Program-made: the position numbers and the translations under genes | Part shown: positions 1-64,000 of the stretch, in pieces | How positions within the stretch are numbered: the stretch's first letter is position 1 | How the letters are laid out: every line of letters starts with the position of its first letter | The notes under the pieces: model-generated | Seen by the model: only the letters and a program-made list of their open reading frames with translations | What the model was told of the DNA's origin: nothing | Databases searched by the model: none | Assembly: GCF_029674545.1 (NCBI RefSeq) | Contig: NZ_CP121354.1 | Location: 6,023,001 to 6,087,000, forward strand | Direction: 5' to 3' | Source: Mesorhizobium sp. WSM4904 | GTDB lineage: Bacteria; Pseudomonadota; Alphaproteobacteria; Rhizobiales; Rhizobiaceae | Length of the DNA: 64,000 bases

Positions 1-1167
1 GTGTCGACGCCCGATCTTTCGATCCGCATCAAGACCGGCCCGATGGCGGTGCCGGCGCCCGACGCCGACAAGCTCGACGACTACAAGGCCGTCATCCGCG
101 ACCATGTCGACGCCTTCGCCAAGGACTACCGTGCCTATTTCGAGACCAATGACGCGCTGGACGACGTCAAGCGCACCATGCTCGACCCGATGCCGCGGCT
201 GACGCTGGTTCCCGGTCTCGGCATGTTCGGCCATGGCCGCACGCTGAAGGACGCCAAGATCGCCTCCGATGTCGGCGAGATGTGGATCGAGGCGGTGCGC
301 GGCGCGGAAGCCATCGGCAATTTCCAGCCGCTCTCCAAGGCCGACCTCTTCCCGCTCGAATACTGGTCGCTGGAGCAGGCGAAGCTTGCCTCGAACAAGC
401 CGAAGCCGCTGACCGGCCAGGTGGTGCTGATCACCGGCGGCGCCGGCGCGATCGGCGCCGCGACGGCGAAGCTCTTCGCCGCCAATGGCGCGCATGCGGT
501 CATCGTCGACCTCGATCCGGCCAAGGCCGCTGACGCGGCGAAAGCAGCCGGCAACAATTCGATCGGCGTCGGCGCCGATATCACCAACCCGGCCGAGATG
601 CGCGCCGCCTTCGACAAGGCGGTCGCGGTCTATGGCGGCGTCGACATACTGGTCTCCAACGCAGGCGCGGCCTGGGAAGGCCGGATCGGCGAGCTCGACG
701 ATGCGCTTCTGCGCAAGAGCTTCGAGCTCAACTTCTTCGCCCACCAGTCGGCGGCGCAGAACGCGGTCCGCATCATGCTGGAACAGGGCACCGGCGGCGT
801 GCTCCTGTTCAACACCTCCAAGCAGGCGGTCAATCCCGGGCCGAAATTCGGCGCCTATGGCCTGCCCAAGGCGGCGACGCTGTTCCTGTCGCGGCAATAC
901 GCGCTGGACTATGGCGCCCATGGCATCCGCTCCAACGCGGTCAACGCCGACCGCATCCGCTCGGGGCTTCTGACCGACGCGATGATCGCCAGCCGCTCCG
1001 GCGCGCGCGGCGTCTCGGAGAAGGAATACATGTCCGGCAACCTGCTTGGCCAGGAGGTGACGGCCGACGACGTGGCGCAGGCCTTCCTGCACCAGGCGCT
1101 CGCCGAACGCACCACCGCCGACGTGACGACGGTGGACGGCGGCAACATCGCGGCGGCGCTGCGCTGA
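1..1167 (+). CDS. Bifunctional class II aldolase / short-chain dehydrogenase (RhaD-like), 3' part only
   Basis: The gene is cut by the window edge; the 388 visible codons are its C-terminal part. Residues 1 to about 125 are the end of the aldolase half and linker, with the family signature PGLGMFGHG at 71-79. From about residue 137 a complete SDR domain follows: TGGAGAIG dinucleotide loop (145-152), NAG (220-222), Ser273 and catalytic Tyr286-x3-Lys290. Known members of this fused family (about 700 aa) include rhizobial RhaD, which cleaves rhamnulose-1-phosphate to DHAP and lactaldehyde while the SDR half acts on the aldehyde. The aldolase active site lies outside the window, so the substrate is open. 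A strong hairpin follows the stop, so it is probably the last gene of its operon. Confidence 0.85.
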   Translation: MSTPDLSIRIKTGPMAVPAPDADKLDDYKAVIRDHVDAFAKDYRAYFETNDALDDVKRTMLDPMPRLTLVPGLGMFGHGRTLKDAKIASDVGEMWIEAVRGAEAIGNFQPLSKADLFPLEYWSLEQAKLASNKPKPLTGQVVLITGGAGAIGAATAKLFAANGAHAVIVDLDPAKAADAAKAAGNNSIGVGADITNPAEMRAAFDKAVAVYGGVDILVSNAGAAWEGRIGELDDALLRKSFELNFFAHQSAAQNAVRIMLEQGTGGVLLFNTSKQAVNPGPKFGAYGLPKAATLFLSRQYALDYGAHGIRSNAVNADRIRSGLLTDAMIASRSGARGVSEKEYMSGNLLGQEVTADDVAQAFLHQALAERTTADVTTVDGGNIAAALR

Positions 1168-1191
1168 AGAAGTGAAAGCCATCCCCAGATT

Positions 1192-1234
1192 GGTTCGTCG
1201 TTTTACGAGAACGACGAACCCCTCTCTCTCTTTG
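1192..1234 (+). terminator. Intrinsic terminator after the aldolase/SDR gene
   Basis: A perfect 11-bp stem (1192-1202 with 1210-1220, 7-nt loop) is followed by a pyrimidine run ending in TTT. It lies 25 nt after the stop codon. The remaining bases to 1388 carry only a short imperfect repeat and no recognisable promoter. Confidence 0.65.
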
Positions 1235-1388
1235 TCCTGACGCGGTTCTCGGACGGAAGCCCGTTTCGCACTTCTGCTAGAAAACTGCTCCAAGCGGTCA
1301 AAATCCGCTCAAATCCTTCGCTTATTGCTCGAACAGCTTTAAGGGGTGCCTTGCGCCTCGTCTACGAGACACAAGAGCTGGAGCCCGT

Positions 1389-2003
1389 ATGCAAGCCAGG
1401 GAAGTGCCTTATTTCAGCCAGTGGGAATCGCCCGGCATGACTTTGCCGCTTCTGGCGGAGGGGCCATCGGCGCTCTATCGCGATCCGCTATGGCGCAATT
1501 CCGGCGCGGAAACGGTTGAGGATTATGCGCGCCGGGCCGTCAATGTCTGCGGCATGGCCTGCCTGAAGATGATCCTTGCCGCACGCGGCGAAATTCATCC
1601 GACGCTCGAGCTCGCCCGCGCCTGCACGGCCTATGGCGGCTATGTCGTCAATGAGATCGACGGCTCAATCAAAGGATTGATCTACGAGCCCTTCGTCAGG
1701 TTCGTCCGCGAGCGATTCGACCTGCTTGCGGAGACGATGACGAATGTCGACATGGCCGCGGTGCCCGGACTGTTTTCACGGTGGCGCTACTTCATCGCCT
1801 CGGTGCACCCCGGCATCCGCTGGCCCGAACGCGAGCCGCCGTCCAAGGGCGGCCATCTGGTGTTGGTAACGGCGGCGTCGCCAGGCGAAATCCGCTTCCA
1901 CAACCCATCCGGCCACGACCGGCAGAGCCAGGCGGATGTCACGCTGCCGCTCGCCAGCTTCGGCCGCTTTTTCGCCCGGCGCGGCATCGCCGTCGCGTTC
2001 TGA
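1389..2003 (+). CDS. C39-like cysteine peptidase family protein
   Basis: A 204-aa protein with the layout of a stand-alone papain-like C39 domain: Cys54 in the context NVCGMA, His156 in GGHLVLV and Asn172 in HNPSG fit the Cys-His-Asn triad in order and spacing. No signal peptide, transmembrane segment or ABC-exporter part is visible, so this is not a bacteriocin exporter with a peptidase domain. GGAG precedes the ATG. Only 30 nt separate it from ddl, so the two are probably co-transcribed, which hints at a peptide containing or resembling D-Ala-D-Ala. The substrate is unknown and the link to cell wall or peptide metabolism is inference. Confidence 0.7.
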   Translation: MQAREVPYFSQWESPGMTLPLLAEGPSALYRDPLWRNSGAETVEDYARRAVNVCGMACLKMILAARGEIHPTLELARACTAYGGYVVNEIDGSIKGLIYEPFVRFVRERFDLLAETMTNVDMAAVPGLFSRWRYFIASVHPGIRWPEREPPSKGGHLVLVTAASPGEIRFHNPSGHDRQSQADVTLPLASFGRFFARRGIAVAF

Positions 2004-2033
2004 TCCTGCAACTTGACCATTCCGGAGATATCA

Positions 2034-3104
2034 ATGGCCGAGAAAAGACTGCGTATCGGTGTGCTCTTTGGCGGCCGCTCCGCCGAGCACGAGGTGTCGC
2101 TGCTTTCGGCGGCCAATGTCATGCACGCGCTGGATCCGGCGAAATACGATGCCGTTCCGATCTTCGTTACCCGCCAAGGGCAATGGCTGCTGAGCAGCTT
2201 CCGGGACGGTGCGCTGGCGACACCGTCAAGCGGGACCGAGATCTGCCTGGTGCCGGGCGGGCATGGACGGATGCTGGCCATTCCGGCCGGCGGGCCACCG
2301 CATGAACTGCCCGCCATCGATGTCCTGTTCCCGGTCCTGCACGGTCTCCATGGCGAGGACGGCGCCGCCCAGGGGCTGGCCGAAGTAGCGCAAGTGCCGC
2401 TCGCCGGCTGCGGCATCCTGGGTTCGGCCACGGCGCTTGACAAGGATATCGCCCAGCGGCTGCTGAAGGCGGCCGGAGTGCCTGTCGCGCGTTCGGTGAC
2501 GATCGACAGGGGCACAGCACCTTCCCTCGCCGTGCTGGAAGATCAGCTTGGCCTGCCGCTGTTCATCAAGCCGGCACGGCAAGGCTCGTCGGTCGGCGTC
2601 GCAAAGGTCAATGCCAGCCAGGAATTCGATCGGGCGATCGAGGAAGCCTTCCGGCACGATCGCAAGCTGCTGGCGGAGGAATTCGTTCGTGGCCGCGAGA
2701 TCGAGTACAGCGTGCTGGAAGATCCCGAAGGCGAACTCTTCGTCTCACGACCGGGGGAGATCGTGCCCGCCGAAAGTCACGGCTTCTACAACTACAATGC
2801 CAAGTATATCGACGAAAACGGCGCGGCATTGATCGTGCCTGCGGAACTGCCGCCGGAGGTCGAGCAAGGCATGCGCGACATGGCCGCCAAGGCCTTCAGG
2901 GCCGTCGGTTGCGACGGCATGGCGCGTGTCGACTTTTTCCTGATGCCGGACATGACGTTCCTGGTCAACGAACTCAACACCATTCCCGGCTTCACCAACA
3001 TCAGCATGTACGCCAAGGCGATGGCAGCAAGCGGCATCAGCTACCCGGAGGTCATCGACCGCCTGGTGGCGCATGGGCTGGCGCGTGCTGCGCGATCGGC
3101 CTGA
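2034..3104 (+). CDS. ddl: D-alanine--D-alanine ligase
   Basis: A cytoplasmic ATP-grasp ligase that joins two D-alanines for peptidoglycan precursors. The 356-aa protein shows HEVSLLSA (19-26), HGLHGEDG (103-110), a mobile loop FYNYNAKY (251-258), MARVDFF (296-302) and NELNTIPGFT (312-321). The loop tyrosine fits a true D-Ala-D-Ala ligase rather than a VanA-type D-Ala-D-lactate ligase. The ATG at 2034 is chosen over an in-frame TTG at 2013 because GGAG sits 6 nt before it. It is outside a mur/fts cluster, so it is probably the accessory DdlA-type copy; it follows the C39-like gene closely. Confidence 0.93.
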   Translation: MAEKRLRIGVLFGGRSAEHEVSLLSAANVMHALDPAKYDAVPIFVTRQGQWLLSSFRDGALATPSSGTEICLVPGGHGRMLAIPAGGPPHELPAIDVLFPVLHGLHGEDGAAQGLAEVAQVPLAGCGILGSATALDKDIAQRLLKAAGVPVARSVTIDRGTAPSLAVLEDQLGLPLFIKPARQGSSVGVAKVNASQEFDRAIEEAFRHDRKLLAEEFVRGREIEYSVLEDPEGELFVSRPGEIVPAESHGFYNYNAKYIDENGAALIVPAELPPEVEQGMRDMAAKAFRAVGCDGMARVDFFLMPDMTFLVNELNTIPGFTNISMYAKAMAASGISYPEVIDRLVAHGLARAARSA

Positions 3105-3441
3105 GAGGCAAAAAGGGAGCGACCTGAGCCGACCTCTTCTCTGATCACTGGGGCGTCGCCAAAGACGCTTCGCGCGAGGCACTCCGACAAAATTTCGTCG
3201 GCCGCCGCTGCCCCTCATCCGCCTGCCGGGCCCCCTTCTCCCCGTAAGTGACGGGGAGAAGGGGGCCCGGCCGTAGCGCCGGTGCCTCGTCTGCGACGGC
3301 GACAATTGGCGAAAGCGTCGACGACGGCGTCTTTCTCGGTGCCGACATTTCCAATTGCGCGCGACGGCTGAGATAGCGATTTGCCTAGAATGGGAGCCCG
3401 AAGCGCGCCGCATCTACAGACGACGCGCTTCACACCCGAAC
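3105..3441. repeat. Intergenic region with a perfect 20-bp inverted repeat (RIME-like)
   Basis: This 337-base gap between convergent ddl and the ABC operon holds no plausible gene. Its main feature is a perfect inverted repeat, arms 3226-3245 and 3251-3270 with a 5-nt loop, rich in CCCCTTCTCCCC. Preceding text of the CCCCTCATCCGCC type matches the style of rhizobial intergenic mosaic elements. Either strand could form a very stable hairpin, which may also end transcription from both sides. Confidence 0.75.
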
Positions 3442-4494
3442 CTACTTGGCGTTCGGGTTCGGCATCCAGGCGGGCATCGCGACGTCGGCATGGGCGAACT
3501 GCGGCAGCTTGGCCGACAGGTCTTCCATGTTCTTGATGTCCTTGTCGACGAGTTCCTTCTGGGTGATCAGCGTAGGCGGCACGATGACGTTGTGGCCGGG
3601 ATCCTCGCCGGCGAGCAGCTGCGCCAGCGCGCGCACCGAAACCTGGCCGACGACGGCCGGGTTGGTGGCGGCCGTCGCTGCCCAGGCGCTGTCCGGCTCG
3701 CGCATCGCGGCGATATCCGAGGTCGAGATGTCGGCCGAGTAGATCTTGATGCCCTTGTTCAGGCCCGCCTCGTCGACGGCGATCTTCACGCCCTTGGCGA
3801 ATTCGTCATACGGCGCGAACATCACCTTGATGTCGGGATGCGCCTGCAGCACCGAACGCGCCTGGTTGGCGACGGAGTTGGCGATCGGGTTGTCGAGCGT
3901 GCCGAACATGGCGACCTCGCTGATGCCCGAATATTTCTTCTTCACGTCGACCCAGGTTTCGTTGCGGCGGTCGAGCGGCGCAATGCCGGCGACATAGACA
4001 TAGCCGGCCTTCCAGGCCTCGCCATTGTCCTTCACCGCCTGCTCGAGAGCGAGCTTTGCCAAGTCGCGGTCGGACTGCTCGATCTGCGGGATCTTCGGGT
4101 TCTCGACATTGACGTCGAAGGCGACGACCTTGATGCCGGCGTCGACCGCGCGCTGGGCGGCGTCCTTCATCGATTCCGTCAGTCCGTGCTGGATGATGAT
4201 GCCCTGCACGCCGAGCGCGATGGCCTGGTCGACCATGTCCGCCTGGAGGGCGGCATCCTGGCGGCTGTCCAGCACGCGCAGGTCGACGCCGAGCGCCTTG
4301 GCCTGCGCCTCGACGCCGGAGAGATAGGCCTGGAAGAAGTCACCGGTCGAGAGATAGCGCACCAGCGCGATCTTGACGCCCGGCTTGTCGAACGGCGCCG
4401 GGCGATCCGCCGCCAATGCCGTGCCCTGCATCAGCAGCGCCGCGCCCGCGAGGCCAAGTGCGGCCTTCCCCAGAAGTCTTCTTGTGATGCTCAC
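3442..4494 (-). CDS. Sugar ABC transporter substrate-binding protein (ribose/RbsB type)
   Basis: Periplasmic binding protein of the CUT2 class, 350 aa. Residues 1-28 are a signal peptide with TRRLL near the start (possibly Tat) and a TALAA cleavage region. The rest is a type I periplasmic-binding fold; the stretch GVQGIIIQHG followed by VVAFDVNV is characteristic of ribose/galactose binders. It is the last gene of an ATPase-permease-binding-protein operon transcribed away from mtnK-mtnA. The shared divergent control region suggests 5-methylthioribose or a related pentose as ligand; that is inference. Confidence 0.85.
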   Translation of the reverse strand: MSITRRLLGKAALGLAGAALLMQGTALAADRPAPFDKPGVKIALVRYLSTGDFFQAYLSGVEAQAKALGVDLRVLDSRQDAALQADMVDQAIALGVQGIIIQHGLTESMKDAAQRAVDAGIKVVAFDVNVENPKIPQIEQSDRDLAKLALEQAVKDNGEAWKAGYVYVAGIAPLDRRNETWVDVKKKYSGISEVAMFGTLDNPIANSVANQARSVLQAHPDIKVMFAPYDEFAKGVKIAVDEAGLNKGIKIYSADISTSDIAAMREPDSAWAATAATNPAVVGQVSVRALAQLLAGEDPGHNVIVPPTLITQKELVDKDIKNMEDLSAKLPQFAHADVAMPAWMPNPNAK

Positions 4495-4527
4495 GTCGTT
4501 TTCCTCCGTTGTTTGCCCCGGTCGAAA

Positions 4528-5604
4528 CTATCTCTTGCCCCTGCCGGAAAGGGCGAAGGTGAAGACAAGGGCGACGACGAGCACCGCGCCCTTGACGAAA
4601 TCCTGCGTGTAGTAAGGGGCGTTCATCATCGTCAGGCCCTGCAGCAGGACGCCGACGAACACCGCGCCGACGGCCGTGCCGAAGGCGTTGGGCTTGGCGG
4701 CGCCGAGCACCGCGTAGCCGATGAGCGCCGCCGCTACTGCGTCGAGCAGCAGATTATTACCCGAGGCGATGTCGCCGCGTCCAAGCCGGGCGGCGAGCAA
4801 AATCCCGCCGATCGAGGCAAAAACTCCCGAAATGACATAGGCCCAGATTTTGTATGCCTTGACAGGGGCGCCGGCGAGTTCGGCGGCGCGTTCGTTGCTG
4901 CCGACGGCGTACATCATGCGGCCGAAGCGGGTGTATTCGAGGAAGAACCAGATCAGCACCGCGAGCACGACGAGCACCACCACGGAAACCGGGATCAGGC
5001 TCGGGATGAAGAAGTCGATGCGGTGGCGGCCGAGCGCCAGGAAGGCTTCCGAGAACTTGCCGTTGGCGACCGAGCCGTCGGGCATCGTCATGCCGGTGGC
5101 GATCGAGCGGCCCTCGGTCGGGATGCGCTGCAGGCCGAGCAGCAGGAACATCATGCCGAGCGTCGCCAAGAGATCGGGCACGCGCATATAGACGATCAGC
5201 CAGCCATTGATAAGGCCGACGACCACGCCGATGACCAGGCAGGCGATGACGGCGACGATGGCATTCTGCTCCAGCACCACCATGGCGTAGGAGGCGGCCA
5301 TCATGGCGCTGGTGGCGACCGACCCTATCGACAGGTCGAAGCCGCCGACGACGAGCGTCGCGGTGACGCCGAGCGCCAACACGCCGGTGATCGCCACCGA
5401 CTGGAAAATGAAGACGGCGCTCTGCGGCGAGACGAACCCGTCGGCGGCGATCGCGAAATAGGCGATCAACCCGACCAGAAGGACGATGAAACCATAGCGG
5501 ATGGCATAGTCACGCAATGTCATCGAACGCTCCCGCGCTGTTGCCCTCTCCGCCAAACTGGAACTCATGCATGCACTCCAAGTATCGTCATCGGTCGACC
5601 TCAC
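4528..5604 (-). CDS. Sugar ABC transporter permease (RbsC type)
   Basis: A polytopic inner-membrane permease of the CUT2 class (358 aa), with many hydrophobic helices and the conserved stretch GGFDLSIGSVA in the first third. The frame opens at a GTG (5604) that overlaps the ATPase stop by 4 nt, consistent with translational coupling; ATG codons at 5568 and 5523 (protein beginning MTLRDY) are alternative starts. It forms the membrane channel with the ATPase upstream and the binding protein 33 nt downstream. Confidence 0.87.
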   Translation of the reverse strand: MRSTDDDTWSACMSSSLAERATARERSMTLRDYAIRYGFIVLLVGLIAYFAIAADGFVSPQSAVFIFQSVAITGVLALGVTATLVVGGFDLSIGSVATSAMMAASYAMVVLEQNAIVAVIACLVIGVVVGLINGWLIVYMRVPDLLATLGMMFLLLGLQRIPTEGRSIATGMTMPDGSVANGKFSEAFLALGRHRIDFFIPSLIPVSVVVLVVLAVLIWFFLEYTRFGRMMYAVGSNERAAELAGAPVKAYKIWAYVISGVFASIGGILLAARLGRGDIASGNNLLLDAVAAALIGYAVLGAAKPNAFGTAVGAVFVGVLLQGLTMMNAPYYTQDFVKGAVLVVALVFTFALSGRGKR

Positions 5605-7112
5605 GCCGCGCTGTGCAGCGGCCCGCCGGCGACTTGCGCCAGCAGCCGGTCGAGATCGATATCGGCGTTCCTGTGCTCGCCGGCGATCGTGTGTTCCGAC
5701 ATCACCAGGATGCGGTCGGCGGTCTCGAGCGCCTCGTCGATCTCGGTGACGAAGAGGAGCGTCGCGCGGCCGTCGGCGCTCGCCCTCAGCTTGGCCGCGA
5801 TATCGCGCCGCGCCGAGATGTCGACGCCCTGAAACGGCTCGTCGAGGATGAACAGGCGCGAGGCCTGCGACATCCAGCGCGCCACCATCACCTTCTGCTG
5901 GTTGCCGCCGGACAGCGCCGAGAGCTCGTCCTTTTCCGAACGACAGACGATGCCGAGCTCGGTGATCTGGCGGCGGGCGGCGGCGCGCTCGGCGCGGCGC
6001 TTCATGACGCTGAAGCCCGACATGCGCTTGAGGAACGGCAGGCTGATATTGCGCTCGATGTTGAAGCCGCCGACGATGCCACTGTCGGCGCGGTCCTTGG
6101 CGACGAGGAAGACGCCGGCGGCGATCGCTTCGCGCGCCGAGTGTGGCGCGTAGGGCCTGCCGTCCATATGCATGGTGCCGGCCAGCGGCCTGCGCACGCC
6201 GAACAGCGTTTCGGCCAGCGCCGTCTTGCCGACGCCGACGAGACCGGTAATCGCCACCACCTCGCCAGCGCCGAGCGTCATCGAGATCGGCTTGGCGCCC
6301 TGCGCCAGCTGAAGTCCTTCGGCTGTGAAGACGGCGCGCGCCGAATTTCTGGCGACGACCTGGTCGAGGTGGATCTTGCGGCCGAGCATGGCATTGACGG
6401 CGCCCTCATAGTCGAGCGGCTTCCGGTCGAAGACGCCGGAGATGACGCCGTCGCGCATCGAGACGATGCGGTCGGCAAGGCGCCGGATGTCGGACATGCG
6501 GTGCGAGATGTAGAGGATCGCGACACCCTGCCCGCGCAACCGGTCGATCAGCGAAAACAGCCGGTCTGCTTCGGCGCTCGATAGCGAGGAGGTCGGCTCG
6601 TCGAGGATCAGCACCTTGGGCTGGTGCGCCATGGCGCGGGCAATGGCCACCATCTGCCGGTCGGCGAGCGATAGGTCGGCGACACGCGCCCTGAGGTCGA
6701 TGGCGAGGCCCATGCGGTCGGCGACGGCCCTTGCCTCGGCGCGAACATTGGCAGGCTTGAACAGCAGCGATGCGCCCTTGCCGCTCAACCGGTCGAGCGT
6801 CAGGTTGGTGGCGACGTCGAGATCGGCCACCACGCCGTCGTTGATGTTCTGATGCACGGTGACGACGCCGGCGCGGATGGCTTCCGCCGGCGTGACGGGA
6901 TCGAATGCCTGGCCGGCAAGCCGCATCGCGCCGCCGCCGCGCTCGTAGACGCCGCTGATGATCTTGACCAGCGTGGACTTGCCGGCGCCGTTGGCGCCCA
7001 TCAGCACGGTAACCTCACCGGCATGCAATTCGACCGAGATGCCGCCAAGCACCTCGTTCTGGCCGAAGGATTTCCTCAGGCCCTCCACACGGAACACGGC
7101 ATCTGCGCCCAT
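5601..7112 (-). CDS. Sugar ABC transporter ATP-binding protein with two ABC domains (RbsA/MglA type)
   Basis: A 503-aa tandem ATPase that energises CUT2 sugar import. Domain 1 has Walker A GANGAGKST (about 39-47) and Walker B VLILDEPTSSL with a degenerate signature LSLADRQ. Domain 2 has a degenerate Walker A (GLVGVGKT), the CUT2 hallmark LSGGNQQK and Walker B LFILDEPFQGVD. The ATG at 7112 is chosen because GGGAGGA lies just before it; a GTG at 7130 would place that ribosome site inside the gene. It is the first gene of the transporter operon, divergent from mtnK. Confidence 0.9.
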   Translation of the reverse strand: MGADAVFRVEGLRKSFGQNEVLGGISVELHAGEVTVLMGANGAGKSTLVKIISGVYERGGGAMRLAGQAFDPVTPAEAIRAGVVTVHQNINDGVVADLDVATNLTLDRLSGKGASLLFKPANVRAEARAVADRMGLAIDLRARVADLSLADRQMVAIARAMAHQPKVLILDEPTSSLSSAEADRLFSLIDRLRGQGVAILYISHRMSDIRRLADRIVSMRDGVISGVFDRKPLDYEGAVNAMLGRKIHLDQVVARNSARAVFTAEGLQLAQGAKPISMTLGAGEVVAITGLVGVGKTALAETLFGVRRPLAGTMHMDGRPYAPHSAREAIAAGVFLVAKDRADSGIVGGFNIERNISLPFLKRMSGFSVMKRRAERAAARRQITELGIVCRSEKDELSALSGGNQQKVMVARWMSQASRLFILDEPFQGVDISARRDIAAKLRASADGRATLLFVTEIDEALETADRILVMSEHTIAGEHRNADIDLDRLLAQVAGGPLHSAA

Positions 7113-7131
7113 TCGTTCCTCCCTGGCCACG

Positions 7132-7194
7132 ACGCTATGGGCTCACTCGTCAATTGTCAACACGATTGACAATTGCCAGAGCGCTACCTAGCTT
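7132..7194. promoter_or_regulatory. Symmetric divergent promoters with a shared operator (transporter / mtnK)
   Basis: A perfect 10-bp inverted repeat with a 5-nt spacer (7151-7160 and 7166-7175) contains two back-to-back TTGACA boxes. Rightward: -35 at 7166-7171, 17-nt spacer, -10 TAGCTT at 7189-7194. Leftward: -35 at 7160-7155, 17-nt spacer, -10 TAGCGT at 7137-7132. A repressor on the palindrome would cover both -35 boxes and switch transporter and mtnKA together. No regulator gene lies next to it. Confidence 0.7.
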
Positions 7195-7250
7195 GGCCCC
7201 GCCGCCGTGGCTCCGCTATCGTTGGCGACCCACGAGCAGGAGGGGAGAGG

Positions 7251-8525
7251 ATGACCGAGAAGAAGCCGTTCGAAGCATTGTCGGTGGAGACGCTGCCGAA
7301 GCGCCTTGGCGGAAACGCGGCGCTGACCGAGCGCATCGGCGAGGACGCCGGCCGCTGGAAGGTACGCGAGGTCGGCGACGGCAATTTGAACCTCGTCTTC
7401 ATCGTCGAGGGCGACAAGGGCGCGGCGGTGGTCAAGCAGGCGCTGCCCTATGTGCGGTTGGTCGGCGACAGCTGGCCGCTGCCCTTGAAGCGCTCCTTCT
7501 TCGAATATCATGCCCTGACCAGGCAAGAGCGCCGAGCGCCCGGCTCGGTGCCGGCGATCTACCATTTCGATGAGACGCAAGCGCTGATCGTGATGGAGTA
7601 TCTGGCGCCGCCGCACGTCATTCTCAGGCGGGCGCTGATCGACGGACGCGAGCTGCCGAATATCGCGCGCGATATCGGCCTGTTCATGGCCCGCACGCTG
7701 TTTCGCGGCTCGGACCTGTCGATGGCGGCGCGCGAGCGCAAGGCCGATCTCGCTTTATTCGCCGACAATGTCGAGCTCTGCGACATCACCGAGAACCTGG
7801 TTTTCTCCGACCCCTATTTCGACGCCGAGATGAACCGGCACACCAGCCCGCAGCTCGACGGCCTGGTCGCCGAATTGCGCGCCGACCGCGACCTCAAGGT
7901 CGAGGCGCAGCGGCTGAAGCATCTCTTCGCCGCCAATGCCGAGACGCTGCTGCATGGCGACCTGCATTCCGGCTCGATCATGGTCACCGAAGCCGAGACT
8001 CGGATGATCGATCCGGAGTTCGCCTTCTACGGCCCGATCGCCTTCGACGTCGGCATGCTGCTCGCCAATTTCTGGATGGCCTACTTCTCGCAGCGCGGCC
8101 ATGAGGAGAACGGCAGCCGGGATTCGATGCGCGCCTATCTGCTCAGGGTCACGGCCGAAACCTGGACGGTGTTCCGCGCCGAGTTCTCGCATCTGTGGCG
8201 AACCGAGCGCACCGGCATGCTCTACCAGAAGAGCCTGTTCGAGGATCAGGGCGACCGCCTGGGCGCCGAACAGGCGCTCGACCACATGCTTGGCGGCATC
8301 TGGACCGACCTGCTGGGCTTTGCCGGCATCGAGGTGCACCGGCGTATCCTCGGCCTCGCCCACAATGCCGATTTCGAGACCATTGCCGATCAAGACCTGC
8401 GCGCCACATGTGAGGCCAAGGCACTGCGCTTCGGCCGCCACATCGCCGTCAACCGGCATCGGATCCACAGCATCGATGAGGTCAACACCTTGGCCGCGCT
8501 GATCGAACAGGAGAGCAGAATTTGA
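7251..8525 (+). CDS. mtnK: S-methyl-5-thioribose kinase
   Basis: Phosphorylates 5-methylthioribose to 5-methylthioribose-1-phosphate in methionine salvage. The 424-aa protein has the aminoglycoside-phosphotransferase-like fold with catalytic loop HGDLHSGS and the MTR-kinase-specific DPEFAFYGP that supplies the metal-binding Asp. The ATG at 7251 follows a strong AGGAGGGGAGAGG ribosome site. The stop overlaps the mtnA start by 4 nt. The usual partner genes mtnB, mtnC, mtnD and mtnE are not in this window. Confidence 0.93.
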
Positions 8526-9616
8526 ACGTCGGCGAGCGCCACTACCGCACCATTTGGCTCAGCGACGACAAGCGTTCGGTCGAGATCATCGACCAGCGCT
8601 GGCTGCCGCATGAGTTCCGCATCGAGACGATCGGAACAGTTGCCGGCATCGCCACCGCGATCCGCGACATGTGGGTGCGCGGCGCGCCGCTGATCGGCGT
8701 CACCGCCGCCTATGGCGTCGCCATCCAGATGACGGACGATCCGTCGGACGAGGCGCTCGACGCGGTGTGGGAGACGCTGCACAAAACGCGGCCGACGGCG
8801 ATCAACCTGCGCTGGGCGCTGGACGAGATGCGGCGGTTTCTCAGGCCGCTGGCGCCGGGAGAGCGCGCCGAGGCCGCCTATCGCCGTGCCGCCGAGATTG
8901 CCGACGAGGATGTCGGGCTGAACCGCGCCATCGGCGAGAACGGGCTTGCCATCATTAAGGCGATCGCGGCGAAGAAGAAGCCGGGCGAGACGGTCAACAT
9001 CCTCACCCATTGCAACGCCGGCTGGCTGGCGACGGTCGACTACGGCACCGCCACGGCGCCGATCTATCTCGCGACGGAAGCCGGCATCCCGGTCCATGTC
9101 TATGTCGACGAGACCAGGCCGCGCAACCAAGGCGCCCAGCTGACCGCCTGGGAGATGGCCGGCCACGGTGTGCCGCATACGCTGATCGTCGACAATGCCG
9201 GCGGCCATCTGATGCAGCATGGCGACATCGACATGGTGATCGTCGGCACCGACCGCACGACCGCCAATGGCGACGTCTGCAACAAGATCGGCACCTATCT
9301 CAAGGCTTTGGCCGCCGCCGACAATGACGTGCCCTTCTATGTCGCGCTGCCCTCGCCCACCATCGACTGGACCGTGGCCGACGGGCTTGCGGAAATTCCG
9401 ATCGAGGAGCGCTCCGGCGACGAAGTTTCGCTGGTCTGGGGCAAGACGGCCGACGGCAAGGTCGCGCAGGTGCGCGTCTCGCCGGATGCGACGCCGGCGG
9501 CCAATCCCGCCTTCGACGTGACGCCGGCAAGGCTGGTGACCGGGCTGATCACAGAGCGCGGCGTGGCGAAGGCTTCGCGCGAGGGGCTGAGGGCGATGTT
9601 TCCGGAGCTGGGGTGA
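8522..9616 (+). CDS. mtnA: S-methyl-5-thioribose-1-phosphate isomerase
   Basis: Converts methylthioribose-1-phosphate to methylthioribulose-1-phosphate, the step after MtnK. The 364-aa protein shows the eIF2B-related fold with the active-site Cys164 in THCNAGW and Asp244 in [10 protein letters not shown]. The start is a TTG overlapping the mtnK stop (TTGA); the next ATG would remove conserved N-terminal sequence (residues 6-20, including the IWLSDD stretch), so the TTG is favoured. Translational coupling to mtnK is likely. Confidence 0.93.
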
Positions 9617-9762
9617 TCTCCCCCCTCGAGGGGGAGATGTCGCCGAAGGCGACAGAGGGGGCGCTGCGCGTGGAGCGCCGACGCCCTTGCGGACGTGAAG
9701 AAGAAGTTGGCGCTCCACGCGCAGCGACCCCTCTGCCCTGCCGGCCATCTCCCCCTCAAGGG
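9616..9762. repeat. RIME-like intergenic element, interrupted by two insertion sequences
   Basis: The unit starts with a palindrome (9616-9638), then a GTCGCC-GAA-GGCGAC hairpin (9639-9653). Long inverted arms follow, 9653-9679 and 9709-9735, differing at one position. The terminal palindrome of the second arm is broken at 9762 by the IS4-family element and resumes beyond the IS481 element at 12368. Joining the flanks restores a near-perfect palindrome like the one at 9616. Confidence 0.75.
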
Positions 9763-11085
9763 CATATGCGCTAAGATAGCTTTGGCATGGCTTGAAATTT
9801 GCGTTTTCGCGGTGGCTCACGCCAACGATGCCGCAAGGCATGGAGATTTTGGCGCAAGCTTGCCAAGCGAGGCTGAGTAAAGATCGCTGCGATCAGCGAG
9901 GCGACGATCTGGCGGGTGGCGCGCCACAGCAGCGGGCGCCCGTCGCTCAAGGGGGAGAGACACCCAACTCCTGCGAGAGGGGTTCGGTCACAAGCGCGAT
10001 GAGGAAGTGGGCAAGAATCCAAGGCTTTGCGATCCTTGGGTCTTTGGCGGGAGGCGCGCGCAGCCCGATCAGGCTCTTCAGACGCTTGAAGGCGAGCTCG
10101 ATGCGCCAGCGCATGCGATAGAGCTTGAGAACCGTGCCGGCGGGAAACTCCTGCCGGTCAAGCGAGGTCACAAGGATGACGAAGCCGGCCGCAATCAGCG
10201 TCTCGGGTCGAACCTTGTTGCCCTTGGCCTTGGCTTCCTTGTTGATTTTGCGCCGCGCTTCTTGTGCCGCTGCCTCGGATTTGCGCAAGGCGATCAGGCG
10301 CATCTTCACAGGCTCGCCCTTCTTGAGGGCCAACCGGACAGGCGTTTCGAAGACTTCCTCGCGGCGGCTCTCCAGGTAGCCGATGAGATCGAACGCCTTG
10401 CCGTTGGCGTCGAGCCATCGCGCATTCTTCCACGACGCGCGCACGACAACGTCGCCGCCTTGCGCCATGACCCTTGCGATCCGCTCGGCCTGCAGATAGG
10501 CGCGGTCGCCGATGCGGATCTCGCCCGCCACCACCGGCACGCGGTCGATCAGCTCGGCCTCGCTTTGGTCGGTGATCTCGAGGAAATCGAACTGCTCGCG
10601 CTCAAGCTCGAAGGCGCAGTGCATGCGCCAAAGGCCATTGTTCTTCTTCTCATGCGCACCGGCCTTGGCAACCGCCGTCGCATCGAGGATGCGGATCAGC
10701 CGGCCCTTGGCCAAGCCTTTTTCCTCGCGCTTCAAAAGATGCCCAATCAACTGCTGCAGCCACGGCCCTGCATTGCGCAGCCGGCCGAGCAAGGCCACGT
10801 CCGAGATGTCGGCAATCCCGCTCGCCGCCGCCCAGGCCACGACGCCCCGCATGCCCACCTTGCCAAGGCAGTAAGCCAATGTCAGGCGCAACAGATCGCA
10901 CGCCGACCGGATACCCCGCGGTCGCAGGAACGCCTTCGTCTCGCGCGCACTTCCTGCGATCAACTCTTCGCCGCCGAGAAGCGCAATCGTCTCGGCCCAG
11001 CCGTCATCAACAAGTGATTCGTGTGTCATCCTCAGCGTAGAATCACAACCGATTCCGCGCTGCAACACCTATCTTAGCGCCTATG
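9763..11085. mobile_element. IS4-family insertion sequence (1323 bp)
   Basis: Terminal inverted repeats of 17 bp (9763-9779 and 11069-11085) match at 16 positions. A 10-bp target duplication CCCTCAAGGG flanks the element (9753-9762 and 11086-11095), a length usual for this family. It contains one intact transposase gene on the minus strand. Both ends and the transposase are intact, so the copy may still be mobile. Confidence 0.9.
9947..11029 (-). CDS. IS4-family DDE transposase
   Basis: A 360-aa transposase with the catalytic Asp contexts DATAV and IGDRAYL. The C-terminal signature is Tyr-(2)-Arg-(3)-Glu-(6)-Lys, seen as YRMRWRIE followed by LAFKRLK, which defines the IS4 group. The ATG at 11029 is preferred; an in-frame GTG at 11068 would start at the inner edge of the terminal repeat. 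No frameshift or internal stop is visible. Confidence 0.92.
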   Translation of the reverse strand: MTHESLVDDGWAETIALLGGEELIAGSARETKAFLRPRGIRSACDLLRLTLAYCLGKVGMRGVVAWAAASGIADISDVALLGRLRNAGPWLQQLIGHLLKREEKGLAKGRLIRILDATAVAKAGAHEKKNNGLWRMHCAFELEREQFDFLEITDQSEAELIDRVPVVAGEIRIGDRAYLQAERIARVMAQGGDVVVRASWKNARWLDANGKAFDLIGYLESRREEVFETPVRLALKKGEPVKMRLIALRKSEAAAQEARRKINKEAKAKGNKVRPETLIAAGFVILVTSLDRQEFPAGTVLKLYRMRWRIELAFKRLKSLIGLRAPPAKDPRIAKPWILAHFLIALVTEPLSQELGVSPP

Positions 11086-11097
11086 CCCTCAAGGGGG

Positions 11098-12367
11098 TGT
11101 ATGGACTGGGGACATCGCGAACAGGTGTGCGAAGACATCGCGAACAGTTTCCCATGCTAGCGCTGGAACTGGTTGAGGTCGATGGTTTGGATCTTCTGGT
11201 GTCGGAAGAAGACATCGAAGACGCCGTCGATTTCGGTCGGCCTGAAGGCGACGACCTTGCCGGCGACGGCGTTGCAGATCTTGAAGGCACGCCCGAACAG
11301 CGAGGTCGCTCCCTTCTGCTGGATTTTGCGCAGGAGGTCGCCGGCGGCGTAGTCGAAGGGCGCCACGGTCTCGCAGAAGTCGCGGCCGGAGGGCCGGTAG
11401 CGGTCGAGCGGCACAGCGCCGGCAAGGCCATCGTGCGGGCGCTTGGTGTTGTAGAGATGGCGCCAGCTGTCGAAGGCGCTCTGGGCGTGCTGGAGGCTCT
11501 CGAAGGGCGGCCCCTGCAGCGCCTCGGCCTTGAGGGAGCGGTGGAAGCGCTCGTCCTTGCCCAGCGTCTGGGGATGGTAGGGCCGGGAATGACTGATGGC
11601 CACGCCCACCTCGATCAGCCAGACGCCGAGCACGGTGAGGTTGTTGCGGCCGCCGTCGCCCCAGGGCGGGCCGTTGTCGATGGCGATGCGCCACGGCAGG
11701 CCATAGCGCCGGAACGCCGTGATCAGCCGCGCCTTGACGGTCTCGGTCGTCTCGTCGGAGCAGGCCTCCAGGGCCAGCGAGAAGCGCGAATGGTCGTCGA
11801 GCACGGTGAGCGGATGCAGCCGTCCCTGGCGCAGTGGCACATGGCCCTTGAAGTCCATCTGCCACAGATCGTTGGGGGCTTCGTGCTCGAAGCGGATGAA
11901 GGGCTGAGCGCCGCCGCCCAACGCACCCAGCTCGACGCCGTTGCGCCGCAAGATGCCGCTCACCGTCGAAGGAGCAATGGCGCCGATGCCGTCGCGCTCG
12001 AGCACGCCAGCGATCTTGCGCCCACCCCAGGCCGGGCATTCCTTCCGCAGCGACACAACCGCTGCTTCCAGCGACGGCGGGCTGCGCCGCGGGCTCGACT
12101 TTGGCCGCCGCGAACGCTCCGCCAGCCCGGCTACGCCTTCCGCACGAAATCGCGCGATCAATTTGTGCCCGCAGGTTCGTCCGATCCCGAAGCGACGGCA
12201 CAGCGCGCTCACATTCGCCCCTGGCGCCAGCGCCAGTCTTACAAACTCTTCCTTCTGGCTCATCACGCTCCTGGCCTCGAATGGCACCACGAACCTCCCC
12301 GCGCAAAACGCACGAAACTGTTCGCGATGTCTTCGCACACCTGTTCGCGATGTCCCCAGTCCATACA
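11098..12367. mobile_element. IS481-family insertion sequence (1270 bp)
   Basis: The terminal inverted repeats are unusually long and perfect: 54 bp, 11098-11151 and 12314-12367, beginning TGTATGG. Each holds two direct copies of GACATCGCGAACAG 23 bp apart, probably transposase-binding sites. A GGGGG target duplication flanks it (11093-11097 and 12368-12372). It lies two bases beyond the target duplication of the IS4-family element. One transposase gene fills it. Confidence 0.9.
11157..12263 (-). CDS. IS481-family transposase
   Basis: A 368-aa integrase-like transposase. An N-terminal helix-turn-helix (VSALCRRFGIGRTCGHKLIARF type) is followed by a retroviral-integrase-like core with Asp in QMDFKG, Asp in AIDNGPPWG and Glu in TLGKDERFHRSLK, the DDE set of IS481. 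The ATG at 12263 has AGGAG 6 nt upstream. The stop lies just inside the left terminal repeat. The frame is uninterrupted. Confidence 0.92.
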   Translation of the reverse strand: MSQKEEFVRLALAPGANVSALCRRFGIGRTCGHKLIARFRAEGVAGLAERSRRPKSSPRRSPPSLEAAVVSLRKECPAWGGRKIAGVLERDGIGAIAPSTVSGILRRNGVELGALGGGAQPFIRFEHEAPNDLWQMDFKGHVPLRQGRLHPLTVLDDHSRFSLALEACSDETTETVKARLITAFRRYGLPWRIAIDNGPPWGDGGRNNLTVLGVWLIEVGVAISHSRPYHPQTLGKDERFHRSLKAEALQGPPFESLQHAQSAFDSWRHLYNTKRPHDGLAGAVPLDRYRPSGRDFCETVAPFDYAAGDLLRKIQQKGATSLFGRAFKICNAVAGKVVAFRPTEIDGVFDVFFRHQKIQTIDLNQFQR

Positions 12368-12400
12368 GGGGGGAGATCACAGCTCCAGCGACGGCGTCGA

Positions 12401-12429
12401 TTGACATCAGTAATGCACTCTCCCATACA
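12401..12429 (+). promoter_or_regulatory. Putative ribH promoter
   Basis: TTGACA at 12401-12406, a 17-nt spacer and CATACA at 12424-12429 lie a dozen bases before the riboswitch. The IS481 element ends 33 bp upstream of the -35 box, so the insertion left the promoter intact. The -10 match is only moderate. Confidence 0.55.
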
Positions 12430-12441
12430 CACCGGGTCAAT

Positions 12442-13128
<687 letters not shown>

Positions 13129-13218
13129 GCAACCGGTGCACCAGAACTAAACCGATTTGGATTTCAGGACCGCGACGAGAGTGGTTGCGGTGCGTCGAAA
13201 ATCCGGCCAGAAGCAACG

Positions 13219-13241
13219 GGCCGCCCGCCTGGGCGGCCTTT
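13219..13241 (+). terminator. Putative terminator between ribH2 and fba
   Basis: A perfect 8-bp GGCCGCCC/GGGCGGCC stem with a 4-nt loop is followed by only three T. The short T run makes it a weak terminator; some read-through into fba is possible. Confidence 0.5.
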
Positions 13242-13277
13242 CAAACACGGCTCGAACCAGATACGGGAGACTATTCG

Positions 13278-14342
13278 TTGGCTCGCATCACACTGAGACA
13301 ATTGCTCGACCATGCCGCCGAACACGGCTATGGCGTGCCTGCCTTCAACATGAACAATATGGAACAGGGGCTCGCCATCATGGAGGCGGCCGAGGAGACC
13401 AAGTCGCCGGTCATCCTGCAGGCCAGCCGCGGCGCCCGCGCCTACGCCAATGACGTTGTGCTGGCCAAGCTGATCGACGCGCTGGTCGAAATCCATCCCG
13501 ACATCCCGGTCTGCATGCATCTCGACCACGGCAACAACGAAGCGACCTGCGTCACCGCGATCCAGTACGGCTTCACCTCGGTGATGATGGACGGCTCGCT
13601 GAAGGAGGACGGCAAGTCGCCGGCCGACTACGCCTATAATTCCGGCATAACCCGGCGCGTCGTCGACATGGCGCATTGGGGCGGCGTCTCGGTGGAAGGC
13701 GAGATCGGCGTGCTCGGCTCGCTGGAAAGCGGCGGCGGCGAGCAGGAAGACGGCCATGGCGTCGAAGGCGCGATCAGCCACGACCAGTTGCTGACCGACC
13801 CCGTGCAGGCCGAGCAGTTCGTGCGCGACACGCATGTCGACGCGCTGGCGGTCGCCATGGGCACCAGCCACGGCGCCTACAAGTTCTCGCGCAAGCCGGA
13901 CGGCGCGGTGCTGGCGATGAACGTGATCGAGGAAATCCACCGCCGCCTGCCCAACATGCATCTCGTCATGCACGGCTCGTCCTCGGTGCCAGAGGAGCTG
14001 CAGGAGATCATCAACAAATATGGTGGCCAGATGAAGCCGACCTGGGGCGTGCCGGTGGAAGAGATCCAGCGCGGCATCAAGCACGGCGTGCGCAAGATCA
14101 ACATCGACACCGACAACCGCATGGCGCTGACCGGCGCGATCCGCAAGGTGCTGACCGAGAATCCGTCGGAGTTCGATCCGCGCAAATATCTGACGCCCGC
14201 CATGGCGGCGATGAAGAAGCTCTGCAAGGAACGCTTCGAGCAGTTCGGCACCGCCGGCAACGCGCCGAAGATCAAGCCGATCCCCTTGTCGGACATGGCC
14301 AAGCGCTACAAGTCGGGCAGCCTCGACCCGAAGTTCGGCTGA
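13278..14342 (+). CDS. fba: Class II fructose-bisphosphate aldolase
   Basis: Zinc-dependent aldolase that cleaves fructose-1,6-bisphosphate to DHAP and glyceraldehyde-3-phosphate in glycolysis and gluconeogenesis. The 354-aa protein starts [19 protein letters not shown] like other rhizobial Calvin-cycle-subtype enzymes, with the zinc-binding HLDHGNN and later [11 protein letters not shown] and [11 protein letters not shown]. The start is a TTG at 13278 with GGGAGA 8 nt upstream; an earlier in-frame ATG at 13185 lacks family similarity and overlaps the preceding hairpin. A near copy of its last 39 bases recurs at 21055. Confidence 0.94.
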
Positions 14343-14423
14343 GTTCGGCCGATCTCGCGATCCGGACGACACCGGGCAGGAGCGGACAAGGTTCCTGCCC
14401 GTTTTCGTCGTTCCGGCGCATGC

Positions 14424-15701
14424 TTACGCGCCGCGCAAAAACTCGATCACCATCGCCGCAGTCCAGGTGAAGCGGCCGCCGCCAAGCGGCGCGCCGCTCT
14501 TCGGGTCATAGTATTCGGCAAAGCCGCTTTCCGTGATCAAGTCGAGGCTGGAGCGGGTGATGCGGCGGGCGACCTCACCGTGGCCGGCAGCGAGAAGTCC
14601 GTCGGCGATCATGTAGTTGACCACCAGCCAGACCGGACCGCGCCAGTAGCGCCTGGCGTCGAAGCGCGGGTCGGCGGGATCGTGCGACGGTACGATAAAG
14701 CGCGCCCTGCCGGCCAGGCGCTCGACGGTTGCCGCAAGCGCGGCGGCGCGGGCCTCGGGGATGGCTGCGAAGGCCGGCAGGATGCCGCTGACGGAGGCGC
14801 TGTCGACGAGCTTTCCCGTGACGCGGTCGAGGCAGAGATACTGGCCATGCGCATCGCTCCACAAGCGCGCCATGGCCGCCAGCCCCTTTTCAGCGCGGGC
14901 GCGATTGGCTTTGGCGATCTCCAGTTCGCCCAGCGCTTCGGCGAGATCGGCAATATCGGCCGCGGCGCGGATCAGGATGGCGTTGAAGCCGGGATCGACA
15001 ATCTGGAACGGCGAGGCATCGTGCAGCCGGGCATTGTCCCAGCCCAGCCCGCGAAAATGCTGCACCAGCCAGAGATAGCGGTCGTACTGCGCCTTGGTCG
15101 GCCGATGCGCCGGATCGGCATGCAGGATGTCCCGGCGGGTGTAGGGTTCGACGCCTTCGGTCGGCACGCGCTCGAAGGCGTCGTCCCAATCGATCGAGTT
15201 GTCGCGGCCAGACTCCCAGGGGTGGATGATCGCAACCAGTCCTTCGCCCTTGGGATCCCGGTTCTCATAGAACCACCGGTGCCAGGCATCGATCTTGGGC
15301 AGCAGCCTGCGAGCCCGCTCCACGGCAAGCTTATTGTCGCGCGCCCGGTCGAACAGCCGGCGCACGGCAAAGCCGGCGACGGCCGGCTGGGTGATGCCGG
15401 AGGTGGCGGTCGGGCGACCGGTTCGCCAGACCTCGGGCCCGGGAAAGTAGCCATCGTTCCAGACATGGAAGACGATGTGGGGAACCATGCCGTCGGGCCA
15501 TTGGTGTGCGAACAGCGTTTCGATCTCGGTCCAGGCACGCGCCTCGTCATAGTGGGCGAGGCCAAGCGCCGTGAGGCAGGAATCCCAGTTCCACTGGAAC
15601 GGATAGAGCCCCTTCGTCGGGATGGTGTAGTCGCCGTGGTCGTTTTCCTTCAGCACCTCGACGGCGCGGGCGATGATGTCTTGGGCAGTGCGGGCTGTCA
15701 T
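14424..15701 (-). CDS. GH63-like (MGH1-type) glycoside hydrolase
   Basis: A 425-aa (alpha/alpha)6-barrel glycosidase. Diagnostic blocks are YPFQWNWDSC (33-42), SGITQPAVAG (101-110), HPWESGRDNS (160-169) and a C-terminal YWRGPVWL, the pattern of GH63/mannosylglycerate-hydrolase relatives. No signal peptide is seen, so it acts in the cytoplasm on an imported glycoside. It is the last gene of the LacI-controlled ABC operon, 17 nt after the ATPase. The start is uncertain: neither ATG 15701 nor ATG 15728 has a good ribosome site. The substrate (mannosylglycerate, alpha-glucoside or other) cannot be read from the sequence. Confidence 0.82.
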   Translation of the reverse strand: MTARTAQDIIARAVEVLKENDHGDYTIPTKGLYPFQWNWDSCLTALGLAHYDEARAWTEIETLFAHQWPDGMVPHIVFHVWNDGYFPGPEVWRTGRPTATSGITQPAVAGFAVRRLFDRARDNKLAVERARRLLPKIDAWHRWFYENRDPKGEGLVAIIHPWESGRDNSIDWDDAFERVPTEGVEPYTRRDILHADPAHRPTKAQYDRYLWLVQHFRGLGWDNARLHDASPFQIVDPGFNAILIRAAADIADLAEALGELEIAKANRARAEKGLAAMARLWSDAHGQYLCLDRVTGKLVDSASVSGILPAFAAIPEARAAALAATVERLAGRARFIVPSHDPADPRFDARRYWRGPVWLVVNYMIADGLLAAGHGEVARRITRSSLDLITESGFAEYYDPKSGAPLGGGRFTWTAAMVIEFLRGA

Positions 15702-15717
15702 GGCAGATCGAGGTCTT

Positions 15718-16758
15718 TCAGAGGGCATTGGTGGTTTCAGGGTCGAACCAGCGGATGCGGTCAGGCTTGGGGGCGAGCCGCAGGCGGTCGCCAACGGCAA
15801 CGGCGGCGTTGGAGTCGAGCACGGCGCGGAACAGGCCGCCTTCGACGTCGCAAGTGATCAGCGTGTGCGGGCCGAGGGGCTCGATGACGCGCACGGTGGC
15901 GGGCAGACCCGCCTCGCCGGCATCGACGTCCTCGGGGCGGATGGCGAATTCGATCTTCTGCCTGTCCGACTTCGGACCGGGCAGCGTCAGCCCGGCGACG
16001 CTCCAGCCGCCATTCGCGGCCTTGGTGGCGGGCAGGAAATTCATCGGCGGGTTGCCGATGAAGGAGCCGACGAAGCGAGCGGCCGGATTGCGATAGACTT
16101 CTACCGGCGAGGCGGCCTGGACGATCCGGCCCTGATGCATGACGGCGATGCGGTCGGCGAGGCTCATCGCTTCGACCTGATCGTGGGTGACGTAGATGGT
16201 CGTGGTTTTCGAGGCCGCCAGCACGCCTTTGAGCTCGGCGCGCATTTCCAGGCGCAGCAGCGCATCGAGATTGGACAGCGGCTCGTCCATCAGGATGACG
16301 TCGGGCTCCATGGCGAGCGCGCGGGCAACCGCGACGCGCTGGCGCTGGCCGCCCGAAAGCTGGCCCGAGTAGCGCTTCAAGAGCTGCTCGATATGCATCA
16401 ACTCTGCGGTGCGGTTGACGCGGCGCTCGACGTCGACCTGCGGCAGCTTCTTCATGCGCAGACCGAAGGCGATGTTCTCGAACACGGTCAGATGCGGAAA
16501 GACGGCATAGTTCTGGAACACCATGGCGATGCCGCGGTCGCGCGGCGGCAGATGATCGACGCGGCGGCCGCCGATCCAGACCTCGCCTTGGCTCGGCGTC
16601 TCCAGCCCGGCGACGATCCTCAGCAGCGTGGTCTTGCCGCAGCCGGAGGCGCCGAGCAGCACCATGAATTCCTGGTCGGCGATGGCGAGGTCGACCTGAT
16701 GCAGCGCGGTGAAGCCGCCGAAGCGCTTGGCGACTCCCTTTATGGCGATTTCAGCCAT
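15718..16758 (-). CDS. Sugar ABC transporter ATP-binding protein (MalK/UgpC type)
   Basis: Peripheral ATPase of a CUT1 sugar importer, 346 aa. Walker A GASGCGKTT (36-44), signature LSGGQRQRVAVARAL and Walker B VILMDEPLSNLD are intact; a TOBE-like regulatory tail follows from about residue 235. It lies between the MalG-type permease (21-nt gap) and the glycosidase. Alone, such ATPases can serve more than one transporter. Confidence 0.92.
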   Translation of the reverse strand: MAEIAIKGVAKRFGGFTALHQVDLAIADQEFMVLLGASGCGKTTLLRIVAGLETPSQGEVWIGGRRVDHLPPRDRGIAMVFQNYAVFPHLTVFENIAFGLRMKKLPQVDVERRVNRTAELMHIEQLLKRYSGQLSGGQRQRVAVARALAMEPDVILMDEPLSNLDALLRLEMRAELKGVLAASKTTTIYVTHDQVEAMSLADRIAVMHQGRIVQAASPVEVYRNPAARFVGSFIGNPPMNFLPATKAANGGWSVAGLTLPGPKSDRQKIEFAIRPEDVDAGEAGLPATVRVIEPLGPHTLITCDVEGGLFRAVLDSNAAVAVGDRLRLAPKPDRIRWFDPETTNAL

Positions 16759-16779
16759 GGGTGTTCTCCCTGCCCTGTG

Positions 16780-17628
16780 TCATCGGTTGGCGATCCCCCA
16801 CATGGCGAACAGATATTTCCGGACGGCGAAGATGAAGATCAGCGCCGGCACGACCAGCGCCGCGCCACCGGCGAATTTGAGATAGAGCGGCGACTCGCCG
16901 AGGCTCTGCAGCAGGAAGGCGGTCAGCGTGCGGTTCTCGATGGTGAGCACGGCGGCGGCGAAAACCTCGTTCCAGGAGATGGTGAAGGCGAACACGGCGG
17001 ACGCGGCTATGCCTGGCAGCGCCAGTGGCAGGATCACCTTGCGAAAGGCCTGCCATCGCGTGCAGCCGAGTGTCCAGGCAACCTCCTCCAGTTCGACCGG
17101 AATGCCGGAAAACAGCGAGAAGGTGATGAGCACCGCGAAAGGCAGCGCCAGCGTGGTGTGCACCAGCGCCAGTCCGATCGCGGTGTCGTCGAGCCCGGTG
17201 CGAATGAACATCACCGCCAGCGGCAGTGCCAGCAGCGGCAGCGGGAAGGCGCGGGTCATCAGCACCAGGAAGCGGAACGCGCCCTTGCCCGGGAAATCGA
17301 AGCGCGACAGCGCGTAGCCGGCCGGCGCGCCGAAGCCGATGGAAAGGATCATCGTCAGCGTGGCGACGAGCACCGAGTTCCACAGCGCCCTGGCGACGCC
17401 GGCGAAGTTGATGAAGAAGGAGAGGCTGCCGAAATCGAAGGACGGGAAGAAGCGTTTCGGGAACGAGGTCACCTCGTCCGGCGAAGATAGCGCGTTGACG
17501 ATCAACAGATAGATCGGCAGCAGCACCCAGACGCTGAGCAGGATGGCTGTGGCGACCAGCAGCCAGTCGCCGGCCTTGCGCGCATCGGCGGTTGCAGCCG
17601 TGACAGGCGCTTCGGCGACGGCGCTCAT
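16780..17628 (-). CDS. Carbohydrate ABC transporter permease (MalG type)
   Basis: Inner-membrane CUT1 permease, 282 aa with about six helices. The EAA loop is seen as EEVAWTLGCTRWQAF and IILPLALPG-like sequence. The ATG is preceded by AAGGAGG, which lies in the second copy of an 18-nt tandem duplication spanning the malF stop. It pairs with the upstream MalF-type permease. Confidence 0.92.
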   Translation of the reverse strand: MSAVAEAPVTAATADARKAGDWLLVATAILLSVWVLLPIYLLIVNALSSPDEVTSFPKRFFPSFDFGSLSFFINFAGVARALWNSVLVATLTMILSIGFGAPAGYALSRFDFPGKGAFRFLVLMTRAFPLPLLALPLAVMFIRTGLDDTAIGLALVHTTLALPFAVLITFSLFSGIPVELEEVAWTLGCTRWQAFRKVILPLALPGIAASAVFAFTISWNEVFAAAVLTIENRTLTAFLLQSLGESPLYLKFAGGAALVVPALIFIFAVRKYLFAMWGIANR

Positions 17629-17641
17629 ATGCGTGCCTCCT

Positions 17642-18487
17642 TCATATCCGTGCCTCCTTGGGGACGCGCAGCACTCTCAGGAAGAACAGCGTGAAGCCGA
17701 TCGAGATGGCGAGGATGAGCAGCGCCGAGGCGGCGGCGACATTGCGGTCCTGCAGCGTGAATTGCCAGTTGTAGGTCTCGCCCATCAGCACCGGCAGATT
17801 GGTGCCGCCAAGTGCTGCAACGACGGCAAAGACCTCGAAGGCGAGGATGACGCGCAGGATGATCGCCGTCTGCAGGCTGGGGCGCAGCAGCGGAAGCGTG
17901 ATGCGCACGAAGCGCTTCCATGGGCCGGCGCCGAAGACTTCCGCCGCCTCGTAATATTCCTTGGGGATCAGCCCCATGCCGGCGACGAGGATGACCATCA
18001 TGATCGCGCTGGCGCGCCAGATCTCGGCCAGCGCCACGGCGATGAAGATGGTGAGCTTGCTCTGGTAGCCGAGGAACATGATCGGCCGGTCGACGATGCC
18101 GAGGCCGGAAAGCAGCGTGTTGAGGAAGCCGGACTGGTCGAAGATGGCGAGCCAGATCAGGCCGGCGGCAAGGTCGGAAATGCCGAGCGGTATGGCGAAG
18201 ATGTAAAGCGCGGCGCTGCGCCCGGTCTCCAGCCGCGACACGATGCTCGCCATCAGCAGCGCCATGGCGAGCTGGATCGGCACGACGATTGCCGCAAGCA
18301 GCAGCGTGTTGCGGACGGTGGCCGGAAACTTCCAGCTGCCGGCCATGGTGCGAAAATTGTCGAACGTGAAGGCGCCGTCGCGGGTCACCGCCTCGAAGGC
18401 GACCAGCACGAAGGGGTAGAGGAAGAAGACGCACAGGAACAGCGTCGCCGGCATCAGCAGCAGATAGGGCAGAGCCTTGCCGTTCAT
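17642..18487 (-). CDS. Carbohydrate ABC transporter permease (MalF type)
   Basis: Inner-membrane CUT1 permease, 281 aa, beginning MNGKALPYLLLMPA. The EAA loop reads EYYEAAEVFGAGPWKRF. The ATG at 18487 has AGGA upstream; the frame stays open further 5' but without permease similarity. It is separated from the binding-protein gene by 95 nt containing a stable hairpin. Confidence 0.9.
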   Translation of the reverse strand: MNGKALPYLLLMPATLFLCVFFLYPFVLVAFEAVTRDGAFTFDNFRTMAGSWKFPATVRNTLLLAAIVVPIQLAMALLMASIVSRLETGRSAALYIFAIPLGISDLAAGLIWLAIFDQSGFLNTLLSGLGIVDRPIMFLGYQSKLTIFIAVALAEIWRASAIMMVILVAGMGLIPKEYYEAAEVFGAGPWKRFVRITLPLLRPSLQTAIILRVILAFEVFAVVAALGGTNLPVLMGETYNWQFTLQDRNVAAASALLILAISIGFTLFFLRVLRVPKEARI

Positions 18488-18532
18488 GGTGTTTATCCTT
18501 TGCGCGCCGCAATCGAGGGCCGCGGTCCGGGC

Positions 18533-18554
18533 GCCCGGAGCACAAGCTCCGGGC
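18533..18554 (-). promoter_or_regulatory. Intercistronic hairpin between binding protein and permease
   Basis: A perfect 9-bp stem GCCCGGAGC/GCTCCGGGC with a 4-nt loop follows the binding-protein stop. There is no T run. Such hairpins typically shield the upstream mRNA from 3' decay, so the binding protein is made in excess over the membrane parts. Confidence 0.55.
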
Positions 18555-18582
18555 ACCCCTTGGGAGGATTTTGTGGTGAGGG

Positions 18583-19854
18583 CTAGTCGACCGGGCAAGC
18601 ACCCTCGGACGGTTTGTCCGGTGCCCAGCACGGCGCCTTGGCCTGGTCGATGATCGCCTTGAGCGCGGCCGCCTGCTCTTCGAGCACGCCATGCACGTCC
18701 TCGCCGCCGAGCACGATGCGCTCGAAGCTGTCGGTGTAGACCTGGTTGAACTTGCCGCCGAGATCGCCGAGACCCATCGGCAGCAGCGCCGGCAGCGCAT
18801 CGGGGGCGCCGGTCATGGCGGCGATGGCCGGACCGAACGCCTTCACCGAGGCCGGCATGTCGTCAGGCAGCTTGACGTCGACGACAGGGAAGAAATTGGT
18901 CGCCTTCAGCGTCGCGATCTGCGTCTCCGGTTTCAGCATGTAGGCGACCAGCGCCTTGGCCTTGTCGATGTCCGGCGAGGTCTTCGGGATGGCGACGCCG
19001 GCCACCACCGGCATGAAGCCGCGGCCGGCGGGACCGGCCGGCGCCGGGAAGGCGACGAAGTCGCCGGGCTTCTGATTGAAGGCGTCGGCGAGGCGGGCGA
19101 CGTGGTCGAACGCAATCCACACCTCGCCGCTCAGCAGCGGCTCCTGCATGAAGGCGTAGTTGGTCGAGTTCGGGTTGGTGTACTGCCACAGCTCCTTGAA
19201 CTTGTTCCAGGCGGTTTCGGCTTCGGGCGAGCGGAACTTGGTCACCATCGAGCCGGTATAGGAGGGATAGAGAAAACCCTCGAAGAAGCGGTGCCTCAGC
19301 CCCTTGGGCCCGGCCGGAAAGCCGAATTTCGGCGAGCCGGTCTTTTCGGCGATGGTCTTCGACCATTCGATCAGCTGGTCGTAGGTGATGGTGTTGAGAT
19401 CGACGCCCGGCGGCAGATATTGCAGCGCCTGCTTGTTCGCCGCCATCAGGTAGGTGGCCTGCATCCAGGGCATGTATTTCTGCTCGCCGGTGCCGAGCAT
19501 GCCGAGCTTCTTGTAGGCCTCGTTGACCTTGACCCCTCCGACATCGACGGCGGACAGGTCGACCAGGTCGGCGCCGACGGTGGAGAAGTCGCCATGCAGG
19601 CCGCCGAGCAGGCCGATGGTGCCGGAGCCGGCCTGCAATTCGGCCTGCAGGCGGGTGAGCCAGGGGCCGTCCTCGGCGACCTGATAGTCGACCGGACCGT
19701 CGAAGCCTTTCAGCACCTCGTCACGCATCTTCTGCGTTTCCTCGACCGGGCGCGCCTGGGTCGACCAGAACAGTACCTGCTGCGCCTGGGCGCCGCCAAC
19801 GGCAAAGGACAGTGCCAGCGCAGCACCCGCCAGTTTCCTCAACATGGTCTTCAT
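18583..19854 (-). CDS. Sugar ABC transporter substrate-binding protein (family 1)
   Basis: Periplasmic CUT1 binding protein, 423 aa. Residues 1-24 are a signal peptide ending GGAQAQ. The mature protein has type II binding-protein features, including aromatic-rich SWNKF-like and AFDHVARLADAF stretches and a C-terminal half with VVAGVAIPKTS. The ATG is preceded by GGGAGGAAG. First transporter gene after the LacI regulator, with a 36-nt gap. Confidence 0.88.
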   Translation of the reverse strand: MKTMLRKLAGAALALSFAVGGAQAQQVLFWSTQARPVEETQKMRDEVLKGFDGPVDYQVAEDGPWLTRLQAELQAGSGTIGLLGGLHGDFSTVGADLVDLSAVDVGGVKVNEAYKKLGMLGTGEQKYMPWMQATYLMAANKQALQYLPPGVDLNTITYDQLIEWSKTIAEKTGSPKFGFPAGPKGLRHRFFEGFLYPSYTGSMVTKFRSPEAETAWNKFKELWQYTNPNSTNYAFMQEPLLSGEVWIAFDHVARLADAFNQKPGDFVAFPAPAGPAGRGFMPVVAGVAIPKTSPDIDKAKALVAYMLKPETQIATLKATNFFPVVDVKLPDDMPASVKAFGPAIAAMTGAPDALPALLPMGLGDLGGKFNQVYTDSFERIVLGGEDVHGVLEEQAAALKAIIDQAKAPCWAPDKPSEGACPVD

Positions 19855-19890
19855 GCTCTTCCTCCCTGGGTTGGCGCCGTCATGTCGGCG

Positions 19891-20934
19891 TCAGTTTCTT
19901 GTCCGCGGCGCGGGTCCATGGCTCGCCCTTGGCACCAAGGTCGGCCGTATCAGCCGCGTCAGCGGCTCGGCCGGCCTGTCGACAATGACGGTGAGCAGCA
20001 TGTCGGCGATCTCGCGCGCACACTGGCGGATCGAAGCGTCGAACGTGGTCAGGCCGGGCGGCGCATAGGCCGAGGCAAGGACGTTATCGAAGCCGATGAC
20101 GGAGAGGTCGCGCGGCACAGTGAGGCCGGCGCGCGCCGCCTCCTCCATGACCGTCAGCGCCAGCTCGTCGAACAGGGCGACGATCGCGGTCGGGCGGTCG
20201 GGACCCTGCAGCATGCGGTTGACGGCCTGGATGCGGGCGCCGCGATCGAAGCGCGGCGCGGTCGCCACGTCGAGCCGCACCGATGGATCGCCGCGACGGG
20301 CGATGGCGGCGGCGAGACCGTCCTGCCTGAGATGCCTGAAGGTCATCGGCTCGGAAATCGTCACCAGGCCGAAATGGCGGTGGCCGAGATCGTAGAGCAT
20401 GTCGAAGGCTTCGCCGAAGGCATGGGCGCCATCGGTGTCGAGCCAATTGTAGGCAAAGTCGCTGTCGAGCAGCCGGCCATGGGCGACGAACGGAAAGCCG
20501 CGCTGGCGCAGATAGGCGAGCCGCTCGTCGATCTCGGCGATGCGGGTGACGACGACGCCGTCGGCGCGCCCGGATTCGACGACATGGCGCAGCACGGCAA
20601 GCTCGGCCTGATCCTGCGCTGCGGTGGCGAGAATGAGGTCGGCGCCATGCGCCACCAGCCCCTCGCCGAGTCCGGTGACGAACTCGCCGAGGAAGGAATC
20701 GACCAGGTTCGGACCGCGGATCGGCAGCACCAGACCGATGAAGCCGCTGCGGCCAGAAACCAGCGTGCGCGCCGCGGTGTTGGGGACATAGCCAGCCTGG
20801 CGCGCCGCCTGGGCAACGCGCTCGCGCGTCTTCAGGGCGATCTGCTGATGGCCCGCAAGCGCCCTCGATACCGTCGTGATCGACAAGCCGAGGCTGGCCG
20901 CAAGCTCCTTCAGCGTGGTGACACGGGCCGGCAA
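19891..20934 (-). CDS. LacI-family transcriptional regulator
   Basis: A 347-aa repressor-type protein: N-terminal helix-turn-helix TLKELAASLGLSITTVSRAL (about 7-26) with the hinge RTLVSGRSGFIGLV, then a periplasmic-binding-like sugar domain. The start is a TTG at 20934 with GGGAGGA just before it; the frame remains open upstream but that part crosses the operators. It is the first gene of the operon it presumably controls. The inducer is probably the imported sugar or a product. Confidence 0.9.
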   Translation of the reverse strand: MPARVTTLKELAASLGLSITTVSRALAGHQQIALKTRERVAQAARQAGYVPNTAARTLVSGRSGFIGLVLPIRGPNLVDSFLGEFVTGLGEGLVAHGADLILATAAQDQAELAVLRHVVESGRADGVVVTRIAEIDERLAYLRQRGFPFVAHGRLLDSDFAYNWLDTDGAHAFGEAFDMLYDLGHRHFGLVTISEPMTFRHLRQDGLAAAIARRGDPSVRLDVATAPRFDRGARIQAVNRMLQGPDRPTAIVALFDELALTVMEEAARAGLTVPRDLSVIGFDNVLASAYAPPGLTTFDASIRQCAREIADMLLTVIVDRPAEPLTRLIRPTLVPRASHGPAPRTRN

Positions 20935-20955
20935 TCGTTCCTCCCGAATGTAGTG

Positions 20956-21000
20956 TTGAAACGTTTGTAATCGGCTTTTATGGAATTGCAAACGTTTTAA
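20956..21000. promoter_or_regulatory. Two LacI-type operators upstream of the regulator gene
   Basis: Two AACGTT-centred palindromes, TTGAAACGTTTGTAA (20956-20970) and TTGCAAACGTTTTAA (20986-21000), lie 31 bp centre to centre, close to three helical turns. The central CG and A/T-rich flanks are typical of LacI-family sites. Their position points to autoregulation of the whole operon. Confidence 0.75.
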
Positions 21001-21054
21001 ATTTTGCAATCAGGCGTCGAGGATCAAGCCGCGCCCTTGTGGAATTGCTCTGGG

Positions 21055-21093
21055 CGCTGCAAGTCGGGGAGCCCCGACCCGAAGTTCGGCTAA
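21055..21093 (+). pseudogene. Duplicated 3' end of fba (39-bp remnant)
   Basis: These 39 bases match the last 39 bases of fba (14304-14342) at 35 positions and read RCKSGSPDPKFG-stop in the corresponding frame. Nothing upstream resembles aldolase. It is a scar of a lost second aldolase gene or of a recombination event. The rest of the 305-base gap between the LacI gene and 21240 holds only the operators. Confidence 0.6.
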
Positions 21094-21239
21094 ACCACCA
21101 TCTCCCGCGGGACCGGCTGAAATCCGTCGCGAGAGGCCATCCGCCACTCCGCCAGGACGAATTCGGCGGAACTTCACGCCGGCGAATCGGTTCCTGTGCT
21201 GACACCTTCCTCGCCCCATCCGCAGGCAAGGAGCAGATC

Positions 21240-21398
21240 ATGAGCAAGGATCGCGACAAGGAAGGCCCGGTCTTTTCCGGGCAGGACGTGCGCCAAGGCG
21301 AAATCATCCTGCGCACGCGCGCAAGGCGTATCATCTTCATCGCCGGGCTCGTTGGCGTCGTCGTGCTGGCACTGGTGCTGAGCATCGTCGTCCGATGA
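21240..21398 (+). CDS. Small single-pass membrane protein of unknown function
   Basis: A 52-aa protein with a charged N-terminal half (MSKDRDKEGPVF, RTRARR) and one C-terminal transmembrane helix from about residue 31 to the end. The ATG follows AAGGAG at good spacing, which supports translation. The arginine cluster before the helix favours an N-in orientation. I do not recognise a family; comparable short proteins are common in rhizobia. Confidence 0.7.
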   Translation: MSKDRDKEGPVFSGQDVRQGEIILRTRARRIIFIAGLVGVVVLALVLSIVVR

Positions 21399-21511
21399 AG
21401 GACCGTTCGCGCTTACGGAATCGAGCTGCGCCGGCCACGGAACCATCGGCGGCCAAGCCCAGTTGAACATTCCAGACGCAACGGAGGGCGCCCTGGCTGC
21501 CCTGACGGACG

Positions 21512-22237
21512 ATGTTCGAGCCGCTTTGCTGCGACATGCCGCTTCATCCGACCTGGCCGGATCTCGCCGCGCGGCTGCTGGCGACACTGGTCGCAGGTTT
21601 TCTCATCGGTTTGAACCGCGAAGCGCGCGGCCACTCCGCCGGGCTGCGCACGACCATACTGGTCGGCCTTGCGGCTTGCGTCGCCATGGTCCAGGCCAAC
21701 ATGCTGCTCGATGTGTCCGGCAAAGCGCCGGACTCCTTCGTGCGCATGGACGTGATGCGTTTTGCGCTCGGCGTGCTCACCGGCGTCGGCTTCATCGGCG
21801 GCGGCGCCATCCTGAGGCGCGGCGATCTCGTCACCGGCGTCACCACCGCCGCCACCATGTGGATCGTGACGATGATCGGGCTGGCCTTCGGCGGCGGTCA
21901 GTTCGGCCTCGCCGCAATCGCGACCGTTCTAACGCTGGTGACCCTGCAGGCCCTGAAATGGGTCGATTTGAAGATTTCTCGCGACCACAAGGCGATCCTG
22001 TCGGTCTCATGGCCGAAGAGTTCGCCGCCCGACATTGGGGACATGGTGCGCCCGCTCGGCTACGACGCACGCTTCGTCGGCATGGAGCACGATACCGACC
22101 GCGACTGCTTCGTGTTTTCCTTCAACGTTCAATGGAAGCAGCCCGAAGCGCTCGAGCCTTCGACGGACGTGCTGGCGGTGATCGCCGAGCACTGCGCGGT
22201 CGAGCGCTTCGAGGTGATCGGCGAGAAGCCGTTTTGA
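21512..22237 (+). CDS. MgtC/SapB family membrane protein
   Basis: A 241-aa protein with the MgtC fold: GFLIGLNREARGHSAGLRT is the family signature, followed by GVLTGVGFIGGGAILRRGD and further helices to about residue 150. A soluble C-terminal domain of about 80 residues follows. MgtC proteins modulate F-type ATP synthase or magnesium stress responses in several bacteria; this one has no such neighbour. ATG 21536 is an alternative start. It converges on the VWA gene with a 16-nt gap. Confidence 0.88.
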   Translation: MFEPLCCDMPLHPTWPDLAARLLATLVAGFLIGLNREARGHSAGLRTTILVGLAACVAMVQANMLLDVSGKAPDSFVRMDVMRFALGVLTGVGFIGGGAILRRGDLVTGVTTAATMWIVTMIGLAFGGGQFGLAAIATVLTLVTLQALKWVDLKISRDHKAILSVSWPKSSPPDIGDMVRPLGYDARFVGMEHDTDRDCFVFSFNVQWKQPEALEPSTDVLAVIAEHCAVERFEVIGEKPF

Positions 22238-22253
22238 TCGTCGGCCGGCAGGC

Positions 22254-23483
22254 TTACTCGGAGGCGGTTGGCGCCTCGGCGTCGGCGCGAATGAGCTTGA
22301 TATCCGCTCCCGCCGCCCAGGCGCCAATGTCCTCGCGGCGCAGCGCCGCCGCCATCATGTCGGGGAAATGATCGGGCGTGCAGGCAAAGACCGGGATACC
22401 CAGCGCGGCGACCGAACCGGCCATCGACGGATCGTAGCCGGGGCGGCCCTGATCGGTGAGGGCGAGCAGCACGATGACATTGACGCCGGACCGAACGAGC
22501 GCGGCCAGTCTTTGCAGAAGCTCCTGGCCGTTGCCGCCTTCGTAGAGATCGGTGATCAGCACGAAATGCGCCTTGGTCGGCCGTTCGATGCGCCCGGCGC
22601 AATAGGCGACCGCCTGGTTGATGTCGGTGCCGCCGCCGAGCTGGACGCCGAACAGCACTTCGACCGGATCGCTGAGCTCTTCCGTCAGGTCGACGATCGC
22701 GGTGTCGAAGCAGACGAGTTTTGTGCGCACGACCGGCAGCGAAGCCATGAGGGCGGCGAAGATCGACGCATAAATCACCGAACTTGCCATTGAACCTGAC
22801 TGGTCGACGCATAAAGTCACCTCGTCGAGGTCGACAAGCCGGCGCTGGCGACGCATGAAGCCGACCAGCTTTTCCGGCACCACGGTCTTGTGGTCCGGCT
22901 GATAGTGGCGAAGGTTGGCCGCGATGGTGCGCGGCCAGTCGATGTCGCGCTGCCGCGGCCGGTTGGTGCGCCGCGAGCGGTCGAGCGCGCCGCGGATCGC
23001 CTCGGCGGTCTTCTGCTCCAGGCGCTGCATCAGCTTGGCGACGATGTCGGAAATGATGGAGCGGGCGATGTCCTTGGTCTTCTCCGGCATAGCCGAGCGC
23101 AGCGAGACCAAGTCGGCGACGAGATTGACGTCGGCCTCGATCGCCTTGAGGAACTCCGGCTCCATCAGCATCTGCTTCAGGTTCAGCCGCTCGAAGGCGT
23201 CCTTCTGCACGACCTGGACGACCTGTTCGGGAAAGAACGAGCGGATATCGCCCATCCATTGCGCGACACGCGGCGCCGAGCGGCCGAGCCCGCCGCGCCG
23301 CTTGCGCGGATCGCCGGCCGCCTCGCCATCGCCATAGAGCGCGTCGAGCGCCGCCGACAGCCGGCGGTCCTCGGCCGAGAGCGCAGAGGAAGTTTCATCG
23401 TCGGCGCCGATCGCCAGGCGCCAGCGGCGCTCTCGTTTGTCTTGCGTCGAATTGAGGTCCGGGCCGACCGTTTCATCATCCAT
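22254..23483 (-). CDS. VWA domain protein, last gene of the SWIM-DUF5691-MoxR-DUF5682-VWA operon
   Basis: A 409-aa cytoplasmic protein. The C-terminal half is a von Willebrand A domain with a complete MIDAS: DQSGS (227-231), Thr in GGGTD and Asp in LITD. The N-terminal 200 residues are helical and charged. VWA proteins encoded with MoxR ATPases usually act as substrate adaptors (as in RavA-ViaA). The ATG at 23483 overlaps the DUF5682 stop by 8 nt and has GGGGGAGG upstream, so translation is coupled. The specific partner and target are unknown. Confidence 0.88.
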   Translation of the reverse strand: MDDETVGPDLNSTQDKRERRWRLAIGADDETSSALSAEDRRLSAALDALYGDGEAAGDPRKRRGGLGRSAPRVAQWMGDIRSFFPEQVVQVVQKDAFERLNLKQMLMEPEFLKAIEADVNLVADLVSLRSAMPEKTKDIARSIISDIVAKLMQRLEQKTAEAIRGALDRSRRTNRPRQRDIDWPRTIAANLRHYQPDHKTVVPEKLVGFMRRQRRLVDLDEVTLCVDQSGSMASSVIYASIFAALMASLPVVRTKLVCFDTAIVDLTEELSDPVEVLFGVQLGGGTDINQAVAYCAGRIERPTKAHFVLITDLYEGGNGQELLQRLAALVRSGVNVIVLLALTDQGRPGYDPSMAGSVAALGIPVFACTPDHFPDMMAAALRREDIGAWAAGADIKLIRADAEAPTASE

Positions 23484-25734
23484 GGCCGGCCTCCCCCGCA
23501 AGCAGCTTGCCGATGATGCCGAGATGCCGGCGCCAGGCCTCGCCGCCGTCCGGCGCCGGCATCAGGCCGGCGGGGAGGCTCGCCCGGCGGCCAAGCACGG
23601 CCTCGATCAGGCGGCGGCGCTCCATGCTGTCGAGATTGGAAAAGACGCGGCGCAGCAAGGGCAGATGCGCCACGAACGCCTCTTCGTCGAGCGATGCCAG
23701 CCATGCATCGACGGCGCCGCGCAGGCCCTCGTCATAGATAAGCCTCTGGCCGGCGCCGCTGAAGAAGCCTTCGAAGAAAGCGGCAGCATCGATCACCGGC
23801 GTTCCCGGCGACAGGCGCTTTGCCAAAAGGTCGGCCGTGGCTTCGGCCGAGAGCCGCCCGGCCTCGTAGAGCAGATGCGCGGCACAGCCGGCAACGAGCG
23901 CCGTCGAGCGCGACGAATCGAGCACGGCCGTCAGGCCGTTCCGCCACGCCTCCAGGACATGTTCGTCCGGCTCCACCAGCCTGATTGCCTCGTCGGCCTT
24001 GCGCAGCGCGCCCATCAGCGCCGCGGCTGCCTGAGCGTCGAGGTCGCGCGCCGCATAGGGCAGCGCCATCGAACCCTCGATGATCAGCCGTTCCAAGAGG
24101 CCGGCAAGGCGCTCGGTCTCGGTCTTGCGCGCTTCGCCGTAGCGGATGATGTCGGCCAGCGGCGGCACCGAAGCCAGCAGTTCCAGGCATTCGCTGCTGT
24201 GCGCCGCCTTTTCCTCGAGCGCGGCGAGGCCGGCCGCGGACGCCTCGCTCAAGGCGGCCGTGATCGCGCTCTGGACCAGCGCAGCCAGAGCGTCGAGCGC
24301 TGTGGCCGCGCCGATCATCTGGACAAGGCGGCCGTTGGCGGCCTTCTCGATGGTCGGCCCGTAGATCAGGTTTTCGACCAGGCGCACGGCATATTCCGGC
24401 TGCCAGGCCAGCATCCAGCGCTCGCGGAACGTGCCGCGGCTGCGGCCGACATCCGTCAGCCTGCCCCAGTTCACGCCAAGCACGTTCAGACGGTGCAGCA
24501 GCGTCGAGCGGAAGAGTCCGCTGTCGCTGCGCAGGTCGATGGACAGTTCCCGCTCAAGCGCCTCTGGTTTCAGCCTGGCGGCTTTCTGGTTGCGCTGCAG
24601 GTCGTCGATCAGCGGCGCAAGCGGCGTGTCGGCCGGGATCTCGCCGACATCGGCGCCGAGCAGCAGTTCGGCCTCGACCATCTTCCACAGCAGGGCCTCG
24701 CCGTTGAAAAGGGCTGAAATCGAGGCATCGCGCAACTCCTCGAAGCCCGGCTTCGGCCGTTCGCGGATGGCGGCGAGCGCACGCGCCAGACGCTCCGCTT
24801 CGATCAGCGACGCCGTCGAGATCATGTGGCCCTTGGCGCGGAGTACCGCGGCGATCTGCGCGAGCCACAGAACCGAGGCGTCGTCCTGCCCCCGCGTCTG
24901 CCACAGATGCTTGCACCAGCCGGGCGCGACGACGCCGGCGCCGTAGCCATGGCCCAGCGCCAGGCGCGGTCCAGTCCACGGCGCATAAGTCATCGTGGTC
25001 TTGCGCCGGCCGGTGCCCCTGAGCAGCGCCTGGTCGCTCTTTTGTGTGTGCGCGGCCCGCAAGGCCGGCACATGCCAGGCGCCGCAGACGACGGCCAGCG
25101 GTCCGTCGAACTCCTTGCGCGCGGCCGCGATCTCCAGCCGCATATGCGCCTCGCGCATAGCCTCGAACTCGCCGATCGCGCCCTCGCCGTCGCGCAGCGT
25201 CGTCATCGCGTCGGCGATGGCCGCGAAGATCGGGCCAGGATCAGGGTTCTGCTCGATGATATCCGACCACCAGCTTTCGCCGTCCTCATAGCCGGCGGCG
25301 CGCGCCAAGGTGCCTATCGGATCCTGGATGCGCGTGGTCTCTTCGCTCTGCGCTTCCGTGACTTCGGCCTCGGCGGCATCGGCGTCGGTCGATCCTTCAG
25401 GCGCCCTCTCCGCAAGCCTCGCGGCCGACGGAAGATCGATGAAGCGCAGCGCCGCCTTGTTGGCGACGGCCCAACGTGCTGCCTGATATTCCGGCGAGAA
25501 TTCGGCGAAGGGCCAGAAGCTGGTCGCGGCTGGGTCGTCCTCCGGATAGCAGAGCAGCGCCACCGGCGGCCTCATCTCGGGGCTGGCAAGCAGCGGCAGC
25601 AGCGCCGACGCGTCCGCCGGCCCCTCGATCAGCACGGCGACCGGCTGAAATTCCTGCAACGCCTTGACCAGGCTCGCGGCAGAGCCCGGCCCGTGATGGC
25701 GTATGCCGAAATAGCTGATGCCGCGCTCAGTCAT
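23476..25734 (-). CDS. DUF5682 family protein
   Basis: A 752-aa protein with the DUF5682 opening GIRHHGPGSA (10-19), then VLIEGP with Glu37, and GAWHVPAL with His221. These three spaced motifs resemble the metal-site pattern of TraB/ChaN/EreA-like proteins, so a hydrolase-like N-terminal domain is a reasonable inference. The remaining 500 residues are helical with no catalytic motif I can name. It starts 3 nt after the AAA gene stop. Function not established. Confidence 0.82.
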   Translation of the reverse strand: MTERGISYFGIRHHGPGSAASLVKALQEFQPVAVLIEGPADASALLPLLASPEMRPPVALLCYPEDDPAATSFWPFAEFSPEYQAARWAVANKAALRFIDLPSAARLAERAPEGSTDADAAEAEVTEAQSEETTRIQDPIGTLARAAGYEDGESWWSDIIEQNPDPGPIFAAIADAMTTLRDGEGAIGEFEAMREAHMRLEIAAARKEFDGPLAVVCGAWHVPALRAAHTQKSDQALLRGTGRRKTTMTYAPWTGPRLALGHGYGAGVVAPGWCKHLWQTRGQDDASVLWLAQIAAVLRAKGHMISTASLIEAERLARALAAIRERPKPGFEELRDASISALFNGEALLWKMVEAELLLGADVGEIPADTPLAPLIDDLQRNQKAARLKPEALERELSIDLRSDSGLFRSTLLHRLNVLGVNWGRLTDVGRSRGTFRERWMLAWQPEYAVRLVENLIYGPTIEKAANGRLVQMIGAATALDALAALVQSAITAALSEASAAGLAALEEKAAHSSECLELLASVPPLADIIRYGEARKTETERLAGLLERLIIEGSMALPYAARDLDAQAAAALMGALRKADEAIRLVEPDEHVLEAWRNGLTAVLDSSRSTALVAGCAAHLLYEAGRLSAEATADLLAKRLSPGTPVIDAAAFFEGFFSGAGQRLIYDEGLRGAVDAWLASLDEEAFVAHLPLLRRVFSNLDSMERRRLIEAVLGRRASLPAGLMPAPDGGEAWRRHLGIIGKLLAGEAGHG

Positions 25735-25737
25735 GGC

Positions 25738-26817
25738 TCAGATGGCCGCGTTCAACGCCGCGTAGTAGCCGGCATAGTCCGGCCGCTTCTTCAGCACCGT
25801 CTCAAGATATTCCTCGAGCACGACCTTGTCCTGGACCGGATCCTTGACGATCGCGCCGACAAGGCTCGGAGCCAGGCCTTCGGCATGGAGCTTGCCGCCG
25901 TCGAACCACGCCGCCTGGCTGAGGCCGCTGATCATCGTGGCGATCGCCTCGGCGGTGGAGAGCGAGCCCGACGGCGTCTTCAGCGTCACCTTGCCGTCCG
26001 AGGTCGCGCCGGAGCGCAGTTCGCGGAAGATAGTGAGCACGCGGGCGATCTCCTCGCCGACATTTTTCGGCACCGGCAAGTCCAGCCCGCCGGCCATCTC
26101 GCCGACGCGCCTGGAGACGATTGAGACCTCTTCCGCCATATCCTCCGGCAGAGGCAACACCACGACATTGAAGCGCCGCTTCAGAGCCGAGGAGAGTTCG
26201 TTGACGCCCTTGTCGCGGTTGTTGGCCGTCGCGATGATGTTGAAGCCGCGCTGCGCGTAGATCGAGGTGTTAAGTTCCGGCACCGGCATCATTTTTTCGG
26301 ACAGCACGGTGATCAACGTGTCCTGCACGTCGGAACCCATGCGCGTCAGCTCTTCGAGGCGGCAGAGCTTGCCATCCTGCATGGCGCGATAGAGCGGCGT
26401 CGGCACCAGCGCCTCCTGGCTCGGGCCTTTTGCCAGCAGCTGGGCGTAGTTCCAGCCATAGCGGATCTGGTTCTCGTCGGTGCCGGCCGTGCATTGCACG
26501 ATCAGCGTCGAGTTCCCCATGATGGCACCGGCGAGATGTTCCGAGACCCAGGACTTCGCCGTTCCCGGCACGCCGAGCAGAAGCAGCGCCCGGTCGGTCG
26601 CGAGCGTCGCCACCGCAGTTTCCATCAGTTGGCGGCGGCCAACATATTTCGGCGTGATGAGCGTGCCGTCGCTCGCCTTGCCGCCCATCAGGTAAGTGAG
26701 GACGGCCTTTGGCGACAGGCTCCAGCCGGCAGGCTTTTGCCGATCATCGTCGCGCGCGAGCGCCTGCAGTTCGGCGGCGTAGACCTGCTCGGCCGGAAGG
26801 CGGATGGCTGCGTTCAT
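25738..26817 (-). CDS. MoxR-type AAA+ ATPase
   Basis: A 359-aa AAA+ protein with Walker A GVPGTAKS (82-89), sensor 1 ATANN (196-200) and the arginine-finger region SALKRRF (210-216). The Walker B position reads LCRLEEL (151-157): the usual Asp before the catalytic Glu is Glu. MoxR ATPases remodel or insert cofactors into partner proteins with a VWA adaptor, here encoded two genes downstream. It lies 18 nt after the DUF5691 stop and 3 nt before DUF5682. Confidence 0.9.
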   Translation of the reverse strand: MNAAIRLPAEQVYAAELQALARDDDRQKPAGWSLSPKAVLTYLMGGKASDGTLITPKYVGRRQLMETAVATLATDRALLLLGVPGTAKSWVSEHLAGAIMGNSTLIVQCTAGTDENQIRYGWNYAQLLAKGPSQEALVPTPLYRAMQDGKLCRLEELTRMGSDVQDTLITVLSEKMMPVPELNTSIYAQRGFNIIATANNRDKGVNELSSALKRRFNVVVLPLPEDMAEEVSIVSRRVGEMAGGLDLPVPKNVGEEIARVLTIFRELRSGATSDGKVTLKTPSGSLSTAEAIATMISGLSQAAWFDGGKLHAEGLAPSLVGAIVKDPVQDKVVLEEYLETVLKKRPDYAGYYAALNAAI

Positions 26818-26835
26818 GCGATCTCTCCGGGTTGA

Positions 26836-28272
26836 TCATCTGGTTGGGTTTCCGGCCAGCGCCGCGTTGAGGCGCAGCAGGCCGAGCGACGGGGAAGCCG
26901 GCGGCAGGCCGGCGGCGACGACCTCGCCGATCAATTTTTCCGCCGTCATAGGATTGGCCAGAAAGCCCAGGGTTTCGAGATGTTGCTCGGCGTTTCGTTT
27001 CGTGACGTCGTTGTCGCCCGAGACGGCGGACCGCAGCGCCGAAAGCGTCTTGCCCTTTGCTAGGTCGCTCCATTCGAGCCAGCTTGCTTCCGCGCCTTCG
27101 ACCATGTTGAGAGCGGCCAGGTTTTGCGCATCATTCAGGATCTGCCTGATCAGGACGCGCTTCCTGCCGCCATCCAAACGCAACATGAGCTGGAGGGCGA
27201 GAATCGCCAGCCTGCCGCCGGCGGCGGCAAGCAGATCCGCCAGAGAGGCCACCGCCGCGTCGCCGCCGGACACCGAGACCATTCGAACCAGAAAGAGATC
27301 GGCGCCGTCATCGACGCCGAACTGCCATGCGCCGATGAAATCAGGCTCGGTCCTGCCAAAGCGGGCGACGAGATCGCCGAAGTAACAGGTGGCGAACAAG
27401 TCGGCGCGACGTGCTTGTTGCGCCTGTGACTTGGGTTTTGTCGGCGCGTAGGTGGAGCGGCGGCGGATGAAGCCGGATTTGCCTTCCTCGATGAAAGCGG
27501 CGAGCTCAGCTGTCGGATCTTCCGACCCGCCATCCGTTGGATTGCCACGTTCCCCCAATCTTGCCAGCAGCCGGCCAGCCATTTCGCGCACCTTGCCTGA
27601 GCGGTCGGCGGACAGGCTCTTCAGAAACGGAACGTCATCGGCACTCAGGCCGAAGCGCATGAGTTCAATGAGCGCCAGCCTGACCTCCGCCGGCTCGCTT
27701 GCCCCCTTGGTCTCGATAAGAGTGCGCGCCAAGGCAGGCATGGTGCGCCGTAAATCGACCAGCGCGCTACGGCGCGCGGCGGGATAGAAATCATCCCAGG
27801 TTTCCGCCGTCAGATGCTCGCGTCGAGGCTGTTTTTCGCTGTCCGCGCCCGCCTGCCAATCGACCCAGGGGCCGTAGACGTCCGGACTTTCCTGATATGA
27901 CGCGGCGGGCATCCAATCCATCGGATGCAGCACGAAGCCGCGGCTGGCGACAAGCGTTGCCACGCGGGTCTTGAGCCTCGCATCGGCCGCGTATTTCAAT
28001 GCGGCACGCAGCAACGGCCGCAGGCGATCGGGAAGCATAGGCAGCGCAAGCACCGGCAGGGGTGGACGCCGTTTCAAGGTTTTCGGCGCCGCCGGCCGAA
28101 GCGCGACATCCAGCGCCTGGGCGGCGATCGCCAACAGCCGCCGCTCCTGCTCGTCGGGGTTGGCGGCAGCTGCAAGCTCCTTCCACTCGGCCGGTGCAAG
28201 CTCGAAACCGACGCCGCCCGAAATCCAGCCGTCGCGCAATCTTGCCAGCCCTGCCTGCTCCAGCTCGTTCAT
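26836..28272 (-). CDS. DUF5691 family protein
   Basis: A 478-aa protein that is almost wholly alpha-helical, with leucine-rich repeated helices resembling HEAT-type repeats, such as the segment around LALIELMRFGLSADDVPFL. No catalytic motif is visible, so a scaffold or peptide-binding role is plausible. The ATG at 28272 overlaps the SWIM gene stop (ATGA). DUF5691 proteins are found mainly in this kind of gene cluster. Confidence 0.8.
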   Translation of the reverse strand: MNELEQAGLARLRDGWISGGVGFELAPAEWKELAAAANPDEQERRLLAIAAQALDVALRPAAPKTLKRRPPLPVLALPMLPDRLRPLLRAALKYAADARLKTRVATLVASRGFVLHPMDWMPAASYQESPDVYGPWVDWQAGADSEKQPRREHLTAETWDDFYPAARRSALVDLRRTMPALARTLIETKGASEPAEVRLALIELMRFGLSADDVPFLKSLSADRSGKVREMAGRLLARLGERGNPTDGGSEDPTAELAAFIEEGKSGFIRRRSTYAPTKPKSQAQQARRADLFATCYFGDLVARFGRTEPDFIGAWQFGVDDGADLFLVRMVSVSGGDAAVASLADLLAAAGGRLAILALQLMLRLDGGRKRVLIRQILNDAQNLAALNMVEGAEASWLEWSDLAKGKTLSALRSAVSGDNDVTKRNAEQHLETLGFLANPMTAEKLIGEVVAAGLPPASPSLGLLRLNAALAGNPTR

Positions 28273-29669
28273 GACAGGTCGAGCCTCCCGATGCTGCTCT
28301 GCGATGCCAGGAGCTCGAGCCTGGCGCCGTTCCAGAGCGCTGCCGTCGCCGCGAGGTCGAAGCCGAGCAAAGTCTGGCTGACGGAACCCGCGACAGGCAG
28401 GGCGATGCCATGCGGATCGCTGGCCGGCTGCCACCAGGCGCCGTCCTTCTCATCCAGCGCGATGGCACCCGCCGGCAAGATGATGGGGCAGTCCGAGAGC
28501 CAGGGCGCGCCATCCTGGAACGCGGCGTAAGCGGCCAGCGGATCGCCGGTAGCGTCTTCAGCGAAAATTGGCCACGCGCCCGGCGCCGCATCGCCCAGTC
28601 GTTCCGCGACCAGCGCCCGCAGCGGATTGCGGGACGGATAGAACACCAGCCTCGCCTTGAAGCGATCCCCCGGCGCGAAGGCGCCGGAGCGCCGCCCGGC
28701 CGACGCCGGAAAGAAGTCGAGCAGCACCGCAAAGCGAGGCGTGGGGCTTTTCAGATCGAGCAGCCAGGTCGCGTGACTGACGAGGCCGTCGCGGCGACTC
28801 TCGATCTTCTCGCCGAGCACCTCCCAGTCGCTCTCGACCTGGATGGCATCCGGATTGGCAAGGATCTGGTCGCGCGTCTCCGATGTCGAGACCAAGCGCT
28901 TCAGCTCGGCATCGTCGGGCGCAGCGCGCCAGGCCTTGGCGATGAGCACCAGCTTGCCGAGCTCGCGGATCGCAGCGTCCGGCCGCTCCTCGCTGCGCAG
29001 CGCCATCAGCCGCGCCGGCAGCTCGTCGATACGACCGGCCAAAGCGGTCGCCTTCAGGTCGACAAGCCGCGCGGCGATGCGGCGACAGCGCTCGCTGCTG
29101 GCGTCGACAAATCCGGCAAGGCCAAGCCGCAGCTGGTCGGCAATCCACTGGTCGAGCTCATCGAGCGCCGCCGAAACCGCGGTTCGCGTGTCCTCAGCCC
29201 GCTTGCGCTGTGCCGCCTCACGGCGTTCGGCGGCCGCGGCGTCTTCGACCGGGGCGCTCTGCTCAGGCCGCGCGGCCTCTTCGATGCTCTTGCCTTCGGC
29301 GCGTGCTGGCGCTGCCGTTGGCGGCTGGCCCGGCTTGCGGCGGCGGCCAAGCCAGTCGTTCACCCATTCCGGCGTCTGATCGACCCGGGCGAAACTGTCT
29401 GGCGCGGTGGCGCCGATCCACATCAGCGCCAGAATGTGCTTGCACGGAAACTTGCGCGACGGACAGGTGCATTTATAACCGTGATCCGACGTATCGAATG
29501 CGACCCGGTAGGGATTCGAGCCGGAGCCCTGGCATTCGCCCCAGATCAGCGGCAGCTGTTCATGCGCTTCAAGCCGGGGCCAGTTCGACCGCTTGGTCAG
29601 CTTGGCGGCGGCGCCAAGCGAGGCCTGATCGGGGGCTAAAGCCTCGATTGTCTTCAAATCCAACTGCAA
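28269..29669 (-). CDS. SWIM zinc-finger protein, first gene of the five-gene operon
   Basis: A 466-aa protein with an N-terminal SWIM zinc finger, CxCx6CxH (Cys67, Cys69, Cys76, His78 in YKCTCPSRKFPCKH), which in other proteins binds DNA or protein. An Ala/Glu/Arg-rich, possibly coiled-coil linker (about 115-180) leads to a large C-terminal domain without recognised motifs. The frame stays open to 29753; the TTG at 29669 is proposed because GGGGAAG lies just upstream, but this start is uncertain. Confidence 0.8.
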   Translation of the reverse strand: MQLDLKTIEALAPDQASLGAAAKLTKRSNWPRLEAHEQLPLIWGECQGSGSNPYRVAFDTSDHGYKCTCPSRKFPCKHILALMWIGATAPDSFARVDQTPEWVNDWLGRRRKPGQPPTAAPARAEGKSIEEAARPEQSAPVEDAAAAERREAAQRKRAEDTRTAVSAALDELDQWIADQLRLGLAGFVDASSERCRRIAARLVDLKATALAGRIDELPARLMALRSEERPDAAIRELGKLVLIAKAWRAAPDDAELKRLVSTSETRDQILANPDAIQVESDWEVLGEKIESRRDGLVSHATWLLDLKSPTPRFAVLLDFFPASAGRRSGAFAPGDRFKARLVFYPSRNPLRALVAERLGDAAPGAWPIFAEDATGDPLAAYAAFQDGAPWLSDCPIILPAGAIALDEKDGAWWQPASDPHGIALPVAGSVSQTLLGFDLAATAALWNGARLELLASQSSIGRLDLS

Positions 29670-29789
29670 GCTGCTTCCCCATGACCCCGAAGCATGATGT
29701 CGCGACGATTGATAGCCGGTTGCGGCGCGCTGGTGTAGCTCCAGCCGCAGCAAAAATTCAGGCCTTATCTAATGTTCCGTTGCCCTGCT

Positions 29790-30083
29790 TCAGGCGGGCA
29801 CGGCGGTGTCGGCTCCGCCGAGATAGAGCCGGTGCAGTTCGTCCGGCGATTGGCGAAGATTGGCGCAGTCGCCGTCGTAGACGACGCGGCCGCGGCGCAT
29901 GACATAGGCGCGGTTGCCGATCGACAACGCAAGTGCTGCGAACTGCTCGACGAGAAGCACCGCCAGGCCATCATCGGCGAGCTTGCGCACCGCCGTCATC
30001 AGCCGCGTGACGATGACCGGCGCCAGGCCGGCCGACATCTCGTCGATCAGCAGCACCTTCGGGCGGGTGAGAAGCGCCCGCGC
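29790..30083 (-). pseudogene. livF: livF remnant (3' end of a branched-chain amino acid ABC ATPase)
   Basis: About 97 C-terminal codons of a LivF-type ATPase: RALLTRPKVLLIDEMSAGLAP (Walker B region, shown in part) through LLVEQF (H-loop) to a normal stop. Walker A and the ABC signature are missing. Homology ends abruptly at about 30083, where an IclR remnant begins on the other strand. Not functional as an ATPase. Confidence 0.82.
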
Positions 30084-30508
30084 TGACCGTCCATGTCGAA
30101 CTGTCGGCCAAGGCCAACCGGATCAATGTCGATGTCGGCCAGGTGCTGCCGCTGCACGGCACGGCGTCGGGCATCGCCTTCCTTGCCGCCTCGCGGCTGG
30201 AAGTGGTCAGCGCTTATCTCGAAAAGCCTTTGCAGGCCTTCACCGCGCATACGATGACAGGGCCGGAGACGCTGGCCAAAGCCATCGCGTTTGCAGCCGC
30301 AAGCGGCTATTCGCGCAGTTCGCAGAGCTATGAGGAAGGCGTGCACAGCATAGGCGCCGCGATCCTAGGCGCCGACGGCCAGCCGATCGGGACGCTGTCG
30401 ATCGCCTCCCCAGTCTCGCGCGTCGACGACGCGGTCGCGGCCAGCCAGGGCGAGGCGGCGGTCAGGGCGGCGCGGCTGATCTCGGCACGGCTGACCGGCG
30501 AGGCATAA
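30080..30508 (+). pseudogene. iclR-type regulator remnant (effector-binding domain only)
   Basis: About 142 codons of an IclR-family C-terminal domain: LPLHGTASGIAFLA, a central KAIAFAAASGYS and SIGAAILGADGQPIGTLSIA, ending at a normal TAA. The helix-turn-helix and about 110 N-terminal residues are gone. The 5' end abuts the 5'-truncated livF remnant head to head, as expected from one deletion through two divergent genes. Confidence 0.8.
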
Positions 30509-30542
30509 GTTCGTTTCCGCCGTTGCGGCAATGATGGTTAAA

Positions 30543-30587
30543 GCATGTCTCCCGAAAGTGGGAACCGGTTTCGGGATAAAGACATGC
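30543..30587. repeat. Short rhizobial intergenic hairpin repeat
   Basis: GCATGTCT (30543-30550) and AGACATGC (30580-30587) bracket CCCGAAAGTGGGAACCGGTT, which itself can fold. This sequence style recurs in Mesorhizobium and Rhizobium intergenic DNA. A further A-rich stretch up to 30650 contains no gene. Confidence 0.6.
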
Positions 30588-30670
30588 GTAAAATCAAAAA
30601 CCTAAAGCGCATGGAGCGAATCTGAAAGATCGCGACGCGCTTTAGGTGCTGCCGAAGCCAGACGTCGCCG

Positions 30671-31057
30671 TCAAACTACCTCCTGGTAAAATTCGATCGG
30701 GAGTCCATCGGGATCGGCGATGAAGGTAAACAACCGTCCCGTGTAGGGATCTGTTCGGATGGGTTCCACCTCAACGTCTTGCGAACGAAGCAGCTCGGCA
30801 GTTGCCTCGACCGAGGCGACCGCGAATGCAATATGTCTTAATCCACAGGCCTCGGGCCTGCTGGGCCGGCTTGGCGGATCTGGGAAACTGAACAACTCGA
30901 TCTGGATGGCGCCATGACGCAAATCGCACTTCCAAGACTGCCTCTCGGGGCGCCAGTTTTCAGCGAGAACGACGAAGCCGAGCTTGTTCGTGTAGAACAG
31001 CTTGGACCTTTCATAGTCACTGCAGATGATTGCGACATGATGGGCAGCCAGGAGCAT
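30671..31057 (-). CDS. VOC family protein (YaeR/GloA2-like)
   Basis: A 128-aa single-domain glyoxalase-fold protein with metal-ligand positions His7/His8 in AAHHVAIICSD, a central Glu in IQIELFSFPDPP and a C-terminal Glu in GLPIEFYQE. Length and the LFSFPDPP block fit the YaeR-like dioxygenase/glyoxalase subgroup. The ATG at 31057 is preferred to the TTG directly before it. The 208 bases upstream carry no gene. Reaction unknown. Confidence 0.82.
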   Translation of the reverse strand: MLLAAHHVAIICSDYERSKLFYTNKLGFVVLAENWRPERQSWKCDLRHGAIQIELFSFPDPPSRPSRPEACGLRHIAFAVASVEATAELLRSQDVEVEPIRTDPYTGRLFTFIADPDGLPIEFYQEVV

Positions 31058-31265
31058 CAAATTGGCCTCACGCAGGGTTCGTTAACGGCGACGCAGCAGA
31101 GTCGCATCGGGTATGCCTGTGGCGCAACTAGGTGCGGACACTTCATCGAGCGGCCGTAGAACGTACGGAGTCCCGGCCGCTTGCCAGGTCCTTGTCGCCC
31201 TGCCCTGAGCGCTTCCTTCGTCAACGAGCGTGAATGAATTTCTGCCGTTGCGACCCAGGCGAAGG

Positions 31266-31616
31266 TCAGGGCGCGGGATCGGTGAGGAAGGGCATGATGT
31301 CCACGCCGTCTCCTGGAAAGACGGAGAAATGCGGATGGTTCTCGAAGAGGCGGGCGGCGGCCTCGATGGTTTCGGCCTCAACGACGATGTAGCCGCAGAA
31401 GGGGTTCACGGCGCCGGCGATGCCGTCCTTGGTCACGCGCGTCGTCTTGCCGACCATGCCGCCACGATCGGGAAACGATGCGGCGTTCCTCTCCTCCCAA
31501 TCCGCCCACCGCTTCAACCCGATGGCGTCGATCGCGTCCTGCTCGGGCTTGGGCAGGCTGCGAAAGCGGGCGAGGTCTTCGGGTTTCATGGTGTAGACGG
31601 CGAGAAAGCGGGGCAT
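31266..31616 (-). CDS. YciI-like small protein
   Basis: A 116-aa protein starting MPRFLAVYTMKPED, with a ferredoxin-like alpha/beta pattern, KTTRVTKDG and GYIVVEAETIEAAARLFENHPHF-like text typical of YCII/DGPF relatives. No catalytic role is established for the family. It is monocistronic between two unrelated genes. The 188 bases from 31617 to 31804 show nothing recognisable. Confidence 0.65.
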   Translation of the reverse strand: MPRFLAVYTMKPEDLARFRSLPKPEQDAIDAIGLKRWADWEERNAASFPDRGGMVGKTTRVTKDGIAGAVNPFCGYIVVEAETIEAAARLFENHPHFSVFPGDGVDIMPFLTDPAP

Positions 31617-31804
31617 GCGGCGCGCTATATATGATGACGGAAAGGCATTCGAGCTTAGAGCCGCTACCGGCCGAAGTCACTCCGATCAGGTGCCCGCCGC
31701 CTATCTGCATCAGATCGGGACATCCGCTTCCGGAGGACGGAGGGCCGGCGGAACAGCCGAGATCGGCGTATTGCCGACGCCGCCACCGCATCGAGATAGC
31801 AGCC

Positions 31805-32458
31805 TCATCGCCCACCCGACGCGGCCGTAGCAACCGCCAATTGCGCCTCGAACGCTCGCTTGAAGGCCGGCCTCGCTTCGCCGCGGGCGACATAGGCGGC
31901 GAGGTTCGGGAATTCGTCCAGCAGCCCCGACCTGTTCAATCTGCGCAGCACCCCGACCATGACCAGGTCGCCGGCGCTGAAGGCGCCGTTGAGCCAATCG
32001 GCACCGCCGAGGCAGCGGGAGAGTTCGGCCAGCCGCTTGCGTATGCGATCCTCGACGAGGGGCAGGCGCTCGGCGTGCCACGGCGCGTCGCGCTCGATGA
32101 TCACGGCGGTTACGAGTTCCAGGATCGGCGGCTCCAGCGTGCTGAGCGCGGCGAACATCCAGGTGATGGCGCGCGCTCGGGCGTTCGCGTCCTCAGGCAG
32201 CAGGCCGGCATGGCGCTCCGCGATATGGAACACGATCGATCCAGACTCGAACAGGCAGAGATCGCCTTCCTCATAGGTCGGAATCTGGCCGAACGGATTG
32301 ACCGCAAGATGCGCGGGTTGCTTCATGGCGCCGAACGAGAGGAGACGAACGTTATAAGGCTGGCCGACTTCCTCGAGCGCCCAGCGGACACGCATGTCGC
32401 GTGCCTGCCCCCTGCCGCCGTCGGGCGAGCGTTCAAAGGCGGTGATGGTGGGGATCAT
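31805..32458 (-). CDS. Glutathione S-transferase family protein
   Basis: A 217-aa cytosolic GST. The N-terminal thioredoxin-fold half has ARDMRVRWALEEVG and the cis-Pro glutathione-binding block NPFGQIPTYEEGDLCLFES; the C-terminal half is all-helical. The ATG is at 32458, beginning MIPTITAFERSPDG. Substrate unknown. No gene is seen in the 238 bases between it and the next gene. Confidence 0.9.
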   Translation of the reverse strand: MIPTITAFERSPDGGRGQARDMRVRWALEEVGQPYNVRLLSFGAMKQPAHLAVNPFGQIPTYEEGDLCLFESGSIVFHIAERHAGLLPEDANARARAITWMFAALSTLEPPILELVTAVIIERDAPWHAERLPLVEDRIRKRLAELSRCLGGADWLNGAFSAGDLVMVGVLRRLNRSGLLDEFPNLAAYVARGEARPAFKRAFEAQLAVATAASGGR

Positions 32459-32696
32459 TGGCGGGCTCCGGGTGCATGACTGGCGAGCGGGAATGATTGC
32501 GAGCACCCAAAGGACGAACGACCGCTGCTGCTCCCGACAACTTGCCTCGTTTTCTTTGTCATGGGACTTTCCCGTCCGAGCCTTTGGCGCGCGGGTGCCG
32601 TCGGCGACCCGAAACCTTTCGCACTCATGATCCGAGCTCAACCCGGAACAGCAGCGGGAACCATGGGCCGATGAGGCTATCGACGCCGGCTCCGGA

Positions 32697-33218
32697 TCAA
32701 ACGCCGGCAATCGCCAAGAGCCAGGCCAGGATGTCGAGCAACAGGAAGAACAGCGCTATCTGCAACGCCACCCGCAGCCGCTGGATGATACGCCAGTTGC
32801 TGGCCATGTCCGCCTTGATGCGCAAGGCAAGCGCGCGGCGCATGGCCGACATCGTTGCCGGCCTGTCGCCATCGACATATTGTTCGAGCAGCTCTTCCGG
32901 GTCGAAGCGGAACGCGTATTGGTGGTAGGGCCAAAGCATGAAGACGATCAGCCCGCCGATGCCGAACAGCAGGGCCACCGCGATCCAGTCCCAAAGCCCA
33001 AGCCCATTGGAGAGGGCCGCGCCGCCGAGCAGCGAGTTCGCGAATGCGGTGGCGAAGATAAGGCTGCCGGCGCGGGTATTCATGTTCTCCACGACGCTCT
33101 GCTGATGAGTGAGACCTCTCACCGCCTCCTCGTAGATGAATGCAAGACGAGGATCGTCGTCGGCAAGACCGTTTGCGTCGGCTCCGTTGCTTTCTCCTCG
33201 ACCCGGACGTTCGGCCAT
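32697..33218 (-). CDS. Orphan membrane protein with three helices, unknown function
   Basis: A 173-aa protein: a charged soluble N-terminus and amphipathic helix (IYEEAVRGLTHQQSVVENM), two adjacent transmembrane helices (about 52-70 and 77-97), a cytoplasmic helical segment with FDPEELLEQYVDGDRP, and a C-terminal helix (about 150-172). The layout of helix then RAGSL-type TM pair then cytoplasmic helix resembles SLATT or Pycsar-type membrane effectors, but no partner gene is adjacent. The ATG has GGAGG 8 nt upstream. Confidence 0.65.
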   Translation of the reverse strand: MAERPGRGESNGADANGLADDDPRLAFIYEEAVRGLTHQQSVVENMNTRAGSLIFATAFANSLLGGAALSNGLGLWDWIAVALLFGIGGLIVFMLWPYHQYAFRFDPEELLEQYVDGDRPATMSAMRRALALRIKADMASNWRIIQRLRVALQIALFFLLLDILAWLLAIAGV

Positions 33219-33267
33219 GAAAGGTGCCTCCAGCGCGGCGAAGCTTAGCTCAAATCTTTCGCAGGCT

Positions 33268-34254
33268 TCAAACGGTCACCACGATCTTGCCGAACTGCTC
33301 GCCAGATTCGAGGAAACGATGCGCCTCGACGATTTCGTCGAACGGGAAGGTCCTCGCGATGACCGGCTTCAGCGCGCCAGCCGCGAGGCCGTCGAGAATG
33401 AAGCGCTTGGCCGCTTCCAACCGGGCCGGATCGCCGGTGATTTCGTGCACCAAGTAGCCGCGCAGCGTCAGCGTCTTGGCGAGCACCTCGAACAGCGGGA
33501 ACGGCGTCGGCTCCGGGCTCAAGCCGCCATATTCGATGAGCATGCCGCCGTGCGACATCGCCGCCGTCAGCGGCGTGAAGATCGGACCGCCGACCGCGTC
33601 GAGGACGACGCGCACGCCCTCGCGCGCGATCTCCTTCAAGCGCGCCTCCAGGTCCTCTTCCTGCAAGGCCACGGCGTGAGCGGCACCCGCATCGAGCAGA
33701 GCGCTCTTCTTGGCCGACGTCCGCGTCACGGCAATCGGCACGGCGCCGATCATTTTGGCGATCTGGATTGCAGCGAGCCCGACACTGCTCGATGCCGCGG
33801 TGATGACGACAGGCTCGCCACGACCGAGACGGCCGATATCGACCAGCGCGCCATAGGCGGTGAGATATTGCATCCATGTCGCGGCAGCGGCTTCGAAGCC
33901 GAGCGACGGCGGATGCTTGACGGTGAGATCCGCCGGAAAGGCGACGAGCTCGCCATAGGCCGGCCAGCGCGCCATCGAGCGCGGCGGGATGATGCTGACC
34001 GCGTCGCCCGGCGCAAGACCATCGACGCCGTCGCCGATCGCCTCGACGAGGCCGGCCGCTTCGAGGCCGAGGCCTGACGGCAGCGCCGGTGCCTCGATAT
34101 AGGCACCCTTGCGCATCAGGGCCTCGGCGCGGTTCAAGCCCAGCGCCTTGACGCGGATCCGCAGCTCACCCGGACCGGGCGGCGGCACCTCGACATCCTC
34201 GATGCGCAGCACGTCGGGGCCGCCGTGACGGTGAAAGCGAACAACCCTTGCCAT
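33268..34254 (-). CDS. Zinc-independent quinone oxidoreductase (MDR superfamily)
   Basis: A 328-aa NADPH-dependent reductase. The N-terminal GroES-like half has NRAEALMRKG in place of the zinc-site cysteines of alcohol dehydrogenases. The Rossmann half has AASSSVGLAAIQIAK as cofactor loop and VLDAVGGP. Such enzymes reduce quinones or enones. It is divergent from a LysR regulator with a 101-nt gap, a standard regulator-target pair. Confidence 0.87.
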   Translation of the reverse strand: MARVVRFHRHGGPDVLRIEDVEVPPPGPGELRIRVKALGLNRAEALMRKGAYIEAPALPSGLGLEAAGLVEAIGDGVDGLAPGDAVSIIPPRSMARWPAYGELVAFPADLTVKHPPSLGFEAAAATWMQYLTAYGALVDIGRLGRGEPVVITAASSSVGLAAIQIAKMIGAVPIAVTRTSAKKSALLDAGAAHAVALQEEDLEARLKEIAREGVRVVLDAVGGPIFTPLTAAMSHGGMLIEYGGLSPEPTPFPLFEVLAKTLTLRGYLVHEITGDPARLEAAKRFILDGLAAGALKPVIARTFPFDEIVEAHRFLESGEQFGKIVVTV

Positions 34255-34355
34255 CAGTGCACTCCAAATCCAATCGACGGAATGGACTATGCAGAGGCAT
34301 CCGAAGCGGATAAATCGCGCGCTAAGCAGAACAGTCGAAACGATTGGTTTTGAAT

Positions 34356-35258
34356 ATGGATCGCCTCGAAAGCATGGAAGTGTTCGTCAAGGCGGTCGAC
34401 CTCGGCTCGTTCGCGGCTGCCGCGGCGGCGCTCGACCTGTCGGGGCCGATGGTCGGCAAGCATGTCCGCTTCCTCGAGGAGCGCCTGGGCGTGCGCCTCA
34501 TCAACCGTACGACGCGCCGGCAGAGCCTGACCGATTTCGGCCGCGCCTATTACGAGCGCTGCCGCATCGTGCTGGCGGAGGCGCAAGCCGCCGATGCTCT
34601 GGCGGCCGACCAGTTGTCGGAACCTCGCGGCAAACTGCGCGTGACGATGCCGGCGCATTTCGGCCGGCACTGCGTGACCCCGATCCTGCTCGAACTCGCG
34701 CGGCGCTATCCGACGCTGGAGATCGACCTGTCGCTCAGCGACCGCTTCGCCGACCTCGTCGAGGACGGTTTCGATCTGGCGATCCGCACGGGAGCGCTGG
34801 ACGACAGGGCCGGCATCATCGCGCGACGCGTCGCCCGCCAGCGCATGATCGTCTGCGCCTCGCCCACCTACATTGAGAGGTTCGGCCAGCCGCTTCGGCT
34901 CGAAGACATCGCCGGCCATCAGGCGCTAATCTATCGGCGGCTCGGCCATGTGCTGCAGCCCTGGCTGTTCCCGCGCGACGACGGCTCGGTCGCCGAGGTC
35001 GCCCCGGCCGGCCGGCTGCGGCTCGACGACTTCGACGCGATCGCCGACGCGGCGACCGAGGGCATGGGTCTCGCCTGGCTACCTTACTGGCTGGTGCGTA
35101 AGCGCATCGACGCCGGCGAGCTCGTCCGGCTGCTGCCGGACCAGGCGGACTATCTCTACGACTGCCACGCGCTCTGGCTGCAAACGCCGCATCTGCCGCT
35201 GAAAGTGCGGCTGGCCGTCGATGCGCTGGCGGCGGGTCTGCCGAGAATGATGAGCTAG
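34356..35258 (+). CDS. LysR-family transcriptional regulator
   Basis: A 300-aa regulator with N-terminal winged helix MDRLESMEVFVKAVDLGSFA and SGPMVGKHVRFLEERLGVRL, followed by the type II periplasmic-binding-like effector domain. The ATG at 34356 is favoured over an upstream in-frame GTG/ATG pair by family length. It probably controls the divergent quinone oxidoreductase. CrgA/PecT-like members of this subgroup respond to electrophiles or phenolics, so a redox signal is plausible. Confidence 0.9.
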   Translation: MDRLESMEVFVKAVDLGSFAAAAAALDLSGPMVGKHVRFLEERLGVRLINRTTRRQSLTDFGRAYYERCRIVLAEAQAADALAADQLSEPRGKLRVTMPAHFGRHCVTPILLELARRYPTLEIDLSLSDRFADLVEDGFDLAIRTGALDDRAGIIARRVARQRMIVCASPTYIERFGQPLRLEDIAGHQALIYRRLGHVLQPWLFPRDDGSVAEVAPAGRLRLDDFDAIADAATEGMGLAWLPYWLVRKRIDAGELVRLLPDQADYLYDCHALWLQTPHLPLKVRLAVDALAAGLPRMMS

Positions 35259-35410
35259 TTTTACGCCGACTTTAGGCGTTGCATCGCACCAAGCCGCTGC
35301 GCCGATTTCATTGTGGGCAACCCCTGAATGGTTTCCGAGATTGATCCACGCCGTCTTCAGGTCCGTGTATTTGTCGATGGGGAGTTTTGGCGGGTGAGGA
35401 ATGCGCCTTC

Positions 35411-35574
35411 CCTTCTCCCCCTGTAGGAGAAGGTGGATCGGCGCGCAGCGCCGAGACGGATGAGGGATATTGGAAGGAATGAGGCGGCGACGATTTCGAA
35501 CGTATCGCCAAGCTGGAGCACCCCTCATCCGACCGAGCTTCGCTCGGCCACCTTCTCCCACAAGGGGAGAAGGA
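35411..35574. repeat. RIME-like intergenic element
   Basis: Two opposed units, each with a CCTTCTCC/GGAGAAGG hairpin (35411-35433 and 35552-35574). Between them lie GGCGC/GCGCC (35440-35452) and CCGAGC-TTC-GCTCGG (35534-35548) hairpins and a conserved GATGAGGG motif in opposite orientations. It fills most of the 323-base gap between the convergent LysR and hpaR genes and may end transcription of hpaR. Confidence 0.72.
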
Positions 35575-35581
35575 AAAGCGC

Positions 35582-36019
35582 TCAGCTCTCCACCGTCTCC
35601 GACTGGATCAGGCTTTCCAGCATGTCGAGCAGGCGCTCGTGCTGCTCGGCGCCGTAGCGCCTTTCGATGGCGTCGTAGATGGCGACGCGCTCGGGCGCCA
35701 GCTCCTCGATCAGCGCCAGGCCGGCCGGACTGATCGCGAGCAGCGCACGGCGGCCGTCGTCCTTGACCTTGTTGCGGGTGATGAACTCGCGCTCCTCCAT
35801 CGCCTTGATGATGCGGGTGAGGCTGGGCGGCAGGATCGAGGCGCGGTTGGCAAGCTCGGTTGCCTCCAGCGGACCGGTTTCGGCAAGCACACGCAACACG
35901 CGCCATTGCTGCTCGGTGATGTCGTGGCGGGCAAGCATCGGCCGGAAATGCGCCATGATGACTTCGCGAGCGCGAAGCAGAGCCATCGGCAGCGAACGGC
36001 GAGTGCTGGGCGGTAGCAA
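35582..36019 (-). CDS. hpaR: MarR-family regulator HpaR
   Basis: A 145-aa MarR-type winged-helix repressor. STRRSLPMALLRARE, TEQQWRVLRVL and the wing DDGRRALL are characteristic of HpaR, which represses homoprotocatechuate (4-hydroxyphenylacetate meta-cleavage) genes. The start is taken as a TTG at 36019 with GGAG upstream, giving family length; ATG 35986 is the alternative. The only hpa gene beside it is a broken hpaH, so its regulon in this locus has been lost. Confidence 0.82.
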   Translation of the reverse strand: MLPPSTRRSLPMALLRAREVIMAHFRPMLARHDITEQQWRVLRVLAETGPLEATELANRASILPPSLTRIIKAMEEREFITRNKVKDDGRRALLAISPAGLALIEELAPERVAIYDAIERRYGAEQHERLLDMLESLIQSETVES

Positions 36020-36142
36020 GGTCAGGTCTCCAATTCCAGGTTCCGCTCGCGACTCGAGACAAAACTCGACGGCTATCGAGCTATATCCGCGATTTTGCCG
36101 GGAGCGGCAATCCCACGCCCGGACGCTACATTGGCTTAGAGA

Positions 36143-36747
36143 ACGACGCTTGAGTCCGCGCTCAGCATCGACATCCCGGATTCCGGCATCCTGTTCGACA
36201 ATATGTTCTTCGAGGACGGCGGCATGGTGCCGGCCGGCCGCTTCATCCAGCCGCGCATCGAGGCCGAGATCGCCTTCGTGATGAAGGCGCCGCTCGCCGG
36301 TCCCGACATTTCGATCGACGACGTGCTCGACGCCACCAGTCACATCACCCCGGCACTGGAAATCCTCGACACCCGCATCGAGCGGATGAACAAGGAGACC
36401 GGCAAGATCAGGACCTTCTTCGACACGATCTCGGACAATACCGCCAATGCCGGCATCGTCATCGGCGGCCGCTCCGCCGGCCCGCGCGAGGCGGATCTGC
36501 GCTGGACCGGCGCCATCGTGTCGCGCAACGGCGAGGTCGAGGAGACCGGCTCGGCGCCGGTGTGCTCGACCATCCAGCCAAGGGCATCGTCTGGCTCGCC
36601 AACCGGCTTCACCGATACGGGATGCAGATCGAGGCCGGCCAGGTGGTGCTCTCGGGCTCCTTCATCCGGCCGATCGAATGTCGGCATGGCGACCAGATCG
36701 TCTCGGATTTCGGAGCCTTTGGTATGATCCGCATCGCCTTCGCCTGA
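36143..36747 (+). pseudogene. hpaH: hpaH pseudogene (2-oxo-hept-3-ene-1,7-dioate hydratase)
   Basis: Clear HpaH sequence starts at SIDIPDSGILFDNMFFEDGG and runs through EILDTRIERMNKETGK and VSRNGEVEETG, then shifts frame at about 36550. It continues in the next frame as GVLDHPAKGIVWLANR to GSFIRPIE and a normal stop at 36747. Restoring one C within GGCTCGGCGCC repairs the frame. About 70 N-terminal codons are also missing, and an in-frame TAG at 36137 precedes the homology. The gene is dead by both deletion and frameshift. Confidence 0.85.
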
Positions 36748-36811
36748 CCTCGTCAGTCTTCTGTCTTTTGCGCAATTGCGGGCGGTGGCCGCAGTGCGAT
36801 GGCTTGCGCCA

Positions 36812-36844
36812 AAGAAAAAGGCCGGGCGCCAAAGCGGCCCGGCC
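36812..36844 (-). terminator. Putative intrinsic terminator downstream of the oxygenase gene
   Basis: GGCCGGG (36820-36826) pairs with CCCGGCC (36838-36844). Read on the minus strand the stem is followed by CTTTTTCTTT. It lies about 165 nt after the oxygenase stop. The rest of 36748-37008 has only a small GAAGGT/ACCTTC palindrome. Confidence 0.5.
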
Positions 36845-37008
36845 AAAAATGAAGGTCATAACCTTCAGAGGGGAACATCGCCCGGCGCAATGGGAGGAAA
36901 ACACCGGACGACACCTGTTATTTGGGCTTTGGCCGGCCGGTTTGCGACGAACGGAATTCCAAAAAATAGCCGAAACGCGAAAAAATATCGCTCGGGCGCA
37001 GGCAAAGC

Positions 37009-38025
37009 TCAGCCGGCCGTGGCCTTTTCCAGCAGATCGGCATAGTGCCGCCGCGCCACGTCGGGATGCGACCTCAGCCGGCTCTTCAGCAGATTGGTGC
37101 CGACGTTGCGGAACAGCGGATTGTCGGGATCGCTGGCCGGACCCCGCGCTTCGGCCGCCAGTTCCTCCGGCAGGTCGAGCAGCGGGATCGTCGCGTCGAG
37201 ACGGGCGCTGAAGAAGAACGGCACCGATATCCGCTCGACGCCGGCCGGCGGCGTGACGACGCGGTGCACGGTTGCCCTCAGATAGCCGTTCGAGGCGAGC
37301 TCGAGCAGCTCGCCGATATTGACCACGAGCGTTCGCGGGATCGGGTCCACATTGACCCAGCTGCCGTCATACTCGACCTGAAGCCCCTTGTTCTCGTCCT
37401 GCAACAGAAGGGTGAGCAAGCCGCCGTCCTTATGCGCGCCGACGCCCTGGTCGTCGCCGGTGGCGTCGCGGCCGGGATAGCGAACGATCTTCATGCGGTG
37501 GTTGGGCTCGCCGCGATAGATCGGATCGAAAGCGTCTTCCAGCTGATCGAGCGAGAGCGCGAAGGCCTTGAGCAGGCGGATCGCAACCTCTGTCGCCTTG
37601 GCCTGCCAGGCGAGCAGCGCCGGCTTCAGCTCGGGCAGCGCGGCGGGCCACTGGTTCGGACCTTGCAGGCGCGTCCAGACCGGCACCCCCGGCCCTTGCG
37701 AAATGGTCGCGCGCTCGACGCCTATGTCCAGCTGCTCGCGCCAGTCGGCCTTGCCCTTGGTCAGTTCGCCGCCGGCGCGCGTATAGCCGCGGAACTGAGG
37801 CGACTTCACCATTTCGATCGCGAGCTTGTCGGCTTCGGGCAAGGCAAAGAAGTGGCGCGCGGCATTGAGCACCGCGTCGATATCGGACTGTGCTATGCCG
37901 TGGCCGCTGAGATAGAAGAAGCCGACATCGCGGGCCGCCGTTCGCAGGTCAAACAAGAAAGTCCGCAGTTCCGACGCGCCCTGTTCAAGGCGGTCGAGAT
38001 CGAGCACCGGAATTATTCTGGCCAT
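37009..38025 (-). CDS. Isopenicillin-N-synthase-like 2-oxoglutarate/Fe(II) oxygenase
   Basis: A 338-aa non-haem iron oxygenase. The iron ligands are His198 and Asp200 in GAHKDGG and His254 in ATVHRV; the co-substrate motif is RIS (265-267). An N-terminal DIOX_N region has GFFYLSGHGI. This superfamily includes plant hormone and secondary-metabolite oxygenases, so the substrate cannot be predicted. The ATG at 38025 follows AGGAGG at 8 nt. It lies 226 nt downstream of metI on the same strand, so a functional link with the methionine transporter is possible but unproven. Confidence 0.87.
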   Translation of the reverse strand: MARIIPVLDLDRLEQGASELRTFLFDLRTAARDVGFFYLSGHGIAQSDIDAVLNAARHFFALPEADKLAIEMVKSPQFRGYTRAGGELTKGKADWREQLDIGVERATISQGPGVPVWTRLQGPNQWPAALPELKPALLAWQAKATEVAIRLLKAFALSLDQLEDAFDPIYRGEPNHRMKIVRYPGRDATGDDQGVGAHKDGGLLTLLLQDENKGLQVEYDGSWVNVDPIPRTLVVNIGELLELASNGYLRATVHRVVTPPAGVERISVPFFFSARLDATIPLLDLPEELAAEARGPASDPDNPLFRNVGTNLLKSRLRSHPDVARRHYADLLEKATAG

Positions 38026-38251
38026 GGACAGGCTCCTCCTGCGGCAACTCTTTGTTTTCGCAATCCGGACGGAAAAACCGCTGTGCACTTTTCCTGGAAT
38101 TGCTCTGGCGACCCCGCCGCACGATGACATGCGCGTCATTGGAGGTGAAGAAACGCGCCGACCAATCTCATTGCAAACGGAGCAAGCCGCCGCTCAAATC
38201 CGGGCTTTTGCGGCAAATTGCGTTCGATGCGACCGCCGCCGGCCCAAGCGC

Positions 38252-38914
38252 TCATGCGCGATGATCGAGCCGCGCCACCAGGCGGTCGCCGATCCACTGG
38301 ATGCCGCAGACCAGCACGATCAGAACGACGACCACGGCGATCATGACGCTAGTCTCGAAACGCTGGTAGCCATAGCGGATGGCAAGGTCGCCGAGACCGC
38401 CGGCACCGATGGCGCCGGCCATGGCCGAGGCGCCGACCAGCGTCACCAGCGTCACCGTGAAGCCGGCGACGATGCCCGGCAGCGCTTCCGGCACCAGCAC
38501 CTCGCGGATGATCGTCCAGCGATTGCCGCCCATGGCGCGCGCCGCCTCGATCAGGCCGGGGTCGACCTCGCGCAGCGACACTTCGGCGATGCGGGCATAG
38601 TAGGGCGTTGCGGCGATCGACAGCGGAACGATCGCCGCCCAGGTACCGATCGAGGTGCCGACGATCAGCCGCGTCACAGGGATCAGCGCCACCAGCAGGA
38701 TGATGAAGGGCACGGAGCGGAAGCCGTTGATCAAAGCGCCGAGGACGCGGTTCACCCAGAGGTTTTCGGCGATGCCGCCGCGATCGGTGGCGACCAGCGC
38801 CAGCCCGAGCGGCAGGCCGAAGACCAGCGAGATGAGACCGGAAGCGCCGGTCATCAGCACGGTCTCCCAGATCGAGCGAAGCAGGAGTTCAAACAGGACT
38901 GGCGACATGGCCAA
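38252..38914 (-). CDS. metI: Methionine ABC transporter permease
   Basis: Inner-membrane permease of the methionine uptake (MUT) family, 220 aa with five helices and the sequence SVPFIILLVALIPVTRL and EAARAMGGNRWTI (EAA loop) characteristic of MetI. It overlaps the end of metN by 26 nt. With MetN and MetQ it imports L- and D-methionine; the NIL domain of MetN gives feedback by cytoplasmic methionine. Confidence 0.93.
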   Translation of the reverse strand: MAMSPVLFELLLRSIWETVLMTGASGLISLVFGLPLGLALVATDRGGIAENLWVNRVLGALINGFRSVPFIILLVALIPVTRLIVGTSIGTWAAIVPLSIAATPYYARIAEVSLREVDPGLIEAARAMGGNRWTIIREVLVPEALPGIVAGFTVTLVTLVGASAMAGAIGAGGLGDLAIRYGYQRFETSVMIAVVVVLIVLVCGIQWIGDRLVARLDHRA

Positions 38915-39974
38915 GCACCTCCACCCGCGCGCCGCGGTCTTTCAGGAATGCGATTGTCTGCGCGAGACCCCCGCTGTCGGGGACGGCGAGGAACAGCGTG
39001 CCGACTGGTTGCTGCTGGACATGGTCGATGCCGCCATGCACGAGGCGGATCGGGCCGGGCACACTGTCGCTCAGATCGGACAGCAGCGGACCGCGCGCCG
39101 CATCGCCGGCCACATCGACCTTGAGGATCGTCTCTGCGCCCTCGCCCACGGCCAGCCGGCCGGCGATCTCGGGCGGCAGTTGCGGCCGGATCGCGCCGAG
39201 CAGGCTGCGCGTGATCTCGGATTTCGGATCGGCGAAGACTTGCCAGACGGCGCCCTCCTCGACGATGCGGCCGGCGTCGATCACCGCCACGCGGTCGGCG
39301 ATCGAACGGATCACCTCCATCTCATGGGTGATGAGCAAAATGGTGAGGCCGAGCCTGGAATTGATGTCCTTGAGCAGCGCCAGGATCGAGCGCGTCGTCT
39401 CCGGATCGAGCGCCGAGGTCGCTTCGTCGGATAAGAGCAGAGCCGGTCGCGCGGCGAGCGCCCTGGCGATGCCGACACGCTGCTTCTGTCCGCCCGAGAG
39501 CGAGGCTGGATAGGCTTTCGCCTTCTCCGACAGACCTACCAGTTGCAGCAATTCGGCGGCGCGTGCCATGCGCTCGGCGCGCGGCCGCCCCTCGATCTTG
39601 AGCGGCAGCGCGACATTTTCCTCGACGGTTTTCGCCGACAGAAGGTTGAAGTGCTGGAAGACCATGCCGATGCGGCGGCGCAGCGGCTGCAAGTCGCGCT
39701 CGCTCAGACGGCTGATCTCGCGGCCCTCGATGAAGACCTCGCCCGAATCCGGCCGCTCCAGGCCGTTGAGGCAGCGGATCAGCGTCGACTTGCCGGCGCC
39801 GCTGCGGCCGATGATGCCGAGGATCTCGCCCTTGCGAACCGTGAGCGAGACGCCGTCGAGCGCCGCCGTCGCGCCGAAGCTGCGCTTCAGGCCGACGAGA
39901 CGGACGACATCTTCCGTCCCCGTGGGCCGGATGTGGACCGGTTCGGCTATCTCGGCCTTGACATGCTGGTTCAT
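38889..39974 (-). CDS. metN: Methionine ABC transporter ATP-binding protein
   Basis: A 361-aa ATPase with Walker A GRSGAGKST (56-64), signature LSGGQKQRVGIARAL and Walker B LLLSDEATSALD. A C-terminal NIL domain (about 275-355) binds methionine and inhibits transport. An N-terminal extension of about 20 residues precedes the usual start. The ATG is at 39974, 84 nt downstream of metQ. Confidence 0.93.
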   Translation of the reverse strand: MNQHVKAEIAEPVHIRPTGTEDVVRLVGLKRSFGATAALDGVSLTVRKGEILGIIGRSGAGKSTLIRCLNGLERPDSGEVFIEGREISRLSERDLQPLRRRIGMVFQHFNLLSAKTVEENVALPLKIEGRPRAERMARAAELLQLVGLSEKAKAYPASLSGGQKQRVGIARALAARPALLLSDEATSALDPETTRSILALLKDINSRLGLTILLITHEMEVIRSIADRVAVIDAGRIVEEGAVWQVFADPKSEITRSLLGAIRPQLPPEIAGRLAVGEGAETILKVDVAGDAARGPLLSDLSDSVPGPIRLVHGGIDHVQQQPVGTLFLAVPDSGGLAQTIAFLKDRGARVEVLGHVASPV

Positions 39975-40057
39975 TGCTATGTCCGTTTCAGCGCTGCGCA
40001 AACGCGACGGCGGCCCGCTCGCCGGCGAACCGCCCGTTCCTGCCAGCCAGGCCCCGA

Positions 40058-40909
40058 TCAATAGGCGCTGATCCCGGTGCCCTTGTAGACCTTGTCGAAC
40101 TCGGCCTTGACGGTTTCATTCTGATAGGAAGCGACCAGCGTCTTAACCCAGGGTTCGTTCTCGCTGCCGGCCTTGACCGCGATGAAGTTGCGGTAGGGAT
40201 TGTCCGCCACCGGCTCCTGCGCGATGCGTTGCTCCGGGCCAAGGCCGCTCTTCAGCGCCCAGTCGGTGTTGACCACGGCGGCGTCGAGATCGTCGACCGA
40301 GCGGCCGACGATGCCGGCGTCGAGCTCCTTGATCTCGAGCTTCTTCGGGTTCTCGGCAATGTCGGCGGTCGTGGCCAGGATGCCGGTGCCGTCCTTCAGC
40401 TTGATCAGCCCCTCATGCTCAAGGACATGCAGCGCGCGGCCTTCGTTGGAGGGATCGTTCGGCAGGCCGATGACGGCGCCTTCCGGTAGGTCGGCGACCT
40501 TGGCGTGCTTCTTCGAATAGAGGCCGATCGGCCAGACGCCGGTATAGCCGACCGGGACGATGTGATACCCTTGAGTCTTGATCTGGTTGTCGAGGTAAGG
40601 CTTGTGCTGGAAGGCGTTGGCGTCGATCTCGCCGCGCTCAAGCGCTTCGTTGGGCTGGGTGTAGTCGTTGAAGACGACGGTTTCGATCGTCAGTCCCTTC
40701 TTGGCCGCCTCGGCGGTGACGACACGCCAGACATCCTCGTCCTCGCCGCTGATGATGCCGACCTTGATCGCCTTCTTGTCCTCGGCGAGGGACGGCGACG
40801 GCTGGGCGAGGCCTATGACGGCAAATGTCGCGGCCAAAAGTGCGGCAAGTCCGGCGCGTCTGGTGATTGACTTAGCGAGAGAATTTGAAGCGTTGCCGCG
40901 TTCGGACAT
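40058..40909 (-). CDS. metQ: Methionine-binding protein MetQ/NlpA family
   Basis: A 283-aa periplasmic binding protein. Residues 1-42 are a long signal peptide ending PSPSLAED without a lipobox cysteine, so it is probably soluble rather than a lipoprotein. Family blocks include GIISGEDEDVW, YTQPNEALERGEIDANAFQH and PNDPSNEGRAL. First gene of metQNI. The upstream 210 bases were examined for a SAM riboswitch; none was convincing. Confidence 0.92.
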   Translation of the reverse strand: MSERGNASNSLAKSITRRAGLAALLAATFAVIGLAQPSPSLAEDKKAIKVGIISGEDEDVWRVVTAEAAKKGLTIETVVFNDYTQPNEALERGEIDANAFQHKPYLDNQIKTQGYHIVPVGYTGVWPIGLYSKKHAKVADLPEGAVIGLPNDPSNEGRALHVLEHEGLIKLKDGTGILATTADIAENPKKLEIKELDAGIVGRSVDDLDAAVVNTDWALKSGLGPEQRIAQEPVADNPYRNFIAVKAGSENEPWVKTLVASYQNETVKAEFDKVYKGTGISAY

Positions 40910-41119
40910 GATGCGTTCCTTGCGATCCTGAAATCATTTCGGCCTGGCGGAATGCGAAGCCTCGATATCAGCATCACCAATGCTGCCCGGCTGGGCAAAG
41001 AAGCGCTTTTCCTATCAAACGGGAGGCGGAAAATATTCTCTCAAAGATTTTGTGACTTGGAGAACGCTGGCCGCCGCCGGCAGATATTCGACGCGGCGCA
41101 AGATCGGAGCGGCGGGCGT

Positions 41120-41917
41120 TTATGAAGCCCGCTGTGCGACGGGCCAGGGCAATCGGTCATGCGCCGGCAGCCGCGAAACGGTCGGCAGGCCTCGCGCTTC
41201 CTGCGCGCCAAAGCCCAATCGTGTCAGGCAGGCTCGCGCCAAGGCCGCATTGCTGTCGATGACGATCAGTCCGTTCGTGTCGTTGAGGCTGGCGGCCACC
41301 ACCGACAGTTCGGTGCAACCGAGCAGGGCGGCATCGGCGCCAGCCAATCGCGCGAGATGAAGCGCGCGCTCGGCCTCAATCGCCGCATCCACGATCGAGC
41401 CGGCCTTGACGAGGGCGATCGCGTTGTCGACGCTTTCCTGAAACTCCTTGCTCGCGGGAAGGCATAGGTCGAACCCCGCCGCCGCTATCCTCTCCTGATA
41501 GAAGCCGGAGACGAGCGTGCCTCGGGTTGCGAGGTTCGCAACCCGTCCGTGGTCCTGGCAGCGACGGATCTCCGTCACCACGGCATCGCCGATATGAATG
41601 ATCTCCGCGCGCGAGTTCGCCGCCAGTTGATCGTACCAATGATGGGCGGTGTTGCACGGCATCGCGATGCACGCGACGCCCAGCGCATTGAGCGTCGAGA
41701 CAGCGGCTTGCAGCGGCGCCAGCGGCCCGTCATGGTTGCCGAGGATCGCTTCCGTCCTGTCGGGCAGTTGCGGCACGCTGAGGATGACGGCGGGCACATG
41801 CTCGTTGTCGCGGAGCGCCTCGGTCATCCGGGTCAGCTTGAAGTAGAAGTCGGCCGACGCAAGCGGCCCGAGACCGCCTATGATGCCGAGCTCAGGACGG
41901 ATGCTGTCGTCGATCAT
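41120..41917 (-). CDS. Aspartate/glutamate racemase family protein
   Basis: A 265-aa cofactor-independent racemase. The two catalytic cysteines are present: Cys88 in AMPCNTAHHW and Cys201 in LLGCTELSV, with the N-terminal GIIGGLGPLAS. It overlaps the preceding symporter stop (ATGA), so expression is coupled. In context it would interconvert imported D- and L-aspartate or glutamate. The exact substrate is inferred. Confidence 0.88.
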   Translation of the reverse strand: MIDDSIRPELGIIGGLGPLASADFYFKLTRMTEALRDNEHVPAVILSVPQLPDRTEAILGNHDGPLAPLQAAVSTLNALGVACIAMPCNTAHHWYDQLAANSRAEIIHIGDAVVTEIRRCQDHGRVANLATRGTLVSGFYQERIAAAGFDLCLPASKEFQESVDNAIALVKAGSIVDAAIEAERALHLARLAGADAALLGCTELSVVAASLNDTNGLIVIDSNAALARACLTRLGFGAQEARGLPTVSRLPAHDRLPWPVAQRAS

Positions 41918-43278
41918 CGGGCGGGCTCGGCTTCGGGCACTTCCTGGACGATTTCGGCAGCCTGCGGCGCCTCCCTGTGACTGGGCGCGATCATGGCCGT
42001 GCTCGCCGCGACGGTGCTGACGCTGGACAGCGTCATGAACGTATCCACGGCAGCATCCACCGCGACGAACAGGGCGAAGGCCGCCTCGAAAGGAAGCTTC
42101 AGGTAGCCGCACACGATGGACATCTGCGACAAGATGAGCAGGCTGCCCATGCCGCCGGTCGTGAGCGCGAGAAGCGCCGAAACGATGCCGACGAGCAGGA
42201 GGTCGGGCACGCCAAGCGGATGGCCGTAGAGCTGGGCGATGAACAAGGTGCCCGAGGTGTAGAGAAGCGCAGGGCCGGTCCGCAGCAAGGCCGCCTGCAG
42301 CGGCACGAGCAGCTCGACCACCACCAGGCTGAACCTCAGCCGCTCGCTCAACAGGTTGATGACCCACGGAAGCGAGGCGACCGTGGAGCGCGTGGTGATC
42401 GCCACCATGAGAAGGGGCTGAAGGGTCTTGATGGTCGTCCAGTAGCTGCGTCGCGATCGGATGGCGATGACTGCAAATGCAACGGCGAGGAATGTGAGGC
42501 AGGACAGGCCCATCACCAGCAGGTAGCCGCCCATCAGCGTGAGCGGCCTGGTTCCGGTCGAGGCGGTCTGGTCGGCGATCAGGATGAAGGTTGCGACGGG
42601 CAGCCCCCAGACGAACCAGTTGGTCAGCACCGTGCAGGCCCGGTAGACCGCGTTGAGCGCCTGGGACAGGCTCATGGACGAGGGCTGAGGGATCTTGCCC
42701 ATTGCGAGCCCGAAGAGCAGGCAGAACAGCAGGACCTGGATGGTCTGGCCCGAGGCCAGCGCGTTGAAGACGTTGTTGGGCACCAGGTCGAGCAGGATCG
42801 AATGCTCGCCGTTTGCGCCGGCATTGGATGGCGGCGGCTGGAACGGGAATTCGAGATCGGTGGATACGCTGCCCTGGGAATTGATGAACTCGCCGAGCTC
42901 GATGCGCGACTGCGGGTTCTCGATCTGGCCCGGCTGCAGGACCAGCGAATATATGCCACTCACCAGCACGGCCAGGAACGAGACGACCAGTACGGCCATG
43001 CCCACCTTGCCCAGGTAGCGGACCGATTTCGGATCCTGGACCATCGCCGTGATGGAGAAGATGACCGACGACACCAGGTAGGGCAGGACGACCATCTTGA
43101 GGAAATTCAGATAGACCTGCGCGACAGGGTTGATCGCGTGGGAGAACCCTGGATAGTAGAGACCGCACAGGATGCCCGCCGCGATCATCGCCAGCGTCGT
43201 CACAGGCGAGCGCAATATGCGCCTTGCCGCCAGGCGCCAATCGAAAGGCAAGGGTTCGGCTACGTCGGCGACGGTCAT
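41914..43278 (-). CDS. DAACS-type dicarboxylate/amino acid:cation symporter
   Basis: A 454-aa polytopic secondary transporter. The Ser/Thr-rich hairpin motif appears as TTRSTVASLP, equivalent to SSSATLP of GltP-like carriers. The NMDGT motif of canonical aspartate/glutamate carriers is not present; the corresponding helix reads ALLYTSGTLFIAQLYG. A long extracytoplasmic loop (about 115-165) is inserted. A family 3 binding-protein gene ends 2 nt upstream and a racemase overlaps downstream, an unusual arrangement for a secondary carrier. Confidence 0.84.
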   Translation of the reverse strand: MTVADVAEPLPFDWRLAARRILRSPVTTLAMIAAGILCGLYYPGFSHAINPVAQVYLNFLKMVVLPYLVSSVIFSITAMVQDPKSVRYLGKVGMAVLVVSFLAVLVSGIYSLVLQPGQIENPQSRIELGEFINSQGSVSTDLEFPFQPPPSNAGANGEHSILLDLVPNNVFNALASGQTIQVLLFCLLFGLAMGKIPQPSSMSLSQALNAVYRACTVLTNWFVWGLPVATFILIADQTASTGTRPLTLMGGYLLVMGLSCLTFLAVAFAVIAIRSRRSYWTTIKTLQPLLMVAITTRSTVASLPWVINLLSERLRFSLVVVELLVPLQAALLRTGPALLYTSGTLFIAQLYGHPLGVPDLLLVGIVSALLALTTGGMGSLLILSQMSIVCGYLKLPFEAAFALFVAVDAAVDTFMTLSSVSTVAASTAMIAPSHREAPQAAEIVQEVPEAEPAR

Positions 43279-43280
43279 CG

Positions 43281-44129
43281 TCAGGCTTTGCTCCCCAAGC
43301 GATAGCGCGCGATGATCTCGTCGGTGTTTAGAACCTGCTGGCCCCGGGCGAGATCGAGATAAAGGTCGACGAAGGCCGCGAGATGCGGATTGTCCGGCCG
43401 GACGCCGACCGCAATGGTGTCGACCTTGTCAGTCAGCGTGATCGAACGCGCCACGACCGTCATCGACGGATCGTCGACCATCAGCTTCTTGATCTCGAAA
43501 TCGTCGCGATAGGCCATGTCGATCGTTCCGCTCCGGATCGCATCGACAACCGTATTCCAGCCGGCGAAGCGACGGATCTGCGCATGCGGGAAGGTCGTGG
43601 CCGCATAGGTGGCGAATGACGAACCCTCGATCACCCCGAGATCGCCGGAGAAATCGCGGATGATCTGTTCCGGCGGCTTGCCCTGCGTAATGCGCGCCAG
43701 GTTGAGGCGATTGGCGAGCAGCCCCTGATGCAGCATGGCATAGGGTCGCGAATAGAGGATCGAACGGCCGCGCTGAAGAGTGCGGCTGAGTTTGCCGATC
43801 GCTATGTCCGCCTGACCCGACATCAGCTGTTTCACCATGCCGTCGAACGTTACGGCGGATCGGTCGAACACCGGCTCGACGCCAAGCTCCGCGGCTATGC
43901 CGCGGGCCAGTTCCATGTCTATGCCCTTGTCTCCCGCCCCATCGGCCGGGAAGAATGGATCGGACGCAAAGGCCGGCATGGCGATGCGCAGTCTATTGTC
44001 GCCCGTGATTGGCTGCGGGGCGTTCTCCGCCTGCTGCGCCGGGCTGTTTGGCGCCGCCCGCGCTCGCGCGATCAGCAAACCGCCGCCTCCGGCTGTAAGC
44101 AGCGTGCGACGTGTAAGCGACATGCGCAT
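43281..44129 (-). CDS. Solute-binding protein, family 3 (amino acid type)
   Basis: A 282-aa periplasmic protein. The signal peptide (1-25) carries TRRTLL followed by a Gly-rich stretch, a Tat-like pattern, and ends RARAAP. The mature part has KGIDMELARGIAAELGV and YRDDFEIKKLM, typical of amino acid binders. No ABC permease or ATPase is nearby; it is followed directly by a secondary symporter. Likely ligand: acidic amino acid, by context. Confidence 0.85.
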   Translation of the reverse strand: MRMSLTRRTLLTAGGGGLLIARARAAPNSPAQQAENAPQPITGDNRLRIAMPAFASDPFFPADGAGDKGIDMELARGIAAELGVEPVFDRSAVTFDGMVKQLMSGQADIAIGKLSRTLQRGRSILYSRPYAMLHQGLLANRLNLARITQGKPPEQIIRDFSGDLGVIEGSSFATYAATTFPHAQIRRFAGWNTVVDAIRSGTIDMAYRDDFEIKKLMVDDPSMTVVARSITLTDKVDTIAVGVRPDNPHLAAFVDLYLDLARGQQVLNTDEIIARYRLGSKA

Positions 44130-44316
44130 TTCTCTATTCGTTCAGGGATTCCAGTAACAAATCCGACCAACTCGCAGTATGCACGCCGAGGTTAAACAAA
44201 GGTATCTTTTAAAGCTTTAAATATTACTAGTGGCCAGAGCAACGAAACATGCACCATGGCTAATATGACATGGACACCGCAGGGGCCGTGTAACTGTCAG
44301 CAATCGGCGCGGGTTG

Positions 44317-45006
44317 TCAGAACGTCTCAACCCATGGCCTGAGCTCGACCTCGAAGCTCCAGGCGCTGCGATGCTGGCGATGGACCGCGAGGTATGTCTC
44401 GGCGATCGCGTCGGGCGAGAGGCGACGATCAGGACGGTCGGGCTCGGGCGCCTGTCCGGGCGGTTCGATCTGGCCGTCGATGATGAAATGCGCGACGTGG
44501 ATGTTCTTAGGGGAAAGCTCACGCGCCATCGACTGCGCCAGCCCGCGCAGCCCGAATTTCGGCATGGCGAAACCGGCCGAGCCGGAGAACCCTTTGAGGC
44601 TCGCGGTCGCGCCCGTGAACAGGATCGAGCCGGCGCCGCGCGCGACGAGCCGGCGGGCCGCCTGCTGACCGACGAGGAAGCCGCCATAGGCGCCGACGAG
44701 CAGGGCCTGCTTGACCGCCTCGGGATCGAGCTCGGCGATCGGGCCGCGCGTGCGGCCGCTGGCGTTGAAGACGGCAATTTCGAGCGGGCCGGCCTTGTCC
44801 GCGGCGTCGAACAGCCGCGCGACGGAGGTGGCATCCGACACATCCGTCTCCACCGCCTGTGCGCCGGTCTCCTCGACCAGTGCGGCCAGCTTGTCGACAT
44901 TGCGGGCGGCGAGGATGACGCGGTAGCCTTCCTTGCCGAGGAGGCGCGCCAGGGAGGCGCTGAGGCCAGCTCCAGCGCCTGCGATCACTGCGACATTGGC
45001 TGCCAT
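44317..45006 (-). CDS. Atypical SDR family protein lacking the catalytic tyrosine
   Basis: A 229-aa Rossmann protein with cofactor loop GAGAGLSASLA and NASG in place of NAG. The catalytic YxxxK is FAMPK (Phe146, Lys150), so the general acid/base Tyr is missing. It may bind NAD(P) without classical dehydrogenase activity or act by another mechanism. The ATG at 45006 follows AAGGAGGA. Monocistronic, divergent from anmK. The 213 bases between them show no obvious regulatory site. Confidence 0.85.
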   Translation of the reverse strand: MAANVAVIAGAGAGLSASLARLLGKEGYRVILAARNVDKLAALVEETGAQAVETDVSDATSVARLFDAADKAGPLEIAVFNASGRTRGPIAELDPEAVKQALLVGAYGGFLVGQQAARRLVARGAGSILFTGATASLKGFSGSAGFAMPKFGLRGLAQSMARELSPKNIHVAHFIIDGQIEPPGQAPEPDRPDRRLSPDAIAETYLAVHRQHRSAWSFEVELRPWVETF

Positions 45007-45219
45007 GTCGTTCCTCCTTGCGATGATGTTCGGCCGATACCGATGTTCGCACAGGCTCGCGCCTTCCGCGGCAAGAGGCAAGAACGGCGTTGCTCCATTT
45101 TCACCGTTCGGCGCAAAAAGCCGTGAAGGGATGCGAGGCTTCGCCGACCATGGCGAAGGACTTGCCTGCCGGACCGATCCGTCCGACACGTTGGTTCAAC
45201 GGCGATTCGAGGAGCGACC

Positions 45220-46335
45220 ATGGAACCAATCTGGGCCGTCGGCCTGATGACCGGCACGGTGCTTGACGGCAACATCGACGTGGCGCTGATCAAGACCGAC
45301 GGCGAGCGCATCGCCGACTTCGGCACCTATACGCTTGCGCCCTACCCGCAATCGATCCGCACGCTGCTGGAAGAGACGCTGCGCCAGGCGCGCGCCTGGA
45401 ATTTCGAAGGGCCGGAGCCGGCGATCTTCCGCGAAGCCGAGGAAGCGCTGACGCGAGCGCAGTCGGCCGCGGTCAGGGATCTCGTCGAAAGCCAAGGGAT
45501 GACCATGGCCGACATCGGCGTCGTCGGCTTCCATGGCCAGACGGTGCTGCACCGCGCGCCGCAGCCGGGGCGGATCGGCAGGACCCGCCAGCTCGGCGAC
45601 GGCGAATTGATGGCCTCACTTCTCAGCACCAAGGTCGCCTATGATTTCCGCTCGGCCGACGTAGCGGCAGGCGGGCAAGGCGCGCCTTTGGCCGCCGCCT
45701 ATCATGCGGCGCTGCTCAAGGAGGCCGACGCCAGCGGCGACACCGCCGTGCTCAATCTCGGCGGCGTCGGCAACATCACCTGGTGGGACGGCAAGGACGC
45801 AATCGTCGCCTTCGACACCGGTCCGGCCAACGCACCGGTCAACGATTTCATCAAGTCGAAAGGTCTCGGCGAGATGGACCGCGACGGCAGACTGGCGGCT
45901 GCGGGCACCGTCGACGAGGCAAGGCTCGAGCGGCTGCTTCAGCATCCCTATCTCACCAAGCCCTACCCGAAATCGCTCGACCGCTTCGACTTCACCGCGG
46001 CGATGGCCGACGGACTTGGCGCGGAGGACGGCGCGGCGACGCTGACGGCTTTCACCGTCTCGGCGGTCGGCAAGGCGCTCGATCTCTTGCCGCGCCGGCC
46101 GAAGCGGCTCGCGGTCAGCGGCGGCGGTCGCCGCAACCCGACGATGATGGCGATGCTCGGCCGCCGCGCCGGCGTCGCAGTGGTGCAAGCCGAGGCGCTC
46201 GGCTGGAAGGGCGATGCGGTAGAGGCGGAATGCTTTGCCTTCCTTGCGGTGCGCGTGCTGCGCGGCCTGCCGATCAGCTTTCCGAGCACCACCGGGGTGC
46301 CGAAGCCGATGCGCGGCGGGCGGCTTGCGGGCTGA
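45220..46335 (+). CDS. anmK: Anhydro-N-acetylmuramic acid kinase
   Basis: Phosphorylates and opens 1,6-anhydro-MurNAc from peptidoglycan turnover to give MurNAc-6-phosphate. The 371-aa protein has the ATPase-fold start [16 protein letters not shown] (rhizobial variant of GxMSGTSxDG), [21 protein letters not shown] and [12 protein letters not shown]. Length fits the family. The stop codon abuts that of the convergent GNAT gene with no gap. The partner MurQ is not in the window. Confidence 0.95.
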
Positions 46336-46761
46336 TCAAGCGGAAATTTTCTTCTGCAGAAAGATGCGGCTGCGGCCAACCGGAAAATCAGGGATCGCGC
46401 CGAAGGGACGATAGCCTTGTCGCTCATAGACCTTGGCCGCGGTCGGATTGAAGGTGTCGATCCAGGCGCCGTGGCAACCGCGTGCAACGGCTTCCCGTTC
46501 GGCGGCGTCCAGCATGCTGGCGGCGATGCGCCGGCCGCGCAGCTTTTCGTCGACCCAGAGCCATTGCACGTAGAGCCAACCCCAGGCGGTGTAGCCCGAT
46601 ATGCCGGCGACGACCGTGCCGGCATCGTCGCGAACGAAAACGGCAAGTGTCTTGCGGCCAGAGGCGCCAACATCGCTATCGTTGAAAGCGGTAAGGCTCT
46701 CGCCGACAAAGGCAAGGTCGCGCGGCGGGGGCTCGGCGGTGACTTCAAGGCTCGTCTTCAT
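46336..46761 (-). CDS. GNAT family N-acetyltransferase
   Basis: A 141-aa single-domain acetyltransferase. The acetyl-CoA loop is KLRGRRIAASML, followed by the GCHGAWIDTFNPTAAKVYERQGY block typical of the family. Acceptor unknown. Convergent with anmK; the intergenic space to the MFS gene is 58 nt. Confidence 0.85.
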   Translation of the reverse strand: MKTSLEVTAEPPPRDLAFVGESLTAFNDSDVGASGRKTLAVFVRDDAGTVVAGISGYTAWGWLYVQWLWVDEKLRGRRIAASMLDAAEREAVARGCHGAWIDTFNPTAAKVYERQGYRPFGAIPDFPVGRSRIFLQKKISA

Positions 46762-46819
46762 CGTAGCTCCGGTGCGGTGCGGAGCCAGCCTTAGCGAACG
46801 ACCGAGCGGCGACGCAAGC

Positions 46820-48007
46820 CTATTGCGCGGCGCCAGCCGACCGCCATGCTGCGGCCGAAGCGGCCACCAGCATCAGCAAGGCGGCGATCAACGCGCAATT
46901 GGCGAAGCCGAGGCCCGTATAGAGCGGCCCGAAGCCGGCGGTGCCCACGGTGACGGCGAGATAGGTGACCGCGCTATTCAAGCCCATGATGGTGCCGCGC
47001 CGCGCGGGGTCGAGCGCGGTCAGCCGCATCACCAGAACGTTCAGCCCGAAATGGTTTGCAAGCCCCCAGACGGCAATCGTCGCCATCAGAAGACCGAAGC
47101 CGCCGCTTGCCAAGGCCATCGCGACATAGACGGCGGCGACCAACAGGTAGGCGAAGGGCATGACGCGGCGCGCGCCGAGGCGGTCGATGACGCCGTCGAG
47201 CAATGCGGCCGCGCCGAAGCCGAGGCCGTAGGCGATTGCCGCGAGGCCGTTGGCGCTGACGGGTTCGCCGAGATCCCTGTGCAGATGATCGCCGAGATAG
47301 CCGTAGACGCCGTAGAAGGCGGTCATGAAGGCGCCGCAGGCGATCAGCAGCGGCAGGATGCCGAGCACGGCGAGCGCACCCAGCGGCGACGGCGCCGGAC
47401 CGGTTTTCCTGATGTCGCGCAGCGAGCTCATCGTCAGGCCGGCGACGGCGGTCCCGGCAAGAAGCGCGACAGCGGCGAAGACGGCGCGCCAATGGATGAG
47501 ATCGGCAAGCACGGCCGACAGCGACACGCCGGCGACCATGGACAGCGTCCAGCCGGTCAGCACGACGCCGATGGTGCCGCTCTCGCGGCCGGGCGGGGCG
47601 ATCGCCGCGGAGCTGGCATAGATCGCCGGCATGGCGACACCGGCGGCGATGCCGGCGACAAGCTGGGCCGCGACCAGCGCCGTCACCGCCGGCGCCAGCG
47701 CGCTGGCAACCAGCGCCAACGCCAACAAAAGCAAGGCGCCCTGCAACATGCGGCGCGCGCCGATCCTGTCGATGTAGCGGGCGAGGAAGAGCGCGCTGGC
47801 CGAAGTGCCGAGGCCGAAGGCGGCAGCCGCCGTCATCACCGCCGGCACGGTGGCCCCGAACGATGCCGCGACAGCGGGCGCGATCGGTCCAAGCACCAAC
47901 GAGTTGGAGCCGATGACGGCGATGCAGCCGGTGAGCAGGTAAGCCGCCGCCGGGATCGGCGCGCGGGGCGCGGCGGTCAGAATTGCTGATTGATCACTGT
48001 TCGACAT
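46820..48007 (-). CDS. MFS transporter
   Basis: A 395-aa protein with twelve predicted helices and an RYIDRIGARRML loop between TM2 and TM3, of the Bcr/AraJ-like drug or sugar efflux type. It starts at an ATG with GGAG only 2 nt away and lies divergent from an AsnC-family regulator (48-nt gap), which probably controls it. An amino acid exporter is plausible given the regulator. Confidence 0.87.
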   Translation of the reverse strand: MSNSDQSAILTAAPRAPIPAAAYLLTGCIAVIGSNSLVLGPIAPAVAASFGATVPAVMTAAAAFGLGTSASALFLARYIDRIGARRMLQGALLLLALALVASALAPAVTALVAAQLVAGIAAGVAMPAIYASSAAIAPPGRESGTIGVVLTGWTLSMVAGVSLSAVLADLIHWRAVFAAVALLAGTAVAGLTMSSLRDIRKTGPAPSPLGALAVLGILPLLIACGAFMTAFYGVYGYLGDHLHRDLGEPVSANGLAAIAYGLGFGAAALLDGVIDRLGARRVMPFAYLLVAAVYVAMALASGGFGLLMATIAVWGLANHFGLNVLVMRLTALDPARRGTIMGLNSAVTYLAVTVGTAGFGPLYTGLGFANCALIAALLMLVAASAAAWRSAGAAQ

Positions 48008-48008
48008 A

Positions 48009-48047
48009 TCTCCATAATGGCCGAATTCAATTCAGCATCAATGGAGA
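48009..48047. promoter_or_regulatory. Putative AsnC-family operator between MFS and regulator genes
   Basis: TCTCCAT (48009-48015) and ATGGAGA (48041-48047) form a 7-bp inverted repeat around an AT-rich core containing GAATTCAATTC. It lies in the only space available for two divergent promoters. AsnC/Lrp proteins favour such AT-rich dyads. Confidence 0.45.
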
Positions 48048-48055
48048 ATTTCCAT

Positions 48056-48595
48056 ATGGACGCAGAAACAGATGACGTTCAGCGGAACAGGCAGTCTCCC
48101 CGCGAGGTCGACCCGATCGACCGAAAAATATTAGGCGTTCTCGTCGAGGACGCGACCATCAGTTATGCCGAGCTCGGCGATCGCGTCGGCCTGTCGCCGC
48201 CGGCCGCGCATGAGCGCGTAAAGCGGCTCAGGCGCAGCGGCGCGATCCGCGCCACCTCGGCGATCATCGATCCGAAGGCGGTGAAGAAGCCGTTGCTCGC
48301 CTTCGTGCATATCGACACCAGAGGCTGGGGCAAGACGCCGGAGCTGATGGCGATTTCCGAATGTCCGGAAGTGGAGGAGATCCATTCCGTCGCCGGCGAC
48401 ACCTGCATGCTTCTCAAGGTACGCGCCGAGGACACGCGGGCGCTGGAAGGCCTGCTGTCACGGATCTACGAGACGCCAGGCGTGGTCTCGACGCGCAGCT
48501 ACGTGGTGCTGTCGACCTACCTCGAACGGCCGGTGCAGCCGGACATCACGGCCGAGTGGCCGACGCCCAGGCACATGGCCACACCGGTGTACTAG
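48056..48595 (+). CDS. Lrp/AsnC family transcriptional regulator
   Basis: A 179-aa regulator: N-terminal helix-turn-helix DPIDRKILGVLVEDATISYA and GLSPPAAHERVKRLRRSGAI, then the ligand-binding RAM domain with VHIDTRGWGKTPEL and VAGDTCMLLKVRAED. The ATG at 48056 is preferred as GGAG precedes it by 9 nt; ATGs at 48041 and 48017 are possible. Likely effector an amino acid; likely target the divergent MFS gene. Confidence 0.88.
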   Translation: MDAETDDVQRNRQSPREVDPIDRKILGVLVEDATISYAELGDRVGLSPPAAHERVKRLRRSGAIRATSAIIDPKAVKKPLLAFVHIDTRGWGKTPELMAISECPEVEEIHSVAGDTCMLLKVRAEDTRALEGLLSRIYETPGVVSTRSYVVLSTYLERPVQPDITAEWPTPRHMATPVY

Positions 48596-48657
48596 GCTGC
48601 ATCGAGACGATCGGCCGTCATTTGACCCGCTCGCCTGCCGAGACGAACAGGGCAGGC

Positions 48658-48972
48658 TCAGACTTCCTTATTGTCGAAAAGGAACATTTGAACGCCCGAG
48701 TCGTCAGGCGCGTAAATTCGGCGATCCACGCCGGCAGCTTTGCCCTCCGGGCTTGCGAACGCCTTTTCGAGCGCTGCAAGATCGTCGAAATAGAGCGTTC
48801 CGATCCGATGAATGCCAGAGGCTCCCACGGGCGTCACGACGGGGCCGTCGCTGATCTCGTATTTCCTGAGACCCGGAAGCTTTTTGGCGAGAGGCACGTG
48901 GATTTCGAAGTAGTGTCGATCAAACGCCTGAACATCCTTCGGTGTTGGGTAGATAACGACCATAAGGGCCAT
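48658..48972 (-). CDS. EthD family protein
   Basis: A 104-aa dimeric alpha/beta-barrel protein starting MALMVVIYPTPKDVQAFDRH and containing HVPLAKKLPGLRKYEIS, diagnostic of the EthD family. The ATG at 48972 follows AAGGAG at 7 nt. EthD was first described with an ether-degrading P450 system, but most homologues, including this isolated one, have no assigned role. Confidence 0.85.
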   Translation of the reverse strand: MALMVVIYPTPKDVQAFDRHYFEIHVPLAKKLPGLRKYEISDGPVVTPVGASGIHRIGTLYFDDLAALEKAFASPEGKAAGVDRRIYAPDDSGVQMFLFDNKEV

Positions 48973-49110
48973 TGCGGTGCTCCTTTGTTTCGGACACAGC
49001 AAGGACGACCCGAAGGGCGGAAACGGAACGCGCCACAGAGGATTTTTTGGAAGCCTGAAGTCGTGCGCTTTGCCGGGCGTCGCAACCACAGCCGGTCCAA
49101 CCGCTCGGGC

Positions 49111-50397
49111 TTACGGACTCGTTGCGCTGCGGTAGATGTCGAGGACGCGCGTGACGCTGCCGATCAGAAGCTCATGCGCGGTCGGCTTGATCCGGCCCGC
49201 GCCGACCTCGGCATCGAGATGGGCGAGATACTGGCTGATCAGCGGGCGCGGGATCTCCCGGTCGCCAAGCGCCGCCAGCAGCGCTTCGGTCGCGCGTTGC
49301 GCATCGGGCGACGGCCAGTAGTAGCGGATGCGGTCGCTGAAGGAGAAATGCCGCTGCAGGCGCTGCTCGTCGGGCGTGCCTGGATAGTATTTCCGCCAGT
49401 TGCCGGGCGAGGCCAGCATCACTCGCTCCATCGCGTCGGGCAGGCTGTCACGGGTTGGATCGGGCACTAACTGGCCGGCAATGTAGCTCAGTCCATAGAG
49501 CGCCTCGCGCAGGGCGAAGGTCAGCCAGGGGCCGACCTTGAGGATGGCGAAGCCGTCGCGCACGAGCGCGGCCAGTGCTTCGGCCGGCTGATAGTCGGTC
49601 GAATGCGCCTCGAAGACGAATTGCGGCATGCTCTCCAGCGACGTCACCAGCTTCGTCGCCTTCCGGGGTTCGTAGGCGATGATGTCGGCGTTGCCGAATT
49701 CGACGCCGGGCTGGACGACGACGCCGACGGCGCGGGAAAAGGCGGCATCGAGGCCGAGGCGGGCGAAGGCCTGACGGTGGACTTCGACGGTGCGCAGCGC
49801 ATCGGCCGGCTCGGTCACATGCATATGGTCGAGCGCTTCCAGCGCACCGCCCGGAACCGGCACTTCGGTGCCGATGATGTAGACGGGTTTCTGGCCGCCC
49901 GTGCGCGCGACCGCCGCCTCGGCGGCCGCCGCAAGATCGGCCGCGCGCGCGGCGACCGTGTCGTCGGCGAGCGCCGCCGGATCGTCGGCGCACGCCATGC
50001 TGGCGTCGAGATGCAGCTTGGTGAAGCCGGCGGAGGCATAGGCGTCGATCATCGCGACAGCCTTCCCCATCGCTTGCGCCGCGGGCAGGTGTTTCCACGG
50101 GTTGGGGCCGAGATGGTCGCCGCCGAGGATCAGCCGGTCGAGCGGAAAGCCGGTGCTGGCGGCATGCGCCTCGACGAAAGCGCGAAAAGCAGCCGGCGTC
50201 ATGCCGGTATAGCCGCCTTCATGGTTGACCTGGTTGCAGGTCGCCTCGATCAGCACATCCGCGCCATGCACCGCACCGTGACGGAGCGTCGCTTCGATCA
50301 CCAGCGGATGCGCCGAACAGATCGAGGCGATGCCGCCCTTCCCGCCTGCCGCGCGCCGGTCGGCGATCGCCGCAAATCTTGTCGTGGCGCCGGTCAT
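49111..50397 (-). CDS. GatZ/KbaZ-like protein, probable tagatose-6-phosphate epimerase
   Basis: A 428-aa TIM-barrel protein of the D-tagatose-bisphosphate aldolase non-catalytic subunit family: GGDHLGPNPWK, LHLDASMACADDP, YIIGTEVPVPGG and FEAHSTDYQ. No catalytic subunit (GatY/KbaY) lies nearby; instead a PfkB kinase overlaps its start. In Agrobacterium a GatZ-type protein has been reported to epimerise tagatose-6-phosphate to fructose-6-phosphate, which fits this two-gene context better than a subunit role. It is the second gene of the operon. Confidence 0.85.
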   Translation of the reverse strand: MTGATTRFAAIADRRAAGGKGGIASICSAHPLVIEATLRHGAVHGADVLIEATCNQVNHEGGYTGMTPAAFRAFVEAHAASTGFPLDRLILGGDHLGPNPWKHLPAAQAMGKAVAMIDAYASAGFTKLHLDASMACADDPAALADDTVAARAADLAAAAEAAVARTGGQKPVYIIGTEVPVPGGALEALDHMHVTEPADALRTVEVHRQAFARLGLDAAFSRAVGVVVQPGVEFGNADIIAYEPRKATKLVTSLESMPQFVFEAHSTDYQPAEALAALVRDGFAILKVGPWLTFALREALYGLSYIAGQLVPDPTRDSLPDAMERVMLASPGNWRKYYPGTPDEQRLQRHFSFSDRIRYYWPSPDAQRATEALLAALGDREIPRPLISQYLAHLDAEVGAGRIKPTAHELLIGSVTRVLDIYRSATSP

Positions 50398-51341
50398 GCG
50401 CGTGGTCCTGCCTTGGCGATGAAAGCCTCGACATCGGCAAGCCGATGAATGCCCTCCATCGGCCCCTTGCGGGTGACCGCGAGCGCGCCGCAGGCATTGG
50501 CGATGCGCAGCGCATCGGCGGGCGCGGCGCCGCGCAGCCAGAAGGAAACGAAGGCCGCGCCGAAGCAGTCGCCGGCGCCTGTCGGGTCGACTTCCTCGAC
50601 GGCAAAGCCGGGCATCACGACCGTGCCCTGCCGGTCGTGATAAGCGGCGCCGTCGGCGCCTTTCTTCAGCACGATGCAGGAGATGCCACGCCCCAGCAAT
50701 TCGCCGACCGCGCCCTGCTCGTCACCGACTGACGAGAACAGGAACAGCTCGTTGCCGCTGGGCAGGAAGACATCGGTCTGCGCCAGCACTTGGTCGAGCG
50801 CCTGGCGCATGCCGGAAGCCTGCATGATCTCGCGACGGATGTTGGGATCGAAGGACACGGTGCCGCCCTTGCCCTTCACAGCCGCGATCGCGCCAAGCGC
50901 GACTTCGGTGGCGCGGTCGGAAAACAGCGAGGAGCCCATGACATGGACGTGGTCGGCGCCGGAGAGCAGCCGCTTGGCCGCGTCGTCCGTCTCCAGCAGG
51001 CCGGCGGCGCTGTTGCGGATGTTGAAGACAAAATGCCTGGACGCGTCGGGCCGATAAGTGACGAAGGCGGTGCCGGTGGCGTGGCCTTCATGGACAGCGA
51101 TTGCCGAAACGTCGGCGCCGAGCGCGCGCAACCGGTCGATGTTCAGTTGGCCGAAATCATCCTTGCCGACGGCGCCGATGAGACCCGCGGGTTGGCCGAG
51201 CGCCGCCGCCTGGCCAATGAAGATCGCCGGGGCGCCGGACGGAAAAGGTCCGACCAGCGGACCGGGTTCGAGAAAACTCTGGCCGATCCGCTCCGCCATG
51301 ATCTCGACGAGGATCTCGCCGGCTGAGACTAGCTTCTTCAT
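50394..51341 (-). CDS. PfkB-family sugar kinase (probable tagatose kinase)
   Basis: A 315-aa ribokinase-fold kinase with the anion-hole and catalytic Asp in DPTGAGDCFGAAF and the N-terminal GEILVEIMAE. It overlaps the GatZ-like gene by 4 nt (ATGA), so kinase and epimerase are coupled. Proposed reaction: D-tagatose to D-tagatose-6-phosphate; another ketose is possible. The ATG at 51341 follows AAGGA. A LacI regulator is divergent. Confidence 0.85.
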   Translation of the reverse strand: MKKLVSAGEILVEIMAERIGQSFLEPGPLVGPFPSGAPAIFIGQAAALGQPAGLIGAVGKDDFGQLNIDRLRALGADVSAIAVHEGHATGTAFVTYRPDASRHFVFNIRNSAAGLLETDDAAKRLLSGADHVHVMGSSLFSDRATEVALGAIAAVKGKGGTVSFDPNIRREIMQASGMRQALDQVLAQTDVFLPSGNELFLFSSVGDEQGAVGELLGRGISCIVLKKGADGAAYHDRQGTVVMPGFAVEEVDPTGAGDCFGAAFVSFWLRGAAPADALRIANACGALAVTRKGPMEGIHRLADVEAFIAKAGPRA

Positions 51342-51453
51342 CACGTCCTTCCGGCATTCGCCGTGCACGGCGTAGTCATTGAAAATTGAATACGGCCAGC
51401 GCTTTTTCACGTCAATTAATAAGTTTACGCATGGAATAATTTCGCTCGACGCG

Positions 51454-51486
51454 TTGAAACTTGTAGAGCTTCCTGTAAAGTTTCAA
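51454..51486. promoter_or_regulatory. Inverted-repeat operator between kinase and LacI genes
   Basis: TTGAAACT (51454-51461) and AGTTTCAA (51479-51486) form perfect 8-bp arms with a 17-nt spacer in an AT-rich part of the divergent gap. The position suits control of both promoters by the adjacent LacI protein. Confidence 0.55.
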
Positions 51487-51566
51487 CTTGCAGTCGCGCG
51501 CCGGCGAGCCGTATGTAGCGCGGGGCGGTGCATGGGGAGCGAGGATTCCATGCCGCGAGGGTTTGG

Positions 51567-52589
51567 ATGCCGATGACGCACAAGACGATGGAGGATTTCG
51601 CCCGTTCCTGCGGCGTCTCCCGACCGACGCTGTCGAAATTTTTCGACGATCCGACCAGCGTCAAGCCGGCGACGCGCAAGCGCATCGAGGACGCGCTGCG
51701 CTCCTCCGACTACCAGCCGAATCTCTTCGCCCGCAATCTCAACCGCAAGCGCACCCGCAGTATCGGCATCGTCGTGCCGACGGTGACCGACCCCTTCTAT
51801 TCCGAGATGGTCAGCCGCATCGAGCTCAGGCTGCGCGACGAGGGCTACTGGCCAATCGTCATTTCCTCGCATGGATCGAGCGAGCTGGAAGCCGAGGCGA
51901 CGCGGACCATACTGTCGCTGAAGGTCTCCGGCGCGCTGGTCGCCCCGCTTGGCCGGCGCTCGGACCCAAAGGCGATCGAGAAGCTGACGCAGGCGATCCC
52001 GATCGTCTATTTCGACACCTATCTCGAAGGCGACACGCCCTTTGTCGGCAACAACAACGTGCAGAGCATGTCGACCATCGTCGACTATCTCTGTCGCTCG
52101 GGCGACGCTCCGGTTTATTTCGACATCCCCCATGTCAACCACAATTCGCGCGAGCGGGTGGAGAGCTATGTCGATGCGATGAAGCGGCTCGGACAGGAGC
52201 CGGTCGTGTTCGGCAACGTCGAGGACTACACGTGGGAGTTTGAGCGGATCGGCTATGAGCAGACGGAAAAGCTGCTCAACAATGGCGGCCTGCCGGGCAA
52301 GACCATCCTGTGCGCCAACGACCGCCTCGCCTTCGGCGTGATGGCGGCGGCCTATTCGAAGGGGCTGAAGGTGGGCCGCAAGGCGGATTGCGACGTGCGG
52401 GTCGCGGCGCATGACGACCATCCGCTCAGCCGTTACACCTGCCCGGCGCTCACCACCATGGCGCAGGATTTCGCGGCGATGGCCGGCCACAGCGTCGAGA
52501 CGCTGCTTGCGCTCCTCGACGAGGACGGCACGGCTGTCGCACCGAAGGTCAAGCTCGATGCGACGCTGGTGATGCGCCAGTCGGCATGA
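51567..52589 (+). CDS. LacI-family transcriptional regulator
   Basis: A 340-aa regulator: HTH TMEDFARSCGVSRPTLSKFF followed by KPATRKRIEDAL and hinge RNLNRKRTRSIGIVVP, then a sugar-binding domain (PFYSEMVSRIE, ANDRLAFGVMAAA). The helix-turn-helix has the GVSRPTLSKFF variant instead of the usual VSxxTVSRVL. The ATG at 51567 has GAGG 6 nt upstream; a GTG at 51528 and an ATG at 51573 are alternatives. Likely represses the divergent kinase-GatZ operon and possibly the genes beyond 52.6 kb. Confidence 0.88.
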   Translation: MPMTHKTMEDFARSCGVSRPTLSKFFDDPTSVKPATRKRIEDALRSSDYQPNLFARNLNRKRTRSIGIVVPTVTDPFYSEMVSRIELRLRDEGYWPIVISSHGSSELEAEATRTILSLKVSGALVAPLGRRSDPKAIEKLTQAIPIVYFDTYLEGDTPFVGNNNVQSMSTIVDYLCRSGDAPVYFDIPHVNHNSRERVESYVDAMKRLGQEPVVFGNVEDYTWEFERIGYEQTEKLLNNGGLPGKTILCANDRLAFGVMAAAYSKGLKVGRKADCDVRVAAHDDHPLSRYTCPALTTMAQDFAAMAGHSVETLLALLDEDGTAVAPKVKLDATLVMRQSA

Positions 52590-52638
52590 GGCGGTTCCCG
52601 CCGCGCCTGCGGATCGAGCTATGCTGTCATGATCGTCC

Positions 52639-53787
52639 TCACGCGAGCAGGCTCGCCGCCTCGTCCTCGCCGAGAAGCGGCGGCTGGTCGACCGAGCCGA
52701 CCACGGCGACGGAGTTGCGGCTTTCGCCGGAGGCAAGGATCGCTTCCATGATCTCCAGCACATGCAGCGCAAGCTCGCCGGACGCGCGCGGTCTCCTCTC
52801 TTCCGACAGCGCCCGCGCCAGGTCGGCGACGCCGAGCATGCGGTAGTTGGCACGGTTCGGCGCGGCGTAGGGCCAATTGCGCGCGCCATAGAGCTCGCCT
52901 TCGCTTTCGAAATCCTTCCAGTCGTCGCCGCGCGCCGACAAAGAGACGGTGCCGCCAAACGTGTCGGGGTCGGGCAGCCTGAGCGACCCTTCCGTGCCGT
53001 GCAGCTCGATCGGGTGGTTGGAGTGCTTGAAGACGTCCCAGGACGCGCCGAAGGTGACGGTGACGCCGGAGCGGAATTCGAGCAGCGACAGGATGTTGGT
53101 CGGCGTGCCGACCCTGAAACTGGTGTTCTTGTAAGGGCCGTCAGCGGTGATCAGGCGCTCGTCCTGGCCGCGCGTCGCCATCGCCATCACGCGAGCGACC
53201 GGGCCGAGCAGGTTGACGAGCATCGTCAGATAATAGGGCCCCATGTCGAAGACCGGACCGCCGCCCGGCTGATAGTAGAATTGCGGATTGGGGTGCCAGT
53301 GCTCCATGCCGCGCCCCATCATGAAGGCGGTGCCGGTCACGGCGCGGCCGATCGCGCCCTCGTCCATCAGCCGGCGCGCCCGGCGTCCGGCGGCGCCAAG
53401 GAAGGTGTCGGGCGCCGAGCCCAGCAGCAGCCCACGCTTCGCCGCCTCGGCGACCAGCCGGCGGCCCTCGCTGGCGGAGGTCGCGAGAGGCTTTTCGGTG
53501 AAGACATGTTTTCCGGCCGAGAGCGCCGAAAATGAGATGTCGAAATGCGCGGAGGGAACAGTGAGGTTGAGGACGAGATCGACCTCGGGATCGGCGAGCA
53601 GTGCATCGACGCCGAGGGCGCGGATGCCGTATTCCTTCGCCCGCAGAACCGCCATGTCGGTGGAAATATCGGCGCATGCGCGCAATTCCACACCGGCAAA
53701 AAGGGCCGCGTTGCGCAGATAAGTCATCGAGATGTTACCGCATCCGATAACGCCGATGCCAAGCTTAGCATCTGATTTCGCTTGCAT
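52639..53787 (-). CDS. Gfo/Idh/MocA family oxidoreductase
   Basis: A 382-aa NAD(P)-dependent dehydrogenase of the inositol dehydrogenase superfamily. N-terminal Rossmann motif GVIGCGNIS, the EKPLATS motif that carries the conserved Lys, and a C-terminal beta-sheet domain with HWHPNPQFYYQPGGGPVFDMGPYY, which supplies the catalytic His/Asp region. Divergent from the sugar operon that starts at 53980, so probably part of the same catabolic unit. ATG 53787 has GGAAGGA upstream. Confidence 0.88.
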   Translation of the reverse strand: MQAKSDAKLGIGVIGCGNISMTYLRNAALFAGVELRACADISTDMAVLRAKEYGIRALGVDALLADPEVDLVLNLTVPSAHFDISFSALSAGKHVFTEKPLATSASEGRRLVAEAAKRGLLLGSAPDTFLGAAGRRARRLMDEGAIGRAVTGTAFMMGRGMEHWHPNPQFYYQPGGGPVFDMGPYYLTMLVNLLGPVARVMAMATRGQDERLITADGPYKNTSFRVGTPTNILSLLEFRSGVTVTFGASWDVFKHSNHPIELHGTEGSLRLPDPDTFGGTVSLSARGDDWKDFESEGELYGARNWPYAAPNRANYRMLGVADLARALSEERRPRASGELALHVLEIMEAILASGESRNSVAVVGSVDQPPLLGEDEAASLLA

Positions 53788-53861
53788 TTTCCTTCCGACC
53801 TCCCAATGCGGCAGCGTTTCCGACAGGCCGGCGCGCCGGCGTCGGACCATTTTCGGGATTC

Positions 53862-53921
53862 GCTATACAGCATTTTAAATATTGACGCGCGTAAAATTTT
53901 TATAGAGCATGTGAAAATGCT
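53862..53921. promoter_or_regulatory. AT-rich divergent control region with inverted repeats
   Basis: AGCATTTT (53869-53876) and AAAATGCT (53914-53921) form an 8-bp inverted repeat around a second imperfect dyad (GCTATA with TATAGAGC) and an AAAATTTT palindrome. TTGACG at 53882 is a possible -35, but no well-spaced -10 is evident. This is the only plausible regulatory site between the Gfo gene and the aldolase operon. Confidence 0.45.
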
Positions 53922-53979
53922 GGCGCGATATCGGAGGCCGCCGGCTTGAGGATTTGGAAATCAAGAGGTCAGGGAAATA

Positions 53980-54780
53980 ATGAGCCTAGGAACCAAGGTG
54001 CGCCTTGCGCGCCTCTTCGCGCATCCATCGGGGAAGCTTTTTGGCGGCGCGGTCGACCATTTTGTCGGCTATGGCGACGTGCGCAAAGGAGGTCTTGCCG
54101 ACCTGCCGGGCGCGCTCGCGCGCGTCATGGCGGGCAAACCCGACTACGTCAGCATCCAGCCAGGCACCGCGCGCCACCTGTGGCCGCAATATGCGGGCAA
54201 AGCTTCTCTGGTGATCCAGGCGGGCTGCTTCACCCCGGACGATCGCATCAGCGAGCTGATTGCAACGCCCGAGGATGCGGTGCGGGCTGGGGCCGATGCA
54301 TTGGCCGTAGCCATTCCGGTGCGCGGCGCGACCGAGGGCAAGTACATACGCTGGCTGACCGATTCGGTGAATGCGGCGGCCCGCTACGGCATGCCGGTGG
54401 TGGCCCACATCTATCCCCGCGATTTCACCGACGGGGCGAAAATCGTCTTCACCCCCGACGAGATCGCCTATGCGGCGCGCATCGGCTACGAGTCCGGCGT
54501 CGACGTGATCAAGATAGGCTACACGGGCGATTTCGAGTCGTTCCGAGAGACCGTTCGGACCTGCCCGGTGCCGGTTGTGATCGCGGGCGGTCCGAAGACC
54601 GATACGCTGCTAGGCGCGCTTCAGCAGACGGCGGACGCCATCCGTGCCGGCGCGCGCGGCGCCGTGGTGGGCCGCAACCTCTGGGGGCATGGCGATCCGC
54701 AGAAGGCAGCGCTCGCCTTTCGCGGCGTCATCCATGACGGGCTTTCGGCGCAAGAAGCGCTGGCGAAGGCGGGGGCCTGA
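53980..54780 (+). CDS. Class I (DeoC/LacD/DhnA-type) aldolase
   Basis: A 266-aa TIM-barrel Schiff-base aldolase. Lys178 in VDVIKIGYTGD and Tyr145 in HIYPRDF match the Lys/Tyr pair of archaeal-type class I fructose-bisphosphate aldolases and LsrF; IAGGPKTD (201-208) is the phosphate-binding loop. It probably cleaves a phosphorylated sugar made by the kinase encoded 3 nt downstream. ATG 53980 follows AGGGAAATA. First gene of a long operon. Confidence 0.85.
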   Translation: MSLGTKVRLARLFAHPSGKLFGGAVDHFVGYGDVRKGGLADLPGALARVMAGKPDYVSIQPGTARHLWPQYAGKASLVIQAGCFTPDDRISELIATPEDAVRAGADALAVAIPVRGATEGKYIRWLTDSVNAAARYGMPVVAHIYPRDFTDGAKIVFTPDEIAYAARIGYESGVDVIKIGYTGDFESFRETVRTCPVPVVIAGGPKTDTLLGALQQTADAIRAGARGAVVGRNLWGHGDPQKAALAFRGVIHDGLSAQEALAKAGA

Positions 54781-54783
54781 ACC

Positions 54784-55734
54784 ATGCCCACCGTCCCTTC
54801 AATCCTCGGCTTCGGCGCTATTGCGATCGACGACATCGTCTACGTCGATCAGCCGTTGTCGGCGGGCAAGGGGAAGGTCCTGCAAAGTGTCCGAGCTTTC
54901 GGGGGAAATGTCGCGACAGCCCTTGCCGCCGTCGCTCGGCTCGGCGGAAGCGCCGGGTTCGTCGGATGGCTGGGCAGTGCCGCGGACGACGCCGTGCTGT
55001 GCGATCTCGTTGCCAACGGCGTCGAAACCGCATTCGCGCCGCGCCACCCCGACGCGCGCCCGGTGCGCTCGCGGATCACCGTCGGCTCGGATGGGGAGCG
55101 GTTCATCGCGTATGACGACGAAGCGATGCTGGGCACCGCGCCGGACTTTCCGGACGAGGTTCTCAGCCGCGCAACGGTGCTGATAGTCGATGGTTACGCG
55201 ATCCGGTCGATGGATGTCGTGGCTCGAGCCCGCGATCTCGGCCTCGCGATCCTCGGCGATATCGAATGGAGCGCCGGCCCAGCCACCGAGAGGCTGATCG
55301 CGCTCTGTGACCATCTCATCCTTCCGCTCGGCTTTGCGCGCACGGCCACGGGCCGCCGATCGCCCGCCGAAATGCTCGATGCATTGTGGTCGCCTTCGCG
55401 GTCCGCCGTGGTTCTGACCGATGGCGGCAGGGGCGTTTATTATCGCGGACACGAAGAGACAGGGCTCTGGCACCTGCCTTCGCACCTGGTCGCCGTCGTC
55501 GATTCGACCGGCGCCGGCGACTGCTTTCATGGCGCCTATGCCCACGCATTGGCGCGCGGCGCCGACACAGCAGGCCGGGTCGCATTCGCGACCGCGGCCG
55601 CGGCCCTGTCCATCACGGGGCGCGGCGGGCGCGAAGCGCTGCCGACCGCCGACGAGGTCACGAGACTCCTGGCATCGACGAACGCTCCGTCAGCGGTCGA
55701 ACTGAAACATGCGCAGGTCGGCACTGGAACATAG
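54784..55734 (+). CDS. PfkB-family carbohydrate kinase
   Basis: A 316-aa ribokinase-fold kinase with the catalytic motif DSTGAGDCFHGAY and the N-terminal GFGAIAIDDIVYV. It lies between an aldolase and the transporter genes, so it most likely phosphorylates an intermediate for the aldolase, as IolC does before IolJ in inositol catabolism. Specific substrate unknown. The gap to the next gene is 86 nt. Confidence 0.86.
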   Translation: MPTVPSILGFGAIAIDDIVYVDQPLSAGKGKVLQSVRAFGGNVATALAAVARLGGSAGFVGWLGSAADDAVLCDLVANGVETAFAPRHPDARPVRSRITVGSDGERFIAYDDEAMLGTAPDFPDEVLSRATVLIVDGYAIRSMDVVARARDLGLAILGDIEWSAGPATERLIALCDHLILPLGFARTATGRRSPAEMLDALWSPSRSAVVLTDGGRGVYYRGHEETGLWHLPSHLVAVVDSTGAGDCFHGAYAHALARGADTAGRVAFATAAAALSITGRGGREALPTADEVTRLLASTNAPSAVELKHAQVGTGT

Positions 55735-55820
55735 CTGAAACTGTCCGAGGAAACATTTCGCAGGTGAAAATAAGCCGGGTACAACCATAAAAATCAATAG
55801 CTTAGACTTGAGGGAGGAAG

Positions 55821-56966
<1,146 letters not shown>

Positions 56967-56983
56967 AGATATGCGGCAAGGCC

Positions 56984-57008
56984 CGCAGGCGAAGGCGAGG
57001 CGCCTGCG
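56984..57008 (+). promoter_or_regulatory. Hairpin between ATPase and binding-protein genes
   Basis: CGCAGGCG and CGCCTGCG form a perfect 8-bp stem with a 9-nt loop and no T run. Together with the hairpin after the binding-protein gene it may set the boundaries of a stable binding-protein mRNA segment. Confidence 0.4.
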
Positions 57009-57076
57009 AATGAAGACTTCTGAATAACCAGACGATCGCCCGCATTGTGCGGCCGATCTTAAAGAAGGAGGAGAAA

Positions 57077-58324
57077 ATGACGTTTCGGATAAAACCCGCG
57101 ATGCTGAAAATGGCAGCGGCCGCATGGTTGCTTGGCGCAACCGGCGCCATGGCGGACACGACGCTGGAATTCACCCAATGGTGGGAGCCTGAGCTGCCCG
57201 CAGGCTCCTTGCGGAAAATCATGGACGATTTCGAGGCCGCGAACCCTGGAATCAAGGTGACGCTGGTCAGCGGCCCCTATGCGACCACGCGAGACCAGAT
57301 CTCGGTCGGTGCCGCAACCGGAACGCTCAGCGACGTCGTCGGCCTCGACGGCGCCTGGGTGAACAATCTGAATGCGCAGAACGCGCTGGCCGACATGAAT
57401 CCGATGATGGATGCGAGCAAGTTCGACAAAGCCCAAGTCGCGGATATCATCAAGGTGGACGGCAAAGCGGTGATGTTTCCCGTGGCTTCGTTCGTCTATC
57501 CCGTCTTCGTGAATTTGGACCTCGCCGCCCAGGCGGGCGTCACCAAGCTGCCGTCGACCCGCGCCGAGTTTCTCGAAGCCGCCAAGAAGATGACCCATGC
57601 CGACAAGAACCAGTATGGCTGGGTGCTGCCGCTGTCGCTGCAAACGCCGTCCGGCGTCCAGAACGACATGATGTCGTGGGTCTGGGCATCGGGTCAATCG
57701 ATGATGGCGGACGGCAAGCCCGCGCTCGAAGGCAAACCGGTGGTGGATATGCTGACCTTCGTCAAATCGCTCAATGACGCGGGCACCATCTCGCCCGGCA
57801 TCGCCACCAAGACCGAGCAGGAAAAGGTCGAGGAATTCGTCAACGACCGGGTCGGGATGATGATCGACTCGCTCGCGCATGTGAACCTCATCCGCAAGCG
57901 CAATCCCAAGCTGAACTTCGACCTTATCCCGGTCCCGGTCGTGGAGAACTACAACGGCAAGCGCGGCCTTCCCTATGCCTCCTGGGGCATCGGCATCTCC
58001 GCGGGCTCGAAGCATCAGGAAGAGGCCTGGAAACTCGTCCAGTATCTGATGAGCGAAAAGGTGAACGCCAAGCTGGTGTCGCTTGCCAACGCCTTCCCGG
58101 GCAACGTCGATGCGAAGCCCGATTTCGTGACCTCCGACAAGGCTTTCGGCAAGGCTTTCGAAATCTTCAAGACCGGCTATCTCGCCAATGAGTTCACGGG
58201 GCTGCCGGTGGCGGAAGACCTGATGACCCAGTTCGACGTGGAAGCCCAGAAGATGCTCGCCGGCGAGCAGTCTCCGGAGCAGGCCGCGGCCAACGCGCAA
58301 AAGGGCTGGATAGCGAAATTCTGA
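57077..58324 (+). CDS. Sugar ABC transporter substrate-binding protein (family 1)
   Basis: A 415-aa periplasmic CUT1 binding protein. Signal peptide 1-26 ends ATGAMAD. The mature start TLEFTQWWEPELP and the body block PYASWGIGISAGSKHQEEAWK are typical of sugar binders of this class. The ribosome site AAGGAGGAG is very strong, matching the need for excess binding protein. Ligand unknown. Confidence 0.9.
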   Translation: MTFRIKPAMLKMAAAAWLLGATGAMADTTLEFTQWWEPELPAGSLRKIMDDFEAANPGIKVTLVSGPYATTRDQISVGAATGTLSDVVGLDGAWVNNLNAQNALADMNPMMDASKFDKAQVADIIKVDGKAVMFPVASFVYPVFVNLDLAAQAGVTKLPSTRAEFLEAAKKMTHADKNQYGWVLPLSLQTPSGVQNDMMSWVWASGQSMMADGKPALEGKPVVDMLTFVKSLNDAGTISPGIATKTEQEKVEEFVNDRVGMMIDSLAHVNLIRKRNPKLNFDLIPVPVVENYNGKRGLPYASWGIGISAGSKHQEEAWKLVQYLMSEKVNAKLVSLANAFPGNVDAKPDFVTSDKAFGKAFEIFKTGYLANEFTGLPVAEDLMTQFDVEAQKMLAGEQSPEQAAANAQKGWIAKF

Positions 58325-58347
58325 TCGGCTTGTTTTACGATCTTCGA

Positions 58348-58379
58348 CCGGGAGGCCCGACTGCGGGCAGGCCTCCCGG
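58348..58379 (+). promoter_or_regulatory. Intercistronic hairpin after the binding-protein gene
   Basis: A perfect 10-bp stem CCGGGAGGCC/GGCCTCCCGG with a 12-nt loop lies 24 nt after the stop. The same placement is seen in the CUT1 operon at 18533. It probably stabilises the binding-protein message and reduces permease expression. Confidence 0.55.
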
Positions 58380-58457
58380 CAAACAAGCACAGGCAATGCG
58401 AGACGGACCCGCTTCCGAAACTCGCCTTCTCTTGAAGGCGTATCCCAAGGTTGGCAT

Positions 58458-59354
58458 ATGACCCGGCAGAAGCGCCCCCGCCATAGACTGAAACGAGCGG
58501 TCGCACCCTATCTCTACCTGTCGCCTTCGCTCCTCATAATCGGCCTTCTGATGCTGCTGCCGATGGTGACGGTGATTGCGTATTCGTTCCAGAACAGCGC
58601 GGTGCTGCGTCGCGACCCGTCCTTTGCCGGACTGAAACACTACCAGGCGATCTTTGCCGATCCCGTGTTCTGGGAATCGCTTTGGCACACACTCTACTTC
58701 ACCTGCATGAGTGTCGTCTTCCACATGACCATCGGCATGATCTTCGCGCTCATGCTGAACAGCGACCGCATCAATCCGACGCTGCGCAATGTCCTGCGCG
58801 TACTCTACATACTGCCCTGGCTGTTCACCGCGGTGATCATTGCGGTGATCTGGCGCCTCCTGCTCGAGCCGAACGGCGTCGTGAACAGCATCCTCATACA
58901 GATCGGCGTCATCGGTTCCAAGGTCGAGTGGTTTTCCTCGCCCGAGACCGCGCTGCACGCCGTCACTTTCGCCAACATCTGGGCCGGCTACCCGCTTTTC
59001 ATGGTCAGCCTGCTCGCAGGCCTGCAGGGCATTCCCAAGGACTTCTACGAAGCCGCCGATATCGACGGCGCGAAGGCCTACCAGAAGCTGATCTTCATCA
59101 CCATCCCGCAGCTGATGCCGATCATCATCAGCATCTCGCTGCTCGATTTCATCTGGACCATGCAGGTCTTCCCGCTGATCTGGATAACGACAGGCGGCGG
59201 CCCGATCTACTCGACCGAGGTGCTGAGCACCTACACCTACAAGCTGGCGTTTTCGAGCTACAACCTGTCACAGGCGGCGGCAAGCGCCGTGATCATCCTG
59301 CTGATCTCTCTCGGCCTGACGCTGTTCTACATCCGATATCAAAAGGCCCGGTAG
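58458..59354 (+). CDS. Sugar ABC transporter permease (MalF type)
   Basis: A 298-aa CUT1 permease with about six helices; the N-terminus is basic (TRQKRPRHRLKRAV) and cytoplasmic. The EAA loop is FYEAADIDGAKAYQKLIFI. Ends 5 nt before the MalG-type partner. Confidence 0.92.
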   Translation: MTRQKRPRHRLKRAVAPYLYLSPSLLIIGLLMLLPMVTVIAYSFQNSAVLRRDPSFAGLKHYQAIFADPVFWESLWHTLYFTCMSVVFHMTIGMIFALMLNSDRINPTLRNVLRVLYILPWLFTAVIIAVIWRLLLEPNGVVNSILIQIGVIGSKVEWFSSPETALHAVTFANIWAGYPLFMVSLLAGLQGIPKDFYEAADIDGAKAYQKLIFITIPQLMPIIISISLLDFIWTMQVFPLIWITTGGGPIYSTEVLSTYTYKLAFSSYNLSQAAASAVIILLISLGLTLFYIRYQKAR

Positions 59355-59359
59355 TCACC

Positions 59360-60202
59360 ATGAGGAAAAGACACACGCCGAAAGACAGGCTGATCACCGT
59401 CGCGCTGCATGTCGCGCTTGCCGCGGGGCTGTTTTTCGCGGCCTTCCCGATCTACTGGATGCTGAGCAGCTCGTTCAAATCGAATACCGAAATCTTTGCC
59501 CTGCCGCCAACCATCCTGCCGAAGGCCTTCACGCTGGAAGCGTATGCAGCCATCCTTGGCGATCCGGTAAAGCTGCGCTTCTTCTTCAACAGCTACTTCG
59601 TGGCCGGAGCGGTGACCGTGCTGACGGTGCTGATCGCCTTGCTCGCAGCCTATGGATTCAGCCGCTTCAACTTCCGCGGCAAGGGCAGCCTGAACACGCT
59701 CATCATCAGCACGCAGACGATCCCGCCGATCACGCTTCTGATCCCCTTCTTCGGGCTTGTCGTCTCATACGGCATCTTCGACACCTACGTCGCGCTGATC
59801 CTGACTTACCTGGTGTTCACGCTGCCCTACGCGATCCTGCTGATGACGGGATATCTGAACACCTTGCCCCGCGATCTCGACGAAGCGGTGGCCGTCGACG
59901 GCGGCACCAGTTGGACGGCTCTTTGGCGGGTGATTGTGCCGATCTCGCTGCCCGGCATCGTGGCGACGTCGGTCTATACCTTCCTGCTGTGCTGGAACGA
60001 ATTTCTCTTTGCGCTGACACTGACGAAGTCGACGTCGATGCGCACCGTCCCGATCGGCATCCAGCTGCTGATGGGGCAGCACGCCTTCGAATGGAACCAG
60101 ATGATGGCGATGAGCGTGCTCGGCTCGCTACCGCTCTTGCTCATCTACCTCATTGCCCAGAGGTTCTTCCTCGCCGGCATGACCGCGGGCTCGGTCAAGT
60201 AG
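59360..60202 (+). CDS. Sugar ABC transporter permease (MalG type)
   Basis: A 280-aa CUT1 permease. FPIYWMLSSSFKSNTEIF follows TM1 as in other MalG-type proteins, and the EAA loop reads LDEAVAVDGGTSWTALW. The frame is open further upstream across the MalF gene, but the ATG at 59360 begins the family similarity. Confidence 0.92.
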   Translation: MRKRHTPKDRLITVALHVALAAGLFFAAFPIYWMLSSSFKSNTEIFALPPTILPKAFTLEAYAAILGDPVKLRFFFNSYFVAGAVTVLTVLIALLAAYGFSRFNFRGKGSLNTLIISTQTIPPITLLIPFFGLVVSYGIFDTYVALILTYLVFTLPYAILLMTGYLNTLPRDLDEAVAVDGGTSWTALWRVIVPISLPGIVATSVYTFLLCWNEFLFALTLTKSTSMRTVPIGIQLLMGQHAFEWNQMMAMSVLGSLPLLLIYLIAQRFFLAGMTAGSVK

Positions 60203-60263
60203 ATATCCATCCCATGGAGCGCAGAGCGACATCAAGGAACGGGCGGTATCAAGGATTGAAAGG

Positions 60264-61085
60264 ATGAACGTGAAAGACCTCAAAGTCGGCTGCCAGACCT
60301 TCACCTGGGAAATGCTCGGAGACCGCTTCAAAGGCGGTCCCGACGACCTGCTCAAGGCGATCGCCGACGGCGGCTATGCCGGCATCGAGATCACCGACAC
60401 GATGATCGGCCACTATGCCGGCAAGCCGGCGGAGTTCGGCGCAGCGTTGAGATCGCTTGGCCTTACGCTCGTCTCCTTCGCTTTCGGCTCGAAGAGCGGC
60501 TTTACGCTGAAGGAGAGGATCGGCGCCGACCTCGATACCGCCAGGCGCTGGATCGACTTCGCCGCCGCCTTCCCCGGCGCGCTGGTGTCGATGGGCTCGG
60601 CGACGGTCGTGTCCGACGGTCCGCGCGACGACAAGTTCGCGATTGCCGCCGAGGTCTACAACAAGGCCGGCGAGATCGGCCGCAAGGCCGGCGTCCAGGT
60701 CGCGGTGCATCCGAGCTCGCACCACAACACGCTGCTCTTCGACCGCGCCGACTACGACCGCATCTTTTCCCTGATCGACGCCTCGCTGGTCGGCTGGGTG
60801 CCGGACACGGGCCATATACTGCGCGGCCATCAGGACATGGCCGACACGCTCACCACCTATCGCGACCGCATCCGCTACGTGCATTTGAAGGATGTCGACG
60901 CGAACGGCACCTGGGCGATGCTCGGCAAAGGCGTCTGCGACACGGCAAAGGTGATCGAGATCGCCGGCGCCGCGCCCAACTTCAACCGCTGGCTGGTGCT
61001 GGAGGAAGAATCCGAAGCAGCCGCCGCCGATCCGGCTGGCGCGGTCAAAACCAACCGGCAGACCATGCGCGGCTACGGGGCCTAA
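60264..61085 (+). CDS. Sugar phosphate isomerase/epimerase (IolE-like TIM barrel)
   Basis: A 273-aa xylose-isomerase-like barrel. Metal-ligand regions include VHPSSHHN, WVPDTGHIL, RYVHLKD and VLEEES. It resembles inosose dehydratase and related epimerases. It starts 61 nt after the transporter and precedes a Gfo/Idh/MocA gene, so dehydrogenation followed by dehydration or isomerisation is a likely sequence of steps. Confidence 0.86.
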   Translation: MNVKDLKVGCQTFTWEMLGDRFKGGPDDLLKAIADGGYAGIEITDTMIGHYAGKPAEFGAALRSLGLTLVSFAFGSKSGFTLKERIGADLDTARRWIDFAAAFPGALVSMGSATVVSDGPRDDKFAIAAEVYNKAGEIGRKAGVQVAVHPSSHHNTLLFDRADYDRIFSLIDASLVGWVPDTGHILRGHQDMADTLTTYRDRIRYVHLKDVDANGTWAMLGKGVCDTAKVIEIAGAAPNFNRWLVLEEESEAAAADPAGAVKTNRQTMRGYGA

Positions 61086-61090
61086 AGACG

Positions 61091-62167
61091 ATGACCCGCA
61101 AACAAGACCGTCGCCTTCGTGTCGGAGTGCTCGGCTGCGGGCCGATCGCGCAGTTCGCGCATCTGGAGAGCTGCGTGAAGGCGAGCAATGCCGACCTCTA
61201 CGCGATCTGCGACGCGGCGCCCGATCTCTTGGCTCGTATGGGCGCGACTTATGAACCCGAGAAAATGTACGGCGATTATGACGAGATGCTCGCCGACCCG
61301 GAACTGGAAGCGGTGATCGTCGCGACGTCCGACGCCTATCACGTGCCGATGTCGATCAAGGCGCTCGAAGCCGGAAAGCATGTGTTGTGCGAAAAGCCGA
61401 TCGGGGTTTCCGTCGAAGAAGGCGAGAAGCTCGCCGAGGCGGTCAAGCGTTCCGGCAAGGTGCTGCAGGTCGGGCACATGAAACGCTTCGATCCGGCGCT
61501 GGAAGCGGCGCGCGATTTCGTGCGCGACGAGATGGGCGAGGTTCTGGCGCTGAAGGCCTGGTACTGCGATTCCACCCATCGCTACACCAACACCGACGCC
61601 GTGCAGCCGCTGCCCATCACCAGCAGGCTGGCGAAGAAGCCGGGCGGCAATCCGAAGGCCGATCTGAGACAGTATTTCATGTTGGCGCACGGCTCGCATC
61701 TGGTCGACACGGCGCGTTTCCTCGCCGGCGAGATCACCGCCGTGCGCGCGCGCCTCAACGAGCGCTTCGGTGCCTATTGCTGGTTCGTCGAGACCGAGTT
61801 CGCCAATGGCGCGCTCGGCCATCTCGATCTCACCGTCGCCGTGCGCATGGACTGGCACGAGGGCTTCCAGCTCTACGGCGAGAACGGCTCTGTGATCGCG
61901 AAGACCTTCAATCCCTGGTATTTCCGGGCGAGCGAGGTCGACATCTTTCACGAGAAGGATGCGACCTCGCGCAAGCCGCTCGGCGCCGACGGCCATTTCT
62001 TCCGCCGCCAGTTGGAAGGCCTCGCCGACACCGTGCTCGACGGGAAGCCACAGCGCGGCGCAACCGTCGAGGACGGGCTCGCCTCGATCCGCGCCATGGT
62101 GGCGATCGCCCGCTCGGTCGAAAGCGGCGAGCGCGTCGAGCTCGCCGGCGTCGCGGGAGCGGTCTGA
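61091..62167 (+). CDS. Gfo/Idh/MocA family oxidoreductase
   Basis: A 358-aa NAD(P)-dependent dehydrogenase with GVLGCGPIAQ, the EKPIGVS motif and a C-terminal domain with AHGSHLVDTARFL that carries the catalytic His/Asp. It is the second member of the family in this locus, the other being divergent at 52639. Starts 5 nt after the isomerase and overlaps the next gene by one base (TGATG). Confidence 0.9.
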   Translation: MTRKQDRRLRVGVLGCGPIAQFAHLESCVKASNADLYAICDAAPDLLARMGATYEPEKMYGDYDEMLADPELEAVIVATSDAYHVPMSIKALEAGKHVLCEKPIGVSVEEGEKLAEAVKRSGKVLQVGHMKRFDPALEAARDFVRDEMGEVLALKAWYCDSTHRYTNTDAVQPLPITSRLAKKPGGNPKADLRQYFMLAHGSHLVDTARFLAGEITAVRARLNERFGAYCWFVETEFANGALGHLDLTVAVRMDWHEGFQLYGENGSVIAKTFNPWYFRASEVDIFHEKDATSRKPLGADGHFFRRQLEGLADTVLDGKPQRGATVEDGLASIRAMVAIARSVESGERVELAGVAGAV

Positions 62168-62985
62168 TGCAGGTCGGGGTGTTCGCCAAGACCTTTCCAG
62201 GCAGCGAACCGGCCGGCGTGCTTGGCGCCGTGCGCGACGCGGGTTTCGCGGTCACCCAGTTCAATCTTGCCTGCGCCGGCCTGCCGTCGATGCCGGACGC
62301 GGTTTCCAACGCTGCGATCGACGCCATCGATGCCGCTGCCAAGGCTACCGGCATCGGCCTCGTTGCGCTGTCAGGCACCTACAACATGGCGCATCCGGAC
62401 AGCCGCGTGCGCGGCGACCGGCTGCGGCGGCTGGCGGTTGTCATCGAGACTGCAGCCCGGCTGTCCGTCCCACTCGTCACGCTCTGCACCGGAACGCGCA
62501 ACACCCAAGACCAGTGGGCGCATCATCCCGACAATGCCGATCCCTCGGCCTGGGCCGACATGGCGCGCGAGATGGCAAAGGCGCTTCAGCTTGCCGAGCG
62601 TCACGGAGTCGATCTCGGCATCGAGCCGGAGCAGGCCAACATCGTCACCTCGGCCGACGACGCCGTGCGGCTGATCGCCGAGATGGGCTCGAAGCGGCTG
62701 CGGATCGTGCTCGATCCCGCCAATCTGTTCGAGCGGGCGAATGCAGATGAGGCACGCGCGATCGTCGCCGCAGCGGTCGAGCGCACAGCGGGTCATGTCT
62801 CCCTGGCGCACGCCAAGGATCGCTTCGCCGACGGGCGCTTCGCCACGGCCGGACAAGGCATCGTCGACTTCCCCGACTTCATTGCTCGCCTGAAAGCCGC
62901 AGGCTTCGACGGGCCGCTGGTGACGCACGGGCTCTCCGCCGAGGAAGCGCCAGGCGTTGCCTGTTTCCTCAAAGGCCTGGCGTGA
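62167..62985 (+). CDS. Sugar phosphate isomerase/epimerase (TIM barrel)
   Basis: A 272-aa barrel of the AP-endonuclease-2/xylose-isomerase-like family. LGIEPEQAN, IVLDPANLF and HVSLAHAKD are the metal-site strands. It is only distantly similar to the barrel protein at 60264, so they probably catalyse different steps. Start ATG overlaps the Gfo stop and its own stop overlaps the next start, indicating tight coupling. Confidence 0.87.
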   Translation: MQVGVFAKTFPGSEPAGVLGAVRDAGFAVTQFNLACAGLPSMPDAVSNAAIDAIDAAAKATGIGLVALSGTYNMAHPDSRVRGDRLRRLAVVIETAARLSVPLVTLCTGTRNTQDQWAHHPDNADPSAWADMAREMAKALQLAERHGVDLGIEPEQANIVTSADDAVRLIAEMGSKRLRIVLDPANLFERANADEARAIVAAAVERTAGHVSLAHAKDRFADGRFATAGQGIVDFPDFIARLKAAGFDGPLVTHGLSAEEAPGVACFLKGLA

Positions 62986-63803
62986 TGGGCACGCTGCTCC
63001 ACGACGGCGCCACGCTCCGCGTTACCGATACGGGCGAAGGCCTGGGGATCGTCTTCCAGCACGGGCTGGGCGGCGGCGAGGCGCAAGTCGCCCAGACTTT
63101 TCCCGCCGGCTTCCGCCGCATCACGCTGGAATGCCGTGGCCATGGCGGCTCCGATCTCGGCAAGCGGCGGCCCTTCTCGTTCCAAATGTTCGCCGATGAC
63201 GTTCTGGCCGCAGCCGACCAAGCCGGCCTGGACCGCTTCATTGCCGGCGGCGTCTCGATGGGCGCGGCGATCGCGCTGCGTCTCGCCTGCTGTCATCCGC
63301 GGCGCGTCGCCGGCCTGATCCTGGTGCGGCCGGCCTGGACGTTTTCGCCGGCGCCGCAGAACATGCGGCCGATTGCCGAGGTCGCCGAGCTCATCCTCGC
63401 ACACGGGGCCGACAAGGGGCGGACGATCTTCGCGCAGTCCGAGACCGCAGCGCGGCTCTATCGCGAGGCGCCCGACAATCTTTCCTCGCTGCTCGGCTAT
63501 TTCGACCGGCCCGACGCCGGTGCATTCGCGCAAGTGCTGGCCAACATCGCCGCCGACGGGCCAGGAGTTTCCGAGCGCGACGCCGCAACGCTCGACATTC
63601 CGGTACTCGTCATCGGCAACGAAGTCGATGCCGTCCATCCGCTGTCGACGGCCTATGCACTGGCTGCGGCGATACCCAAGGCGATCTTCGCCGAGATCAC
63701 GCCCAAGGCGCGCGACAGCGTGAAGCATTTCGCCGAGCTGCACGAGCAGATCAGTTCCTTCCTCCAGTCCCACTCGAATATCCGGAGTCCCATTCCGTCA
63801 TGA
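62985..63803 (+). CDS. Alpha/beta hydrolase
   Basis: A 272-aa hydrolase with oxyanion-hole region FQHGLGGG (25-32), nucleophile Ser91 in GGVSMGAA, Asp in IGNEVDAVHP and His in DSVKHFAEL. No signal peptide. In the operon it may open a lactone formed by the dehydrogenases or cleave an ester; this is inference. TGATG overlap with the preceding gene, ATGA overlap with the next. Confidence 0.87.
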   Translation: MGTLLHDGATLRVTDTGEGLGIVFQHGLGGGEAQVAQTFPAGFRRITLECRGHGGSDLGKRRPFSFQMFADDVLAAADQAGLDRFIAGGVSMGAAIALRLACCHPRRVAGLILVRPAWTFSPAPQNMRPIAEVAELILAHGADKGRTIFAQSETAARLYREAPDNLSSLLGYFDRPDAGAFAQVLANIAADGPGVSERDAATLDIPVLVIGNEVDAVHPLSTAYALAAAIPKAIFAEITPKARDSVKHFAELHEQISSFLQSHSNIRSPIPS

Positions 63804-64000
63804 CCGCCAAGCCCCTCTCCGGACCCGCGGCAATAGCCGCATTGCCGCGCAACCGGCTTATCGGCGAGTTTTCGCTGTGGTCGGCGGATCTCGCCAATAT
63901 GGAGCGCGACCTTAAGCGCATCGAAGCCTATGCCGACCTGCACCACATCGACGTTGCGGACGCACGCTTCACCCCCGGCTTCCTGTTCTTTCCCGACCTG
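63800..64000 (+). CDS. Ribulose-phosphate 3-epimerase-like protein, 5' part only
   Basis: The first 67 codons before the window ends. IGEFSLWSADLANMERDLKRIE and LHHIDVADARFTPGFLF (shown in part) match the N-terminal strands of pentose-5-phosphate 3-epimerases, where HIDVMDG carries a metal-ligand His and the catalytic Asp. Starts within the hydrolase stop (ATGA). As part of the operon it could act on a modified pentose phosphate. Confidence 0.8.
   Translation, partial: MTAKPLSGPAAIAALPRNRLIGEFSLWSADLANMERDLKRIEAYADLHHIDVADARFTPGFLFFPDL

Follow-up and report, generated by a model that had tools for sequence, protein, structure and literature searches.

Within the 64,000-nucleotide stretch of Mesorhizobium sp. 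WSM4904 DNA that we analyzed (the window), five close-packed genes occupy the minus strand between positions 22254 and 29669 (Table 1). Open reading frame and sequence checks bore out the layout given in a preliminary description of this DNA: the SWIM and DUF5691 genes overlap by 4 nt (ATGA), spacings of 18 nt and 3 nt separate DUF5691 from MoxR and MoxR from DUF5682, respectively, and the DUF5682 and VWA genes overlap by 8 nt. The SWIM gene starts at a TTG codon, which agrees with the starts of its homologues. The operon had also been placed beside a deletion scar; such a scar does exist, with its junction at 30088, but it is strain-specific, and the genes it truncates (a livF-type and an iclR-type gene) are not those of the operon, which is spared.

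Table 1 Genes of the operon and the Pfam families that their products match
Feature	Position	Strand	Pfam family
SWIM zinc-finger protein, 466 aa	28269..29669	-	SWIM
DUF5691 protein, 478 aa	26836..28272	-	DUF5691
MoxR AAA+ ATPase, YehL type	25738..26817	-	AAA_5
DUF5682 protein, 752 aa	23476..25734	-	DUF5682
CoxE-type VWA protein, 409 aa	22254..23483	-	VWA_CoxE

All five assignments exceed the Pfam cut-offs (SWIM 26.6 bits, cut-off 19.6, E 4.3e-6; DUF5691 73.7 bits, cut-off 27, E 2.7e-20; AAA_5 130.4 bits, cut-off 22, E 6.3e-38; DUF5682 700.2 bits, cut-off 26, E 4.4e-210; VWA_CoxE 185.5 bits, cut-off 26.4, E 1.3e-54), and Pfam returned no domains in the five genes beyond those named. The expected MoxR-VWA pair is thus present: the ATPase carries Walker A (GVPGTAKS), sensor 1 (ATANNRD) and LKRRF motifs, with EE rather than DE at the Walker B position (RLEELTR), where glutamate replaces the aspartate, and the VWA protein has a complete MIDAS (DQSGSM, GGGTDI, ITDLY). 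The predicted CxCx6CxH zinc finger is likewise found in the SWIM protein (CTCPSRKFPCKH), with C67, C69, P70, S71, R72, P75, C76, K77 and H78 invariant in an alignment of 30 sequences.

We then carried out the neighbourhood survey that the preliminary description had called for, using the 80 GTDB loci closest to the window's DUF5682, drawn from loci found with patterns on two histidine motifs. The order SWIM-DUF5691-MoxR-DUF5682-VWA on one strand recurs in 66 of these 80 DUF5682-selected loci, spread over about ten phyla, and since the same genes, order and strand are kept, the arrangement is more than chance. The SWIM and DUF5691 genes are moreover fused in two loci (L077 and L102), with both domains over their Pfam cut-offs, in keeping with the proposal that the five genes form one unit. 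Hence a MoxR ATPase and a CoxE-type VWA protein, kin of YehL and YehP of E. coli, are encoded with DUF5682, DUF5691 and SWIM proteins as a conserved set. As the survey was seeded with DUF5682, it does not demonstrate that MoxR-VWA needs DUF5682. DUF5682 may sometimes work without the full set, because one locus has no partners within 10 kb of it (L069), two lack the VWA gene with 9.9 kb of downstream sequence at hand (L050, L066) and one lacks both SWIM and DUF5691 (L098). Of the loci from Bacteroidota, 4 have DUF4132 as an additional, sixth gene. Distribution is patchy, at 27 of 61 genomes for the genus, 4 of 289 for the class and 14 of 398 for the phylum; in this last sample the 14 are the genomes with DUF5682, and DUF5691 exceeds its cut-off in 7 of them and in no other.

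The cluster had been put forward as undescribed, which does not wholly hold, as the E. coli K-12 genes yehL-yehM-yehP-yehQ comprise the same core plus a SWIM gene. MoxR subfamilies have been defined by sequence and local genetic structure (PMC3893208), and on both counts the locus almost certainly belongs to the YehL subfamily, as a type-A YehL system: its ATPase is nearer YehL (42% over 362 aa, E 8e-83) than the other E. coli MoxR protein, RavA (25% over 101 aa, E 0.004), and its MoxR, DUF5682 and VWA genes stand in the same order as in the K-12 cluster yehI-yehK-yehL-yehM-yehP-yehQ, which also includes a SWIM gene. Judged by sequence similarity, the VWA protein is the counterpart of YehP (35% over 376 aa, E 5e-77, compared with 24% over 139 aa for ViaA) and the SWIM protein that of YehQ, to which it is alike beyond the finger (profile probability 86, E 4.7e-6). 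The two architectures differ in that the SWIM gene is last in E. coli and first in the window, that DUF4132 (YehI) stands where the window has DUF5691, and that the DUF5682 and SWIM proteins show only distant similarity between the two (YehM, 28%). Of 8 E. coli-type regions, 7 have DUF4132 inside the cluster. We considered and rejected a relationship between DUF5691 and DUF4132 (hhalign probability 1.4, no profile match), so the swap between them is one of position only. Literature searches found no function for YehL or the five-gene cluster, the searches by yeh gene names being weak evidence of absence, and no paper naming DUF5682 or DUF5691.

The N-terminus of DUF5682 (about residues 1-260) is likely a domain of the TraB/ChaN (Tiki) superfamily, a resemblance that is new here and from which a hydrolase is predicted. 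Using hhalign, this region matched ChaN (E 1.1e-4, 179 columns, probability 56%) and TraB (E 8.7e-4, 210 columns, probability 23%), while unrelated profiles gave E 0.05 or worse; none of 100 column shuffles reached the real score for either family (37.2 vs. a shuffled maximum of 25.4 for ChaN, 32.2 vs. 18.8 for TraB). A relation to EreA found no support, 11 of 100 shuffles reaching the score, although the TraB and EreA profiles also miss each other. At an E-value of 0.01, Pfam did not list the TraB and ChaN models for DUF5682. The region carries a signature (H13, H14, E37, R194, M198, G218-x-x-H221) that aligns with G16-x-x-H19, E45, R215 and G238-x-x-H241 of TraB, so that the His, the Glu, the Arg/Met helix and the G-x-x-H follow in the same order as in TraB/PrgY/GumN and ChaN proteins. 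Among 89 DUF5682 sequences, H13 and H14 are conserved in 88 (the remaining one lacks its start), E37, D100, R194, E195, M198, G218 and H221 in all 89, and G10 in 83, with proline in 5 and one truncated; of the 8 E. coli-type regions, 5 have proline in place of this first-motif G10. These counts are partly circular, since the patterns with which the GTDB loci were found had been built on both histidine motifs. This conservation of the H-H/E/R/G-x-x-H residues argues for an active site and, with the profile likeness, supports the earlier suggestion that DUF5682 is the likely catalytic part, as a predicted enzyme.

An AlphaFold2 model of DUF5682 (mean pLDDT 89) consists of an alpha/beta domain followed by a helical repeat. 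In it, G10 and H13 lie on either side of the end of strand 6-11, as G218 and H221 do for strand 213-218; E37 falls within strand 33-39, and R194 and M198 are on helix 189-208. The C-terminus (about 270-745) is the helical repeat, with HEAT-type structure matches; unlike TraB/PrgY/GumN and ChaN proteins, DUF5682 thus carries a long helical repeat, and it is encoded with an AAA+ motor. TraB/ChaN structures were absent among the best 50 matches listed in a search with the full-length model, a list filled by helical-repeat chains in which the N-terminal domain was barely probed. Sequence searches of the PDB returned nothing useful for the DUF5682 profile, the SWIM profile or the VWA sequence. The helical-repeat character claimed for DUF5691 was only weakly borne out, by a match to a designed repeat protein (E 0.25); we regard DUF5691 as a probable helical-repeat scaffold and the SWIM protein as a putative adaptor or sensor.

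Taking these features together, we propose, with a probability of about 0.4, that the operon encodes a MoxR-VWA motor coupled to a DUF5682 hydrolase, with SWIM and helical-repeat adaptors. The MoxR ring and its VWA adaptor would spend ATP on pulling or remodelling client proteins, the DUF5682 hydrolase (a peptidase, amidase or esterase) would act on the presented client or be switched on by the motor, and the SWIM protein and DUF5691 (or DUF4132 in E. coli-type cassettes) would recognize the client and hold the complex, the whole working as an ATP-coupled processing machine of the quality-control or stress type.

Somewhat unlikely, in our assessment, is a maturation chaperone for cofactor insertion or metalloenzyme activation, in which DUF5682 would bind metal or haem and perform no hydrolysis. 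NorQ-NorD, CbbQ-CbbO and CoxD-CoxE are such pairs of a MoxR ATPase and a VWA partner, encoded with their client enzyme, and ChaN binds metal or haem. The window's VWA protein is CoxE-type, midasin and NorQ are the MoxR relatives with solved structures that a sequence search identified, the best superfamily match of DUF5682 is ChaN (Cofac_haem_bdg), and the E. coli cluster adjoins molR (yehF-yehH). Whereas the cbb, nor and cox operons include client enzyme genes, no such gene recurs within 10 kb of this operon, and the cassette includes a predicted hydrolase. The title of a 1990 paper, a reference in PMC8533742, links molR to molybdate use, but PMC8533742 presents the link as merely possible, with moeA and moeB unchanged there.

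We consider it improbable that the five genes form an NTP-dependent conflict or anti-phage system, with SWIM and DUF5691 sensing the invader and DUF5682 as effector. MoxR-vWA ternary conflict systems (MoxR-vWA-bpX/VMAP) do exist (PMC7159879), likewise combining MoxR and vWA with further parts, and the window's MoxR scores just above the cut-off for bpMoxR (27.5 vs. 27 bits); yet its five proteins have no Pfam beta-propeller at E 0.01, and a search of PMC7159879 found no mention of DUF56, yeh, SWIM, TraB or TIKI. The patchy distribution across the genus, class and phylum samples would suit such a system, as would matches in 36 of 72,556 records of a plasmid collection, some of them chromosome-sized, including one true plasmid copy adjoined by a type I restriction system and an integrase (a phage match to the unverified and unannotated scaffold MT835988 was left out of the evidence). 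Against it, none of the five proteins matched a PADLOC 2023 profile at an E-value under 0.007, and yehM is carried by 5284 of 5426 E. coli genomes (at least 80% of it in 5166), unlike a mobile defence gene. The suggested association with defence islands was not seen either: 143 flanking ORFs matched 52 defence families, many of them redundant and counted as families rather than genes, compared with 61 for 135 control ORFs from 20 Pseudomonadota stretches (ORFs >600 aa or <150 aa dropped from both sets).

Very improbable is a chaperone like RavA-ViaA that serves membrane or respiratory complexes and has DUF5682 as no more than a structural partner. It would share the MoxR-VWA architecture of a pair that interacts with NADH dehydrogenase I subunits (PMC3893208), but the lower identities to RavA and ViaA, which place both proteins in other subfamilies, and the conserved DUF5682 residues speak against it. 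The 8-kb ravA region inspected has no annotated DUF5682, SWIM or DUF5691.

In Deinococcus, DNA damage may induce the operon, as one locus (D. taeanensis) has a candidate site, a DdrO-like palindrome some 20 nt upstream of its first gene, equalled in 4 of 3000 simulated upstream stretches. LexA patterns gave a single match (L086) in 72 other upstream stretches. A 1-mismatch SOS box before yehF was rejected, being one of 11 matches vs. 6.8 expected. A wider form of the motor-hydrolase reading, which we think unlikely as a whole, would define a new ATP-dependent enzyme class in about ten phyla and E. coli K-12, in which a MoxR ring and VWA protein feed a TraB/Tiki-family hydrolase (DUF5682) with interchangeable DUF5691/DUF4132 scaffolds and a SWIM receptor under genotoxic or other stress.

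Of the two MoxR ATPases of E. coli K-12, RavA has been studied, while a function for YehL was not found in the literature searched. Our analysis ties the five-gene cassette to yehLMPQ, defines two architectures and predicts an active site in DUF5682, and this link and site make a direct test possible in a laboratory strain. If the proposal is true, MoxR-VWA motors drive a dedicated hydrolase, a role that, as far as we know, has not been described for them. The operon may represent a widespread bacterial protein machine, kin to four adjacent E. coli genes, in which a motor is coupled to a previously unrecognized TraB/ChaN-like hydrolase.

The five-gene cassette of the window is the YehL system. 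The preliminary description had taken it for a candidate undescribed AAA+/VWA system, a view not supported because yehL, yehM, yehP and yehQ of E. coli K-12 encode the core MoxR, DUF5682, VWA and SWIM proteins, with identities to the window proteins of 42% (yehL), 28% (yehM) and 35% (yehP). The window SWIM protein gave no BLASTP match to YehQ, and the two are joined by a profile match outside the finger. Seven MoxR subfamilies have been named, YehL among them, and E. coli K-12 has two MoxR proteins, of which YehL is one (PMC3893208). Our literature searches, which leave out most subscription journals, recognised no functional study of yehLMPQ and found no paper naming DUF5682 or DUF5691; the terms DUF56, yeh, TIKI, SWIM and TraB gave no match in PMC7159879. 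Other papers name yehM, yehP and yehQ (PMC10652928), report activation of the molR promoter by BglJ-RcsB (PMC5025477) and a transposon that some E. coli carry in the metG/DUF4132/yeh region (PMC9334617), and mention vWA-MoxR-VMAP systems near CRISPR in passages that do not describe the five-gene set (PMC10910872).

In the window, which comes from a 6.65 Mb single-contig genome, the five genes form one unit with the strand, overlaps and gaps originally described, and the deletion scar reported beside them was likewise borne out. In a same-species genome (L118), identity of about 95% extends to base 30088, beyond which that genome runs into a longer livF-type reading frame. At the scar, two genes identified by eye, each missing its 5' part, abut: a livF-type ABC ATPase gene on the minus strand and, on the plus strand, an iclR-type regulator gene. 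DNA matches place the MgtC-family stretch at the same position in three other loci (L118, L054 and L026). The nearest named DUF5682 proteins are from Mesorhizobium.

Features of the operon and its surroundings (window positions)
Feature	Position	Strand	Remark
MgtC-family gene	21512-22237		convergent with operon; end 16 nt from operon end
VWA	22254-23483	minus	8-nt overlap with DUF5682
DUF5682	23476-25734	minus	3-nt gap to MoxR
MoxR	25738-26817	minus	18-nt gap to DUF5691
DUF5691	26836-28272	minus	4-nt overlap with SWIM
SWIM	28269-29669	minus	first gene of operon
Deletion scar	29793-30500		junction at 30088

Scanning GTDB contigs with a DUF5682 alignment yielded at least 571 confirmed stretches, and we classified the ORFs of the best 80 by iterated profiles. 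The order SWIM-DUF5691-MoxR-DUF5682-VWA on one strand recurred in 66 of these 80, which are the loci closest to the window and were found via DUF5682; rates may differ in distant members and in MoxR-VWA pairs without DUF5682. Shared order does not always mean adjacency: more than 4 kb separates MoxR from DUF5682 in Variovorax sp. OK212 (L073:5673-9989), with no Pfam family over cut-off in the two longest plus-strand ORFs of that stretch, and a DUF4132 gene precedes VWA in L094. Contig ends interrupt five of the 14 exceptions (L042, L049, L068, L078 and L100); in L050 and L066 a contig end cuts the upstream side, and VWA is also missing across 9.9 kb downstream. Elsewhere VWA has moved to the opposite strand (L093, L101), SWIM and DUF5691 are divergent (L104) or both absent (L098), or DUF5682 stands on its own (L069). 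SWIM and DUF5691 form a single ORF in L077:5794-8727 (977 aa) and L102:6089-8938 (949 aa), both domains exceeding Pfam cut-offs, which argues for physical contact between the two proteins.

By record title, the best 80 loci span Pseudomonadota, Cyanobacteria, Bacteroidota, Chloroflexota, Planctomycetes, Acidobacteria, Verrucomicrobia, Actinobacteria and Myxococcota, and the set is also present on a Deinococcus plasmid. One contig titled Bifidobacteriaceae (L046), possibly a misbinned proteobacterial one, encodes a DUF5682 protein 54% identical to the window's. In a 398-genome phylum sample, DUF5682 occurred in 14 genomes and DUF5691 exceeded its cut-off in seven, all among those 14; two additional genomes had sub-threshold DUF5691 matches without DUF5682.

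Within 10 kb of the 80 loci, no further neighbour recurred outside close relatives, apart from common transporter-type families and one gene of about 987 aa adjoining VWA in four Bacteroidota (L072, L082, L084 and L094), which is a DUF4132 gene with HEAT repeats in both copies scanned. A homologue of the DUF4132 protein YehI lies inside the cluster in seven of eight E. coli-type regions, the eighth being cut by a contig end, and in L111 it sits between DUF5682 and VWA; a SWIM gene was found in five of the eight, three via search and two via position and alignment. From these gene contents and orders we therefore distinguish two architectures: type A, that of the window, led by SWIM and DUF5691, and type B, that of E. 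coli, with DUF4132 usually first and SWIM last. The Bacteroidota loci indicate that DUF4132 joins both.

The window MoxR protein retains Walker A, sensor 1 and the arginine motif, but in it, in YehL and in at least 72 of 81 MoxR homologues glutamate takes the place of the Walker B aspartate (EELTR). Nearly all members of the YehL group examined thus have EE for DE at this position. The DxSGS motif is kept in 76 of 77 VWA homologues, and the solved MoxR relatives found were midasin modules and NorQ.

DUF5682 is a predicted TraB/ChaN-type hydrolase on the strength of profile comparisons, made against TraB (PF01963, 22 sequences), ChaN (PF04187, 20) and EreA (PF05139, 6), with 60 genomes searched for each. 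Residues 1-290 matched ChaN with E 1.1e-4 over 179 columns (a modest hhalign probability of 56%) and TraB with E 8.7e-4 over 210 columns (likewise modest, 23%); unrelated profiles scored E 0.05 or worse, and 0/100 column shuffles reached the real score for either family. The same set-up gave 80% over 41 columns for TraB vs. ChaN, a relation taken as known. EreA did not stand out, 11/100 shuffles reaching its score. DUF5682 G10-x-x-H13, E37, R194 and G218-x-x-H221 align onto TraB G16-x-x-H19, E45, R215 and G238-x-x-H241. Of 89 DUF5682 sequences, a set that takes in the E. coli-type regions, 88 retain H13 and H14 (the remaining one lacks its start), all retain E37, D100, R194, E195, M198, G218 and H221, and 83 retain G10 (proline in five E. 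coli-type regions); these counts are partly circular because the GTDB scan used patterns on both histidine motifs; the eight E. coli-type regions were retrieved with the Pfam model instead. An AlphaFold2 model (mean pLDDT 89, pTM 0.85) predicts an alpha/beta domain followed by a helical repeat resembling HEAT-type chains in structure comparison, and would place the signature residues at strand ends and on the helix preceding the last motif. Proteases (Tiki) and pheromone inhibitors (TraB/PrgY) belong to this superfamily, as do the esterase EreA and the haem-binding protein ChaN.

In Deinococcus taeanensis (L179), about 20 nt before the operon start lies TTATGTTTCTGGCGTAA (reverse strand), a palindrome at 7741-7757 that adjoins a TTGACA/TACAAT-like promoter and has two mismatches to the DdrO motif, on par with the listed dr2173 and ddrF sites; an equally good site arose in 4 of 3000 simulated 300-nt upstream stretches. 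The DUF4132 operon drA0165-drA0166 of D. radiodurans is DdrO-controlled, and its product increases after mitomycin C (PMC8533742). This DdrO-like site hints at damage control of the D. taeanensis operon. No LexA-type box recurred upstream of other copies of the operon.

The alternative of a defence system would fit the patchy spread (27/61 genomes of the genus, 4/289 of the class), the matches in 36 of 72,556 plasmid-collection records, some chromosome-sized, and Iodobacter plasmid pl1 (L180), which carries an E. coli-type set containing two DUF4132 genes next to transposases, an integrase and a type I restriction system. Against it, the best PADLOC E for the five proteins was no better than 0.007, defence-island enrichment, a check proposed in the preliminary description, failed to appear (52 defence families from 143 flanking ORFs at 48/80 loci vs. 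61 from 135 control ORFs in 20 stretches), and yehM is present in 5284 of 5426 E. coli genomes. We therefore consider defence less likely than a housekeeping or stress role for the YehL system.
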